From positions 478,433-542,432 of the forward strand of contig CAJNOJ010000043.1 of NCBI GenBank assembly GCA_905250025.1: 64,000 bases of DNA, in the 5' to 3' direction. Source of the stretch: Adineta ricciae. Lineage: Eukaryota; Rotifera; Eurotatoria; Adinetida; Adinetidae. Below are positions 1-64,000 of this stretch, piece by piece. Below the pieces are notes generated by a model. It had not been told where the DNA came from. It saw only the letters and a list, made by a program, of their open reading frames with translations, and did no database searches. The position numbers and the translations under genes are program-made. The first letter of the stretch is position 1; each line of letters opens with the position of its first letter.

Positions 1-1889
<1,889 letters not shown>

Positions 1890-2671
1890 TTATTTAACAA
1901 GACAATCTTTACCAGCAGCACAGGTACACTCTTTCATATTCAGTCGAAAACGATAATTCCAACCAAATTGCTCGATCAAATGAACAAGCCATGTGGCACA
2001 GAAATTCGAGACTTCTTTGTGATGACTGGATGCAAGACTAGGCTTTACATCTTGATCAACGATACCTGTTACTAGATAACTAACATAATTCGGACAGAAT
2101 TTGTCACGACATTCTTGTCCTTCGGCACTATTGCTCACGACACCACAGCTTATTTCACACGTTCCAAGATAAATTTCGTGTACTTCTTCAATTGATGGTG
2201 CTGCCAAATTACGGACCACTAAAACACGTACAGAAGGATAAGCAAGGCCAGACGAAGAAGTCCATATAGATTCTAGTCAAGTGCGCGCGATTAGCTTTAT
2301 CAAATGTCTCCCATGTTGATCACTTATACTAATATAACACAATGTCTCTAGAATATTTAGCCAACAGCATTTATTTAATCAAATAAGAATAGGAGAACAT
2401 CTAGAAATTCTTTTTCAGAATAATCTCAATTGTTTTTTATCGTAAACAGAAAGTACTTTTTCTTCTCTTCTTCAACCATTCAAATATCAAGTATAATGAC
2501 CTCTCTCGCTCTCAAGAATGATTTTTTTAAACTATTGTTCGACACTGAGCATAACCGTTTTCCTTTCGCGTAATTTTTAGTAAATAATTTGCAAAAAACT
2601 TCAACTGTATTTTGAAACATACCTAGCATAGCCAATAGAAGAAAGCTAATTTGGATCGTAGTTACCGACAT
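1890..2671 (-). CDS. Small secreted cysteine-rich protein, function unknown
   Basis: Two exons: 2623-2671 (16 codons plus one base) and 1890-2218. Exon 1 gives a signal peptide, MSVTTIQISFLLLAML. A GTATGT donor at 2622 and a TTTTAG acceptor ending at 2219 join it in frame to the mature part, which starts near VVRNLAAPSIEEVHEI. The intron (about 400 bp) is much longer than others here. The mature chain is about 108 residues with eight cysteines, including a final C-T-C and D-C group, so four disulfides are likely. I do not recognise the family. The alternative is that exon 2 begins at its own internal start, but then the secretion signal would be lost. The signal peptide plus even cysteine count is the main support. 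Confidence 0.55.
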
Positions 2672-3825
2672 TTTGTTTGATGCGAAGATTACCGACATAA
2701 AATGGATATCTACAAACGAGGAACGAACGATTGTCAAGATGATCGAATTCTATGAGAGAAAGATATGAAGACTAATTTCATCGATCTCGATTACACTTAT
2801 ATATATATGTATGTAAATGTCGACGCGAGAAAAATCAATCTAGAAAGCTTTTCTTCTCATCGCCTTGTTGAACGACTTCGAATGTAGGCAGATGCGAAAG
2901 CAAAAGAAATGAGTATTACATAGATAATCTTTTTCTTCTTGATATGAAGAGAACAAACTAAAAACATCCGACAGTGAAAAAAAAGGAATGAATAAAAGCA
3001 ATGCGTGAAAGTTAGCTTTCGACTGCTATTATTTATCATCAGTATTGTTGAAAATGAGATGGAATGACCGAAGAAAGAGAGAAGAATTATTAGACACTTC
3101 CTCCTTCTCCCCATTCTCTCTTTCGGTTTTCATTGTTCGTAAAGAGATTTTTCTATTCTCATAATTGAGAATAAAATTCTTTGGAGATGAATGAGGCAAG
3201 ACAATCGAAAAGGTTTGTACTTGTTTATCTCTGCAGCCCGTCAATGTAGAAAATTGCAGAAGAAATGTCACTTTACATGATGAAAATGTGTCAAAAGAAG
3301 ACAGCACAGTGCACAATTGCTTTTAATTCACTTAAGAAGGCGCACAATAAAAGAGAAAAGTTTCGGATTGACGGCTTCTATGCGAGTATGTAAAACGCAA
3401 CAGTATGACTTTGAGCCAAATGTCAAATGAATCGTTTCGCAAACAGCAACAAGATCAGAACTGTTTTTGTCGCTCATTTGTGATTATTCTGCCATTGTCT
3501 TATTATCATAATCAAATCGTGTAGTGAAGTTCCAAGTAGACAATCGATTAAATTGAATCGTTTGTAAGATTATTCGATTGATATCAGTTTGCTATTTTGT
3601 ATGGTAAATATGAACATATTCTTACGTGTTCTTCGCGCCAATTCTCGGATTTAAATAACTCTTGTTTGTACGTAATCTGTTCATACGTGATTTGAACAGA
3701 GATTTCTTTGTTATTTCATGACATATTCATTACAAGGATAAAAAGGTCCAGATTTCATATGACATAACATAGATCTTTTCTTCATTCTTTGTTCAATTTT
3801 TCGCTCTCATGGCAAATATCATCCA
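2672..3825. other. Intergenic, 1.15 kb
   Basis: AT-rich, with a short (TA)n run near 2798-2815. ORFs on the minus strand here (2857-3316) have composition-like translations and no recognisable motif. Likely promoters for the two divergent genes on either side. Nothing else is supported. Confidence 0.5.
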
Positions 3826-4767
3826 ATGATCAGAACATCGATGGTGATCATGTTCGATAGTTTCATATCTCTATTGATTCTCAATTCTATGTTCTTTTCA
3901 GCAACATGCTTGATCATTCACACGCAACGCACGAAGGACAACGAAGAAATATGTGTACAAAATCATTTTGAAAGTCAAACAAATGATCATCTACTCGTAT
4001 GTCATATAAACAATAACCGCGATCGTTCGATTCTCATTTGGTTTAAAATTGATCCAACTCTCTTCAATTTCTTTCACTTTTATCGTTTTATACTACGAAC
4101 AGTCGATGAAATTAGTTTATCCACTAATCACATCCATTTATTAACAAACTTTACTGAATTAGTCGACCAGAACAATAGTTTACGTATACTGAATTTAAAT
4201 TCTGGCCAGTATGAAATCTGCCTGGATTTCCAATCGAATAATACGACATATATATATTCACCGCGGAATGCTTGCATAGCGATTCGTATTGGCGAACTTC
4301 TCCATCGATCGTTCAAACAAAGTTCAATTCAATTGTTCATTGCGTTAATCACAGGAATTATACTCTTTCTTCTTCTTGGCCTTGTTGTACAACATGTCAA
4401 AAGTAAACAAATTGAAAGAACTGATTCCGAGCAAATAGTGACTGATAATAAAAAAAAACAGTCGCCTCAGGAACGTTCGCGTAGCTCAAGTATTCTTTCA
4501 TCAGTCATTTCGACGAAGCAACGCTTATTTCGTCGGTATATTGATCAACCTGATCCATCACAAATCAGACAATGGGCACGTAATCGGGCATTTCGTCATC
4601 GAATATCAACACAAGATAATGATCAAACACGATGGAATCAAGCTAGATCGAATGCAATGTCGCAAAATACTTCCTCGTTATCAGCGAATGATATTTACAT
4701 CATTCCAATGAATGATTGTTCCCGAGATATTTCTTTCTATTTGACTCCAACTAAAGAATTTTATTGA
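3826..4767 (+). CDS. Single-pass type I membrane protein with FN3-like ectodomain
   Basis: Uninterrupted 313-residue ORF. The N-terminus is hydrophobic (MVIMFDSFISLLILNSMFFS), fitting a signal peptide; the in-frame ATG six codons downstream of the first is also possible. The ectodomain (about 30-165) ends with an S-L-R-I-L-N-L-N-S-G-Q-Y-E-I-C-L block, which resembles the last strands of fibronectin III domains in LRR/FN3 receptors, and has several N-glycosylation sequons. A transmembrane helix follows (about 168-192, LFIALITGIILFLLLGLVV), then a basic, Ser-rich cytoplasmic tail of about 120 residues ending TPTKEFY. No LRRs are visible. The gene converges with the PTB-domain gene, with stop codons only about 72 bp apart. 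Partner and function are unknown. Confidence 0.65.
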   Translation: MIRTSMVIMFDSFISLLILNSMFFSATCLIIHTQRTKDNEEICVQNHFESQTNDHLLVCHINNNRDRSILIWFKIDPTLFNFFHFYRFILRTVDEISLSTNHIHLLTNFTELVDQNNSLRILNLNSGQYEICLDFQSNNTTYIYSPRNACIAIRIGELLHRSFKQSSIQLFIALITGIILFLLLGLVVQHVKSKQIERTDSEQIVTDNKKKQSPQERSRSSSILSSVISTKQRLFRRYIDQPDPSQIRQWARNRAFRHRISTQDNDQTRWNQARSNAMSQNTSSLSANDIYIIPMNDCSRDISFYLTPTKEFY

Positions 4768-4839
4768 TTGAGATTTTCGAAAAAAAAGAAGATACTTTTT
4801 ATTCGGTTTGGGATATATTGTTGTTATTGTTTTTATTTC

Positions 4840-6961
4840 TTAAATTCCACCATATGCTTGACGATATTCGTGTAATAATAAAGGATTAATACTACTTTGC
4901 ATGTATCGGAGTGGTGATATGAATTCTTGGTTCTGCATCGTTGGTTCCGGGGCGTTTGCCTGAGTATGTTGATGACTGGTGGAAGATTTGATTGACGAAG
5001 CAGCTTTCTCGGATGAACCATATATACTGGAAACGTATTCATCGACTTGTTCATTATTTAAAGATCTTCGTGCAGGCAAACTTTGCTGTGATGGTAATTT
5101 CATCTGTGAACGTTCGACATAATTGATCGATGGGCCTGACTTGATCGTTGAATGATGGTGCCGTCGTCGTCGACGATGACCATACTCATGATACATCTGT
5201 TTACTGGAGCTATCTGATTCTTGTCGATTTTGTTTCTTCGAGGCTGATGATGATTCTAAATGACGGATCATAGCTTGAGCGTCGTGTCCGTTCATTTTCA
5301 ATCTTCTTCCCCGATAATCTTCAAAATAACCCTCGACAATGTCTAGCATATCAGATGTTGTTAGCTGATTGGTATCAGAGTCTTCTTGATCATGGCGAAA
5401 ACTGGCTCGCCGCTGTTTCGATTTCCTTTCGTTAAATAACTTTTCAATCGATTGAAGATCGACAACTGGAACAGGTTTCGATCGTCGCCGTTGTGAATGT
5501 GCCCGATGAACTGGCTGAGATATATAAGATGTTGTGTCAATACTCTTCTGTTGTGCATTTGGTTGAATAACATCCATGAAAAGAATACGATTTCCATCTG
5601 TAGTTATCCTTTCACCATGTTCATTGATTTGATACGTTTCAGAATATGTAGCATAACTAGGAGTGCATTCTTGAAGTGGCGGTGGTTGGAGAATTGGCTG
5701 TGGAAAAGTGTAGGTGGGCTGTTTTTGCTGAAAACCTACAAATGAATTGGGCACAACTTTTTCGATGATGATTGGTGTTTGTTGAACAATAACTGGTTTG
5801 ATATCGATGTTATTCGGTAGTGTTGGGTCGAAAGAGCTTGATTGTGACCGAACTAATTCAGGATTCAATTGATCTGCATGGTCATATTTCGATTTCAATC
5901 GGCGACGATGATGATGTCGATTACGTATATCCGATGAACTTGATGAACTTGAACAACTACATGAACTTGAGCGATCTTCGTCATCCATGTGACGCAGATA
6001 CTTATGAATTTCTTGTGTGAGATCGTCATGATACAGACCTTGATTTTGACCGAATGGAGAAGGCGGAGGCCGTGGTCGAGTTCCTGCTACATCGTCATCG
6101 TCCCATAGTTGCCATTGTTCGAGAAGATTTCCATCCGTACGGTAGAAGAAACCGTTCAACGATGGATCTAAGAGAGTATTTCGCTCATTCAACTGGTTTA
6201 TTTGAGATTCGTCTTCGTTAGCAGGCGAAAGATAAATAACTCCAGTTGTTTCACTTATTTTTCGTCCATAACGATCTAACTATTGAAAATGAAATTCAAC
6301 GATAGATGTACTCGAATCATCGAAAACAAGTCATACTTGATAGAAAATAGGCGATCTGAGAAGCTTCGATAAGGGTGGAAGGTTAGCATAAACGTCCGAT
6401 ATTGCACGGACAAGTGCTAAGGCAGCATCAGCGTTTTTGGTGATAAAACAATGGCATTCATCACCTGTGAAAATTTGTGTACGATGAACAACAAGACAAA
6501 ATAGTGGTGGATGTTTGCTTGGAATATTCATTGTTGAATCTAACGTTACAAAACGCCAATCGATCGAAGAGGTTTGATCGTCTTCAATGACAGAAAAGCG
6601 AAGACTTGCACAATAGATTAATGACGAGATTGGAAAGAAAATCACTGTATAAGGCTGGCGAGCAAAGGTCAATTGAATGCCATTCTCATAAACCGAAAGA
6701 ATAGAATCAATACCTGAAGGAAAAACCACATGGTCATACATCTCATTTCAATCGAATAGGATTACCGCGAGCTGTATTTGTACCATCAACTGGATATCGA
6801 TGTGCTAACGGTTCTTGAATGGAATCAATGCCACGACGACCAGGGCTCGGTACAGCTGTGCCAATGTATAAAACACCGCATTGAACAACCGGTTCGATGA
6901 CAGTTGTTTCAGGTAGGCTGGGCAATTGATCAGTCGCCGTGTTTACTGGTTCTTGTGACAT
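4840..6961 (-). CDS. PTB/PID-domain protein with long low-complexity tail
   Basis: Three exons, 6766-6961, 6337-6713 and 4840-6279, join in frame through 50-60 nt GT-AG introns to give 670 residues. The N-terminal about 190 residues look like a phosphotyrosine-binding/PID fold: a first strand QCGVLYIGTAVPSPG, then SILSVYENGIQLTFA, FFPISSLIYCASLRF, a HPPLFCLVVHR strand and a final helix ADAALALVRAISDVYAN. The remaining 480 residues are low complexity: Ser/Cys and Asp/Glu runs, RRRRR and HHRR clusters, Pro/Gln-rich blocks and an SPLRYMQSS end. This looks like a cytoplasmic adaptor with a disordered tail. I recognise the fold but not the orthologue, so no symbol is given. ATG 6961 is the first in frame. 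Confidence 0.75.
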
Positions 6962-7339
6962 ACTTCCCGTTATAATGAAACGATAAGCGAAAGAAAAACG
7001 AGAAAAGAAAATTATTCGCTGAGGTTTTTTGTACTTGCTAACAACTATTGAACAAGGTTGAGAGGAAAAGGACTAATATGACACTATGCATTGAATGATA
7101 GTAATGTCGTCGCGTGACATACCCATATCGATATACACACATAGTTAAAACATTCTTCGCTTGTTTTATAAACCGAAAAGAGCATTCAAGTGTGACAATG
7201 ATGACTTTTCATGATACAAGAAAAAAGCTTATTGTTTTGAAGATCTTTTTTAGAAAATAAACGTCAAACGAATTTCCTATGTGAATAATAATCAAAATAG
7301 CTATCATGCTTTCAAAACGTAAGTGAAATGAACGCAATA
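6962..7339. other. Intergenic, 378 bp
   Basis: Upstream of the PTB gene, so it should contain its promoter. AT-rich, with no ORF or RNA gene visible. Confidence 0.45.
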
Positions 7340-7835
7340 TAGTTATTTCACTGCCGTCGATTGCATCGTTCGAACTCTCGAGCGGTGATTCGTATGTTCT
7401 TGTGAAGTAGTTTGGATTACTTCGAAGGTATTTTGCTAATCACCCTCACCCAGCGGTAGAATATTGTCAGATGCAATCAATGTAGTAGATTGGATCAAAC
7501 CATATAGTTCTGATAATATAAAATCAGGAGAGTAATCAAAACTATTAGGATCGATAAAAATGAGATCTAGTGAACAAATGATAGAATTTGTTGAATCAAC
7601 GATGACTTTCATTCGATTCTCAACGAGCTACAGACAAGAAATATATATTGAAACAACCATAGATAACAGGATACAAACTACAAGTAAATCAGTAAGAGTT
7701 CGACCCTTTCGATTACCAATATTTCATCAACCATTCTCGTGTTCATCCATATCAATCAGTTGTATTGATTGTATTTTGAACATTATCTGACCGGCTTCTT
7801 TGAAGAACATAATTGAGAAATGATGCGTAAGCAGA
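7340..7835 (-). pseudogene. Decayed copy of the adjacent O-methyltransferase
   Basis: The plus strand here lines up by eye, in the same order and orientation, with the intact methyltransferase gene at 8050-8749. The matching blocks are 7345-7450 against about 8058-8170 (C-terminal end), 7450-7560 against 8170-8290, 7590-7640 against 8325-8375, and 7690-7830 against 8600-8745 (N-terminal end). Substitutions are frequent and stop codons break every frame. The stretch matching about 8390-8590, which holds the SAM-binding motif I region and the intron, is missing, a net loss of about 200 bp. It is a direct-repeat relic that has lost its catalytic core. It cannot be a working gene. Confidence 0.8.
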
Positions 7836-8049
7836 ACACATTTTCAAATAGAAAACGAAACTTCAATTTTGCCAACGTCAATGAGAACGTTTTCCAAGCT
7901 TGACAAATTTAATATTGGGCGTATCTGTGACATCCGAATAGTAAGAGCTTTCTTATTCATCTCAATGATGAGTCCACTTTCCAAAGCATTTATTTTTAAT
8001 TTGCTTATTAAAAACAAAATGAAACAAATATGTGACATATATCAAATAA

Positions 8050-8749
8050 TTAATTTCGTACTGTTACTTCAACCCCATCCACCATATCGTTCGTATACTC
8101 AACAAATGATTCATGAGTTTTCGTTCTATAATTTGGATTATTTCGAATATATTGTAGATAGCCAGGCGCACCTGGTGCAATAACATTATCCGCTACGATC
8201 ATTGTTCCCGATCGGATTAAACCATATTCTTCCAATAGTTTAAAATCGCGTAGATAATGTGTTCCATAATGATCAATAAAAATAAAATCGAATGAGTTTA
8301 TATGAAGTTTTTCGGTTAATTGAGGAATCACACGTTCGGTAGAGTCGACGATGAATCGAATTCGATCATCAACGCCCGCGTGTTTGTGAATAGCACGAGC
8401 GATTTCTGTTGTTTCTGGATTCATATCTACGCAAATAATCACAGCATCGTTCGGCAACTGAGCAGCCATTCTTAGTGAACTGTAACCAAGAAAACTACCT
8501 AAATGACAACGACTGACTGGTAAAAGAAATTCTCCGGGAGAACACAGATCGATTACCGAGTTCGAGAACTGTTTTCGGCTTTCGTGAACGAATTGCTTCG
8601 TCAAGAATTTGACCTTTCTGATCGCCAATATTCATCAGCCATCCCTTTGTCCATCCGTATCGATCAATAGTATTGATCACACTTTGAATATTTCCCGCTT
8701 GGCTATGTTTCAAAACATAATCGAGAAATCCCGCATGTGAATGTTGCAT
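8050..8749 (-). CDS. SAM-dependent O-methyltransferase, catechol-OMT-like
   Basis: Two exons (8557-8749 and 8050-8498) joined across a 58-nt GT-AG intron give 213 residues, close to the size of soluble COMT. Motifs in order: GWLMNIGDQKGQILDEAI (COMT N-terminal lobe), VLELGSFLGYSSLRMA (SAM motif I, split by the intron), VDMNPETTEIARAI (acidic end of strand 2), FDFIFIDHYGTHYL (catalytic Asp/metal region, where COMT has MVFLDHWK) and IVADNVIAPGAPGYLQYI (metal-binding D-N pair). The COMT lysine of DHWK is replaced (DHYG), so substrate chemistry may differ. No signal peptide is visible, so it is probably cytosolic. The decayed tandem copy lies just downstream. A catechol or other phenolic acceptor is inferred only. 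Confidence 0.9.
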
Positions 8750-8999
8750 TTTAAGTGAGAATTATAATGAGCACGGCGACGCATGGTTATATAGGAAGAT
8801 GATTTTCTGCACTTTCACAATGACATAGCAAAAAATATTTATTCAGACATGATGGCTTCTTTTCTTTCTGTCCTACTCTTTTTAAATGTCGGTATAGTGA
8901 TGTCAGATGATGAAAGTAAGTTTACTACATGATTCGGTTACTGTTTTCTTATTTATTTATGCTTTTATTCAGAAGGAAGGTAAACATTTCGTCATAAAA

Positions 9000-9422
9000 T
9001 TAAACAGTTACTCGTTGAACATGAATCGTATAGGTTGGACCAACTTTATCTCCATCTCGAATATATAATTCAATGGTGGTCTCATTCGTTGTCAATGGCA
9101 TAGGAATTTTATTGGATTGCCAGTACTGTTTACTAGTCAAAATTTGAAAAAGCTGACCATCCTGTTTGATAACGATTCCGGCTGTTTTACTTTCTAGCTG
9201 GCCAGCAAATAAATAGAAAGCAGTGTGTGGGCCATAGAGTTTACTTGGTGGTGGAACAACAAAAGAATACGAATAGAATTGTTCTTGGTAGGGCGGTGAT
9301 AATTTCATTGCTGGTTCAAAGATCATCGACGGGAATAAATAGTCCAATTGCCAATCAGGTTGAAACTCTACGGCGCGCAAGACAACAATGGAGCATAGAA
9401 GAACATAAAGTTTAGATATCAT
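9000..9422 (-). CDS. Small secreted protein, function unknown
   Basis: The ORF extends to an ATG at 9455, but the ATG at 9422 gives a clean signal peptide (MISKLYVLLCSIVVLRAVEF), so I prefer it: 140 residues. The mature part starts near EFQPDWQLDYLFP. It alternates aromatic and beta-prone segments (YSYSFVVPPPSKLYGPHTAFYLFAGQ, broken here for description) and ends TIHVQRVTV, suggesting a compact all-beta domain. No cysteines occur in the mature region. Family not recognised. It lies upstream of the methyltransferase on the same strand, with a 250-bp gap. Confidence 0.6.
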   Translation of the reverse strand: MISKLYVLLCSIVVLRAVEFQPDWQLDYLFPSMIFEPAMKLSPPYQEQFYSYSFVVPPPSKLYGPHTAFYLFAGQLESKTAGIVIKQDGQLFQILTSKQYWQSNKIPMPLTTNETTIELYIRDGDKVGPTYTIHVQRVTV

Positions 9423-9750
9423 CGTGCTAAGATCGAACAGATAACTATTTTGCACAATCGCACACCTTTATAGACAACTGAAAGTGACACGTTAAGCTCT
9501 TTTAAATCGATTTAGATTAGAAAGTAATTAAAAGGAAAGAAAATATACGTGTTTTTATACTAAGTCATTGTGGATTATATACATTCGCTTGATATCAGTA
9601 ATTATGATGATTTTGCAGAAAATGCAGAGCAAATTAGTGAAACTTGACAATGCACATATTCGATCATAGTTTGTATGAGTATATCTACGATATACTTTTA
9701 TTTGTTTGAGTTACGTGTGTTCATAATAAGAGCAGTAGAGCAACAACTAT
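9423..9750. other. Intergenic, 328 bp
   Basis: AT-rich spacer between the FMO-like gene's 3' end and the small secreted protein. Probably the latter's promoter. No other feature seen. Confidence 0.45.
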
Positions 9751-11378
9751 TTACAGATAAAAGCAAAAGAATAACAAAGCTAGTACAATTATAACTGTCA
9801 TTTCCATACTAAAATAAAATCGACGAGGTGCATGGCCTGTTTCTGCAATTATCTTTCGTTCTTCGTGCAAACCTTTCAAACGCTGTGGACTATACACACC
9901 AAAATATTCACTTATCCAATTATTTGTGCGATACAAATTTATACCCATGTCATTCAAGTAGATTTCCATCGATGCTAGCCAATAGTATCGATAGTCATAC
10001 TCATTTCGACGAAAGATGCTTCGAACAAACAAACGGTTGGAGTTAATTTCTTCGTGCATCTGCTGTGCAGTTTGAGGCAGTCGAAGTCGTTTGAGAAAGT
10101 ATTCCGAAATCCAGTGGCTAGCAACTTCAGCTACCATCAAATTGCCTGCAGAGCCTGTAAAACCAATGAAAGCTATATTTGGTATGCCAACAGGCAGTAC
10201 ACGGCGATAGAGATTAAGTTCGGTATTATCAGCTGGGTGGGACAAGCCCAGCATCTCGACATGTTCGGGAGAAAAGAATGGAAAGCTTCGAATAAAGCCA
10301 GTTGCTAAAATGATCATGTCTGCCTGTAAATCTTCGCCTGAATTGAGACGAATCGTTGTTGCATCAACAATTTCTTTGATCGTATCGAGTTTTCCAATAA
10401 TACGGCCATTATGTTTTAGCGATAGAAAATCAGTTGGAATCATAGAGATATTTTCTTGACTACGGAATGAATGCTGTGGAATAAATACACCATCTTCTGT
10501 CAGGTCCGTTCCATGTATTGACATGATATCATTCGATATGATCTCAATCATGGTTGTGAATAGCTTGGGGTAATTTTTATGCAGTAAACGAAAGATTTTA
10601 CTGTATGAACCATTCGGCAGTGGAACAAAAGGAGTCGCAAAGATGCGTGTAAACAACATTCGTGCAGGCAGTAGATTATGAACGATGCGACGAGGAATCA
10701 TCCAGTGCGCTTTACGAAACACCATGTGACACGAACGAGCATGATGACCTGCAATCACAGCCATATCGGTTGCACATTTTCCCTGTCCGACTATCACAAC
10801 ACGTTTGTTTCTGACTTGATCATGCGACTTAACAGCAGATGGTGGCACAATTAGACCAGCAAACTTATTCTGGCCAGGATAGGTTGGCAGATGAGGATGA
10901 GAGTAGAGACCACTAGCAACAACAACTAAGTGAAATTCATGTGTTCGTTCTTCGCCATTCTCATTTTCAGTCTTAATAATCCACGGGGTGCTTTCATTTT
11001 TCAGATCTTCTTTTGATACTGAGAGAACACGTGTTCGAAAATGAATTCGATCAGTAATGTGAAACAGATCGGCATATTTTTGTAGATAGTTGTGAACATT
11101 TTGCCAAGGTGCAAATTCTAGAATTTTAAGGAGATGTATATTCAACCAAAATACTATCAATGTCTACCTTCCCCACTGAATAGATCAGAGAACTCAAAAG
11201 TTCCACCCGGCTGTTGACTATGTAAATTAGCGTATGCAGACTGTTCACACCAAATACCGCCTAATTCCTTTTGCTGATCAAAGAGAGTTACATCGAATCC
11301 GTCATCTAAAAGTGTCTTGGCACACACTAAACCGCTAGCACCTGCACCGACGATGGCTACTGTTCTCGTTCGTTTCAT
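9751..11378 (-). CDS. FMO-like flavin-dependent monooxygenase
   Basis: Two exons (11168-11378 and 9751-11117), joined through a 50-nt GT-AG intron, encode 525 residues, typical FMO length. The N-terminus has the FAD dinucleotide motif GAGASG (about residues 10-15) with ELGGIW following. The NADPH-binding motif is VVIVGQGKCATDMA (about 195-208), and ILATGF is the late FMO/BVMO signature. The classical FMO fingerprint FxGxxxHxxxY is not clean here (FAGLIVPPSAVKSH, with extra residues), which points to an FMO-superfamily branch rather than a vertebrate-type FMO. A C-terminal hydrophobic helix (MTVIIVLALLFFCFYL) would anchor it, as in microsomal FMOs, presumably in the ER. The likely reaction is NADPH- and O2-dependent oxygenation of soft nucleophiles. 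Confidence 0.9.
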
Positions 11379-12202
11379 GTTTTATTGTTTGATACAACAT
11401 ATCAATTCACGATATATATACACAGTATCGAAAAGATGTGACAAATATACATCTATCTTGTTTGTCATAGAAGAAATGCAGATACGAAAATATAGATTAC
11501 GCAGATTGAGTCAATGTGCGTTGTGAGTTATATTTAGTCGCGAGCATTCATGCATTAAATGCTTTGTAACTATAAAATACTTGACCGATTTTTAGAAGAA
11601 AACTGGTGAGTTTATTCGACTACATTCGAACTCTGTTTTATTCTCTCATTAAAAAAACATCACTGGCTTTTCCATCCAGGGAGCGTTCATTTATATGAAA
11701 ATCCTAGCGATCTTATGCTAAGTAACCTTGCATGAAGTTTCCTACTGTTTGGGACTTCTTTACTGTCATCGCGTGAAATGTCTTTTCTATAGTCACCGCA
11801 GCTGGTGTTACATAAGATAGAGAAACGATTGTCGGAGAATTTCGATGAGCGTCTAGAGATTTATCATGACCTCAACATTCTCAAAGTAGATCAAGTATCT
11901 TGCAATGTGCTCGAGATCATGATTTTAGTCGCTGGGAATAACTGAAAACGGACAGATGAATCTTCGAAGTTAAGACTGAGATCAAAATAAAATTTCAAAC
12001 TAAAAAGTCAGGGCTTTTTTCTGGGCAATTTCAACATTTTCCACTCGAGAAAAGCCGGAAGACGCTGGAGGAAAACAGCAATTTTCCTACTCGGAATGCT
12101 TATATCTTTTGCATGAAAGCGTACGAATACCAGAGAACCTACCACATCCGCGTCAAATTCTTTTATTTATGTATTTATCTTTGTTTTTATTAGAAATTGA
12201 TT
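11379..12202. other. Intergenic, 824 bp
   Basis: Contains the FMO-like gene's promoter region and the 3' flank of the next minus-strand gene. Short ORFs only. I see no conserved motif. Confidence 0.45.
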
Positions 12203-13416
12203 TTATAATAAGATTGGGCGCTGTACAAGAGGTAATTGTTGAACAGAGGAATACATTTTCTCATCGTTAGCTGTTGTTCTCAGTCGGTAATCTAACACAA
12301 TTGCTTGTTCTCGATGTTCAATACACGTTATTTGTATTAAATCAAGTATCGATCGATTACCAATAAGGAGATAACGTTCACGTAAATGGTCTAATTCTTT
12401 CAAATTTGATAAACTTATTTGATAAACTAGTGGACGTTTGATGTTTTTGAATAATCTTTCGAATGGAATATGTTGTTCTGTGCATATACGTTCGAACTCA
12501 TCAATTACCAATGAACGAGCTTTCGACTAAAACAAAAGAATAACATTCAATCATGCTGATGGCAGTTTGTTAAATATTTTCTGTATGAATAAACATGTAT
12601 TATAATTAGAATATGTAAATGTTCACGATTTTCATGTTCTTCCTACGCTGGCTTGTTTTCTGTCGATGCCTGGACAAAATACTACTTGTCGTTAGTATTA
12701 AATTATAATCTATTCATGGAGAATTCTTTTATGTAATGACAATTAGAGAAACATGATACAATCCAGTCTAACAACAGATTCTTATTCAATGAGTACTCTA
12801 AAAAAGCTGTCGATTTCCTAAAAATAGCAGATGTCCATGATGTTTTTGCAAAATGAGCGCTTTTATCAATATCAAGCTGTTTCTTTCAATTACAAAAACA
12901 CGTTTTTGAGTAAATTAGCTCTAGCGGAAAAAACGCAACATATGACATAACTAGATAACTTTAAAACATTGACAATGGATTTACATAACGCGCCTGTGAC
13001 TTGGATTTAATCATTACCTGTATGCAGAATTGAAATGGTTTGGAAAGGTAATTCAACGATTTGATTTGTATATTACTGATTAGAAATTGTAACTTTTGCT
13101 GTTCATTGTTTAAGACAATTGTGATGAGTTTGATATCGAAACTAATTCGAAAGCGCATGAAACGGTATTCATGTGGCGTGGCATGAAAAACTAATTGAAT
13201 GCCATTATCATGACAGAGTAAATCTTGAAAAGATTCGTCTTCGGTAATTATACATAACATACGGATTTTTTGTCGAATGATGTCTTCATTAATGTAGATA
13301 TGGTTGTTACGAAATTCACTGATGAATTCATTCGAACAACGTAAGTTTTTCAGCAATTGAACTAACGTGTTTTTGTTGATGAGAAATTGCGTCGCCAATT
13401 GCGTGAAGATATTCAT
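12203..13416 (-). CDS. Unrecognised 240-residue protein, two exons
   Basis: Exon 1 (13018-13416) starts MNIFTQLATQFLINKNTL and ends at a phase-0 GTAATG donor. Exon 2 (12203-12526) follows a TTTTAG acceptor and reads SKARSLVIDEFERICTEQHI to a stop. The intron of about 490 bp is long for this window, so the join is plausible but not certain; these could be two partial genes. The protein has no clear signal peptide or transmembrane helix. The first exon mixes helical N-terminal and strand-like C-terminal segments (IQLVFHATPHEYRFMRFRI), and the second is helical then ends VQRPIL. No motif was recognised. Confidence 0.45.
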
Positions 13417-14876
13417 TTGAATGGTTGCCAGAGTATATGCAACACAGAAGAATGTGTGAAGAAGTAGATGTATATACCACAGTACGAGACAATATGAGAG
13501 AAAACGAGACAGGAAAGGAAAGAACTCTATGATGACAGCTAGAGCTGTTTTACAGTGAACTAAATATCGAATAGAACGAGAAGAAAGAGAGATGTGTTAA
13601 TTGTTCTCTCTTTCACAACTCGTTCATTGTCTATATCAATGCTGTCTAAGAAAGAGATTGACTCTGCCTGTCTAGCGAAAACACCAGTACTACCATACTT
13701 GCTTCCGATCATCCAAATTCATCAGTATAAAAACGGAAGTCAATTGAAATATCAAAGCAAATACAATAAGATCCTCAGTTTCTCTAGTGATGATATCCGG
13801 CGAAGAAAAGACGATCGTCATTTGTGTAGTTTTCACCATGAAACTCTTCAAAGCATATCTTATCGGCGAAAACAAACGGATATGCAGCTAATACATTTAT
13901 TGATGAGATTTTCTTCCAGATCTGCATTCTTTTTAACTTTGCTTCGAATATTCACAAGGAAACGTGCCTATTTCAGGCGGATGTTCATATAGAAACTATT
14001 TAACTAGTTAAAAGACATGTGAATGACAAGAAAAGCATACTTTCATCTGAATTACTTTCCATATGGTAAAACTTCATACATAAATAATTAGTTTGCAATG
14101 GTGCATTGGCAAATATCAGGAGGAATTCATTGCTTAGTCCTTTGATAAATAGAGGAAGAGTCATGTCATCTGTGATTATTACTTCGAAACGATCGTCATC
14201 CTATTCTTCCTTGTCAACAGAGTATTTTGAAGTCTTACAACATGATAAAAGACTTCGACGTCTTCATCTCGGAGCTGACAAACTTGGAAAAAATGAGATG
14301 GTGTTTAAATTTTAATCGAGAAAATCATTTCATATCACTAATTTTATGTATGCGGGCAATACTCATACATCTAACATACAATCACATGTTAGTAGTTCAT
14401 TGTATGATTGCGTTAAATTCTATTCAAGAAGTAGGAACTAAGCAAAACTACGGCAAAATAATGCTAAATGATCAATGACATTCGCATATATAGTTTTATT
14501 AGGAATGAATATGATAAACGATACAAAGTAGTAGGAACATCAATACAACAAATTTTAAATAAGCGATCACTCTATCAGTGCGTGGCAAACTCGCCGGTAT
14601 CATAGGTGACTTTTTGATTAAATTCTCATATTTCGCTGTGAATATAACCAGGTGTGTTTCATGTTTTGAATATGTTTCGTATAGAAGACTGACTTCTTTC
14701 CAAAGAATGACAAAACAGAGTGCGTGAGAATATATAAAGACTAATATCACTTGTTAATTTTTCTTATTTGATTCTATTTTTGTATTCGCACATCATTCAT
14801 AGCCTTGCCTTATTTGTTAATAAGAATTAAAGTCCAAAACAAAATTATCGATACTTGCTTTGTCTTTTGCATCATA
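13417..14876. other. Intergenic, 1.46 kb with unsupported ORFs
   Basis: Three ORFs of 69-132 codons lie here. One on the minus strand (14499-14750, 83 residues) has a hydrophobic C-terminal stretch (YLKFVVLMFLLLCIVY), but no start context, splice partner or family supports it. The plus-strand ORF 13594-13992 has a random-looking composition. I treat the region as non-coding for now. Confidence 0.35.
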
Positions 14877-15194
14877 ATGAAGCTGTTTGTAATTATCCTA
14901 GTTCTCACATTGATCATAATGGTATACGCGAATAGTCATGAAGAGAAACCACCGGTGAATTCTGAGATTATCTGTCCTGATGGAGTGTCCGTCTGTCCAT
15001 CAACTAGCACATGTTGTATTTCTGTCGACGGTGATTACTCTTGCTGTCCAATTGAAAGTGGCGTCTGTTGTTCGGATCATATCCATTGTTGTCCTAAACA
15101 TTACAAATGCGATTTAAAAATCTTCAAATGTGATCGTGTTTTCAACGCCAAAATTCTTTCAATGGAACCATCATTGAATAAAGTTGAAATTTAA
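14877..15194 (+). CDS. Secreted single-domain granulin
   Basis: Intronless, 105 residues. I start at ATG 14877 because it gives a signal peptide (MKLFVIILVLTLIIMVYANS); the ORF also extends 24 codons upstream without one. After a short linker comes one complete granulin module with 12 cysteines in the family order: C-PDGVSVC-PSTSTCC, then DYSCC, GVCC, HIHCC-PKHYKC and KC. This fold stacks disulfide-linked hairpins. Progranulins of other animals carry several such modules and act as secreted growth or lysosomal factors; this gene has just one, with a 17-residue tail (about RVFNAKILSMEPSLN). A growth-factor or antimicrobial-type role is inference from the family. Confidence 0.9.
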   Translation: MKLFVIILVLTLIIMVYANSHEEKPPVNSEIICPDGVSVCPSTSTCCISVDGDYSCCPIESGVCCSDHIHCCPKHYKCDLKIFKCDRVFNAKILSMEPSLNKVEI

Positions 15195-16059
15195 ATTCAG
15201 TATTGTGTAGATATTGGAATGGTTCGGGACAATATGAATTCTGGTTTTTGTTTTAGTAATACTACAATAAAGATGATTTATGCCATGCATAAAGAAATGG
15301 CTTTTTGCATTGAAAATAGTTGTAGAACAGGTAGATCTAGAAGGACGACATCTGAAGTAAAAGAATTCCCAGTGAAACTTTCTCTCTCTATGAATATCAA
15401 TGAACGAGACAAGTGTGAAATTAGATCCGATGTTCTTCGTCGAATATTTTTTGAATATCGAAGAGGTCAATAGTCCACCAAGATGCGTCGAACAGCTTGC
15501 GTACCTCATATGTCAACAACCGCGTGTTAGTCGGTCTAGCATTTGATATCTATCCCTTCTTTTCTCTATTCCTCTCATCAGCATGGCGATGAAATGTTTG
15601 TTTACATGTCTTACGACTCTACTCAACAAAACTGCTTGTTCTCCTATTTGCTGGCTTCTCTGGGGGAATGTTGTTGTTTGTTTTTTGTCGTCCTATACCA
15701 TGTACTTCGACGATGGTTCTTTTTTTATTGGCGGCATAACAAGCAGTTTCTAATACCGGTATGTCAGATTTCTGTTTTATTCAAGAAAACTTTTTGAATA
15801 ATGAAGACGACGGATCGATGTCGACTTATCAAGTTTCACATAAGACTTCTAAAGACGTATATTTATGGTTGCTTATCACTAAGTATAGTTTGTGAAGAAA
15901 TAGTATACAAGCATTTATAGATGTGCTGATTAAAATGTCAGTTATATTTCGTTTAGAGGCGTTCGATGCGAAGATTAGTCCCATTGCTAGTCGATGACGA
16001 GCGGCGACTAGTTCGACGATGTTGACTTGTAATCGTATCCGTGTCATCGTTAGCAAATA
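15195..16059. other. Intergenic, 865 bp
   Basis: Lies between the convergent granulin and Ig-like genes, so mainly 3' flanks. ORFs in 15219-15797 show no family signal. Confidence 0.45.
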
Positions 16060-16994
16060 CTATCGAATAGAACGCGAACTTTTTAAACATTTCTCACAAG
16101 AACACACTTCGTAGCTACCTGGATTGGTTTGTTCGATAATGATAGGTTCGACTGTACCAGGTCGTTTCGATAAACGCTGCGTTGATGAAGATGAATGTGG
16201 ACGATACCGATACTTATTTGCCAAGAGAATCAAAGCGAACGTAATAAGTACAGCTATAAAACAATATATTTGCAAAATAGTAAAGATTTAGATATCACTT
16301 TTTACCCGACATAGCTACAAGACCACCGACGACCTATATTAAGTGAGACGCAAATAGACTATAAAGTTGAAAAAATACAAAACTCCATTACATTAGGCCA
16401 ATATTCCAACCAAAGGGTAGCAAACGGTGCTCCGTGTAAATTCAACAGTGCTTTTGAAACAATCCATTTGTTATTTTCCAGTTGGAAAAAATGATAGATT
16501 CCATTATCGCTTGCTTGAATATCCACAATAGTTAAAACTCCATTCGACGATATTGTATATCTCGATGACGTACTTGCATTTACTGGATAATAAATTTGAG
16601 TGTGTTTATCAGGTAATAACCAATAGCATTGCGATTGAGGAAAGCACTGCGTTTTATTGAAAAGTGGCTCGAGGTGTACTGTAGTTCCATACGGTTTGTG
16701 GTACATCCATTTGTATTCTACTTTTGCACAAAATCCATTTTCAATAAACGACAAGAGCAGGAAAAAGCAAATCTAAATTACGAGAAATATTTATGTTATT
16801 GTATACAACTATTTGTTCATTATCATTTGTCGTTGACGACAAATAACAAACGGATTAGGTAGCTGTTCGATATGTAATTTGTATATTTCTTTTACAATGA
16901 CGAATTCCACTACAGCAACTTTTCATTTAGTTTTATCTGGTTAAATCAACACAGCAGAGTAAGTTCTTACCTTTGTATTTGTTCCTATTTCCAT
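16060..16994 (-). CDS. Ig-like single-pass membrane protein
   Basis: Four exons, 16971-16994, 16392-16772, 16306-16333 and 16060-16253, all with GT-AG introns and matching phases, give 208 residues. The first exon is only eight codons (MEIGTNTK) and joins to ICFFLLLSFIENGFCA to make the signal peptide. The ectodomain (about 25-135) looks like one V/I-type Ig domain: CYWLLPD (strand C), then SNGVLTIVDIQASDNGIYHF, which matches the L-x-I-x-x-x-x-x-D-x-G-x-Y end of Ig domains but with His-Phe where the second disulfide Cys is expected. The transmembrane helix is split across the last intron (VVGGLVAMS + AVLITFALILLA). A basic, Ser-rich cytoplasmic tail follows. Function unknown; adhesion or receptor roles are typical of the fold. 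Confidence 0.7.
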
Positions 16995-17610
16995 AGTTAC
17001 TTTTTGTTTTTTGGATTATGTGTCTGTTGCCTATAAATACTTATGTTTTTACCGTTTGCTTTAATCTATGATTTGATATTTGTCTATCGAGACAAGGCTC
17101 TCGACGAAAAGAAGCAGAAAGGTGACGGAAGACGATTGAATGTCATAATGTAGATTGACGAAAATCAATTCTTTTCTGTTTATAATGTTTTCTGCAGGGA
17201 AGAAAAGGATGAGTTGAATTTTTTATCTACTATTCGATGACTCATTCTCTCAAGTTTTTATCAAATACTTTTACCATTTCGTATTCGTAACTCTTTCTTT
17301 TATGCGTAGATATCTGCGATGAAAGTATTTCACGAATGTATCGGACATGCCTTAATCGTTTATGCTTGTCTTGTTTGTAGCTAACCTAGTCGTTGGCAAA
17401 TTTGCTCTGCGATCGATGCTTGTAATAAAAACTACCCACATTGTGAATTCGACGTATATTAATGTGTATCGCTTTCTTTTGTTCTATTATTTGAATAGCA
17501 TCCCAATAATCGGCGCATACGAAAAGAAGCATGATTTTCGTATTCTGCCATGTGAATTACTTTTAGATTTCATTTGTTTTTTTCTTGACGTTATTTTACC
17601 TACATACGTA
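16995..17610. other. Intergenic, shared upstream region of divergent genes
   Basis: 616 bp between the start of the Ig-like gene (minus) and the first SOD gene (plus). It should carry both promoters. The plus-strand ORF beginning at 17362 extends into SOD exon 1 but its upstream part has no secretion or family signal, so I exclude it. Confidence 0.5.
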
Positions 17611-18369
17611 ATGTTCACATTAATTATTTGCGCTGTGCTCTTGATGGTTCATCAAGTGCAATGTTCGATGAAAGCTGTAGCGGTTCTCTATGGAGATAAC
17701 TCACCAACATCCTATGGTAGTTTAACATTTTCTCAAGCGGATGCTGGTGCACCCGTTCGAATCACTGGCACACTTTCAGGACTCAATGTCAGCAGCGCAC
17801 ACGTAAGTGTGAAACGTGAAAGAATCAAGGAAAAATGTTCTATTGTAGGGTTTTCATGTTCATGTTTATCCAGTCTCAGATGGCACACCGAATTGTACAG
17901 CTGCTGGTGGACACTTTAATCCATACAGTTCGTTACGGAACTAATGTCAGTTGTTTACACATGACTGATTGATATTTTCAGATGTTACTCATGGTTCAGA
18001 AACAGGTAATTTACGTACTCGACATGTTGGTGATCTCGGAAATATAACAACGAATGCCAATGGTGAAGTGACAATTGATAGGACAGATATAATTATTCAA
18101 CTATACAATACTACACAGTCAATCATGAATCGAACTATAGTTGTCCATCGTATGCGTGATGACGGTGGCCAAAGTGGAGCCCCAGATAGTACGACAACAG
18201 GGTATGACAAATCATTAGCATGAAAAAATCAGTTTCAGTATATTCTTTTCATAGAAATGCTGGTGCTCGTGTTCTCTGTGGTTTGATTAAATCAGTTGCT
18301 GTTCATATGCAACCAACAATGTTCATTCTGTTCACTATTTTGACCATTGTTTTCATGCAATTATTCTAA
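17611..18369 (+). CDS. Extracellular Cu/Zn superoxide dismutase, first tandem copy
   Basis: Four exons (17611-17802, 17849-17927, 17982-18201, 18255-18369) give 201 residues. Signal peptide MFTLIICAVLLMVHQVQC. Copper/zinc ligands are all present: H-V-H in GFHVHVY, H in GGHFNPY, H in NVTHG, H and D in RHVGDLGN, and H in IVVHRMRDDGG. The disulfide pair (NCTAAG and VLCG) and the active-site Arg (GAR) are kept. It converts superoxide to O2 and H2O2. The C-terminus is unusual: after the SOD fold it ends in a hydrophobic stretch (MFILFTILTIVFMQLF), suggesting a membrane or GPI anchor. ATG 17611 is chosen because it starts the signal peptide. Neighbour 18897-19663 is its tandem paralogue with the same intron positions. 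Confidence 0.95.
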
Positions 18370-18896
18370 ACCAAGACATGATCAATTTTTTCTTTGCTTA
18401 ACGGGCAAATTAATCGCTATAATTCTACTATTTCGTTTTTGATAATGTCTCATGCTTTCGATGTAACCTATATCATTCTATCTTGTTGAGTATAAATATC
18501 CTTGCGAAAGTTTTTTTATTACGTAAATAACAATAACCATACTTGTAGAACACCGAAGGTTAAGCCCGTTTGAAAAAAGACAACATACAGTGAAAATTTA
18601 TATTCAACTGTAAGATAAGACATGCAATAAATTTCAGAAATAATTGCATACAAAGAACAGATGCATGAAGTCATGCAAAAAGTAAATATAAATACATTAC
18701 CAGTAACTTCCAATTGGCATCGAGTACTCTATTAAAAAGTAAAATTCAGCTGTAAAGTGGTGGATCCTAAGAATTAAAGATAAAGTCAGCACCCCCTGCA
18801 AATTTAAATAGAGCACCTTGCTGATAAGCTTTTTCCTTCTATAAATAGAGCAATTCTAGTCACAGTTAACACAGTAAATCTTTCTGTGGTTTAAAA
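18370..18896. other. Spacer between the two SOD genes, 527 bp
   Basis: Holds the second SOD gene's promoter; a TATA-like TATAAATAG occurs at about 18839-18847, roughly 50 bp before the ATG. No gene seen. Confidence 0.5.
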
Positions 18897-19663
18897 ATGA
18901 AACTAATATTCATTACGCTTTGTCTCTTATCACTTGTCCATACTAAACACTGTTCATTAGTTGCAACTGCAAACCTTCACATAGATTCTGCTCAAGTTGG
19001 AATCGGTACCCTTCTGTTTCATCAACGTGATCCAGCATCTCCAGTTCGTATTGTCGGTATTATAGATGGTCTGAAGAGTAACACAGTTCACGTAAGCTCG
19101 TCACAACAACATTACACCTCGTCTCATAGCAAATTTAGGGTTTTCATGTTCACAGAGATCCATTGGTTACCGGTCAACTCAATTGTACTGCTGCTGGTCC
19201 TCACTTCAACCCATACAGTAAAGGCGAAACATGTCCATCATCTAAATCTCTTTTTTTCAATCAATTTAGATACTTTACACGGTCCACGTGAAGCTGATAT
19301 AAAAAATCGACACGTTGGTGATCTCGGCAACCTTACAGCAAACGAAAATGGTATAATCGTTGTGGAAATATCCGATGCCATCATTGATCTATACAACGCG
19401 ACACGATCAATCGCGAATCGTACGATTGTATTACATGCAATACGAGATGATGGCGGTAAAGGTGGTTTTCCCGATAGTAATACAACAGGGTATGTCTTAC
19501 CTTCATCAAATTTTCTTCCTTATGCTTTTCTTCTCTTAGAAATGCTGGTGCCCGTATCGCATGCGGTGTGATTAGCGCAACAATGGAAGAATCAGAAGTG
19601 AAACCATATTCACCCAAAGTTGCGACCATGATTACCGACTTTTTACAAAAACTATTTCTTTGA
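18897..19663 (+). CDS. Extracellular Cu/Zn superoxide dismutase, second tandem copy
   Basis: Four exons (18897-19091, 19139-19217, 19270-19489, 19540-19663) give 205 residues. Exons 2 and 3 have exactly the same lengths (79 and 220 nt) and phases as in the upstream copy, so the pair arose by tandem duplication. Signal peptide MKLIFITLCLLSLVHTKHC. All metal ligands are present (GFHVHRD, GPHFNPY, NTLHG, RHVGDLGN, IVLHAIRDDGG), as are both disulfide cysteines (NCTAAG, IACG) and the active-site Arg. The C-terminus differs: it ends EVKPYSPKVATMITDFLQKL and is amphipathic rather than a hydrophobic anchor, so this copy is probably soluble. The pair may act at different sites, one tethered and one free. 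Confidence 0.95.
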
Positions 19664-20142
19664 ACTACATAGACACATTTCTCATATCAAAATAGTTCAT
19701 GAATTTTATTTATTTTCTTTTTGTCAACACATAAACATCGACCATACAATTAGATATCGCCTAGAATGACGTACAAAAATAAAGTTTTTATACCAAGATA
19801 CAAAAAAGAGGAAACAAAGATACAAGTACAAATGGAAAAAAACACAACAGAATCTGTTAGAGATTTTTCTTAGAAAGAAAACAAAAATAAATCGAAATTT
19901 GTGTTATTTAACACAGAGATATATAGAGAATTTGTTTTAGTTATTCTTGCTGGATTTCAATATACAACCGGTTAAGATAATGTCAGAGTTAGAAATAAAC
20001 ATCGAGATTGACTATAGATAGATAGATAGATAAAGATATACGAAACATATAATATTTACATGGAAACAGAACATTTGACTTGTCCTATGATTATTATATG
20101 TATGTACAATTTGAGATGTATAAATAATCAATGTAAATTTGA
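19664..20142. other. 3' flanks of convergent genes, with (GATA)n
   Basis: AT-rich 479 bp between SOD2 and the BAZ1B-like gene, with a short GATA microsatellite at about 20014-20032. No gene seen. Confidence 0.5.
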
Positions 20143-23100
20143 CTAGTTGGAGGACGGTGAATCAGTAGTGAGATGTTCATTCTCGTCGGAATCCGTTTCT
20201 TCGTCATGATTAGTTTCCATTGGATCGTTGTTGTCACCACCGTCATCATCATCATCATCATCGTTGTCATTGTTGGACGACGCTGATGATGATGATGATG
20301 ATGATTTGGATACTCGAGCTCGTCGGTTTTTACGCTGATTGCTTTCGATTTGCTTGGTAGGAGATGGTTCTGAACGACGTAAGCGTTTCGATCGACGTTT
20401 ACCAGTTGTTTTCTCTTCATCGTCACTTTCTTCTTCTTCTTCATCTACTTCACGATAATTCTTACGTGTACCTGAAATGGAAGATTAATATAGTTTTAAA
20501 TGAGATTATTCAACCAAGTTATTCGAACTTCGTCTTGTTGTATTTTGTTTTTGTGGTTTTGCTGACGGTTTCTGTTTAGTTTTCCCGACTTTTTTCGATG
20601 ATTTCGAACGATTATTCGTTTCATTCGTAATTCCATATCGGCAGTTATTGCATAACCATGTTGTCGAACGTGGTGGACATCGCAGCGGTGGTTCATGACA
20701 TTGACAATGATAGCAGGATTGACATTGCGTACATTGAATTAAATCATTTTCACCGCCACATATTTGACAAGCATCATCTTCATTATTCTCATCTGAATTC
20801 GAGCTTTGTTCGTCATTACTACTACTTTCATTACTACTCGAATCAGTATCGACATCCATGTCATTGTCATATATATCATTTTCTTGGTAATCCACTTTTT
20901 TATCTTGTCGGACGCGTCGTTTGCTTGTCGGTCGACATGCCGGACAAAACCAGAGATCATTCGCCGAATTTTTCAAACAAGGATCATTACAGCCGCGTAA
21001 ACATTCAGGATGATAACCATAACAGCATTGATCGCACACAATAATGGATTCATCTTTTTGTTTCTTACGGCAAACTTTGCATTTTAAGCCAACTGTGGAT
21101 TTGTTCCATGTGATGCAATTTTCGAATACTAACATTAGAACATATAAACGTGGGTACGTTTTGCACGTTCGGCAATCGTTGAACCATATTTGAAGAGGCT
21201 TCTTATCTGAGGAATTGAATATTCCGGAGGCATATTTTTCTGCAACTGTTTGCTGCAATTGAATCAGTACTTCGGCAAGCTCATGACGTTCCGTGGCTTG
21301 CTTTAGTTTCGTTTGCCATTCAACAAGATTATCATTGACGATAAAACCACCCAGCGAGCCAAGACGTAAACGAGACTCAATGTCTTCAAGTTCAGTTTTA
21401 AATGAACTGATCATGTCCGCTAAGAATTCTGAATTTTCATCTTGTTGATCGAGGGAATTCTTTGACTTCTTCAATTGTTCGAACTCTGCGTGAATATAAG
21501 GCATAGCCTTCTTCAGATTGAGTGCCAAGTTATGCTCACGAATGCCACGGTCGTTTAGGGTATGTAGCAATTGTTGAATAAGGTTTTCATCGTCGTACAC
21601 AAACCATTGGTTTGATTCATCTTTTGGTATTACTTTTTCATTACTTGTCAATAAAGGAATTTCTTCGGATGTTAATTCAACGAAATAATTCACATTAGGA
21701 CCGATCCATCCTATAAAAAAGAGCCGGTATCGTAAATATATCTATTAATCTTTTTGTATAAACATACCTTTTTCGACGAAAATACCTGGATAACCCCGAA
21801 AAAACCAATATCGATTATAATGACGATCATAACCTAGCGGTTTTATTCGGAAACCATATTGGAGGTTAATTAACGCTTCCTAAATCAATAGTTTACATTG
21901 AGAAAAAAAAGCTTTGTCAATATTTTTATCCTTACTTGATAGATTTGCTCGGCTTTTTGAATAGCTAATTGTCGTTTTTGCTTTATTTGCAATTTCTGTG
22001 CTTCAATCTCTCGTTTCTCCTTCAATTCTTTCGATAGAGCAACCATTTGTCGTCGACGTTGCAAAACAGTTTTCAAATCATCGTCATTATCGTTATCAAA
22101 ATCGCCATTCTCATCAATAATCATCGGTGTTGTTTGTTCATTTTCATCATTTGCTGTTCCATTACTTGACTTGGCGGGAATCAATGGTTTACTCTGTTTC
22201 TTCGACGAGACTTTCTCATTTTCACCATTTTGTAACTGTAATTTCTTTTGTTTGCTTTCTTCCTCTTGTGCTTTACGACGTTCAGCTAATAGTTGGTTAC
22301 GTTCGCGTGATGCTTCCGATAGAATACGAGTTAAATGTTCAAAATAATCAGCCATTAATTCATTATCAGTGGTAATCGTATTCACCAACAGTACGAGAAG
22401 ATTGATCTAAACAAACAATTAGAAAAACAACAATAGGTATAGGAACAATCTTACTTGATCGGAAATCTGCAAATCTTTTGCTTCGCAATTAGCTAATTTA
22501 TCCAAAATTACTTGGTTCGACTCATCCTTTTCTTTTAACAAATACAATCGTGTCAATTCTTGACATGTATAAGATGTTAATGGAATATCAGATAATTGGA
22601 TGAAGTAGACCTCCTCGATATCCATCTGTTCGTTATTATTACTATCATTGAGATTTTTCTCTTTATTTTTCTTCTCGTTTGGATTCTCAACCTTGTCGTT
22701 TTCTACTGCTGCTGCTGCTTCTTCTTCATCGCCATCTTGATTGTCACTTTCATTCGAACGATTTTCATCTTCTTTGAACAGTAGTTTCATTAAAATTTGT
22801 AAAATTTCCAAAAAGTAATTGGTGAATAAATGCGTGGAAGTTTGAAGCAATGAATCTAGTTTAAACGAACGTAGATAAACTTGTGTGCTCTTCGAAATTT
22901 CATCGTTGAGAGATAAATAGAACAACGAATGACATGAGGTAAGAAATGTTGAAATCATAAGAAGATTTCCAATTGAATCTGATGAAACGTCCAATGTGGT
23001 TTGTAATTCTTTAGGCATTGGTAAATCTTTCAGGAATGTGCAATCAGTATCTTCGATAGGCTTTTGTTCTAGGCGTTTGCTTTGAAGGAATAATTTCTTT

Positions 23101-24809
23101 TCTTCATCGGTCATTTGTGATAAACGGCGCTTCAGTTCTAATTCATCGTATTTCATTTGGATTATCGATCGGTATTCATCAGGCAAACGTAAACGTTGCT
23201 TATCATTCAATGTTCGAGCACAATTAAGAATCAAACGATGAAAATATCTCGAATCAATGCCGCGTTCACGCCGAGTTTTGTCAAGTTTCTGTAAGAGTGA
23301 ATGTGGAATGATGACATCGTAAGTTTTCAGTGATGATTTCTCCAGCAGTTCGTTATGATTAGGTGAATTCTTGGTAAACTTCATATCGTGCAACGTTAAT
23401 TGTTTTTTTCCTTTACTAGAAGATTTGCTTTGTTTCGTTGATGGAGTAGGCGCCTTTTTAGACGGAGATGATTTGACCTTAGCCTTCGGGGACGTTTTCG
23501 GGTTTTTTTCATCGTCGGAAAAAATAATTTTGACATCGTCGGAATGACCATTCGGAATTGACACTACAAGTAAGATTAAAAATTGCGAATTGAAACATAT
23601 GAACAAGTTTTGCTTTACTATTGTTATTGATTTCTTTTGCTTTATTATCTTCCGCCAGTGCAGCAGCTTGTTCTTCGGCTTGTTTTCGTGCGATTCGTTC
23701 TTGTTCGCGAAGAATTTCCTTCAACAGAAAATAAACCGAACTCAATCTACTGTTTCATCTTCAACAAGAATTGTCTCTTACATCCAGCGTCACTATCGTT
23801 GACTTGTGAAACTTTTCAATAATATCTGTTGCTATTCGATCTTTAAGCTCATATGTATCTTTATTTGATTGATCATAGAATACCCATGGACTATCAATTC
23901 GGTTCCCAAGACGGATCGCATATGCGCGAATAAATGTTTTCAATTTTTCACGATTTGGTATCAATGTACACCGTCTAAATGTGAATTATCAATTAGTTGA
24001 ATTATTTTTCTCATTGACATACTGTAATTCAGTTGGAAGAACGTTGGGCACGACACGATCTTCATCCGATAGCCTCACGGAATATTTTACATTCTTCATT
24101 TGCTAAAAATAAACGTGCTTGTTTCGAGAAACACAAATGAACATATCGATTGATGGTATACTTTATCTGAGGGCGGTTTGGCTTGAATAGATACGCGTTC
24201 AGATGATCGTTTTTTTGGATCATCATTATCTTCGATCAGTTCGATTATTCCTTTGATACTAAAGCAAGATTTATTGGAAGGATAAACACATTCGAACTTC
24301 ACTCACGCTGTGTTGTCTTTTTTCTTCTTAAATTGAACTGGTTCATTGAGAACAAAACTTTGGCTAAACATACCCAAACGGGACAAGTCATAACTTCTTT
24401 TTAACCTCCTCATTCTTACCCAAGTAGAATCGATACTTCTTCAGCTAGTTTTTCCAATGGTTTTACATCTAAACGACAAGAAACAGCTTCACTAAACTTC
24501 ACATGCGCAGTTGAAATTCTTACTGTGATATATAATTTCAAAAATAGGTTTATTGAAGTAATTGGGTACAACCGTGGATAAAGTTTTTCTTATATCACTT
24601 TCCGATTGGTACGCTTCTTTATGAGTTAAACCTGCTCGCCATGTACATTCACAAGTCCACCGTTCCAACTGGTAAACTTTCTGCAATTTGTCATACAAAG
24701 TTTTACTGTGATATTGTTCGCCTGTATGTTCAATTGTATAAGTTTCTCCACTGTCGTCTGGAGTGTCTTCTTCGTTAATTCGAAACAGTCTTCTTCCAAA
24801 TAACGGCAT
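20143..24809 (-). CDS. BAZ1B/WSTF-like chromatin remodelling subunit, two PHD fingers
   Basis: About 12 exons encoding roughly 1,360 residues, first ATG 24809 (MPLFGRRLF, like WSTF's start). Domain order: WAC domain (residues about 1-100, with ERWTCECTWRAGLTHKEAY); a basic linker; DDT/WHIM1 region (near 23350-23000); WHIM helices (SQMTDEEKKLFLQSK); a charged coiled coil (22350-21940); the WHIM3/WAKZ-type motif PLGYDRHYNRYWFF; and two PHD fingers, CKVCRKKQKDESIIVCDQC...FCPACR and CQICGGENDLIQCTQC...LCNNCR. The C-terminus is an acidic and Ser-rich tail with Asp runs (20471-20143) and shows no bromodomain, which human BAZ1B and BAZ1A have. WSTF forms the WICH remodeller with SNF2H and acts in replication and repair. 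The WAC sequence is closer to BAZ1B than BAZ1A. Exons of the first 700 bp are short and their joins were made by hand. Confidence 0.85.
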
Positions 24810-25253
24810 TGAGAGAATTTTCACAAACAAATAATTAATAAATCATATCTAAGGATAAAATAGATTCATTAGTTTGACATTTAAATTTGAAATACTGTTT
24901 GTGGAACAAAAATATGCAAAACACCGATTGTAAAAGCAAAAGATTATTCTAATCTTTCCCATGTACATAGACTAATCTATAAAAGCGAGAGAAACACACA
25001 CACACACACACGCACGCACAACAAACAAAAGTTTTGTGTTCGTCAATAAATAGAATACAAGACAAGAATATGAGTTACTAGAGGAAAAACCTTCCATTCT
25101 AAATAAATATATGTATAGATAGAAGCAGAAAGAGAACACCGGTGAAAAGAAGAACTGGGAAGAACATTTTTTGAAAAAATGAAAAATAATATTCATTAAA
25201 TAATGATTATGTTTGAAAACAACTCAGCGAATACGAAAGATGAAAGGAAAATA
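24810..25253. other. Intergenic with (CA)n microsatellite
   Basis: 444 bp between PUR-alpha 3' end and the BAZ1B-like start. CA/CG-CA repeat at 24994-25020. Probably holds the BAZ1B-like promoter. Confidence 0.5.
24994..25020. repeat. (CA)n microsatellite
   Basis: ACACACACACACACACGCACGCACA, upstream of the BAZ1B-like gene. Confidence 0.85.
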
Positions 25254-26389
25254 TTAGTTTCCGCTTGGCGGAATGGCCGACTCTTCACCGGGATTTATAC
25301 GAGAATGGTTTCGTTTATCATCCATTGTGACAATTAATTCACTCAGATCATCGCGAAAGCGAGACCATACCTTTTCCGGGATGGTTATTGTTGTTCGAGA
25401 GTTAGGACGAACCTAGCAAACAAACCCATCTATGAAATCTTGATGAATATCAACTTTATTTACTTCGGATATTCGTAAAAATACGCCGCGATTGTTTGAA
25501 CCAATATCAAAATAGAAATTCTTATTTCCTACACGAAGGTTTTTGCTAGCAGGTAATTCAGTTGGTTCTAAATTCAGTATGCATATTATTACATGACAAA
25601 GTGATGTACTCTCACTAAGGAGATCTTACCGATTGCAGGTGGCGTTTCGATACTGTCTAAAAGGAAATTTGATTAGATGATCTCGGAAAGCTTTTCAAAT
25701 CGTACCTCGGTCGTCTTCATTGCCGAATTCTTCGATTAATTTGGCTAGTGTCTCCCATATTTCTTGTACTCCTTGTGCAGGTATTGCAATTTGCGAACGA
25801 GGGGTATTACTACCGACCATTGAGATGCGCAGAAACTTCCCACGTTCATTTTCTCGTAAATCCAAATAATACTTTCGATCATCACGCGATATAACAGCTG
25901 ATCGAACTTGTTCATCATTATCGATCGATTGTTCACCTGAAGTGAATCGATGATAAATACAAGAATCATTCAATTGGAACTTTACCTAATGCATGAATTT
26001 GTTCGTCGAAAGTTTGTAAACGATCGCGTAGTTCGCTGGCAGCACTCATTGACATTAAAATACGGTTTTTACGACCACCCGAACTAACCTATAAAGAATG
26101 ACACTTAGAAAAGTTGATGAGTCATACGATCAAAATTTGTATTTACTTCAGCTATTTTGAGAAATCGTCCACGGCGATTTTGCTTAACATCGAGATAAAA
26201 TCGCTTCGCTTGAATATGAAGTGCTTTGCTTGCTAATTCTTCTTCGTGTATCGCTGGACCACCTTTTTCAAGAGTTACAAAAGTAAAAACGAAGATTGTT
26301 TGTTTAAGTGACAAACCTTGTTGTTCTGATTGTTGCAGCCGATCACCATTCACATTACCTGACGACATATTCTGACCTCCTTCAGCCAT
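25254..26389 (-). CDS. PURA: PUR-alpha-type single-stranded nucleic-acid binding protein
   Basis: Six or seven exons with 40-75 nt introns, first ATG 26389 ([12 protein letters not shown], Gly/Ser-rich N-terminus as in the family). Three PUR repeats follow. Repeat [21 protein letters not shown] with GRFLKIAEV. Repeat [22 protein letters not shown] with FLRISMV. Repeat [21 protein letters not shown] with [19 protein letters not shown]. It ends AIPPSGN at TAA 25254-25256. Animal PURA/PURB bind purine-rich (GGN)n single strands in DNA and RNA, and act in transcription and in mRNA transport granules. The gene is divergent from calmodulin, about 650 bp apart. Confidence 0.93.
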
Positions 26390-27741
<1,352 letters not shown>

Positions 27742-28664
27742 AATAGACCGTATATCAAATATCATTCATCGTTATCAATTACAAAATTTCGTCTTTTTTC
27801 GTTGTTGTACGTGTGTGTGCTAACTTTTTTTTCTTCTTTATTTCTTTCTTTATTTTATTTTGCGCTCTTTCTTTTCAAAAACACTATCACACGCACACAC
27901 ACACACACACACAAACTAACAAACAAACATCAATCGTGACTTTTCTCATCCAAATATACTCTAGCATATTACAAATCTGTTTTCTTCTCTTTCTTTTGTT
28001 TCAATTTCTCAGCGAAAGATCCATCTGAACACATTGAATTTATCAATAAGAAGTAATCTGTTCACGAACAATTTCCTATCGTCTTTATACCAAAGAGAAA
28101 AAGAGAGATGGACGAGAAAACTACTTTTTTCTTGGACTTTTTTAATGTCAGCTTTTCCTTGGAGAATTTGTGTGTAAACTTTTTTTGTGACTCGTTCTTT
28201 TCTGTCTCTGATTTCGCGACAAGAGAAAAAATCAAAAGAAATAAACATGAATTTGTTCGAGTCCAGAAGAATTGTTATTGCAGCACATTTCAATGATACC
28301 ATAAACATGATATTCTCTCTAAGTATATTCGTCAATTTCAAGTAATGTGTGCATACTACGCTGACGAAGAGCATCGAGAAAAAAGGAAGAATTAGAAGAA
28401 GGCAAAGTTGACTAATTCTCTCGTTTTTTTTTTCTGTATGTAGAACTGTCATTTATGAAGAAGGCGGTGAAAGCTGCTCCTCTGTCGGCGGTTGTTATTT
28501 GACCGACAAATAAGAAGAAAAAGAGAAGAAATATGAATGAGCGAATGGTGCTGTATGTGTCTAAACGGAGAAAAAAAGAGAGAAAGTGTAGAGTCTTATT
28601 TCGCTCGACGTGTCTTATTCTGCCACTGCCAGTCTGCTAGCATTTGTTAAAGTGAACTAACACA
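27742..28664. other. Calmodulin 3' flank and upstream region of next gene, (CA)n
   Basis: 923 bp with a CA microsatellite at about 27889-27913 and T-rich tracts. Minus-strand ORF 28009-28452 has no family signal. Promoter of the next plus-strand gene expected near 28500-28660. Confidence 0.45.
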
Positions 28665-29472
28665 ATGACGAGCAACGAAGCAGTAAGAATTTCTTCTTCT
28701 TGTGAAAGAATTAAGTTGATACTTTTGATTAGGAAAAAACAATCGGATCTGTTTCAGCTAATACAGCAGGTAATTGAGTTGATTAGTCAAGACAATTTAT
28801 GTATTTAATGATTCATTAGATGCACCATTACAATCAATCATTGAAACCCCGTTAACTGACTCTCTTGTCAATGAAATCTTTCATCATCAAAATAACGTAA
28901 AGAATGGTGTTTGTCTTTCACTTTTTCGAGCAGAAATCTCTTTCAGGATGGTTCGTTTTCCGCGACGGAAAATTTCGGTAAACTTTTTAACGTAGATTTT
29001 GAACAAATTAAAAAGGATTTAAATGACAAAGGCTTGAATTCATCTGGTAAATGAATATGTTATGCATTACATCTGTTATTTCCTTCTCTTATTTTCAGCT
29101 TCCGATGAAATTCTGCGCCTCATAGCAACAGCTTCCATTCTGTTTTACTTTTTATACCATAGTCAAAAAACCAAGTTTCCTGTTGATATTGATGCTATTA
29201 AACAGTTTGTGTCAAAAGCACGCTCCGAATTGGAAGGGGTGAGTGATGAAAATCTTGATTTATGAAAAAAAACACATGATTTGACTTTTTCTTAGTTTTC
29301 GATGAAAGATGATCCAATTATGCAAACCTATATCGACAAAGGTGAACTTGCCGTGAAATTTGTTATTGATACACGTGACAAATACGGAAATATTTGTAAG
29401 GATTTAAATTTAGCTCAACCGACTTGGGAATCATACATTCAACATTTAATGGCATTGGACAAACAAGTATAA
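28665..29472 (+). CDS. Small protein resembling the C-terminal tail of VIT/VWA (VWA5A/PARP4-like) proteins
   Basis: Six short exons with 40-55 nt introns give about 180 residues. The first exon is MTSNEA. The middle reads FHHQNNDGSFSATENFGKLF, then a helical stretch DEILRLIATASILFYFLYHS and FVSKARSELEG. In VWA5A/PARP4-type proteins, the region after the VWA domain has a similar order: a DGS(W/F) motif, a helix ending in a Leu-rich ATA block, and a closing K-A-x-x-x-L helix. That resemblance is from memory and is not proof. No VIT or VWA domain is encoded nearby, so if the homology holds this is a stand-alone tail. All splice sites keep frame to TAA at 29470-29472. Confidence 0.55.
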
Positions 29473-29891
29473 ATAAGGATTTATCTTCTTCTTCTTCTTC
29501 TTTTTCATTGTCTACTGAGGATCAAAATAAATTGAAAAACTATCTTCATTCGATGATTGACGTGAAATAAAAAGCAACCGCTCTCTTTTAAACTCTAAAT
29601 CTTGATGATTGCTTCGTGTAATCAAACTGTTGAGAACAGACATTTCCTGTTCGTTCTTCAACTAAAATTACAAATCTATTGCTGCTTGACAGACAAGTAC
29701 TATCGCGATTTCAATAGGATATAAATGCGAGTTTCTTTTTTTTGGAATTTAAATGTATGACAAACAAATGGATTTTATCAGATCAGACAAAAAAAAATGT
29801 GGGAACAATACATCACATATTCGGCATTTGCAGTTAAAAAGAAATTATGCTTTTTTATATTAGCCTAAACAAAATGTCGTGAGTCAATAGT
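29473..29891. other. Convergent 3' flanks, (CTT)n run
   Basis: 419 bp between two convergent genes, with a short CTT repeat at about 29486-29506. An AATAAA at 29528 could serve the upstream gene. No gene. Confidence 0.5.
29486..29506. repeat. (CTT)n microsatellite
   Basis: Short CTT/TTC run following the stop of the gene at 28665-29472. Confidence 0.8.
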
Positions 29892-31506
29892 TTATAAACC
29901 ATTATACAGTCTGTGCTTAGACTCTTGATTGAACAGATTTTTTACGACTGAAATAGAAAAAACAGGCGATTTTGGGTGAATCAAGTTTGAATTATTCTTA
30001 CTTTCACGTTGCTCATCGTTGAGTTCAGTTTTGGGAAAGGCAACATCGATAGTAACGTAAAGATCACCGACAATATTATTTTGATCATGTTGAGGAAGAC
30101 CTTCACCTTTCTTCTTTATACGCGCACCGGGCCATGTGATTTTTTCACGATTTATAGTTACCTATAAAAGACAATTCAGCGATCGATAACACGAATTCCC
30201 CGCTTACCTTGTGACCATCAAGATGGGTGATAGTTAGATTAAAACCGTTCAATGCATCTTGAAGGGTAATGGTCAAATTCGTATAAAGATCGTTCTTTTT
30301 GCGTTCAAATAGGGGATGTCTATGTAGAAGTAGAAGAATGTTAATTAGATCAAGATTGAAATTTGATCTGAATTTACTTTTGAATACGAATTGTGAATTT
30401 TAAATCTCCAGGTTCACCTTCCAAATGTGGTTCTCCTAGAATAAATAGAAAGATGTGATTCATATGTTAATATTGGAAGAGCAAACCTTCAGCAAGGAAT
30501 GGGATTTCATATCCATCTGCAACACCGGCTTCGACTTCGATTTCTAATACTTTTTCTTCTGTGACGAATCTACAAACACGGAATAATTATTTGTTGAGAC
30601 GACATTTTCAATTCGAATTCGGCTGTTACTTAATATTTGGACATTCATCACAGACTTGCTCTTGCATCATTTGAAACTAAACCAATCCGATTTCAATACT
30701 CTGCCTCGAAGTAGAACTAGTTATCTTACTCTTCCTGGGCCCATTTGAGTTGTTCGCATTTCCATTCGACAATTACATTTTCTCGAACCACTTGTTTGTT
30801 TAGCAACTGGTTTCGCTCGAACAACCTTAACAACAATGACATTTCCACTGAGAACAATTCTACGTTCTTCCCAGTCATACCTCGATAAAATTTCCATTAT
30901 AAACTTCTTCGAGTGTGACATATAAATCCATGACCAAATCTCCACCACGAGGCACATGGTTATGTCCATCATCTCTTGATCCTCCACCAAAATGGAAAAA
31001 GTCGCCGAAAAAACTAAATCAACATAAATATTTGTTTCTAAAATGGCAAAAGGACACCAAGTAATTCAACCTTGAGAATGGATCATGAAATGAATCAGCG
31101 CCGCCTTGTTGTTTTAAACCTTCTTCGCCATGTTTATCGTAAATTTTACGTTTGTCTGGATCGGATAATGCCTGAAAAAAAAGCAAATGATCTATTCAAG
31201 AAAATCGTTTTTGAAAGCGAGTTTTACTTCGTAAGCAGCTCCTAAGTCTTGAAAACGTTCTTGAGCTTTGGGATCATCCTTATTTTTATCTGGATGTAAT
31301 TCTTTTGCTAATTTTCGATACGACTTCTTTATTTGATTAACAGTTGCTGTTCGCGGTAAATTTAAAATTTTATAAAAGTCTCGACTAAATAGAAACAGAC
31401 ATGTTTCGATCCCGGAAGATTCGCTCTCAATGAGCATCACCTACCCAGCTGAGATCAATGTCACTAAGCAGATTAGTAAGAAGATGAGTAAAGAAAAGAA
31501 CTTCAT
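29892..31506 (-). CDS. DNAJB11: ER-lumenal J-domain cochaperone ERdj3
   Basis: About nine short exons; ATG 31506 starts the signal peptide [19 protein letters not shown]. The J domain begins [20 protein letters not shown], with the HPD tripeptide in [11 protein letters not shown] and FQDLGAAYE. Then come a Gly/Phe region ([17 protein letters not shown]), substrate-binding domain with the ERdj3-type cysteines ([23 protein letters not shown]), and the C-terminal domain ([21 protein letters not shown]). The final residues, [11 protein letters not shown] at TAA 29892-29894, match the human end. It stimulates BiP ATPase and hands over unfolded clients in the ER. Like the human protein it has no KDEL-type signal. 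Only 163 bp separate it from the upstream coronin gene and its ATG follows a TTTTAG, so it may be the second gene of an operon. Confidence 0.94.
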
Positions 31507-31532
31507 CTAAAATGATTGTTTAGAAAAGAAAA
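31507..31532 (-). promoter_or_regulatory. Candidate spliced-leader acceptor before DNAJB11 ATG
   Basis: On the minus strand, a pyrimidine-rich stretch (TTTTCTTTTCTAAAC, then CATTTTAG) ends exactly at the ATG. No donor was found in the 163-bp gap to the coronin stop. AG directly against ATG fits trans-splicing, though a cis 5'UTR intron is possible. Confidence 0.45.
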
Positions 31533-31669
31533 TGGTACTCTTTAATAATATTTCTTTAGACGGAAGATACAACACCGGATAGGAATGTTTTTGAAAAAGA
31601 AATGTTCAATTGACAAACAGACAAAACATATATACGAATATAGAAGAATATTATGAATAAAACTGAAAA

Positions 31670-33741
<2,072 letters not shown>

Positions 33742-34740
33742 GAAGGGTGAGAAAAGATAGGAATGATAATATTATATGTTGTAAGAAGACACTGAATAAA
33801 ACCTAAAATGAATATGAAGTTATCGTCTCTAAATATCTACACATTTATTTCTATCTCGCTCCGTTCTATGTGGTATCGTTTGTATGCAAAGATAAACGAA
33901 TTTTATTTGACCATATATGGCGATGTGAATATATTCTATACACCTTCGGTAAGTTATTTTTTAAACATCTTTGAAAAAATAATACCACGCAGTCATGACT
34001 AAACGTAGGTAGAAAGAGAACAGAATGAAGAGGAAAAAAAACACATTCACCGCCTGCCGATGAATCAATGTATCAGATCGATCATTCAGAAATCATATTC
34101 ACATCGGAAGCTTCAACAATAAAAACGATTCGAAACATCGTTTGTTCTAGTTAAAATATCAAGTGGTACTCATTGATTACAATTTCCATCGAACGCAAAA
34201 GTATAAAATGTTCGACCTTGTTCGTTCTATCTCTATCTTCTCTTATTCATTCTCACCTTGACAATTGCATTACACTCCGATAAGCAACAGCATCAGATAG
34301 ACTTCTTTGATATAGAGCATTGATTACGTGTAATAATGTTCCGTTTTGGCTTTTTGAAAAAAAATAAAAAAGAAAGATTATAAATAATTGATCTAAAGCA
34401 AAACAAGCAACAAAAAAAAAATCGTTTTTTCTTTCAATTCTTCATATGCTTATTGAACTAGACCAGTGTCCGTAACGTAAAAAAGACGTTGTGCTTTCTC
34501 ATTGGTTCTTTGGTTCGCAACTTAATACTCCCATCTATGATAAAAATCGAACACACTTCGAATTGAAAATTTTCATCACAAAATCACAGGAAATTTTTGA
34601 AAACATTTCTAAAAAAATCTCGAAAAGTTTTTCGTAATCGAACTTCACTGGTTATTTGGCGTACACCAATGAGAATGAAGTAAAATGTCGATGATGTTTT
34701 TTCTATCTATCATTATTATTATTATTGAATACGATAAAAA
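33742..34740. promoter_or_regulatory. Divergent promoter region of coronin and CCDC47
   Basis: 999 bp between divergent starts, strongly AT-rich with poly-A and poly-T tracts (34360-34440). No gene seen; one 64-codon ORF is not credible. Confidence 0.4.
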
Positions 34741-36414
34741 ATGCGTTTAGCAATATGTTTAGTCATAGTTTTTTTATGCTTTATCTGCTCAGCAGCAAAA
34801 AAAGTGAAAGACGAAGATTTTTCTGAATTCGATGATTTCGATCAAGACGAATTCGTTGTCGGTAAGCGTTATGAAAATCCATGCAATGATCATACTTCTA
34901 TTGTACGACTGGTTTAGAAACACCATCAACTACTAGCGCTACTCTATCATCATCAAAAACGCAAGGCAGCAAACCTGATGTAGTCGAAACTGAGAAAGTT
35001 ATACAAGCGGATTCAAATAAAGGGAAACAAAAAGAGAAAGAAGACGATGAAGAAGAAGTTAGTGTTATTGATGAAGATGATGACTCAATGTTTGACGATG
35101 AAGAATTCGAGGCAGTAAGAAGTAGAATTATTAATTCTGAAATAATTATTCACTTCTTTTAGTCTGATTCATTTGCTTCAGCAACTTCGGCGACACCTGA
35201 TTTGAAAATAGCTGAAGTGCCTGCTAATTTAACTGGCAATCGATGGGAAGCTTACCAGTGTGAAGCTGTGATGATCATTGCTTTACTTGCTTACTTAATC
35301 AATTTTCTTATTGGCCGTGCTAAGAATGCTCGTTTGGCAACGACTGTTTACCACGCACAACGAGATTTACTTGACCGCAATTTTGCTCTCGTCGGCGACG
35401 ATGGCCAGACACGAAATACTGAGACAGACGATCAAGTGAATCAAATGCAAAAAGAATCCGATCATTTATATATTTTATGGTGCAGTGGCCGAGTGGCCAT
35501 TGAAAGCATGCTGATAGAATTACGTTTAGTTAAACGTCAATGTGCGTTCAACTCATTGGCAGCAATAATCAAATCGATCAATGATACTCTTGTTTATACA
35601 ATTGATTTTAACAAAGATGATATGGAAACATTTGTGTTCTGTCTAGCGAAGAAACGTTCAGCTGTAAAACTTCATCGTGACATGGTCGACCTAAGTCAAT
35701 TCTGTGCGGAAAGGAAAAGCGCTGATAAAAAGGGCTTCCCTGGAAACTATCAAGTTCTGAGCGAAATTGGAGAAGCTTCATCACACATCACTAATGATCA
35801 AAAACTAGCCGAATTTCTCACTAAGTAATGTTTCATTTTTGACAATTGATTTTCTACGAACATTTGATGTGCTTAGATATCCTGATGCAATTGAATATAT
35901 CCATATCAGTGATCAATATAGTGGCATGAAAATTCAAAGTGATCAGCAAACTTCATCCAATGCTGCCACAAATACTGGCACTGCCGCTCAACAACAAGAC
36001 GCACTGAACACAAGCGAACGTTCTGTTCGTCGTGTATTGATTGTTGCATTTAATTTAACTCCACAAGACGGTCGTTCACTTCAAATTACTAGTGAAAGTC
36101 TTCCTGGTGATTATCTACGTTTTGTTTTACAACTGATTGACCGTGTGGCCGCATTCCGTTTTGGATCGAAGGAGTTGAAGAATAAGGCAACGAAAAATCG
36201 TCAGCGTATCGAAGAACAATTTCTCAAAAGTGTCAATCTACAACGTCAAGAACAAGCCCAGTTACGGCGTGAAGAAAAACGTCGTGCTGAAAAAGAGAAA
36301 GTCATGCAATCAGATGATGCGGAATTGCAGCGTAAATGGGAAGAAAAGGAGCACAAACGGGAAATGAAGCGACGACAACCGAAAATGAAACAAATGAAAG
36401 TCAAATCCATGTAG
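34741..36414 (+). CDS. CCDC47: CCDC47/calumin, ER membrane protein of the PAT complex
   Basis: Four exons; ATG 34741 opens the signal peptide MRLAICLVIVFLCFICSAA. An acidic lumenal segment follows (EDFSEFDDFDQDEF, then EDDEEEVSVIDEDDDSM). The membrane helix is VMIIALLAYLINFLIG, then the conserved cytosolic domain: RDLLDRNFALVGDDGQ, HLYILWCSGRVAIESMLI, DDMETFVFCLAKK and YPDAIEYIHISDQYSG. The final Lys/Arg-rich tail (LQRQEQAQLRREEKRRAEKE) ends KMKQMKVKSM, as in animals. CCDC47 and Asterix form the PAT chaperone for nascent multi-pass membrane proteins and it also affects ER calcium. The stop is 124 bp before the next gene's ATG on the same strand. Confidence 0.95.
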
Positions 36415-36514
36415 ATCGAACGTTATTCGACTGAAAAACACTTCCATAAATTGTTTTCTTCTTCTGTTCTGTTTTGTTTGTTTTGCTTTTCTAAAACAAT
36501 CATCGAACTCAAAT

Positions 36515-36538
36515 AACATCTTTACTTCACTTTTCTAG
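36515..36538 (+). promoter_or_regulatory. Candidate spliced-leader acceptor before the twin CX9C gene
   Basis: A pyrimidine-rich tract ending TTCACTTTTCTAG abuts the ATG at 36539. The CCDC47 stop is only 124 bp upstream. Fits an SL acceptor of an internal operon gene. Confidence 0.5.
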
Positions 36539-36887
36539 ATGTCGTTTCTAACCGGTACACATCGTTTTCTTGATCCGAAATGTAATGAAATCTTAGATCA
36601 ATTCTATGAATGCATTGAGAAGAAATCTCGAGCTGTAGGAGCTTGCGATGGTCTACTAGCGCAATTGTATCGATGTAAAAAAGAAGATGTAAGTTGGACT
36701 GGTCGGATGATTCAAGAGAACGTTTGTTCACTTATTTTAGCTTGAAACACATCGACAAATGAATAAAGTTGAAAGTGAAAACAAACGAAGAGAACATACG
36801 ATTTCACGAGATCCAATTATTCAGAAAAAATTGGAAATACTCAAACGATTGCAAGAAAAACAAGCCGAACAATCGAAGTCTTCCTGA
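36539..36887 (+). CDS. Small twin CX9C protein, CMC1/CMC2-like (mitochondrial IMS)
   Basis: Two exons (36539-36688 and 36741-36887) give 98 residues. The core has two C-X9-C motifs: CNEILDQFYEC and CDGLLAQLYRC, separated by a nine-residue turn. Both helices thus form the coiled-coil helix-coiled-coil helix fold oxidised by MIA40 in the mitochondrial intermembrane space. The C-terminal part is charged and helical (VESENKRREHTISRD, ILKRLQEKQAEQ). COX assembly factors CMC1/CMC2 have this size and layout; CMC2 seems closest from the FLDPKCNEI start, but I cannot separate them by eye. Such proteins handle copper or assemble complex IV. The start is decided by the preceding AG and by there being no in-frame upstream ATG. 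Confidence 0.75.
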
Positions 36888-38217
36888 CGAACTGATCTTT
36901 TTTCCATGAGAGTTTGTGTGAATATGTCCATCCCTGTTTTTTTTATAGCAGAGCTTTATAAACTTGTTAAAATACTGAAGAATTCTTCGAATAATTCGGA
37001 TATACAATCTGCATGCGTATGCAACGAACAGCAATCAGTTAGGCGCTGGTCGTTATGATTTCTCAGAAGTATTCTTGTCAATGCTAAATAGACGTTAATA
37101 AAGCAGTTGGTAATATTCGAATGTGCGACACTATCGGTTACTACTAAGTGGATGAAAATCTCTCTGGTAAACATGTAATATCCCATCAAAGAACGCTTTT
37201 TCAAACAGGATTAGATGCATAAATTTTGGTCTAATGCTTTCAAGTGTTTTTGTCTTGATCAAAACAAGATAGTAAAACTTGCACGTCTTTGATTTATTTT
37301 CTATAAACGATAACAATCTAACGGTCCTTCTGTACACATCGATGATTGATTGATCGAGTACGGACAATCTGAAATACAGTCATACGGTGAATATCGATTA
37401 AAAATATCGTTGTTTGAAAAAACTAATTCACGGGTAACCTGAATGAATAGTGTAATATGTTACACTGTTTCTCACGCTTGTATAACAAATTCTGTGTTGA
37501 CAGAAAAATGAATGACAGCTGTCTTTTTCAATCAATTTTCTCCAAACATTAATTTCCGTTAATTATCACATATTTAACTCTAATATCAGTCACATAGAGG
37601 ACTATGACCTTATCCGCAAAAGACGCCTGAACATCATCACGTTCACCATGTGATTTTTGCACACCTGTATGCAGATGGTGAATGAGCGCAAGAGGTGCAC
37701 TTTTTATAATAGTTTGAATTAAAATTTATCCGTGTTCTTCATTCTGACCAACCGTCTTTTCTGTATGACCTTTAAGTAAGCGAAGAATTTCGCTGATGGC
37801 CACTATTTGACGTTTTTTTCCTCTCCTTTCTTTTTCTATTGACTCTGACCGTGCGCGCGCACACACACACAATTTACTCTCTCATAAAAAAAAAAGAGAA
37901 GGAGAGGAGAACGAGATATTGCACATGACATGCCTAAATATATGAAATTTCACCTTGAAACTTAGATATAAACTTCCCTTTCTTAATAGAATTACTCTAC
38001 ACATATCTGCTAGCATATATTTCCAAGAATAAATCTTATATAATTGATATTTTATGTCGAAACATTGTTCTAATCTTCATTTTCAATATGTTCTAGGTAA
38101 ACACAACCGAGGCGCCTACCTGCATATATATATATATACACACACTCATTCATTTATTCATTCATTCCTCTCATTTCACATAAACTTACGCGCGTACACA
38201 AGCAATAGAGCGAACCG
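36888..38217. other. Intergenic, 1.33 kb, with microsatellites
   Basis: Contains (CG)n/(CA)n at 37852-37870 and (TA)n(CA)n at 38124-38146, plus AT-rich unique sequence. ORFs on the minus strand (36804-37367) are not convincing. Promoter of the next gene expected near 38000-38200. Confidence 0.45.
37852..37870. repeat. (CG)n(CA)n microsatellite
   Basis: GCGCGCGC followed by ACACACACAC. Confidence 0.8.
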
Positions 38218-38875
38218 ATGTCTCCGAAGAAAGGCAAAACCACAAAATCGTCCTTAAAAAAAGCAGGAACGATGGCGACGACCGTAGCAGTAAGACAAAC
38301 AATCCTTGATGAATTTTATTCAAAAGGAAAAGTACCAAACTGTTTATTTATCTGTTTTCAGGCTGGTACAGATTTTTTAAAACGAACATGGGGCGAAGAC
38401 CAATTAAATAAAGTCAACGCTATTCTTGATGCACGCGATGAAACATCTTCTGCCTCAACATCCAAAGCGAAAGCAAAACCAAAGCTTTCAAAAGCAAGAA
38501 CTATGCAAAACACAGCTAAAGTATAGATATCATTCATTTTCAATTGAATGCGCACTCTGTCTTTTTACAGGAAGCAAAAGATTTACTTGGTCAACAAATC
38601 CTTGGCGATACACGTCAAGAAACTAAACGCCGACAAGCATCAGCTTCAGCTAAGAAACCGGCTGCTAAAGCAAAGAAAGCCAAACCTGCTCGTAAACCTG
38701 CATTAAAACGGCTTGGTACAATGGCTAAAACAGCCAAAGTAATTTATTCTTCTCTTTTCCTTCTTTGTAGCACGCATTGATGTTTACTTTTTTTTATTGA
38801 TAGGAAGGTAAAGCGTATGTAAAACGAACGACCAAGAAAGCGACAGGACGTGGAACGAAGAAATCTAAGAAATAA
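38218..38875 (+). CDS. Lysine/alanine-rich basic protein, histone H1-like or chromatin-binding
   Basis: Four exons (38218-38289, 38362-38520, 38571-38738, 38804-38875), all with phase-0 introns, give 156 residues. It starts MSPKKGKTTKSSLKKAGTMA, where SPKK is the minor-groove-binding motif of histone tails. The middle repeats a theme: each of the first three exons ends with an M-A/Q-T/N-T-A type segment (GTMATTVA, RTMQNTAK, GTMAKTAK), and the next exon opens AGTDFL, EAKDLL or EGKAYV. The C-terminus KRTTKKATGRGTKKSKK is strongly basic. This looks like exon-duplicated linker-histone-tail-like DNA-binding protein, but no winged-helix domain is visible, so 'H1' is only an analogy. An AATAAA lies about 20 nt after the stop. 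Confidence 0.7.
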
Positions 38876-40103
38876 AATTCTTTTCGATCGAAATAAAAAC
38901 TCTTCTGAACTTATTTATTGTTCACGTGTAGTTTGTTCTCGTTTTTTTCTACTCGTTCAACACATTTTTCGTGCTGAATTCATAATCAATTTTCTTTAGA
39001 TGCCTTGTATAGCTGATTTTCTCTGTTGGTGTGTATAGCTTGTACGTTCAGTATGTAGAAAAATTTATCGTTTGTCGACGGTATTTTGTTTGATTTGTCC
39101 GAATTTTGTCGAGACATTTCGATTCGTGCATGAGTTGCTCTTGTTAAATCTTCTCTTTTCTGTTCTTTTATCGAAATATTTCTCGTACACTTATCTCATT
39201 ATTCGACGACAATGTCGTCAATGTGATATATCTTTTTTCCTTCATTCGTCGTAATTTTTCATCGTAGAGAGAAAAAAAGAAAGAAAATCAAGATGCATTT
39301 TTAATTTTGTCCTTGTCAAAGAACATTTGATATACTATAAATATCAATTCATATTAGAATAAAAGGGTTTAAAGTGTGAAAGAAAAATTCAATGACACAA
39401 TTAGGTTTTTCTTTTCATCCTTGATGGTTACTATGTTCAATAAAGAAAAGAATCACAGAGTCTTGAAGGACTGTATAAGTAGGTATATGTTTGAATAAAA
39501 TATTATGTCATTCAGGTACGATGAAGTCAATACGACTTCTCTAAACATAGAAGTCGAACATATGTAGGACAAAATAATCACTTGTAAATCCATCTTTGAT
39601 TATGATGAAAACCTCCGAAGAGACGGGACGATGTTACAATCTAATTGGGATCGAATTTCTTACTACTAATCAACGAGATGACAAACCGAGTAATCTACTT
39701 AATCCAGAAAGCAATAACTTTTTTCAATGTGCCTTTGCGATGATACATTTCAAATAATTCATATTCTCGCACCGAGACATTATGCGGGTGCACCTAAATT
39801 AACATACGAAATAAGAGAAGAACTGAGCAATGCTGATGAATGTCGATCATCGCAATCTTGGCTACTCTTAATCTCAACATAATTTTCTGCCTCCTACACA
39901 TATGTGACTATAGGTTGTTTGAATGCGTGTGTGTGATCAGATTGCCGCTGCTGCATCCGTGTTACTAAGACTCTCCCCCGTTATTCCATTGGTCCATTGT
40001 GTTTACCAGTCATGTGCCAGAATCGAACAAACAAAACATAAAGCAGTTGAAGTTATATATGCGAAGATTTTGTTCTAATCAATAAACATATTGAATTCTT
40101 TCT
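38876..40103. other. Intergenic, 1.23 kb
   Basis: AT-rich 3' flank followed by the upstream region of the next gene. No recognisable gene, RNA or repeat seen. A purine-rich stretch at 39260-39290 is low complexity. Confidence 0.4.
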
Positions 40104-40619
40104 ATGAATGAAACGAATATAGCATCACTTGTTTTGGGTTTAATCGCCGGTGTTTATAGTACAGTTTTTCTACTCTATATGTCCGATATTATGTATTTAA
40201 ATAAAGAAATGTTAAAAATTAAACATGAACTAGTCGATTTAAAGAATCAAACTGTTCTTATTAATAATTTACCTTCATCCAACCCAACCGAGAGTCTTTT
40301 ATCGCATAGAAAAGGTATTTCCGGAAAAGTATGTTTATCCTACAATGAACAACGTCAAATACTTGAATATTTTAATTTTATTTGTAACCTGGCTATTCTT
40401 TCATTCGGAAGTTATTCAATATACGTTCATGGTATAGGAACATCTCATGGCCTTGCTTATCGTTTAGTTTTTTTCTTGCTGAAATTATGTACCATAGTTG
40501 TGTCCATTTGGCTCAATCTTCATTTTAATAAGGGATTACCTAGTGATATTTTTCTTTATATTTGGATCGATGTTAATTGTGTTGCATCAGTTTATCGTAG
40601 TTTACGACAAATAATGTAA
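40104..40619 (+). CDS. Unrecognised four-helix membrane protein
   Basis: Single-exon ORF of 171 residues. Hydrophobic segments: SLVLGLIAGVYSTVFLLYM (8-27), a central pair (about ICNLAILSFGSYSIYV and LVFFLLKLCTIVVSIWL) and a C-terminal SDIFLYIWIDVNCVASVY. Between the first and second is a polar loop with NxT sequons. Family unknown; small tetraspan channels and transporter-like proteins share this look but no signature is visible. An AATAAA overlaps the stop region (about 40621). The next gene starts only 90 bp downstream on the same strand. Confidence 0.55.
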   Translation: MNETNIASLVLGLIAGVYSTVFLLYMSDIMYLNKEMLKIKHELVDLKNQTVLINNLPSSNPTESLLSHRKGISGKVCLSYNEQRQILEYFNFICNLAILSFGSYSIYVHGIGTSHGLAYRLVFFLLKLCTIVVSIWLNLHFNKGLPSDIFLYIWIDVNCVASVYRSLRQIM

Positions 40620-40679
40620 AATAAAGATACTTGATATAAACAAAGATTGAATTTTGTTTGACTGAGTAACTTGCTGCTG

Positions 40680-40709
40680 TATGGTTTTAGAGAAAACACG
40701 TCATTTCAG
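40680..40709 (+). promoter_or_regulatory. Candidate spliced-leader acceptor before 40710 gene
   Basis: The stretch ending CACGTCATTTCAG directly precedes ATGATG at 40710. The upstream stop is 90 bp away. As for the other two pairs, this could be a trans-splice acceptor. Confidence 0.4.
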
Positions 40710-41219
40710 ATGATGCAAGCTCTGCGACAATCACTGACTGCTGAAGCCGTGGGTTAGGTTTTATTCGTGAGATAATCAACTATCGTGAAACTTCCATTCT
40801 AGCAACGACGTCTAACATTTTTACGTTCTTCATTGTTCGCACAAAATGTTCGTTATGACGCAAGTGATTCACGTTCATCGAGTAGACAAAAGAAGGGTAA
40901 ATGTTTGGATTGATATGAGATCGAATTTGCATAGGTTTTTTTAGATGAAAAGCAGCCAAATCCAACCAAAACGAGTAATTTAAATAAAACAAAAACTAGT
41001 GAGAAGAAACAAAAACCTAATATTGTTGACGATACCAAACAACCCGGTAGACTACGGAATTGAAGTATCCTTTGAAAGTCACGTTTTTTTTCTGTATGTT
41101 AAGGTACAACACGAAAAGATTGGGGTAAACCGGATCAAATAGTCAGTAATAATCCACCTTATGGTAAAGCAGGTGGTTCAATCGACACACACGATCCTGA
41201 TCGAGGAAAAAAGGCTTAG
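40710..41219 (+). CDS. Small basic protein, unrecognised
   Basis: Four exons (40710-40748, 40803-40896, 40945-41046, 41104-41219) joined in frame give 116 residues. The N-terminus MMQALRQSLTAEAQRRLTF is helical, the middle is Lys/Ser-rich (SRQKKDEKQPNPTKTSNL), and the C-terminus has a distinctive patterned block: RKDWGKPDQIV, NNPPYGKAGGSIDTHDPD, GKKA. It probably is disordered with a conserved tail motif. Splice sites are good (GTGGGT, GTAAAT, GTAGAC donors; TTCTAG, TTTTAG, GTTAAG acceptors). I do not recognise it. The small size and short spacer from the upstream gene suggest co-expression. Confidence 0.55.
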
Positions 41220-42118
41220 ATTGGATTTTGATTCCGTATTTTCTTGTAGTCATTTTAGTAGAATTTTGTTTGAACCGTTCCTTTATCACTTCCCATTGTT
41301 GAGATAAATTTTCCCTATACCCGTAATGACTAACTGATATGAAAAGCCTAGCTGCAAATGAGGCCTTTATTTTTTTTATTTACAAAAAGAAGACACAACA
41401 CTAATGGATACTCCGTGCCTATGCCAATGATAACACTAGGTAATGTGTAAAACAAAGTTATGCTTCAGGTTCCACTACAGCATCACCTTTAGCTTAAAAG
41501 TAAGCGAAGTCGTATTTCTAGTGCACTGCATCGAATATGTCCTTGCTGCTGTACCACACGGTCACTGAGTAATCCGAAGAGGACGATTATAACATCTGAT
41601 AATCGTGCATCTGCCCATAAATTGGCTACCTCACTCGTATATGTTTTCCTCATCAAACTCAGTCAGTTTATATAAGCAGAAGGATAAAGACATTTACTGA
41701 TTAAAAAATTAATATCTAAATTAAAATCTAAGACAATCGATAAGACTAATCAAATCGATGAATAATGAGAAAAAATGATTTCTTCACGTTTTTACATGAA
41801 TACATGACGAGTGTCACTATCAAATTGACGATTAAAAGAGTCAAAGTAATGATGGAAAAAAGAATGTTTTATTGCATATTTTCTAAGCTATTCGTACAAA
41901 CGAAATCAAAATGAACTGCCGGGTGTATACGTTTGCTATATAATACACATATAATTAAGTGTAATTTTACCGTTGCGAACATTCAGTCATGCACATATTT
42001 TATCATGTACAATCAGTAACGTCATCAGAAATAATACGACGTTTTTTTTTATTTCAATCGAATCTCATTTCTTAATCAGCTCTTTATAAAGTCTGTTGAT
42101 AAAAGTGTTTGGATTAAT
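41220..42118. other. Intergenic, 899 bp
   Basis: Upstream region of the ABC transporter. AT-rich; no gene visible. TATATAATAC near 41937 is TATA-like but not adjacent to the ATG. Confidence 0.4.
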
Positions 42119-45100
42119 ATGGGAGATATCACGCCAGAACACGAATCGGATAGTCCGACCGACAATGAACTGGATGAGTCGAATGGTCAGACACGTACTC
42201 AAATAGTTCCGACAGTAAACATTTCGCCACCTTCATCGCCAACACGTCCACACCCTCCTGTAAAGGAGGATGATACTGATGCACATGATCATGATTCAAC
42301 TGATAAATCATCAAATGATGTACTCGATCTGCCGCAACGAGCAGTGTCCTCTACTATAACGTCATCACATCGATCGTCAGCCGACGATGCTGTTCCAGAA
42401 ATGAAAAAGTATGGGAAATTTTCCGGTCGAAAATGGGTATTTTTCATTATAAATTTATTTCCTAAAATTAGGTTTCACGGTCCAAACAACCCAGTTGCTC
42501 GTGCTCGATCGAACGTTGTCATCGACGAAGATGTACTAGAAAGAGAAGTTCGAGACATTCTCAGCGGTAAATATATTCAACGTCAGATTCGCGCAAGCAT
42601 ATGTTCCGTTCCCGGCGATGTTGATTCGAATGCAACGATAGACATCCATCGGAAACGATCGGTTTTTATGAAAAAGATGCCGTTAAGTTCTATCGGAGAA
42701 AAGAAAAACTAGAACGATAAATCACTTTCTTTATTTAAATAGTTTTTCTGAAAAATTGAAAAAATCAAAGAATCCCAAAGAACATAAATTGAAATTTTTC
42801 GAAGTATTCAAGTTCGCCGATGGGCTCGATGTACTTTTAATGCTTATTGGTATACTAGCTGGTAAATAAAACTCTTGTTTCGTATTTAAGTTTCTCACTA
42901 CCTCTTTTTAGCATTGGCAAACGGAGGTACGATGGTTGATTTGATGTGGATATGATGCACCACTTTTTCTTTAGCTACCTATTCAATAATGCTAGTCATC
43001 TACAAACAAGTTCTGAACAATCTGTCCAATAACACCGTGGCAAGCAATACAACTCTGTTCAATCGTTCAAGCGAATGGTAAACAATTATTTTGAAACCTC
43101 GTTCGTAAGTCTTCGGTTTTTTTCGTAGTAAAACCGATTTTGTTAACGTTACACACCCCGTGTCTCCAACCGAAGCTATGAAATCTATTATTAACTATTA
43201 TGTTCTTCTCGGTTTTGGAAGTATCTTATTCAGTTACCTTTCATCCGTCACGTGGCTTACTGCTGCTGAACGACAAGTACGCCGGGTACGTTTTTCACTC
43301 TTTCGAAATATTCTCCGTCAAGAAATTGGCTGGTTCGATGAACGAAACGCTGGAGAACTAAGTAATCGATTAGTGGATGATTTAGGTAACCGAATTTGTC
43401 CATCTAATGTTTAGAATTGTATCTCCGTGTTTTCTTTTTTCTAGACAGAATCAAAGATGGCATAGGGTAGCTAAAATTTAGCACATGAGCTTCCATATTT
43501 TCATACGAACTGATGCATTCTAGAGAAAAAGTTCCTGACTTCATCACACTTTTGTCACAAATGCTCAGTTCACTGATTTTAGCATTCGCTGAAGGATGGA
43601 AATTGTCCTTAGTGTACATGGCGATGTCTCCATTGACAATGATCACTTTTAATTTTACTATCAAAGTAAAGCGATATTTGAAAGATAAACGTTAAAAGAA
43701 GAAGAGACTTTCTCTTACTATTAGACCATCGTTACTTTTACTGTGAAAGAAGTCAAAGCATTTGCCGTGTCATCAGCAATTGCACAGGAAGTATTACAAA
43801 ATATTCGAACAGTAACAGCATTTCACGGTCAAGAAAAGGAAGAAAAGCGGTATATCTGATGATGCATTCTGTTTACTTCAACTGAAAATTATTTCAGATT
43901 TGCAGATAGTCTCATCGCAGCAAAAACGACTGGAATAAGAAAAGGATTTTACATGGGACTTTGTCAAGGTTTAAGCACTCTGTTCAATTATTCTGCAACA
44001 GCACTCACACTTTGGTAGTAAACTTCAAAAGTTTTATCTTTCAAACATGCATTGCGCTCTTATCTTAGGTATGGCCTTCAGCTTACTCGAACTGATTGTG
44101 AACACTATTCATCTGGGTCTGCATTTGTTGTAAGTGAATAATCTATATTGTATATACTACATCCTGCCAAATATTCTTGACTTTCTTAGGTTCTTTTTGC
44201 TTGTATGGTACGGTAATCTTAGTCGAAAATAATCCTGTTCTATGGAATCGTTTGGTCGTTTTTTGTAGAGCGCTACATCAGGTATATCTCAACTGTTGCC
44301 CAACATTCAAAGTTTTGCAGAAGCTGCTGGTAGCAGTGTTTATGTATTCGATTTAATCGAAAGAGTAGGCCCTCCTCAAGTGTATTCTGAACAAGAAAAA
44401 CATTTTGCTATTTGTCTTGCTAGTGTTCATTTATTGACGCATTCGCAGACAGTGGAGAAAAACCGGACACGATCAATGGTGATATTGAATTTGAAAACGT
44501 TACTTTCGCATATCCGACTAGACTCGAGGCTCCGGTAAACACTGTTTCTCTCTGTGATAGTGTTCTTCAAATTCTGCATCATTCTCTGTCAAGATTCTCA
44601 GAAAACTATCATTATTAATTCCATCTGGTAAAACGGTGGCTCTAGTTGGATCATCAGGCTGTGGAAGTAGGCTATTCTATATATTTGTGAAGTTTTCATC
44701 ATGTTTCCTCACTATAGAAAGTACTGCAATTCAGCTGATACAACGATTTTACGATCCAGAAAGTGGCCGAATTCTACTCGATGGAAGAAATATAATAAGA
44801 TTAAATGTGACTTGGTTACGTTCACAAATTGGAGTTGTTAGTCAAGAGCCAGTACTGTTTACTGGTTCAATCGAAGATAACATACGCTACGGTAAGGTTG
44901 ATGCTACAGATGAAGAAGTAGAGGCTGCAGCGAAAATGGCTAATGCTCATGATTTTATTATGGCACTTCCAGAAGTATAGATTACGAGATCCTGTCTCAC
45001 TGGTGATTACTTTTTTCATAATTATTATAGAAATACAAAACGCCATCTGGTGATAAATTGAGCGGTGGCCAAAAACAACGAGGTAAATCAATTGATTGAT

Positions 45101-47941
45101 TGTTTATTGTTGAAAATAATATGATCGTTTTAGTCGCTATTGCTCGAGCGTTAATATCGAATCCCAAAATTCTTCTACTAGATGAAGCTACCAGTGCGCT
45201 TGGTTCGTTTCTTTCGTCTTGTATTCTAAAACTAGAATTGTTTTTTATAGATAATACGAGTGAAAGAATTGTGCAGGATGCATTAGATAAGGCTAAAGAT
45301 GGTCGTACAACTATCGTCATTGCTCATCGTTTGAGTACCATAAGAAATGCAGACTTAATTGTAGCATTAGAAAATGGTCAAGTGAGAGAGAGCGGAACTC
45401 ATCATGAGTTAATGAAGCAAAGAGGCCTCTACTATGGGTTGGTTACGACTCAATCTAAAAAGGAACAGCAGCAAGAAAAACAAAAAGATGGCTCAGACAG
45501 TGAAAGTGAAGATAATGAAACAAAAGACGACAATGCATCAGTACAGAATTCACTTGGTGAGTATTTTATTGTACCTGATTCTGTACTTCATGACACAAGA
45601 TGTTTATTGTAGCGAGTCGTAGAGCATCGAAGCAATCTATGAATTCAACTGGAACTTCGGAGGGTTATAATGAAGCTATCCAAGAGCGAACTATTGAAAT
45701 GTCGAAGATCAAGAAATTCTTTCGCGTTCCATTTTTATTGCAAATTGCAAAGTTCAATAGACCCGAATGGTATTGGATTTCGCTAGGTACACTAGTTTCG
45801 CTCGGTAGTGGCACTGTACAACCGTTCTATGGATATGTTTTTGCGAGCCTCTATGACACTGTCAATGAGCCAGATCCAGATGAACAAGATCGCCTGATAC
45901 GTGTTTATGCGATAATTTGTTTCTGTATTGGATTAGGTGCGTGTATTACTCAATTTCTATCCAGTTTTAGTTTTGCCAAGTCGGGCGAAGCGTTAACAAT
46001 GCGCATGAGAACCATTACATTTGGTGCAATGATACGGCAGGAGATGAGTTTTTTTGATCAAGAAGAAAATTCTGTCGGTGCTCTCGTCACACGCCTTTCT
46101 TCAGATGCTTCAGCACTTAAGGTACTCATGATTAAGTAGAATACACGTATTCAAATGCGAAACGTTACACTCTAGGGTTTAACTGGTATTCGTATTGGAA
46201 CTATTTTACAATCTATCAGTGCTGGCATAGTAGGTTTGACGCTTGGATTTACAATCAGTTGGAAAATAACGTTGGTTTGCTTGAGTTTCTCTCCGATTGT
46301 ATTCTTATCCGGCAAGTTACGAAGTCAGATAAAAGATACCAAGGGAAAAAATCAAGTTACATTCGTCGAAAAAGGCAGTCAGGTACGGTTTTGGTGCTTG
46401 AGTATCGATTGCATACATGCAAAACTAATATTTATATTAGTATGCAACACAAGCAATTGAACATATTCGTACTGTTGTATCTCTGCATCAAGAGAACCAT
46501 TTCATCAATCTATATGAAGATGCGTTCAATCAAGATCTGAAGTAGAAATTTATATACATCTGCTTTCAATTGTTTTCAATCACTATTCACATATTTAGGC
46601 AAAAGTTTCGTCGTGCACATCTCTTGTCTTTAGGCAATGCCATAACGGGCTCGTTGTCGTATTTCATGCAATGTGCATGCTTTGGATATGGCAGTAAATT
46701 AATTGAGGCTGGTGAACTTCAATTTGGCGCAGTATACAGGTAGAAGCAACAGTCTATAATCGAGGTTTGTGTATTTTGATAAATAACTTTTTATAATATA
46801 GAGCATTCTGTGTGATAACTTTGTGTATTTTCGCGGTCAATCGCTCGTTGCGAATGCTTCCTGATTACGCCAAAGCAAAAGCAGCAGGTCTGAGAATTAT
46901 TAAGCTCCATCAACGTCAATCACAAATCGATCCTACCAACGAATCGGGCATTATTTTAGTAGGATTCTCGCATCATTATCACTTTATGAAACCCTACTAC
47001 ATCTATCTACTTTTTCACCTCATTTAGAAAGATATTGGCGGTAATATTGAATTTAGTGATGTTCATTTCCGATATCCCAACCGACCGACGCTTCGTGTGC
47101 TGCGTCATTTCTCACTGAAATGTTTATATGGTGCTACTACGGCTCTTGTTGGTCCCTCAGGATGCGGAAAATCAACAGCAATAGCATTATTACAGCGCTT
47201 CTATGATCCAGATAAAGGTCGAATCTTAATCGATGGACATGACATAAAAGTCTTTAACATTCGATGGTGGCGATCAATGATAGGTCTTGTTCAACAGGAA
47301 CCAATCCTTTTCAATCTTTCTATTCGTGATAATATTGCTTATGGTGATAATAGTCGAGATATAAAACAAGAGGAAATTGAAACTGCTGCTCGAATGGCGA
47401 ATATCCATGAGCTGATTATTTCGTTTCCTCACGTATTCACAGTTTCTTTTCTCGATAAATTAAACTACGAATCTTTTAGGGTTATGAAACATTATGTGGA
47501 GCAAAAGGTAGTCAATTGTCTGGTGGTCAAAAACAACGAAGTGAATCCTTTTTTTTCTCGTAAGACAGAAATTTGGTGAATGAAGTTTTGGATTTTAGTT
47601 GCCATTGCCCGAGCATTAATTCGTAATCCAAAACTGCTTCTGCTCGATGAAGCGACATCAGCGTTAGATAATAAAAGTGAAAAAGTCGTGCAAGCAACCT
47701 TGGATCAAGCGCGATCTGGTCGCACTTGCATAACTATCGCCCATCGTCTATCAACAATTCGCAATTCAGAAAAAATTGCTGTTGTAAATCGAGGCAAACT
47801 CAGAGAAGAAGTAATGAACAATATGGTATCTTTTTGCGTGATTTAATTCTTTTATTTTAGGGTACTCATGAAGAATTATTACATCAAAAAGGGATCTATG
47901 CACAGTTAGCATTGTCACAGAGAAAATCCGGTCACCATTAG
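42119..47941 (+). CDS. ABC transporter, ABCB/P-glycoprotein type, full length
   Basis: About 25 exons spliced by 40-90 nt introns; single gene with TMD1-NBD1-TMD2-NBD2. A long hydrophilic N-terminus (about 190 residues, ATG 42119) precedes TMD1, joined via a GTTAAG donor at 42680 and TAG at about 42743. TMD1 carries [19 protein letters not shown] (intracellular loop of P-gp). NBD1: Walker A SGCGKST (split by an intron), LSGGQKQR signature, [12 protein letters not shown] Walker B. A charged linker leads to TMD2 ([19 protein letters not shown]), then NBD2: [37 protein letters not shown]. Both sites keep the catalytic Glu. Drug/xenobiotic and lipid efflux at the plasma membrane is typical. The apparent frameshift at 44389 disappears if the intron uses the donor at 44383 and the GACAG acceptor near 44450. 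Confidence 0.9.
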
Positions 47942-48220
47942 AAGTCGTATGAATATTCGATGCTCTATCTTGTATTTGTATTAGAATAATGAAATGTTTT
48001 GAGTGCTACTTTTGTCAGTGAACAAATCTCACTGCTCGACGAATTCTAGTATTCATCATAAAAATCGTGTTCACTTTTTTTGTAAGATAATAAATGTTTA
48101 CAAATTACAACATTAGATTAAGCTTTACTGGTATTCTTTAGTAGATTTTCTTCAACGATAGACGACATGATCTGTATTTGATTTTAGTTCTTTACTTGGC
48201 AAAGACTACTATCGATGTTT
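47942..48220. other. ABC transporter 3' flank
   Basis: 279 bp, AATAAT/ATAAT-type poly(A) candidates near 48085; no further feature. Confidence 0.4.
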
Positions 48221-48663
48221 TATATAGAACTAGAGGGGGTACCCGCTGCAAATAAGAAATATCCATGTCGAACATCTCACGTTTTGAAGAGCTATAACAG
48301 GTAGAAAATCAGTATAATTCAAATTTATACGCTTCCACTCCTTATTTTCCCGCCGTGCATCGCATAAAATGGCAGTTTCAGCTATATCTTTTTATGCAAA
48401 AGACTTGCCGAAGTTAATTTCTGCCTCAGAAATTATGAAAATTTCCTCTTTCTCTAATATTCATTTTCCACTCCAGCTATTCATTTATCGACCTCTTTCT
48501 CACTCTCATGTCATTTCATACCTTATATCCTTCGAATTCACCCACCCTCAGCATTCGGCTTAATCTTTTGAGATCCTGTAACGCTACCGATGAGTTTAGC
48601 AGATTATCTGTAGCATTCACCGAACTATCATAGGCGTAGAGACCACGTGGCTTGTTGTCTATG

Positions 48664-48694
48664 AGCGCTCAGACGGCCTTCGGCCGCCTTCGCT
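48664..48694. repeat. GC-rich hairpin motif, copy 1
   Basis: AGCGCTCAGACGGCC then TTCGGCCGCCTTCGCT, with an internal CGGCC-TT-CGGCCG that can fold into a short stem. GC content is far above this AT-rich region. Related copies at 48808-48829 (shortened), 50361-50393 and 50409-50440. Confidence 0.75.
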
Positions 48695-48807
48695 ACCGAC
48701 CCGCTGCAATTTTTCACATCTCGCAATCCCATTGGTCAGCTTCGCAGGTTGCTTGTAGCATGTATAGGACTCCCATGCACACGTAGAACACGTGGATTGT
48801 TGTCTTT

Positions 48808-48829
48808 GAGCGCTCAGACGGCCTTCGCT
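48808..48829. repeat. GC-rich hairpin motif, shortened copy 2
   Basis: Same opening GAGCGCTCAGACGGCC as copy 1, but a deletion removes the second half of the palindrome, leaving CTTCGCT. Confidence 0.7.
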
Positions 48830-49054
48830 ATTAATTTTCTCAAGTTTGGAAATCTCGCATTCCTATTGGTCCGTTTCATATATTGCCTGTAGCAAACGTC
48901 TGGTTCATTTTTTCTCGGAACAAAGTAGATGTCGACCTTCCCCTGGGTCTCAGGAAGCATTGTGGAAAGTTTCACACCGATAGCTACTACAGGGACTGAA
49001 TGCATAGCGAACAAACAAACAAACAGACAAACTTTCTTCTTTATATATATAGAA

Positions 49055-49214
49055 GATAGATGATTATTTTATAATTTAGACCATTGGGCGACAGAATCAT
49101 TAGTCGCTTCAAAACACAGCGTTGAATACGCTGCTATATCTTCTAGCCATTACTTTCTTTTTAATCACCAGTTCCATGCAGAACAGAAAGGCATATACTA
49201 TTTTACAATAAGCA
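49055..49214. other. Spacer between two repeats
   Basis: 160 bp between the unclassified repeat and the MITE-like element, no feature. Confidence 0.4.
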
Positions 49215-49216
49215 TA

Positions 49217-49668
49217 CACAGAAAAAAAATCAGCAGAATAATCAACCCTCAAAAAAGGTTTTATAACTGAAAAAATCGTTTATCAGCTTGATCTACCCCT
49301 TGATGAACCCTTTTTTCTTGAAAAACCCTTGAAGGGTTTATTATCCGTTGCAAACTGATAAACGCAAGGGTTGATTATCTCTTGATAAACCCTTTTTTCG
49401 TTGATCAATTGAATCAACCCTGAGACCCAGAGTTGATCATCACCTTTGAGAAACCCATCGTTTTAGGGTTGATTCAATTGATAAACGAAAAAAGGGTTTA
49501 TCAAGAGATAATCAACCCTTGCGTTTATCAGTTTGCAACGGATAATAAACGCTTCAAGGGCTTTTCAAGAAAAAGGGTTCATCAAGGGGTAGATCACGCT
49601 GATAAACGAATTTTTCAGTTATAAACCTTTTTTGAGGGCTGATTATTCTGCTGATCTTTTTTTCTGTG
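49217..49668. mobile_element. MITE-like foldback element with long terminal inverted repeats, TA-flanked
   Basis: The two halves are near-complementary. The left arm runs from 49217 (CACAGAAAAAAAATCAGCAG) to about 49420, the right arm from about 49460 to 49668 (ending CTGATCTTTTTTTCTGTG), around a small centre near 49430-49455. Each arm contains the tracts GGGTTTATCAAGAG and AAGGGTTGATTA. Both ends have TA just outside (49215-49216 and 49669-49670), fitting the TA target duplication of Tc1/mariner-type elements. No transposase, so non-autonomous. Arms differ at scattered bases, so insertion is not very recent. Confidence 0.8.
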
Positions 49669-49670
49669 TA

Positions 49671-50177
49671 GGATATCTTTCCGCCCGATTCGAGTTTTTC
49701 CAGGAGTTATTCGTTCTCGTATGCATTCCAACAATCATTTCAATCGTTCCAGGTACAACTCGACGAGCTCTGTCGATTGGTAAAAAATATTCGGAAAAAG
49801 TCACTTCCTTACCCCCAAAAATCCCAAAAAACTGCAAAAAACACCCCAAAATTGCATAATTTCCAGAAATACCTGGGCTGATTCGCCTGAGTGATATCTG
49901 ATATCATTCCAAACATGATTCCAAGTCAAACTCGATGAGTTCTGTCCATTTCACACCTCATTCACGAATTGCGAGCACTTCATCAGTATGAAATCGCATA
50001 ATTACTGTATTCACAGCATACGAACACAGCAACACGACGAAAATTTTCCTAACAATATGTCGGCGTGTCATTTTTTTAACAAACAATTCTACTATAACAA
50101 ATTAGATACAGATGCATTACCTTCAATACGAGAAAGTGATGCTTTAAATAGTCAGTAGTGTCAAACTTGACAGTTGA
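49671..50177. other. Unique AT-rich sequence, about 500 bp
   Basis: Contains a short A-rich run with CCCAAAA units (49820-49850). ORF 49632-49859 overlaps the MITE end and is not credible. No gene. Confidence 0.4.
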
Positions 50178-50262
50178 ATTCAAGTATTCAACTATCTGTT
50201 CAAGTATTCAACTATTTCAACTATTCAACTATTCAACTATTTCAAATATTCAAGTATTCACT
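50178..50262. repeat. TTCAACTATTCAAG-type minisatellite
   Basis: Irregular repeats of the unit (T)TCAA(C/G)TATTCAA over about 85 bp. Confidence 0.7.
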
Positions 50263-50360
50263 TTTACCACTATTCTATAGTTTGATCTTTCGGTCCCCCA
50301 CATACCGTGAACATTTACAGAATTCACATAGTAAGCGAAAACAGATGGATTTTTCGGTAC

Positions 50361-50440
50361 GAGCGCTCAGAAGGTCTTCGGCCCTCTTCGCTACCGGTCT
50401 CCTTAGTCGAGCGCTCAGACGGCCTTCGGCCGCCTTCGCT
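50361..50440. repeat. GC-rich hairpin motif, copies 3 and 4
   Basis: Two tandem-like copies (50361-50393 and 50409-50440) of the motif at 48664, separated by 15 bp; copy 4 matches copy 1 nearly exactly, copy 3 has AAGGTCTTCGGCCCTC in place of the symmetrical centre. Confidence 0.75.
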
Positions 50441-51413
50441 AGGAACTATCGGTCTACGCTTAACGACAATTGTTATTAAAAGCAGTCAACCCGAAACCCA
50501 TCCTAACAGTAGATCCGACACTGCCGTTTTCATCAAAACACAAGCAACTCACCTATCGCCCGAGAATGTCCCAAAATACTTCGCCCTAATATTACCATCT
50601 CAGTTTTTGCCTCACAACCAAGCTACCCACCACTACCAACAACCTCAACACTCAGCCAAAACCCTCACTTGCCATTGCCCCACCCACACTCACACCCTCA
50701 CCCACCCTCGCCCACGTTTTGCCACAAACAAACAAACAAACAATTTTATTTCATATGACCCTCCTTACAGTCGAGGGAAAATGAGTTGAGAACAGTGCTA
50801 AGCTCTCATCTAGCGTGTGGGCCGATCAATTTAACAATACAATGAAGTCATAAATATAGAACAGTGTATCAACAGATTCCCTTCAAAGATGGTATGCGGT
50901 TTCGTCTGAAGAAAGAAACTAGATAAACATACATCTATTGATAGTTCTTTCTCTTGTAGAGAGAAAAATGAAAAAAATGTTTAAATTGGCGCTTTTATAC
51001 GTCTAATATAAAAGAATACCTTCAAAAGTTCTCACAATGAAATAAAAAACGAGAAGAATTTCGAAATCAGTACTCGATTAATCCACTTCGACGATATCAA
51101 ATGTTTAATTTAGAGTGAAAACATCTATTCAAGTATTAGAAGAAATATTATCTCTATGAAAATGTCTCAGTTTACACCAACGGATCTATCGTTTTGCTCT
51201 CGACTGTATTCGAATTCCAGTATTTTTCTATCATTGATAATTTTTCACGATTTGCAACATAGTAAACTTTGTAAACATCTTAGAGCACTTATAAGCACAG
51301 CTAATGTAAACTGGAAGATCGAGATATATTCCAATTTCTCATATTAATATTGGTATAAAATATCTGAAAGTCAATGCTTCACAAGCATCTCTGATGTAAC
51401 TACGAGCATTGAA
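50441..51413. other. Gene-free, with C/A-rich low complexity
   Basis: 50640-50710 is rich in CCCACCCACAC/CTCACCC units and 50722-50742 has AAACAAACAAAC. The rest is AT-rich unique sequence. ORFs are composition artefacts. Confidence 0.4.
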
Positions 51414-51600
51414 NCGAAAAAAGGGTTTATCAAGAGATAATCAACCCTTGCGTTTATCAGTTTGCAACGGATAATAAACCCTTCAAGGGTTTTTCAAGAA
51501 AAAAGGGTTCATCAAGGGGTAGATCAAGCTGATAAACGATTTTTTCAGTTATAAAACCTTTTTTGAGGGTTGATTATTCTGCTGATTTTTTTTCTGTGTA
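51414..51600. mobile_element. Half copy of the MITE-like element, breaking at an ambiguous base
   Basis: Matches the right half of the element at 49217-49668 from an N at 51414 to the terminal TGTGTA at 51600; it is closer to the consensus than the full copy (for example AAACCCTTCAAGGG is intact). The left half is absent. The break is at the palindrome's centre and coincides with the single N in the window. Confidence 0.8.
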
Positions 51601-52135
51601 TGTTGTTTTAAATCTATATATCTGATATAAGAGCGCATATAAGTAGAAATAAGTTTAGTCAACGAAGTTCTATCGTTATAATATAGTGATATAAAACAGG
51701 TAACTTCTTCTTTGAGTTTCCTTGAATCATAATAAGTAGAAAATTCATACTGCTTGTATGTACGCACTGAACAGTCTTTTGCTAACGAAAGATCAAAAGA
51801 TATACTCAAGTTATTCGAAGCTGGAGAATATTAATAAGAACAAGAACGATCGTCGGAAGAAAAGTAATATTACGGTGGTAGCAGATGTTAATCATTTCTG
51901 ACTTAAACGTGATCGGTGAGTCTCCTCTTCTTAAACACACACTGTATTTTACTTTTCTCATTCTTATTTATAATAACTGGAAGCTTATTGTAGGAAGCCA
52001 CATCGAAGTGTGCATCTTCATTTTATAAGTACCTTGACAATCGTAGTATATTTAGTTTATTATATGGATATATGTATACAACACGTACAGTAAAGTGAAT
52101 AAGCCATAAAAGAATACGAACGACGGAAAATACGC
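51601..52135. other. Gene-free AT-rich stretch
   Basis: No supported feature; the minus-strand ORF 51549-51809 overlaps the MITE end. Confidence 0.4.
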
Positions 52136-52138
52136 TGA

Positions 52139-52290
52139 AATATATGTATACAACACCAAGAAGTCATATGAGATATATGTGTACAACATTAAGAAGTAAG
52201 ACGAGATATATGTGTACAACATTAAGAAGTAAGACGAGATATATGTGTACAACATTAAGAAGTAAGACGAGATATATGTATACAACATCA
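52139..52290. repeat. 33-bp tandem minisatellite
   Basis: About four and a half copies of a 33-bp unit beginning AGATATATGTGTACAAC and ending AAGAAGTAAGACG. Interior copies are identical; the first and last diverge. Confidence 0.9.
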
Positions 52291-52365
52291 AAATGTCTGT
52301 CAGTGATCATTTGCCTTCAAAATCTTCCATAGTTGTCTTCATTAATTGTAATGATTGAATATTGC

Positions 52366-53766
52366 TTATATTTCGACCGACGGCATCTTACTTACTGTTA
52401 TTGCTGAAAACATACTTGTCACTTGCTTCGATGCTAGTGCTGGTGCTGGTGCCGGTGCTGCTGATGCCGCCGCTGGTGCTGTTGCTCCTGGTGTTGGTGT
52501 GGGTGCTGGTGTTGGTGCTGGTGGTGCTGTTGCTCCTGGTGTGAGTGCTGGGGTGGGTGAGGGTGGTGCTGTTGCTCCTGGTGTGGGTGCTGGTGTTGGT
52601 GCTGGTGGTGCTGTTGCTCCTGGTGTGGGTGCTGCTGATGCCGGTGCTGCTGGTGCTGTTGCTCCTGGTGTGGGTGCTGGTGGTGCTGTTGCTCCTGGTG
52701 TGGGTGCTGGTGGTGCTGGTGGTGCTGTTGCTCCTGGTGTGGGTGCTGGTGGTGCTGGTGGTGCTGTTGCTCCTGGTGTGGGTGCTGGTTTCACTCCTGC
52801 CCTATTTGGTACAGTACGCCCTGGCACTGCGGTTTGATCACCAGCCCGACGGCTGATTGTCATTGCCTGTTGAACAGCATTCCGAGGGCGCCAAAAAAAG
52901 ATAATTTTACGAACTCTTCCTTTTAAATCCGGTAACGAAATAACAGATGCAAATGGAGTGAATAATACAACCCAATACGTAAAAAATAAACTATCGCTGT
53001 AGTAATCGTTTCCAACAGTGTACGGTAAACCGCCCGAATAAGCAGCATATAGAATCATCGGTGGTAACTGCATGCAGGTATACAGAATTGAAATTGGCAA
53101 TAATTGACCTGCCATTTTCTTGTAGTTTCGCCAATCAATTCGTCCACGACTACGATACCGATGCCACAATACACGTATAAATAACCACATGCTAAAGAAT
53201 ACGGCAACAAATGCTGGCAAAATGTAATTTGCCATACTATCTACCCACGTTGACCACTTTCGAAGAGTAACACAGTAATATAAGCCGCAATATCGTCGAT
53301 TATAGCCGATTACAACATCGCACGGTAATATGAATATTGTTGTCGTAGCAAATATTATTGGCCACAGGACACAGACAGCCAGTGGTAGATAATGGAACAA
53401 AATACGTTTTCGATTTGTTCCAAATAAACGTGGATAGAAAACTAGAATGTGTCGCTCAATTGATGCCCACGCCATCAGAATAAATGTCGAGTCATACGCT
53501 GCTACGCCAGTAAATATCCAAGTATAACAGAAGCCAGGTGTTAGTGCTAATGCCGTTCTTGTTCGGTAATAATGAGCTTGAAAGCTGATGTCGGTGACCG
53601 ATTCGATTAGTCCACAAAAGAGGAGCAACATAATAACATGGTTATTAAGCGCCTTACGAAGTGCTCGTGTTGTAATATAACTGTAGATTAGAAAGATGCT
53701 AACCAGAATTGATGGAATAAGAGGCGCGATCAGGATCCACGCACGGGTATATAATGCAATTGTCAT
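52366..53766 (-). CDS. Rhodopsin-like GPCR with Pro/Ala repeat tail
   Basis: Uninterrupted 466-residue ORF, ATG 53766. Seven hydrophobic helices in the first about 290 residues: TM1 from about IAPLIPSILVSIFLIYSYI, TM2 NHVIMLLLFCGLIESV, TM3 ending FILMAWASIERHILVF (SIERH where DRY is usual), TM4 LPLAVCVLWPIIFATT, TM5 NYILPAFVAVFFSMWLFI, TM6 ILYTCMQLPPMILYAAY, TM7 LFFTYWVVLFTPFASVIS. The extracellular loop cysteines (FCYTW and YYCVT) could form the class A disulfide. TM7 lacks NPxxY (it reads SLPDLKGR), so activation microswitches differ. The C-terminal tail (about 330-440) is PAPTPGATAPPA-type repeats, followed by SKQVTSMF. Bdelloid-type lineage receptor is inferred; ligand unknown. Confidence 0.85.
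   Translation of the reverse strand: MTIALYTRAWILIAPLIPSILVSIFLIYSYITTRALRKALNNHVIMLLLFCGLIESVTDISFQAHYYRTRTALALTPGFCYTWIFTGVAAYDSTFILMAWASIERHILVFYPRLFGTNRKRILFHYLPLAVCVLWPIIFATTTIFILPCDVVIGYNRRYCGLYYCVTLRKWSTWVDSMANYILPAFVAVFFSMWLFIRVLWHRYRSRGRIDWRNYKKMAGQLLPISILYTCMQLPPMILYAAYSGGLPYTVGNDYYSDSLFFTYWVVLFTPFASVISLPDLKGRVRKIIFFWRPRNAVQQAMTISRRAGDQTAVPGRTVPNRAGVKPAPTPGATAPPAPPAPTPGATAPPAPPAPTPGATAPPAPTPGATAPAAPASAAPTPGATAPPAPTPAPTPGATAPPSPTPALTPGATAPPAPTPAPTPTPGATAPAAASAAPAPAPALASKQVTSMFSAITVSKMPSVEI
52440..52800. repeat. Coding minisatellite in the GPCR tail
   Basis: Units of about 27-39 bp, GGTGCTGTTGCTCCTGGTG plus TGGGTGCTGGT variants, encode (on the minus strand) Pro-Ala-Pro-Thr-Pro-Gly-Ala-Thr-Ala repeats. 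About eight units, length-variable. Confidence 0.85.
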
Positions 53767-54561
53767 ATTGATTTTGCTGAATAATTAAGTACTAACGTAA
53801 AAAAAGAACACATGCATCAAAAGCAGAAGATGATACGCTATAACAATGGTTTGACTTGTTGTGATTCTTTTTAATACTCATTATTTTTGTGTATATTCTA
53901 TCTATATACATGCGCAATTGATTTGAACTATTTGAGTTTAACGGAAAAGAAGTAAGCAACGTAATAAAAAGCGGCACGAAAAGATGGGTTGAAATAGTCG
54001 TCTCAGTTTATTATTCCACCAAGTTAATCATTTATTGATTAGTAACTTGATGGTGTTGCGCTATATGAGCTTTCGAAAAGTGATGTGGCCGAACAGTATA
54101 ACATAGTACCGGAGGAGATCTGAATATTCGGTGAAATTAGCTGGCTAAGCCTCGGCCGCTGACGTTTTATAAAACAACGTGTTTGTAAAGATCAAGCTGT
54201 TTATTAAAGATTTTCTGATACTTTTAAAACTCAGAAACATTGGTATTAGCTATATCGTGGAAGAAGGTGATGAAGACCTTAGAGTATGAATGACAATACG
54301 TTATAATGGAAAACTATTTATCTCGATGTTTGTATTATATATCTGAATAATACGATTTTAACATATCGAACTGTCAACCAACAGAAAACCAACTATAATG
54401 GTATAGGACTGTTATCAGAAGATTCAAAATAAACGTTGGCGGCGGTAGATATACACATAAATCTTGATTTGCGTCTATATTCATGGCACTCAGTACTATA
54501 ATGTTACTAATCAAATACTGTCCGACTAGAGTCGAATACCACCTAACCTTCTGGAAAAATG
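53767..54561. other. Intergenic, 795 bp
   Basis: Upstream of the GPCR; no gene. ORF 54374-54583 runs into the foldback element and is not supported. Confidence 0.4.
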
Positions 54562-55288
54562 ATCGGTGTGAAGCTAGCACCATCGAGCTAGCACCATCAA
54601 ACTAAGGATTTTCTGAAAACGAATTCCGGTCGATAAAACCGAGTGTATTCGATGCAGAATTTAATTCTGAGTCCAATGGTGACATTTTTATTCACCGGAA
54701 AACGTTCGGAGAAAAATTTTCTTTGATCTTTCTTTATCCTCGATACATGTATATGCATGATTTTTCGGTCGTCGGCACGCAATGTCTCTGTCCAGAACGA
54801 ATTTCGGTTCATGTAAAAGAGTCTATTCGACGCAGAATTTGATTCTGCATCGACTGGTGCCACTTTTATTCACCGGAAAACGTTCGGTATGGAGCTTACC
54901 TTAACTCTTATTTTTTCGCATACATATATACAAATATTTTTTTTAATTCGAAAAACTTTTTTCCGAACGTTTTCCGGTGAATAAAAGTGGCACCAGTCGA
55001 TGCAGAATCAAATTCTGCGTCGAATAGACTCTTTTACATGAACCGGAATTCGCTCTGGACAGAGATATTGCGTGCCGACGGCCGAAAAATCATGCATATA
55101 CATGTATCGAGGATAAAGAAAGATCAAAGAAAATTTTTCTCCGAACGTTTTCCGGTGAATAAAAATGTCACCATTGGACTCAGAATTAAATTCTGCATCG
55201 AATACACTCGGTTTTATCGACCGGAATTCGTTTTCAGAAAATCCTTAGTTTGATGGTGCTAGCTCGATGGTGCTAGCTTCACACCGAT
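54562..55288. mobile_element. Foldback element, two 326-nt arms around a 75-nt centre
   Basis: Left arm 54562-54887, right arm 54963-55288, reverse complements with only a few mismatches. Ends ATCGGTGTGAAGC and its complement. Near each end is a direct repeat of GCTAGCACCATC. Each arm contains an internal duplication: two about 95-bp units ending in TTTTATTCACCGGAAAACG. Because the arms mirror one another, the same 88-codon ORF (starting MAPVDAESNSASNRLF) appears outward in both arms on opposite strands; it holds no known domain and probably is not a gene. No clear target duplication was found. Non-autonomous foldback-type transposon or large palindrome. Confidence 0.85.
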
Positions 55289-58200
55289 TGGAAAATGTAA
55301 GTGTGAATACTGTGTAAGCAGAAATCGTTTCGAAAACTAGACAGATATTTGAGTTGTTGGTCTAACCTATGAAGTTTAATACCACTGTAATATCCAAAAG
55401 CAGTCAGCGTTGGTGTTAGTCAACACAAAACTACGGCCCATACTTAGAAAATTAGTAGGTTCTCAGAAAAGAAAGTGCTCATACTTTTAGTCACAAAATA
55501 TTAGTCTAGATTTAGGTGAAAAATCATCTTCTACCTTATTTATACATATCTTGAGTAAGTGCACTCTAAATATTACCTTTATATTAAAATTTTTTAATTC
55601 ACTTATAATTGAGTAGATCTCGTCCCAAGAAATTTCTAAACACGTTCTATCTAAATTCTGTAAGTACCAACAAAGTTTCATAGAGTTCGCAATAGTTCCA
55701 ATCATCGGTAGTATTGTTACTTACGAGAAGAGATATTGACGAAGCTGTTGCGCAAAGTTGTGTCAAGTGCTCCATAGCGAATCCGAGTTTATATAGAATA
55801 ATTACTACCGGAAGAGAGAAAAATTATAGAAAAAGTGTAAGATCGACGCAGAGGCCATTTTTTCTGAAATTTGAGTTCGACTTTAGCTCATACCATATTC
55901 TTATTAGCGTTTATCGAGTTCTAGATGAACAGATTGTCAATATGGACATTTAAAAAATGTTGGATAGTCATTGTTCAGTACAAAAACAATCTTATTCGGT
56001 ATGCTGAATTCGAACATTTCGTTTTGAACGGTTTTATTTCGTCAGTTTTTAATGCTGAATACAGGATTTTAGATAGCTGCTTACGTGAGAAAACATGCGT
56101 CGTATTAAGTGGATTCAAGTCAAGGGATATAGAAAGAGAGAGAATCATAGAATGAGAAATTAGCGGAAATATAAAATCTCATAGAATACAGTATGAACAA
56201 AAACTTTTAGAGACGAAAGCAACTTGTAACAAAAATCTGTCAGCTAATTAATATGATTCAAGGTGATACGGGTAATAATAAGAGGAAGGAAATGAGAAAA
56301 AAACAACGAAATCATGACTTTTTTCGCGTCAGAAATCTATAGACGAAGTATGATGTCAGTATTGTATTACCTTCAAAAGAAATCAAGGATGATTTGAAAG
56401 CATAAAAATAGTCATAAATGAGGGAAATCACCACTTCTACTATGACACCTAATCGAAAACTGACCTATCCTATAGAAGCTACTCAAGTAGTTTGAAACCA
56501 AATATAAGAAAATGAATGTCTTCAAAGTATTTTATAAAGCAGTTGTTTTATATTGAGTTTTAACCGTCACACTAACTAAGGATATATGTCTACTGATTGA
56601 AAGAAATTCTTGTTATAGATTTGATGAGCTCAATGAAACGATCGAGTTTATCGCAAAGTAGGATTAAAACTATTTTCTACCAGGTACTCCGTTGACTCCT
56701 CCGGCAGTTGTAGAGACATTCAAAGACCATTTCGTACCTTCGGTACGAAAACTAGCAATATAACAAATTCTGACATTCGAGAAAACAATGCCTGTTTGCG
56801 ACCTGGGATATTCCGAATACTTCTCTGTTGGAGATATTTTTAAGAAAAACTAGAACATTGACATTAGTTCTCGTGGTATGTATCATAATACAAGCCCTAT
56901 TTGGTTTCTTATATACAAAAATTGAACAATTATTGGTCAATTAATGTGACACACTTCATTTATAATCAGTTTACTACGTTTATGGTAGGTTCACTACTAC
57001 TGCAGTCGTTTGTACTTTTTGGTGTAATAAAACAAGCTAATTATTAACTGGAGTGAAATAGTCTCATATTTTGAGTACATTTCGAGTGATTTAATAATCT
57101 ATATTTCACAGCTTGGTAAAATCAATTCACTTTTTGAACAATTACTTCTACAGAACTAACATATATTATTAAAAAATGAACTGCAAAGAAAATATGCTTA
57201 AAGTTCTTTTTCTATACTCTATGTGGGCGACTCAATTACATTGGCTAACATCTATCTCGTTCCGTTCGTTAGTATAACAGACATATATAACGAAATGAGA
57301 TCGATAGTGCAAATTGCCTAGATGAACGCGATATACTTTTACACGAAGAAACCCTTATAATCAATTATATCAGTTTGCTGGATGTATACCATTTGATTTT
57401 CAAAGCTGACTAACAGGAAGCAACGAATCTTATTTTTACCATATACATTTTCAACCTGATAGTATAAAATGTAGATCAGCAATGTCATTTGATATGAATA
57501 ACAAGAATATGATGTTATTTTATTTCGAAATAACTTTTTAATTGCGACGAATGATTTATCAATTAGTACAAATTATATTTAGTACTTTTCGACCATATCG
57601 AAACGCTAAAAACTTACCAATTAGCTCCAGGTGAAGAAGAGTCAAGTATGCTCTATAACAATTGCGTATTTAGGTAACCTATCAAATGCATATTAGTGGA
57701 AAGTTTCAATATGTGCGCATCAAACTTACAACAGCTTCATTGTATTACGATGTTGTTTGCTTTCCTATTTGCGAAACGAAACAATGAGAGCATAAGATTT
57801 GCAACATTGTCTTTACCATTGATTTGTGTACCATGATGAGTAGATGCTTTAGAAATAATCCTTTTAACATAAATAAATCGATACCGGGATACAAAAGTAT
57901 TGGTTTTTAAATTTTACTTATCCGTTTTCGGTTATGATAGGTTTTATGTTCCATTCACCAATGGTACCACGCACCGTTATTTATCTGATTTAATCTTTCC
58001 TCATTTTCATATGGAAGACTTATAAAATTGCTGATGTTATGTAGAGTTGTTCTTTCTCTATCTCGTCTTTCTTCAATAATACTAGTTTTTTTTCTAATAC
58101 TCGCTAATTGCAAAAAAAATGAATGGACGGAAACAAAATGTTACTTCAAAGGAAAGATTATTCTGGCAATAAATAGTGAGCACATATTGAATTGTTGTGT

Positions 58201-58826
58201 CAGGAATAGACAGAAAGGTATAATAATTATATTTAAACCTTCATGATTCTCCGCCATGATGGATATAACATTTCAAGAAAAGTACGTCTAGTTCTACTCA
58301 AATGATCGTTTTCTTTTATTCGTAGGCCATGACCGACTTTTCAACTTTATATGAGTAATAAAATAAGTTGTTTTACAGTAATAAGCTCCGATACCAATAT
58401 CTTAGTGATTAATTCAGTTTTTTGGAGTCAACGCTTTATTTGTTAATATTCAACCAGTTTACAGAAACAGAGAGAAAAGAAGTAAGGAAATAGTAGAAAA
58501 CAAACAACGGACAGATTGGTCAAAAAGTTGGCAGAAGAGAAGAGAAACATGATATAGGTAGAAAAATGTGGTGTTGAAGGGTAACGTAGTGGTAGTTATC
58601 TTCGAAGAAACGTCGACTTATATGCTTTTTATTCAGTGGATCAGCGAAGATAAATTAAGCGTACTCAATTCGTTGGCCATTTAAAGGCACGACATGATTT
58701 TAGTTTATGTCGATGGAAATAATTAAGACAGCTGGGGTTTATCGAGAATTAAGAGCCGATGTCTTGCATAAACAGTAGTGTTTTCATCTAAAGCATGGTT
58801 CGGATTTCAGTTTCAACAGTATTTCA
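55289..58826. other. Gene-free AT-rich block, 3.5 kb
   Basis: Only short ORFs (for example 55714-55953, 55925-56155, 58028-58246), none with recognisable motifs, good signal peptides or plausible splice partners. Could hold highly decayed repeats. I see nothing I can support. Confidence 0.4.
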
Positions 58827-59436
58827 TGAGGGAATCACCTCAGGTGACATCCCTCGATTGAGCGCATATTTTCCTTGAAGATAGGCCTCATATTCGTCAT
58901 ATATACCATAAAAGAGTTCGCGCCCAAACTTTGGCATTGCTGAAATATTGTATTTTTAAGATAATAGTATAAATACATTGTCGTAGTCCCCTGCAGGGAT
59001 GACAGAAAAACTTGATTTCGATTTTCGACTTGAAACTTTGTATAAAGATAGGTCTTGGTAAGAGTAGTTTACTGTAAAAATACTGGACCTATTTTTTCTT
59101 TCTAACCTGAGGCATGACCATCCAATCAAATTTCAGCCAAATAATACCGTTATTCAAACTAGGAGCATACAATAAAGTTGAGACTTCTCCAGTAAACTGC
59201 TTTCACTGAGACCTCTATCTATACAAAGTTTCAAGTCGAAAATCAAAAACAAGTTTTTCTGCCATCCCTGAAGGGGACTGCGGCAATACAATTATGCTAA
59301 TATCTTAGAAATACAATATTTCAACAATGCCAAAGTTTGGGCATGAACTTTATTAGGGTATGTATGACGACTATGAGGCCTATCTTCAAGCAAAATATGA
59401 GCTCAATCGAAGGGTGTCACCTGAAGTGGTTCCCTC
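58827..59436. mobile_element. Older degenerate foldback element
   Basis: Left arm about 58827-59077 and right arm about 59190-59436 are imperfect reverse complements. Shared tracts include TGAGGGAATCACCTC / GTGGTTCCCTCG at the ends, GATTGAGC / GCTCAATC, CAAACTTTGGCATTG / CAATGCCAAAGTTTG, and AAGTTTCAAGTCGAAAATC / its complement near the centre. Loop about 110 nt. Many mismatches and indels show this insertion is older than the 54562 element. No coding capacity. Confidence 0.75.
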
Positions 59437-60198
59437 GTCAGATATGTATTATTACCTTTCTGCTGCAATTCCTGTGATCTGTTTTTGTTATGCAATATCT
59501 GGCTAGTGATGGAATGCAATGATCAAACGTGGAATGTTCACATTGAATAGGTATCTGTGAACTGAGCGTCTGATGCGTTGATAGGATATCAGCGCTCTCC
59601 TGGAACACATTAAGAGAAATTGATATATTATTCTTTGTAAGCTTCAGATTATTGTCTTCTTTCGAAGAATAGTTATTATGCCAAGTAAAATGTGTACAGT
59701 ATAATTGAACTTAAAATTTCAGTTGTTCGCTTGTTTCCACGAGCGGCATAGAAGCTGTTGGTTGTGTCAGAAGGTAATTGCAACAGAAAACATGGAGAAG
59801 CTCATACATCTCAAATACAGTTTCATACAATAAACCCAAACAATCATGTATTTTGATGTTTAATCGAAAATCTTTACTCAATGAAAAGCTGTCTCTATAT
59901 ACTTTGATGAAATTGCGGTTAGGATAGACATGACGTTCGAATTCCAGTCGGTCTGAATCGTTTATTTATCGAAATGATAGATTTAGATTTATACATAGCA
60001 GAAATAACAAAGACTATAAGAAAACCGATAAAGAAATAAACACAGGAACATATGTTCTAACCGAACAAAATATATTATAACCAGAAGATGTCAGGGGTTT
60101 ACACGATTCTTTGCGAACTAATAGTCATTGTTTAATAATAGTCATATATCTATAGCGGTTTTTATTTATGGATCGTATTTAAAAAGACGAAAAAAGCT
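59437..60198. other. 3' flank of the NRPS gene, no gene
   Basis: AT-rich; no feature recognised. Confidence 0.4.
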
Positions 60199-63100
60199 TT
60201 AATTCTTAATTCTATGAGCTGGCACACCAGACCAATTGGTGTTAAACAAAAGTCGATCATTTTTCATAATTAACGTCCACGGAAATATTTGATTTTGTCC
60301 TTCTAATACTGTTCCAGGAAGTATCAGTGTATTACTCATGAGCACACTTGAATGATTAACAGTTACAGGTGCCCGTTTGGAGCGCCGATGTTCGGATGTG
60401 TGACACTAAAATTTGAAAAAAATCTTAGAAGAAATTTAACTATTCATGCGAAATATATTACTTCAATGTAAGCGCCAGTCTGTAAGCGTACATGGTTGCC
60501 AATGGTAGTCAAATAAGGATCAATAAGACATTTAATATCGGGTAAGATGACATCTCGTCCGATGCGAGCGCCCAAACCACGAAAAACATATACGAGATAT
60601 TGCGTACCGGATAGAAATGGAGCAATTAAGTTGTAAAAATCGTACAGACATGTATTAAAAATCTGTTGTAAAGTAGTGATAATGATAGAATACGTAGATT
60701 GTGACTGTTTCTTCGAAAGCCAAATGGAGTAACGGTAGATAGCACAGGAAAGAATAATATGAACGACTGGCGAAGCAAAAACTGGAAGTGATGAGTACAA
60801 AATGACGAGTAGTGATTTACTGACAAGGGCTCTAAGGCAACTAAGTAATATTGCTTTAATAGAGAACGTATTTGTCGATGATAATCTATTTTGAGTTGAG
60901 TTCGCGTCATCAGATAGCTTAAATGGCATTTCACGTGCTGGAATACCAAGCAATGTAGTGTTAGCGTTAATACTACTTGTTTCTTGAGTGACTAATGTTA
61001 GACTACCGACCATTGTGTTTGATGCGAGCCGAGCACCAGGCATGACTGTGCACCAGTTTGTCAGATTTGTACCTGCACCAAGATGTATTTTGTCAAGACG
61101 ACAGAAACCATATTTTGTTACATCGAAAGTAGCTAGCTTAGCTCCACCAAATGTTGTGACAGTACTTTTCGCTTCAAGTAAATCAGACGGAAAGTATAAA
61201 ATATGCCGAAAGTGGGCAAACATGACGTCCTCTTCAATTCGAGTGCCTAACCAACGTAAGATGACTGATGCAAAAGAGCTGTAATTTGGCAGCAAATCTA
61301 GTGAATGTTGAAATGATGTTATAATCAATTGGCGCAACCATATTTTTTGGACATAATGGAAGGAGTTCAGTGAATAGCATCCTGTTTTAGCACGCCCCAC
61401 AATGAACTTCAATAGAACTATGGCAGTGCAAAAACTTATCGATGCCCATATTAACCAGCTGAAAGCAATACAAACAGGTAGCGGTATTGGCAAAATACGA
61501 CAACCACAGTAGATGTAATAGCTCAGTAGAATAATTGAACTGTGAATGATAAGAAGTAGGAATAAACAAACGAATTGATGTATGGATTTTTTCAATGATA
61601 TCCCTTGATTTTTCAGGAATACATCATTATTCGTTGTTCGAGCAACACCTGAGACTGCTGACATTGGTTCTATGTAAGTGTTATTTTCGATTGTCGCACC
61701 ATAATAAAGTGTAGAACGCGTATTGATGCAACAGTGAGAACCAATACTGATCGACCGAAGTGTATAAGTCTTCTCTTCATATGACAAACTTGACAGTACA
61801 ACTTCGTCACCGATAAATGTAGAATCTCCTACTTCGATCAACCAAGGTGCATCGATTGATACTGTGTAAATATGTGCATTACGCCCCACTTTTGCACCGC
61901 ACAATCGGAGATACCAATTATAGAATGGTGTATCAGTTAAATGCCTTAACCAGTATGAGTTGTTAATCGACCACAAACTGTTCAAAAACCACCAACGATA
62001 GTAATACCACGAATACAATTTATCCTTTCGATCTATAACTTCACTACTGTGAACTAACAAACGTAGACAAACAATGTATGCCACGAGATGAAAAACAGGT
62101 ACGGACAGAAGAGTAACAAATGAATGAAACTGAAAAGCCAACCACATAGGGAAAAGCCACTGGCTTAGAAGCAATACGATACCTAGTAGTTCGATAATTA
62201 AACATGATATTGACCTGTCAGGGCTATCGGTTGATTGTTCAATTGTAGAAATAGCCACCGAAGTGTCGCTGGTATCGATTAACGGTTGAATTGCACATGC
62301 AAGCTGTCGAATGGATGGATTAGCAAACACAAGACCAACATCGATTTTTGTCGTTATTTCTTGCCGAAGGAAATACAGGGCGCGAATAACATCTAATGAT
62401 GTACCACCCATTTCTCCAAATGACATCGTAACATTTGGTAGCTCATTGTGGAAGGCTCGACTGAATATACTACGCAGCTGTAATTCCAGCGGCGTAAGTG
62501 GCGCTATTGCGGTGCTGTCGGCCTGTTTTAACATCGAAAATTCAGGTGATGGGAGTTGCTTTCGATCTACTTTTCCATTTGCATTCAGTGGCAGTTTATC
62601 CAGTATGATGAACATCGATGGCACCATATGTGACGGAAGATGAGACTGACAATGTTCACGCAGTTGTGTCTCACTCGTTTCACTGCTTTGTACATATGCA
62701 ACTAAATGATGTTCTCCCCATTTCGTCACAACACAAGCAGTAATAGTTGTATCGAGCAAACATCGTTCTATTTCTCCTAACTCGATGCGTTGGCCATGTA
62801 GTTTCACTTGAAAGTCTTTTCGACCGACATAATACAAAAGTCCTTTGCTGTCGATTCGAACAAGATCACCCGTTCGATAGTATGCTTCATTATCGATAGA
62901 TAGTAGCACACTAGACGTTAGGTCATCTCGATTCAAGTAGCCAGCGAAGACACCTGCACCCCCTATAAATAGTTCTCCCTCTGCACCATTGATAACCGGT
63001 TGCAACATATCATCCAAAACTATGGCTCGATAAGTAGGAAGCGGGCGTCCTATCGAAACACCATCGATTTCTGGGGTTATATTAACGACATGACCCGTAC

Positions 63101-64000
63101 AATCGATTGTGCACTCAGCAGGCCCATAAGTGTTCCAGATGCACACATTATTTGCCACACAGTTGCGCAACTTTTGCATAAACTGAATGGTACTATTATC
63201 TCCTGCAAAAATTCAGCAGATGTGTAGATCACAAACATGTGAATATACTTACCACCAATGTCCAGAGTACGTAAAGCTGGTAGAGCATTTTGATTTTTCT
63301 GTTCTAAAAGGTTCAACAGATTACCAACATATGCCGGAACACTTTGCATGTATGAAACTTGTTTTCCCTTGACTACCGTCACCACGTAATCCAAGTCCAT
63401 GTTTCCATGTGGATGTAACATCACGCTAGTACAACCAACGATCAATGCACCTAGTATTTCTTGAACATGAACATCGTACGAACAGCTTGCCATTTGCAAC
63501 ACAGTATCGTCCTTTGTAAACAAGTTCACTTGCACTAACGACTTAATGCATGCTACTACATTTCGATGTCGAACTCGAACCTAAACAACGAGATATAGGC
63601 ATGGTAGTGGATGTAGAATACTTGCTACATACCCCCTTTGGTATTCCAGTTGATCCACTGGTAAATACAACATATGCAATTTTGTCGCTATTAACTACCA
63701 TCGTCGATAGTGCATCTATGCCTACACTACCTTGTCCTATAGTCATCCTAAAGATGGTATCGATGTCAAATGATGCGACGCCATTTCCAATTCTCAATTT
63801 TGTTTCTTCATGAACAAGAAGAAGGCGACTTTCTGTCGTTTCAAAAAGGATATTTAAACGATCCAATGGATCTCGAGGCGACAGTGGACAGTACACACCA
63901 CCCACCATCTCGATCGCCATGATACCAATTACCTATAATCAACGACAATCGACAATACGAATCAACGCTCGTCATCTCAACTCAGCTTACCATCGACAAG
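60199..64000 (-). CDS. NRPS-like adenylation-PCP-membrane-LbH protein, Pls/PosA family; 5' end outside window
   Basis: Visible exons: 63991-64000, 63633-63932, 63253-63580, 60462-63202 and 60199-60405, separated by 50-60 nt GT-AG introns, giving 1,194 residues. Adenylation domain: GGVYCPLSPRDP, FTSGSTGIPKG (A3), ASCSYDVHVQE (A4), NTYGPAECTI (A5), YYRTGDLVRI (A7), DFQVKLHGQRIELGEIE (A8), LPLNANGKVDRKQL (A10 with catalytic Lys). Carrier domain: MSFGEMGGTSLDVIRAL with the phosphopantetheine Ser. Then several membrane helices (SCLIIELLGIVLLLSQWLF; LLLIIHSSIILLSYY; PVCIAFSWLIW) alternate with three left-handed beta-helix acyltransferase-like lobes (VGRNAHIYTVSIDAPW; IEEDVMFAHFRHI; and ILPDIKCLIDPYLTTIG), ending WSGVPAHRIKN. 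This is the A-T-TM-tandem-domain layout of epsilon-poly-L-lysine/poly-ornithine synthetases. There is no condensation or thioesterase domain in view. It is of bacterial type but with introns, so domesticated after transfer. Confidence 0.88.

Follow-up and report, generated by a model that had tools for sequence, protein, structure and literature searches.

The Pls/PosA family (TIGR02353) comprises the synthetases of epsilon-poly-L-lysine and delta-poly-L-ornithine. In the available portion of the PosA paper, a glutamate (Glu221) is described as binding the side-chain amine and as conserved in all such enzymes; in other ornithine-activating nonribosomal peptide synthetase (NRPS) domains, the acid is placed elsewhere. 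The same text states that, as of 2023, no structural information on the Pls terminal domain existed (PMC10522769). Bdelloid rotifers carry numerous NRP/PKS genes, and some of these are induced by a fungal pathogen, according to the available text of Nowell et al. (2024, PMC11258130). Here, we describe a gene of the bdelloid Adineta ricciae in which an NRPS module continues into a three-lobed membrane domain (the tail) homologous to the terminal domain of Pls/PosA. The intron positions of the gene are shared among paralogs.

Gene structure at the contig end

The window analyzed is a 64-kb stretch of contig CAJNOJ010000043.1 (C43). On the minus strand of positions 60199-64000, an intact frame encodes an adenylation (A) domain, a carrier (T) domain, and the terminal domain, and is interrupted by four GT-AG introns of 50-58 bp (Table 1). 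Splicing of the four complete exons, stop codon included, gives a continuous frame. The locus contains a 922-aa open frame, a length that greatly exceeds chance expectation: in 20 mononucleotide shuffles of the window, stop-free frames reached 160 aa at most. A Pfam scan of the protein returned AMP-binding, AMP-binding_C, PP-binding, and Hexapep. The A and T domains carry their core motifs, including the carrier serine (GGTSLD, Ser codon at 62397-62399), and the A motifs before A2 lie off the contig. In the exon that holds motif A4, PF00501 matched 63305-63550 (E 2.4e-7). The A domain, T domain, and tail share one exon. Together with hydropathy and the structural model, these results bear out the original prediction that adenylation motifs, a carrier serine, membrane helices, beta-helix lobes, and four short GT-AG introns occur in one frame. 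Its placing of an intron-containing gene in a bdelloid-like genome also held. Animal-type genes lie in the same window, e.g. CCDC47 and a PHD/WSD protein, and for two proteins of the genome the best solved relative was, by far, AvGluR1, a protein of the bdelloid Adineta vaga. TGTGGG arrays, examined as a telomeric sign of bdelloid identity, were present too, but the reversed control matched equally and they were given no weight.

Table 1. Features of the NRPS gene on contig C43 (positions of the 64-kb window).
Feature	Start	End	Strand	Evidence
Upstream exon, last 10 bases (...L-S-M), truncated by the contig end	63991	64000	-	In-frame junction
Intron, 58 bp, GT-AG	63933	63990	-	Position common to 6/7 paralog models, namely those covering the junction
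Exon: A domain, motifs A2-A3 (TSGSTG)	63633	63932	-	PF00501 E 2.4e-12 on 63630-63932
Intron, 52 bp, GT-AG	63581	63632	-	Position common to 7/7 paralog models
Exon: A domain with motif A4 and some of the substrate-pocket residues (D235, V236, Q239, Q278, D299)	63253	63580	-	
Intron, 50 bp, GT-AG	63203	63252	-	Position and phase common to 7/7 paralog models
Long exon: remaining A domain, carrier domain, terminal membrane domain to start of lobe 3	60462	63202	-	Pfam, NCBIfam, model, fold
Carrier (T) domain	62244	62507	-	PF00550 E 6.2e-5 and domain map
Terminal domain, Pls-like: lobe 1, lobe 2, start of lobe 3, helix pairs	60462	62219	-	TIGR02353 and alignments
Intron, 56 bp, GT-AG, within lobe 3	60406	60461	-	Position common to 7/7 paralog models
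Last exon: rest of lobe 3, H-x2-E-x-R-x2-K (codons in 60376-60405), stop	60199	60405	-	TIGR02353 25.8 bits

Contig C43 is 542432 bp long and stops at position 64000 of the window, inside the A domain; the assembly has no sequence beyond this point. The L-S-M junction at the contig edge is identical in place and phase to the SLSM/VIG junction of the paralogs. A genome search with window positions 61500-63932 showed no allelic copy whose 5' end was intact. The best-scoring other match was to contig C548 (69% over 1.3 kb), and higher identity was found in short pieces only (75% over 340 bases, up to 86% over 44).

A Pls-like terminal domain

With the exons scanned separately, TIGR02353 matched the long exon (residues 400-913) at 107.7 bits (E 5.3e-31), short of the curated cut-off of 423.1, and the last exon with an E-value of 3.1e-6. 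In an alignment, the window tail was collinear over its full length with strict Pls-type tails, and it was 21-25% identical to 80 bacterial tails. By these sequence comparisons, the tail is a far but homologous relative of the Pls/PosA terminal domain, and its assignment to that kind by the original prediction is upheld. The hydrophobic segments of the tail fall in three groups in the hydropathy profile. The terminal part preceding the last intron (594 residues) was modelled with AlphaFold (pLDDT 73, pTM 0.74), and the model contained beta-helix lobes and helix pairs. The three helix pairs and three beta-helix lobes of the Pls terminal domain are thus present, with lobe 3 modelled only in part because an intron splits it. 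Foldseek matched this model best to hexapeptide acetyltransferases, at modest strength: the best E was 2.6e-4 (TM on target 0.59), and a single match reached E 0.001 or lower.

The H, E, R, and K of lobe 3 were each kept in all 80 bacterial tails and are present in the window, where the motif reads C-H-T-S-E-H-R-R-S-K and departs from most paralogs at less conserved sites. Among the 12 window-type tails, H, E, and R were kept in every one and K in 11. The GSPA stretch of lobe 1 was found in 0/12 of these tails, and the bacterial invariants of lobe 2 were mostly lost. Since these residues are missing and the tail is distant, its chemistry may be lost or changed. All 80 bacterial tails were used in the conservation count, 52 in the tail tree, and 32 in the alignment for the structural model. 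The tail alignment and tree excluded C356, which has a stop in its tail, C233a and C233b, which are of a third, more distant type, C297dn, and the second C247 and C509 copies. The original prediction looked to a bacterial or fungal clade containing the protein; among bacteria, this did not materialize for the tail, which a long branch set apart from the 52 bacterial tails. Both this tree, which has long branches, and the A-domain tree below were quick searches.

Substrate code and grouping of the adenylation domain

The code of the window A domain was DVQQDGTIDK, with Gln at position 239. Glu occupied this position in 69/69 bacterial Pls A domains (those of the 80 bacterial proteins with an A domain of sufficient length) and in all three readable strict bdelloid copies. 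The glutamate typical of Pls/PosA is thus replaced in the window, which speaks against the cationic homopolymer that had been proposed as its product. In a tree of A domains that included 28 bacterial ones and left out strict_C383a and outside NRPS modules, the window A domain was apart from the Pls A domains. It grouped instead with the A domains of tail-bearing lines, four upstream-module A domains included (12 rows, SH-aLRT 100). The best PDB match of the A-T part was linear gramicidin synthase A, along with other NRPS modules.

Related loci in the same genome

A condensation (C) domain match was found before the A-T-tail in 9 of the 11 other modelled loci with a window-type tail, and a further A domain was found upstream in four of the 11. 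The idea of a single self-contained enzyme, put forward for the window gene, is not supported by this arrangement. PF00668 was detected in upstream ORFs of seven loci, and also on the same contigs. The C domain and the start of the A domain lie in a single exon in C548. The terminal C domains of C644, C297, and C548 each carry an intact HHxxxDG; the motif was not detected in C368 (C ORF) or C363 (terminal C domain). The match in C926 was a short weak piece, the match in C615 was 2.5 kb off, and C110 and C509 showed no C domain upstream. Most of the terminal A domain of C644 is lost to a gap in the assembly. The C145 tail and the first C509 copy could be modelled only with frameshift reads, so some family members may be decayed. 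From these paralogs, we infer that one or more condensation modules would lie upstream of the window gene.

Six thioesterase (TE) hits were found in the genome (two on C114 and one each on C514, C598, C181, and C512), and none was on a contig with a tail hit. The window protein has no terminal TE, reductase, or terminal C domain, and the Pls-like tail stands in that place. Genes of the Pls/PosA type, with A-T-tail order and a PosA-like code, are present elsewhere in the genome on contigs C12, C383, and C356. Judged by sequence, the original prediction would fit these genes better.

Relatives in bacteria, plasmids, and viruses

Bacterial genome contigs yielded 417 relatives of the tail, of which 80 were kept for analysis. 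A close bacterial source of the window-type tail was sought among these, and none qualified at the low identity given above. No C domain was found beside the 80 tails with a home-made C-domain profile, used without a positive control on bacterial C domains, and a Pfam scan of seven of the 80 proteins found PF00668 in none. Across 1,468 bacterial genomes, matching ORFs reached at most 1,499 aa; 54 bacterial genomes bore a tail. In viral contigs, 60 pattern matches contained no relatives. Plasmids gave 21 records, the best with 20.9% identity over 94% of the query; among the 10 plasmid matches listed, four were annotated as Pls/PosA, one as an adenylation-domain protein, and five had no annotation there.

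Alternative explanations

We favor, with moderate confidence, a multimodular NRPS of which the window carries the 3' end and in which a Pls-related membrane acyltransferase either releases the chain or joins it repeatedly. If the gene were instead a true Pls/PosA-type monomodular synthetase, with A-T-tail only and activating Lys, Orn, or a relative to make a cationic homopolymer, the A-T-tail order and the tail family would be as seen, and no upstream domain is directly visible on C43. This is improbable given Gln239 in place of the glutamate found in all bacterial and readable strict bdelloid copies, the separate grouping of the A domain, the C-domain matches at most other loci, and a TIGR02353 score far below the family cut-off. 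The tail could also be a mere anchor, no longer catalytic, that keeps the NRPS at a membrane, release being left to hydrolysis or to another enzyme. The large loss of lobe-1 and lobe-2 signature residues and the long branch of the tail are what such an anchor might show; however, the selective retention of the lobe-3 site in a tail so diverged from bacteria is unexpected for it, and we consider this reading rather unlikely.

That the gene is a decaying pseudogene or a relic without function is suggested by its place at a contig end and by the frameshift reads needed for the C145 tail and first C509 copy. It is quite improbable in view of the full open frame, the four intact introns, and the carrier serine. 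Comparison with C548 (NG86) gave a dN of 0.34 and a dS of 1.61, which is near saturation, for a dN/dS of about 0.21; codon position 2 was the least divergent. These values are signs of purifying selection on the window gene. Proteins of the AASDH or ebony kind have an A-T core followed by C-terminal domains of their own. The window protein has that core in common with them, but its terminal domain matches the Pls tail. The short introns at paralog-conserved positions and the animal-type genes in the window also argue against such a protein or bacterial contamination, either of which we regard as very improbable.

Proposed mechanism and comparison with known systems

In the multimodular line that we favor, the upstream modules would build a peptide as a thioester on the carrier serine of the last module. 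The membrane domain would then work as a hexapeptide-fold acyltransferase through the lobe-3 His-Glu-Arg-Lys site, transferring the carrier-bound peptidyl group to an amine, either of a small molecule or of another peptide unit. It would thereby take over, at the membrane, the job that a thioesterase performs in other lines. The animal appears to have joined two kinds of enzyme, a peptide-building line and a polymerase-type membrane domain, which makes an unusual peptide, rather than a simple cationic polymer, the probable product. More speculatively, and we think unlikely, the Pls-like tail could link finished oligopeptides over and over into a non-ribosomal polymer with a whole-peptide repeat, perhaps passed through the membrane. 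If true, this would amount to a novel form of biopolymer synthesis, made in bdelloids by joining two enzyme types.

Chain release decides the product of an NRPS. A Pls-type membrane domain that ends multimodular lines would be a release route not observed beside the 80 bacterial tails or in the 54 tail-bearing bacterial genomes, and would bear on the products of the many bdelloid NRPS genes. It would also provide a natural way to learn whether the Pls terminal domain, which is poorly understood, can take peptides instead of single amino acids. The window gene probably belongs to the expanded bdelloid NRP/PKS set of Nowell et al. (2024). The available main text of that paper makes no mention of Pls, polylysine, or hexapeptide, and a Pls-type terminal domain on bdelloid NRP/PKS lines is not described there (PMC11258130). 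Nothing was found in the literature under the model or family name.

Like Pls/PosA, the window protein continues after the carrier into a long terminal domain of helix pairs and beta-helix lobes, which has the lobe-3 H-x2-E-x-R-x2-K and is collinear over its full length. Unlike Pls/PosA, it has a tail of low identity to bacterial tails with a sub-cut-off score and no GSPA in lobe 1, an A domain with Gln239 that is separate in the tree, and multimodular paralogs with condensation domains. Its A-T part and the C-A-T order of its paralogs resemble canonical multimodular NRPSs with a terminal TE (the linear gramicidin/tyrocidine type and the TE contigs of the same genome), but a membrane-embedded Pls-like domain takes the place of the TE or reductase. 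The fold of the lobes and the Hexapep match are shared with hexapeptide (left-handed beta-helix) acetyltransferases, from which the window protein differs in that one membrane chain carries several lobes and is fused to an NRPS.

The Gene at the Contig End

The minus-strand gene at the end of the window was joined in frame from four exons plus the last bases of a fifth upstream (see the table of features). Four short GT-AG introns had been claimed, and this was borne out: each is 50-58 bp long and the exons stay in frame. The gene codes for an adenylation (A) domain from motif A2 onward, a carrier (T) domain that has the carrier serine, and a tail, or terminal domain, of ~650 residues. Its open frame is 922 aa compared to a longest frame of 160 aa in 20 mononucleotide shuffles of the window; chance is ruled out as its source. 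Since the window end is the exact end of contig C43, the 5' part of the gene is not recoverable in this assembly.

Features with coordinates in the window and on contig C233
Feature	Contig or locus	Position	Strand	Observation
NRPS gene with Pls-related tail	C43 (window)	60199-64000	minus	
Region compared with the rest of the genome	C43 (window)	61500-63932		best-scoring other match 69% identical over 1.3 kb; shorter pieces reach 86% over 44 bases
ORF resembling flavin-containing monooxygenase	C43 (window)	9754-11163		PF00743, E 1.2e-33; 50 kb off on the same contig
Third, more distant tail type, tandem copy	C233, L017	1416-4525		A, T and tail
Third, more distant tail type, tandem copy	C233, L018	1471-6788		A, T and tail

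Contamination is unlikely and a bdelloid origin of the genome is likely, because the window carries CCDC47, PHD/WSD and superoxide dismutase matches and the genome encodes AvGluR1-like proteins. AvGluR1, a protein of the bdelloid Adineta vaga, was the best solved relative of two glutamate-receptor proteins (L120 and L122; 262 and 228 bits), and the next-best relatives scored 122 and 97 bits. Counting exon pieces, the genome has 57 PF10613 matches.

Related Loci in the Genome

A search for the tail gave 47 matches in the genome, and 12 loci with window-type tails were modelled, the window among them. Nine of the 11 others carry a condensation (C) domain match ahead of the A domain (C363, C644, C297, C145, C926, C368, C615, C548 and C247), the weaker cases being C926, a short weak piece, and C615, 2.5 kb away. 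The DNA examined at C110 and C509 gave no such match. A further A domain lies upstream in four loci (C363, C644, C297 and C548); C644 is missing most of its terminal A domain owing to an assembly gap. Pfam placed PF00668 in ORFs of seven tail-bearing loci, with PF00668 matches on the same seven contigs. The HHxxxDG motif is present in the terminal C domain of C644, C297 and C548, as well as in an upstream one of C363; neither the C ORF of C368 nor the terminal C domain of C363 showed it. One exon of C548 holds C and the start of A, and one exon of the window holds A, T and tail. The three internal introns of the window gene have identical place and phase in all seven paralogs compared, as does the fourth in all six covering that junction; C548 has one gap more. 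Between the window and C548, dN was 0.34 and dS 1.61 (NG86), with dS near saturation.

Tandem pairs of tail-bearing NRPS ends occur on C247 (L016), C509 (L011) and C297 (L020/L028). The two C233 copies score similarly, and their tails match TIGR02353 in pieces only. C-domain and thioesterase matches occur together on each of C114, C598 and C181, so the genome seems to hold thioesterase-ended lines as well.

The same genome has Pls/PosA-type genes of the strict kind, ordered A-T-tail: L023, L024, L025 and L027 (C383 and C12) and L026 (C356). Four copies scored 545.6-558 bits with TIGR02353, and the flanking DNA examined gave no C-domain match. C12a, one of these genes, has an intron-like gap of 49 bp between open frames.

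The Terminal Domain

The window tail matched NCBIfam TIGR02353 (Pls/PosA) at 107.7 bits, with 25.8 bits for the last exon; the family relationship stood, at a score below the curated cut-off of 423.1. The window tail and tails of the strict type align collinearly along their full length at 22% identity. The 594 residues preceding the last intron, modelled by AlphaFold (33-row alignment, pLDDT 73), show helix pairs and beta-helix lobes. This agrees with the model described in the PosA paper, three beta-helices of five turns each on six helices (PMC10522769). Foldseek gave hexapeptide acetyltransferases as the best solved relatives, weakly (best E 2.6e-4).

Lobe 3 of the bacterial tails reads T-H-x2-E-D-R-x2-K, with every named letter in 80/80. 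Window-type tails keep H, E and R in 12/12 and K in 11/12, with T changed to C in 8/12 and D to Q in 9/12. The lobe-2 Glu is present in 80/80 bacterial tails compared to 2/12 window-type tails, and the lobe-1 GSPA stretch in 0/12 of the latter. With the lobe-3 residues kept and the others mostly lost, we infer that window-type tails may retain a single active site, in lobe 3.

In an unrooted, quick-search tree of 68 tails (12 window-type, 52 bacterial and 4 strict bdelloid), the window tail did not fall within a bacterial clade. A branch with SH-aLRT 100 separates the 12 window-type tails from the bacterial and strict ones by ~3.5 changes per site; the rows of C145 and C247 are long, and the tree came with a long-branch warning. 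The four strict tails fall inside bacterial diversity, grouped with three Bacteroidota sequences and one from Beijerinckiaceae (support 99). One Pls-like tail, L110, comes from a MAG labelled Euryarchaeota archaeon and lies beside an Acidobacteria sequence (support 90), possibly by transfer or binning error.

The Adenylation Domain

Code columns were assigned by motif anchoring, with PheA position numbers. From 235 to 517, the window reads DVQQDGTIDK and C363 DVQQDGLIDK. Position 239 is Q in the window and E in 69/69 bacterial Pls A domains read. All three readable strict bdelloid copies have Glu at 239 (DLEFNGSVAK or DMEFNGSVAK), close to the published PosA code (DMEHNGTVSK; PMC10522769). In that paper, the Glu is called conserved in all such enzymes, and other Orn-activating NRPS domains are said possibly to place the acid elsewhere; on this code, a basic substrate for the window A domain is unlikely.

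In a quick-search tree of 43 A domains, whose NRPS modules all come from this genome, the window groups with the terminal A domains and four upstream-module ones from the same lines (12 rows, SH-aLRT 100). The 28 bacterial and 3 strict bdelloid Pls A domains lie outside this group. The PDB ranking of the window's long exon points the same way, with caveats: linear gramicidin synthase A came top, on a sum of two modules that includes T; of the A-only chains, gramicidin synthetase 1 scored 129 bits vs 96 for epsilon-poly-lysine synthase. For a strict A domain, linear gramicidin synthase A was also top (377.7 bits over two modules, the better of them giving 200.9), and the best single-domain match was the PosA A domain (275.7 bits).

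Search for the Architecture Elsewhere

In the genome search for the tail, at E 0.001 a control set had matches in 13/14 genomes, so weak matches mean little there; at 1e-20 it had matches in 1/14. The window's long exon reached 2.6e-25. From a scan of genome_contigs, 80 of 417 relatives were kept, each with a tail ORF. No C-domain ORF was found around these 80 bacterial tails (up to 6 kb each side, less in short contigs) using a profile built from five rotifer C domains, which may miss bacterial ones. Pfam on seven of the proteins found A, T and hexapeptide repeats in 7/7 and PF00668 in 0/7. We searched 1,468 genomes of five phyla at 1e-20, each set including its own positive centre genome. 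Matches occurred in 3/292 genomes of the phylum of a Nostocales genome, 15/296 for the phylum of a Streptomyces, 27/398 for that of a Sphingomonas, 5/235 for that of a Myxococcales MAG and 4/247 for that of a Taibaiella. Among the best 2 to 4 candidates per genome, no matching ORF was longer than 1,499 aa, a length that leaves no room for C-A-T-tail.

Many bdelloid NRPSs are described in Nowell et al. 2024 (PMC11258130) and an animal NRPS survey (PMC10531068). The main text of the former has no mention of Pls, polylysine or hexapeptide, and that of the latter none of Pls or polylysine. The PosA paper (PMC10522769) reports homologs in 'Metazoa' from a network restricted to 1100 to 1800 residues, a limit that would cover the strict type and not multimodular tail-bearing lines. 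Among the titles and abstract openings listed in the literature searches, none names an NRPS-Pls tail fusion.

Discussion

The original suggestion was of a self-contained enzyme that may make a cationic homopolymer or amino-acyl compound. We do not class the window gene among the Pls/PosA homopolymer synthetases, because two defining tests failed: the TIGR02353 score and the Glu at 239. The strict genes on C383, C12 and C356 are better candidates for a cationic homopolymer in this animal. The best reading of the window gene, and a quite probable one as to architecture, is the end of a multimodular NRPS that closes with a membrane domain related to that of Pls. For active amine-directed release by that domain, we see the chances as evenly balanced. 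In such a line, the tail would act as a thioesterase replacement, using the chemistry of Pls tails.
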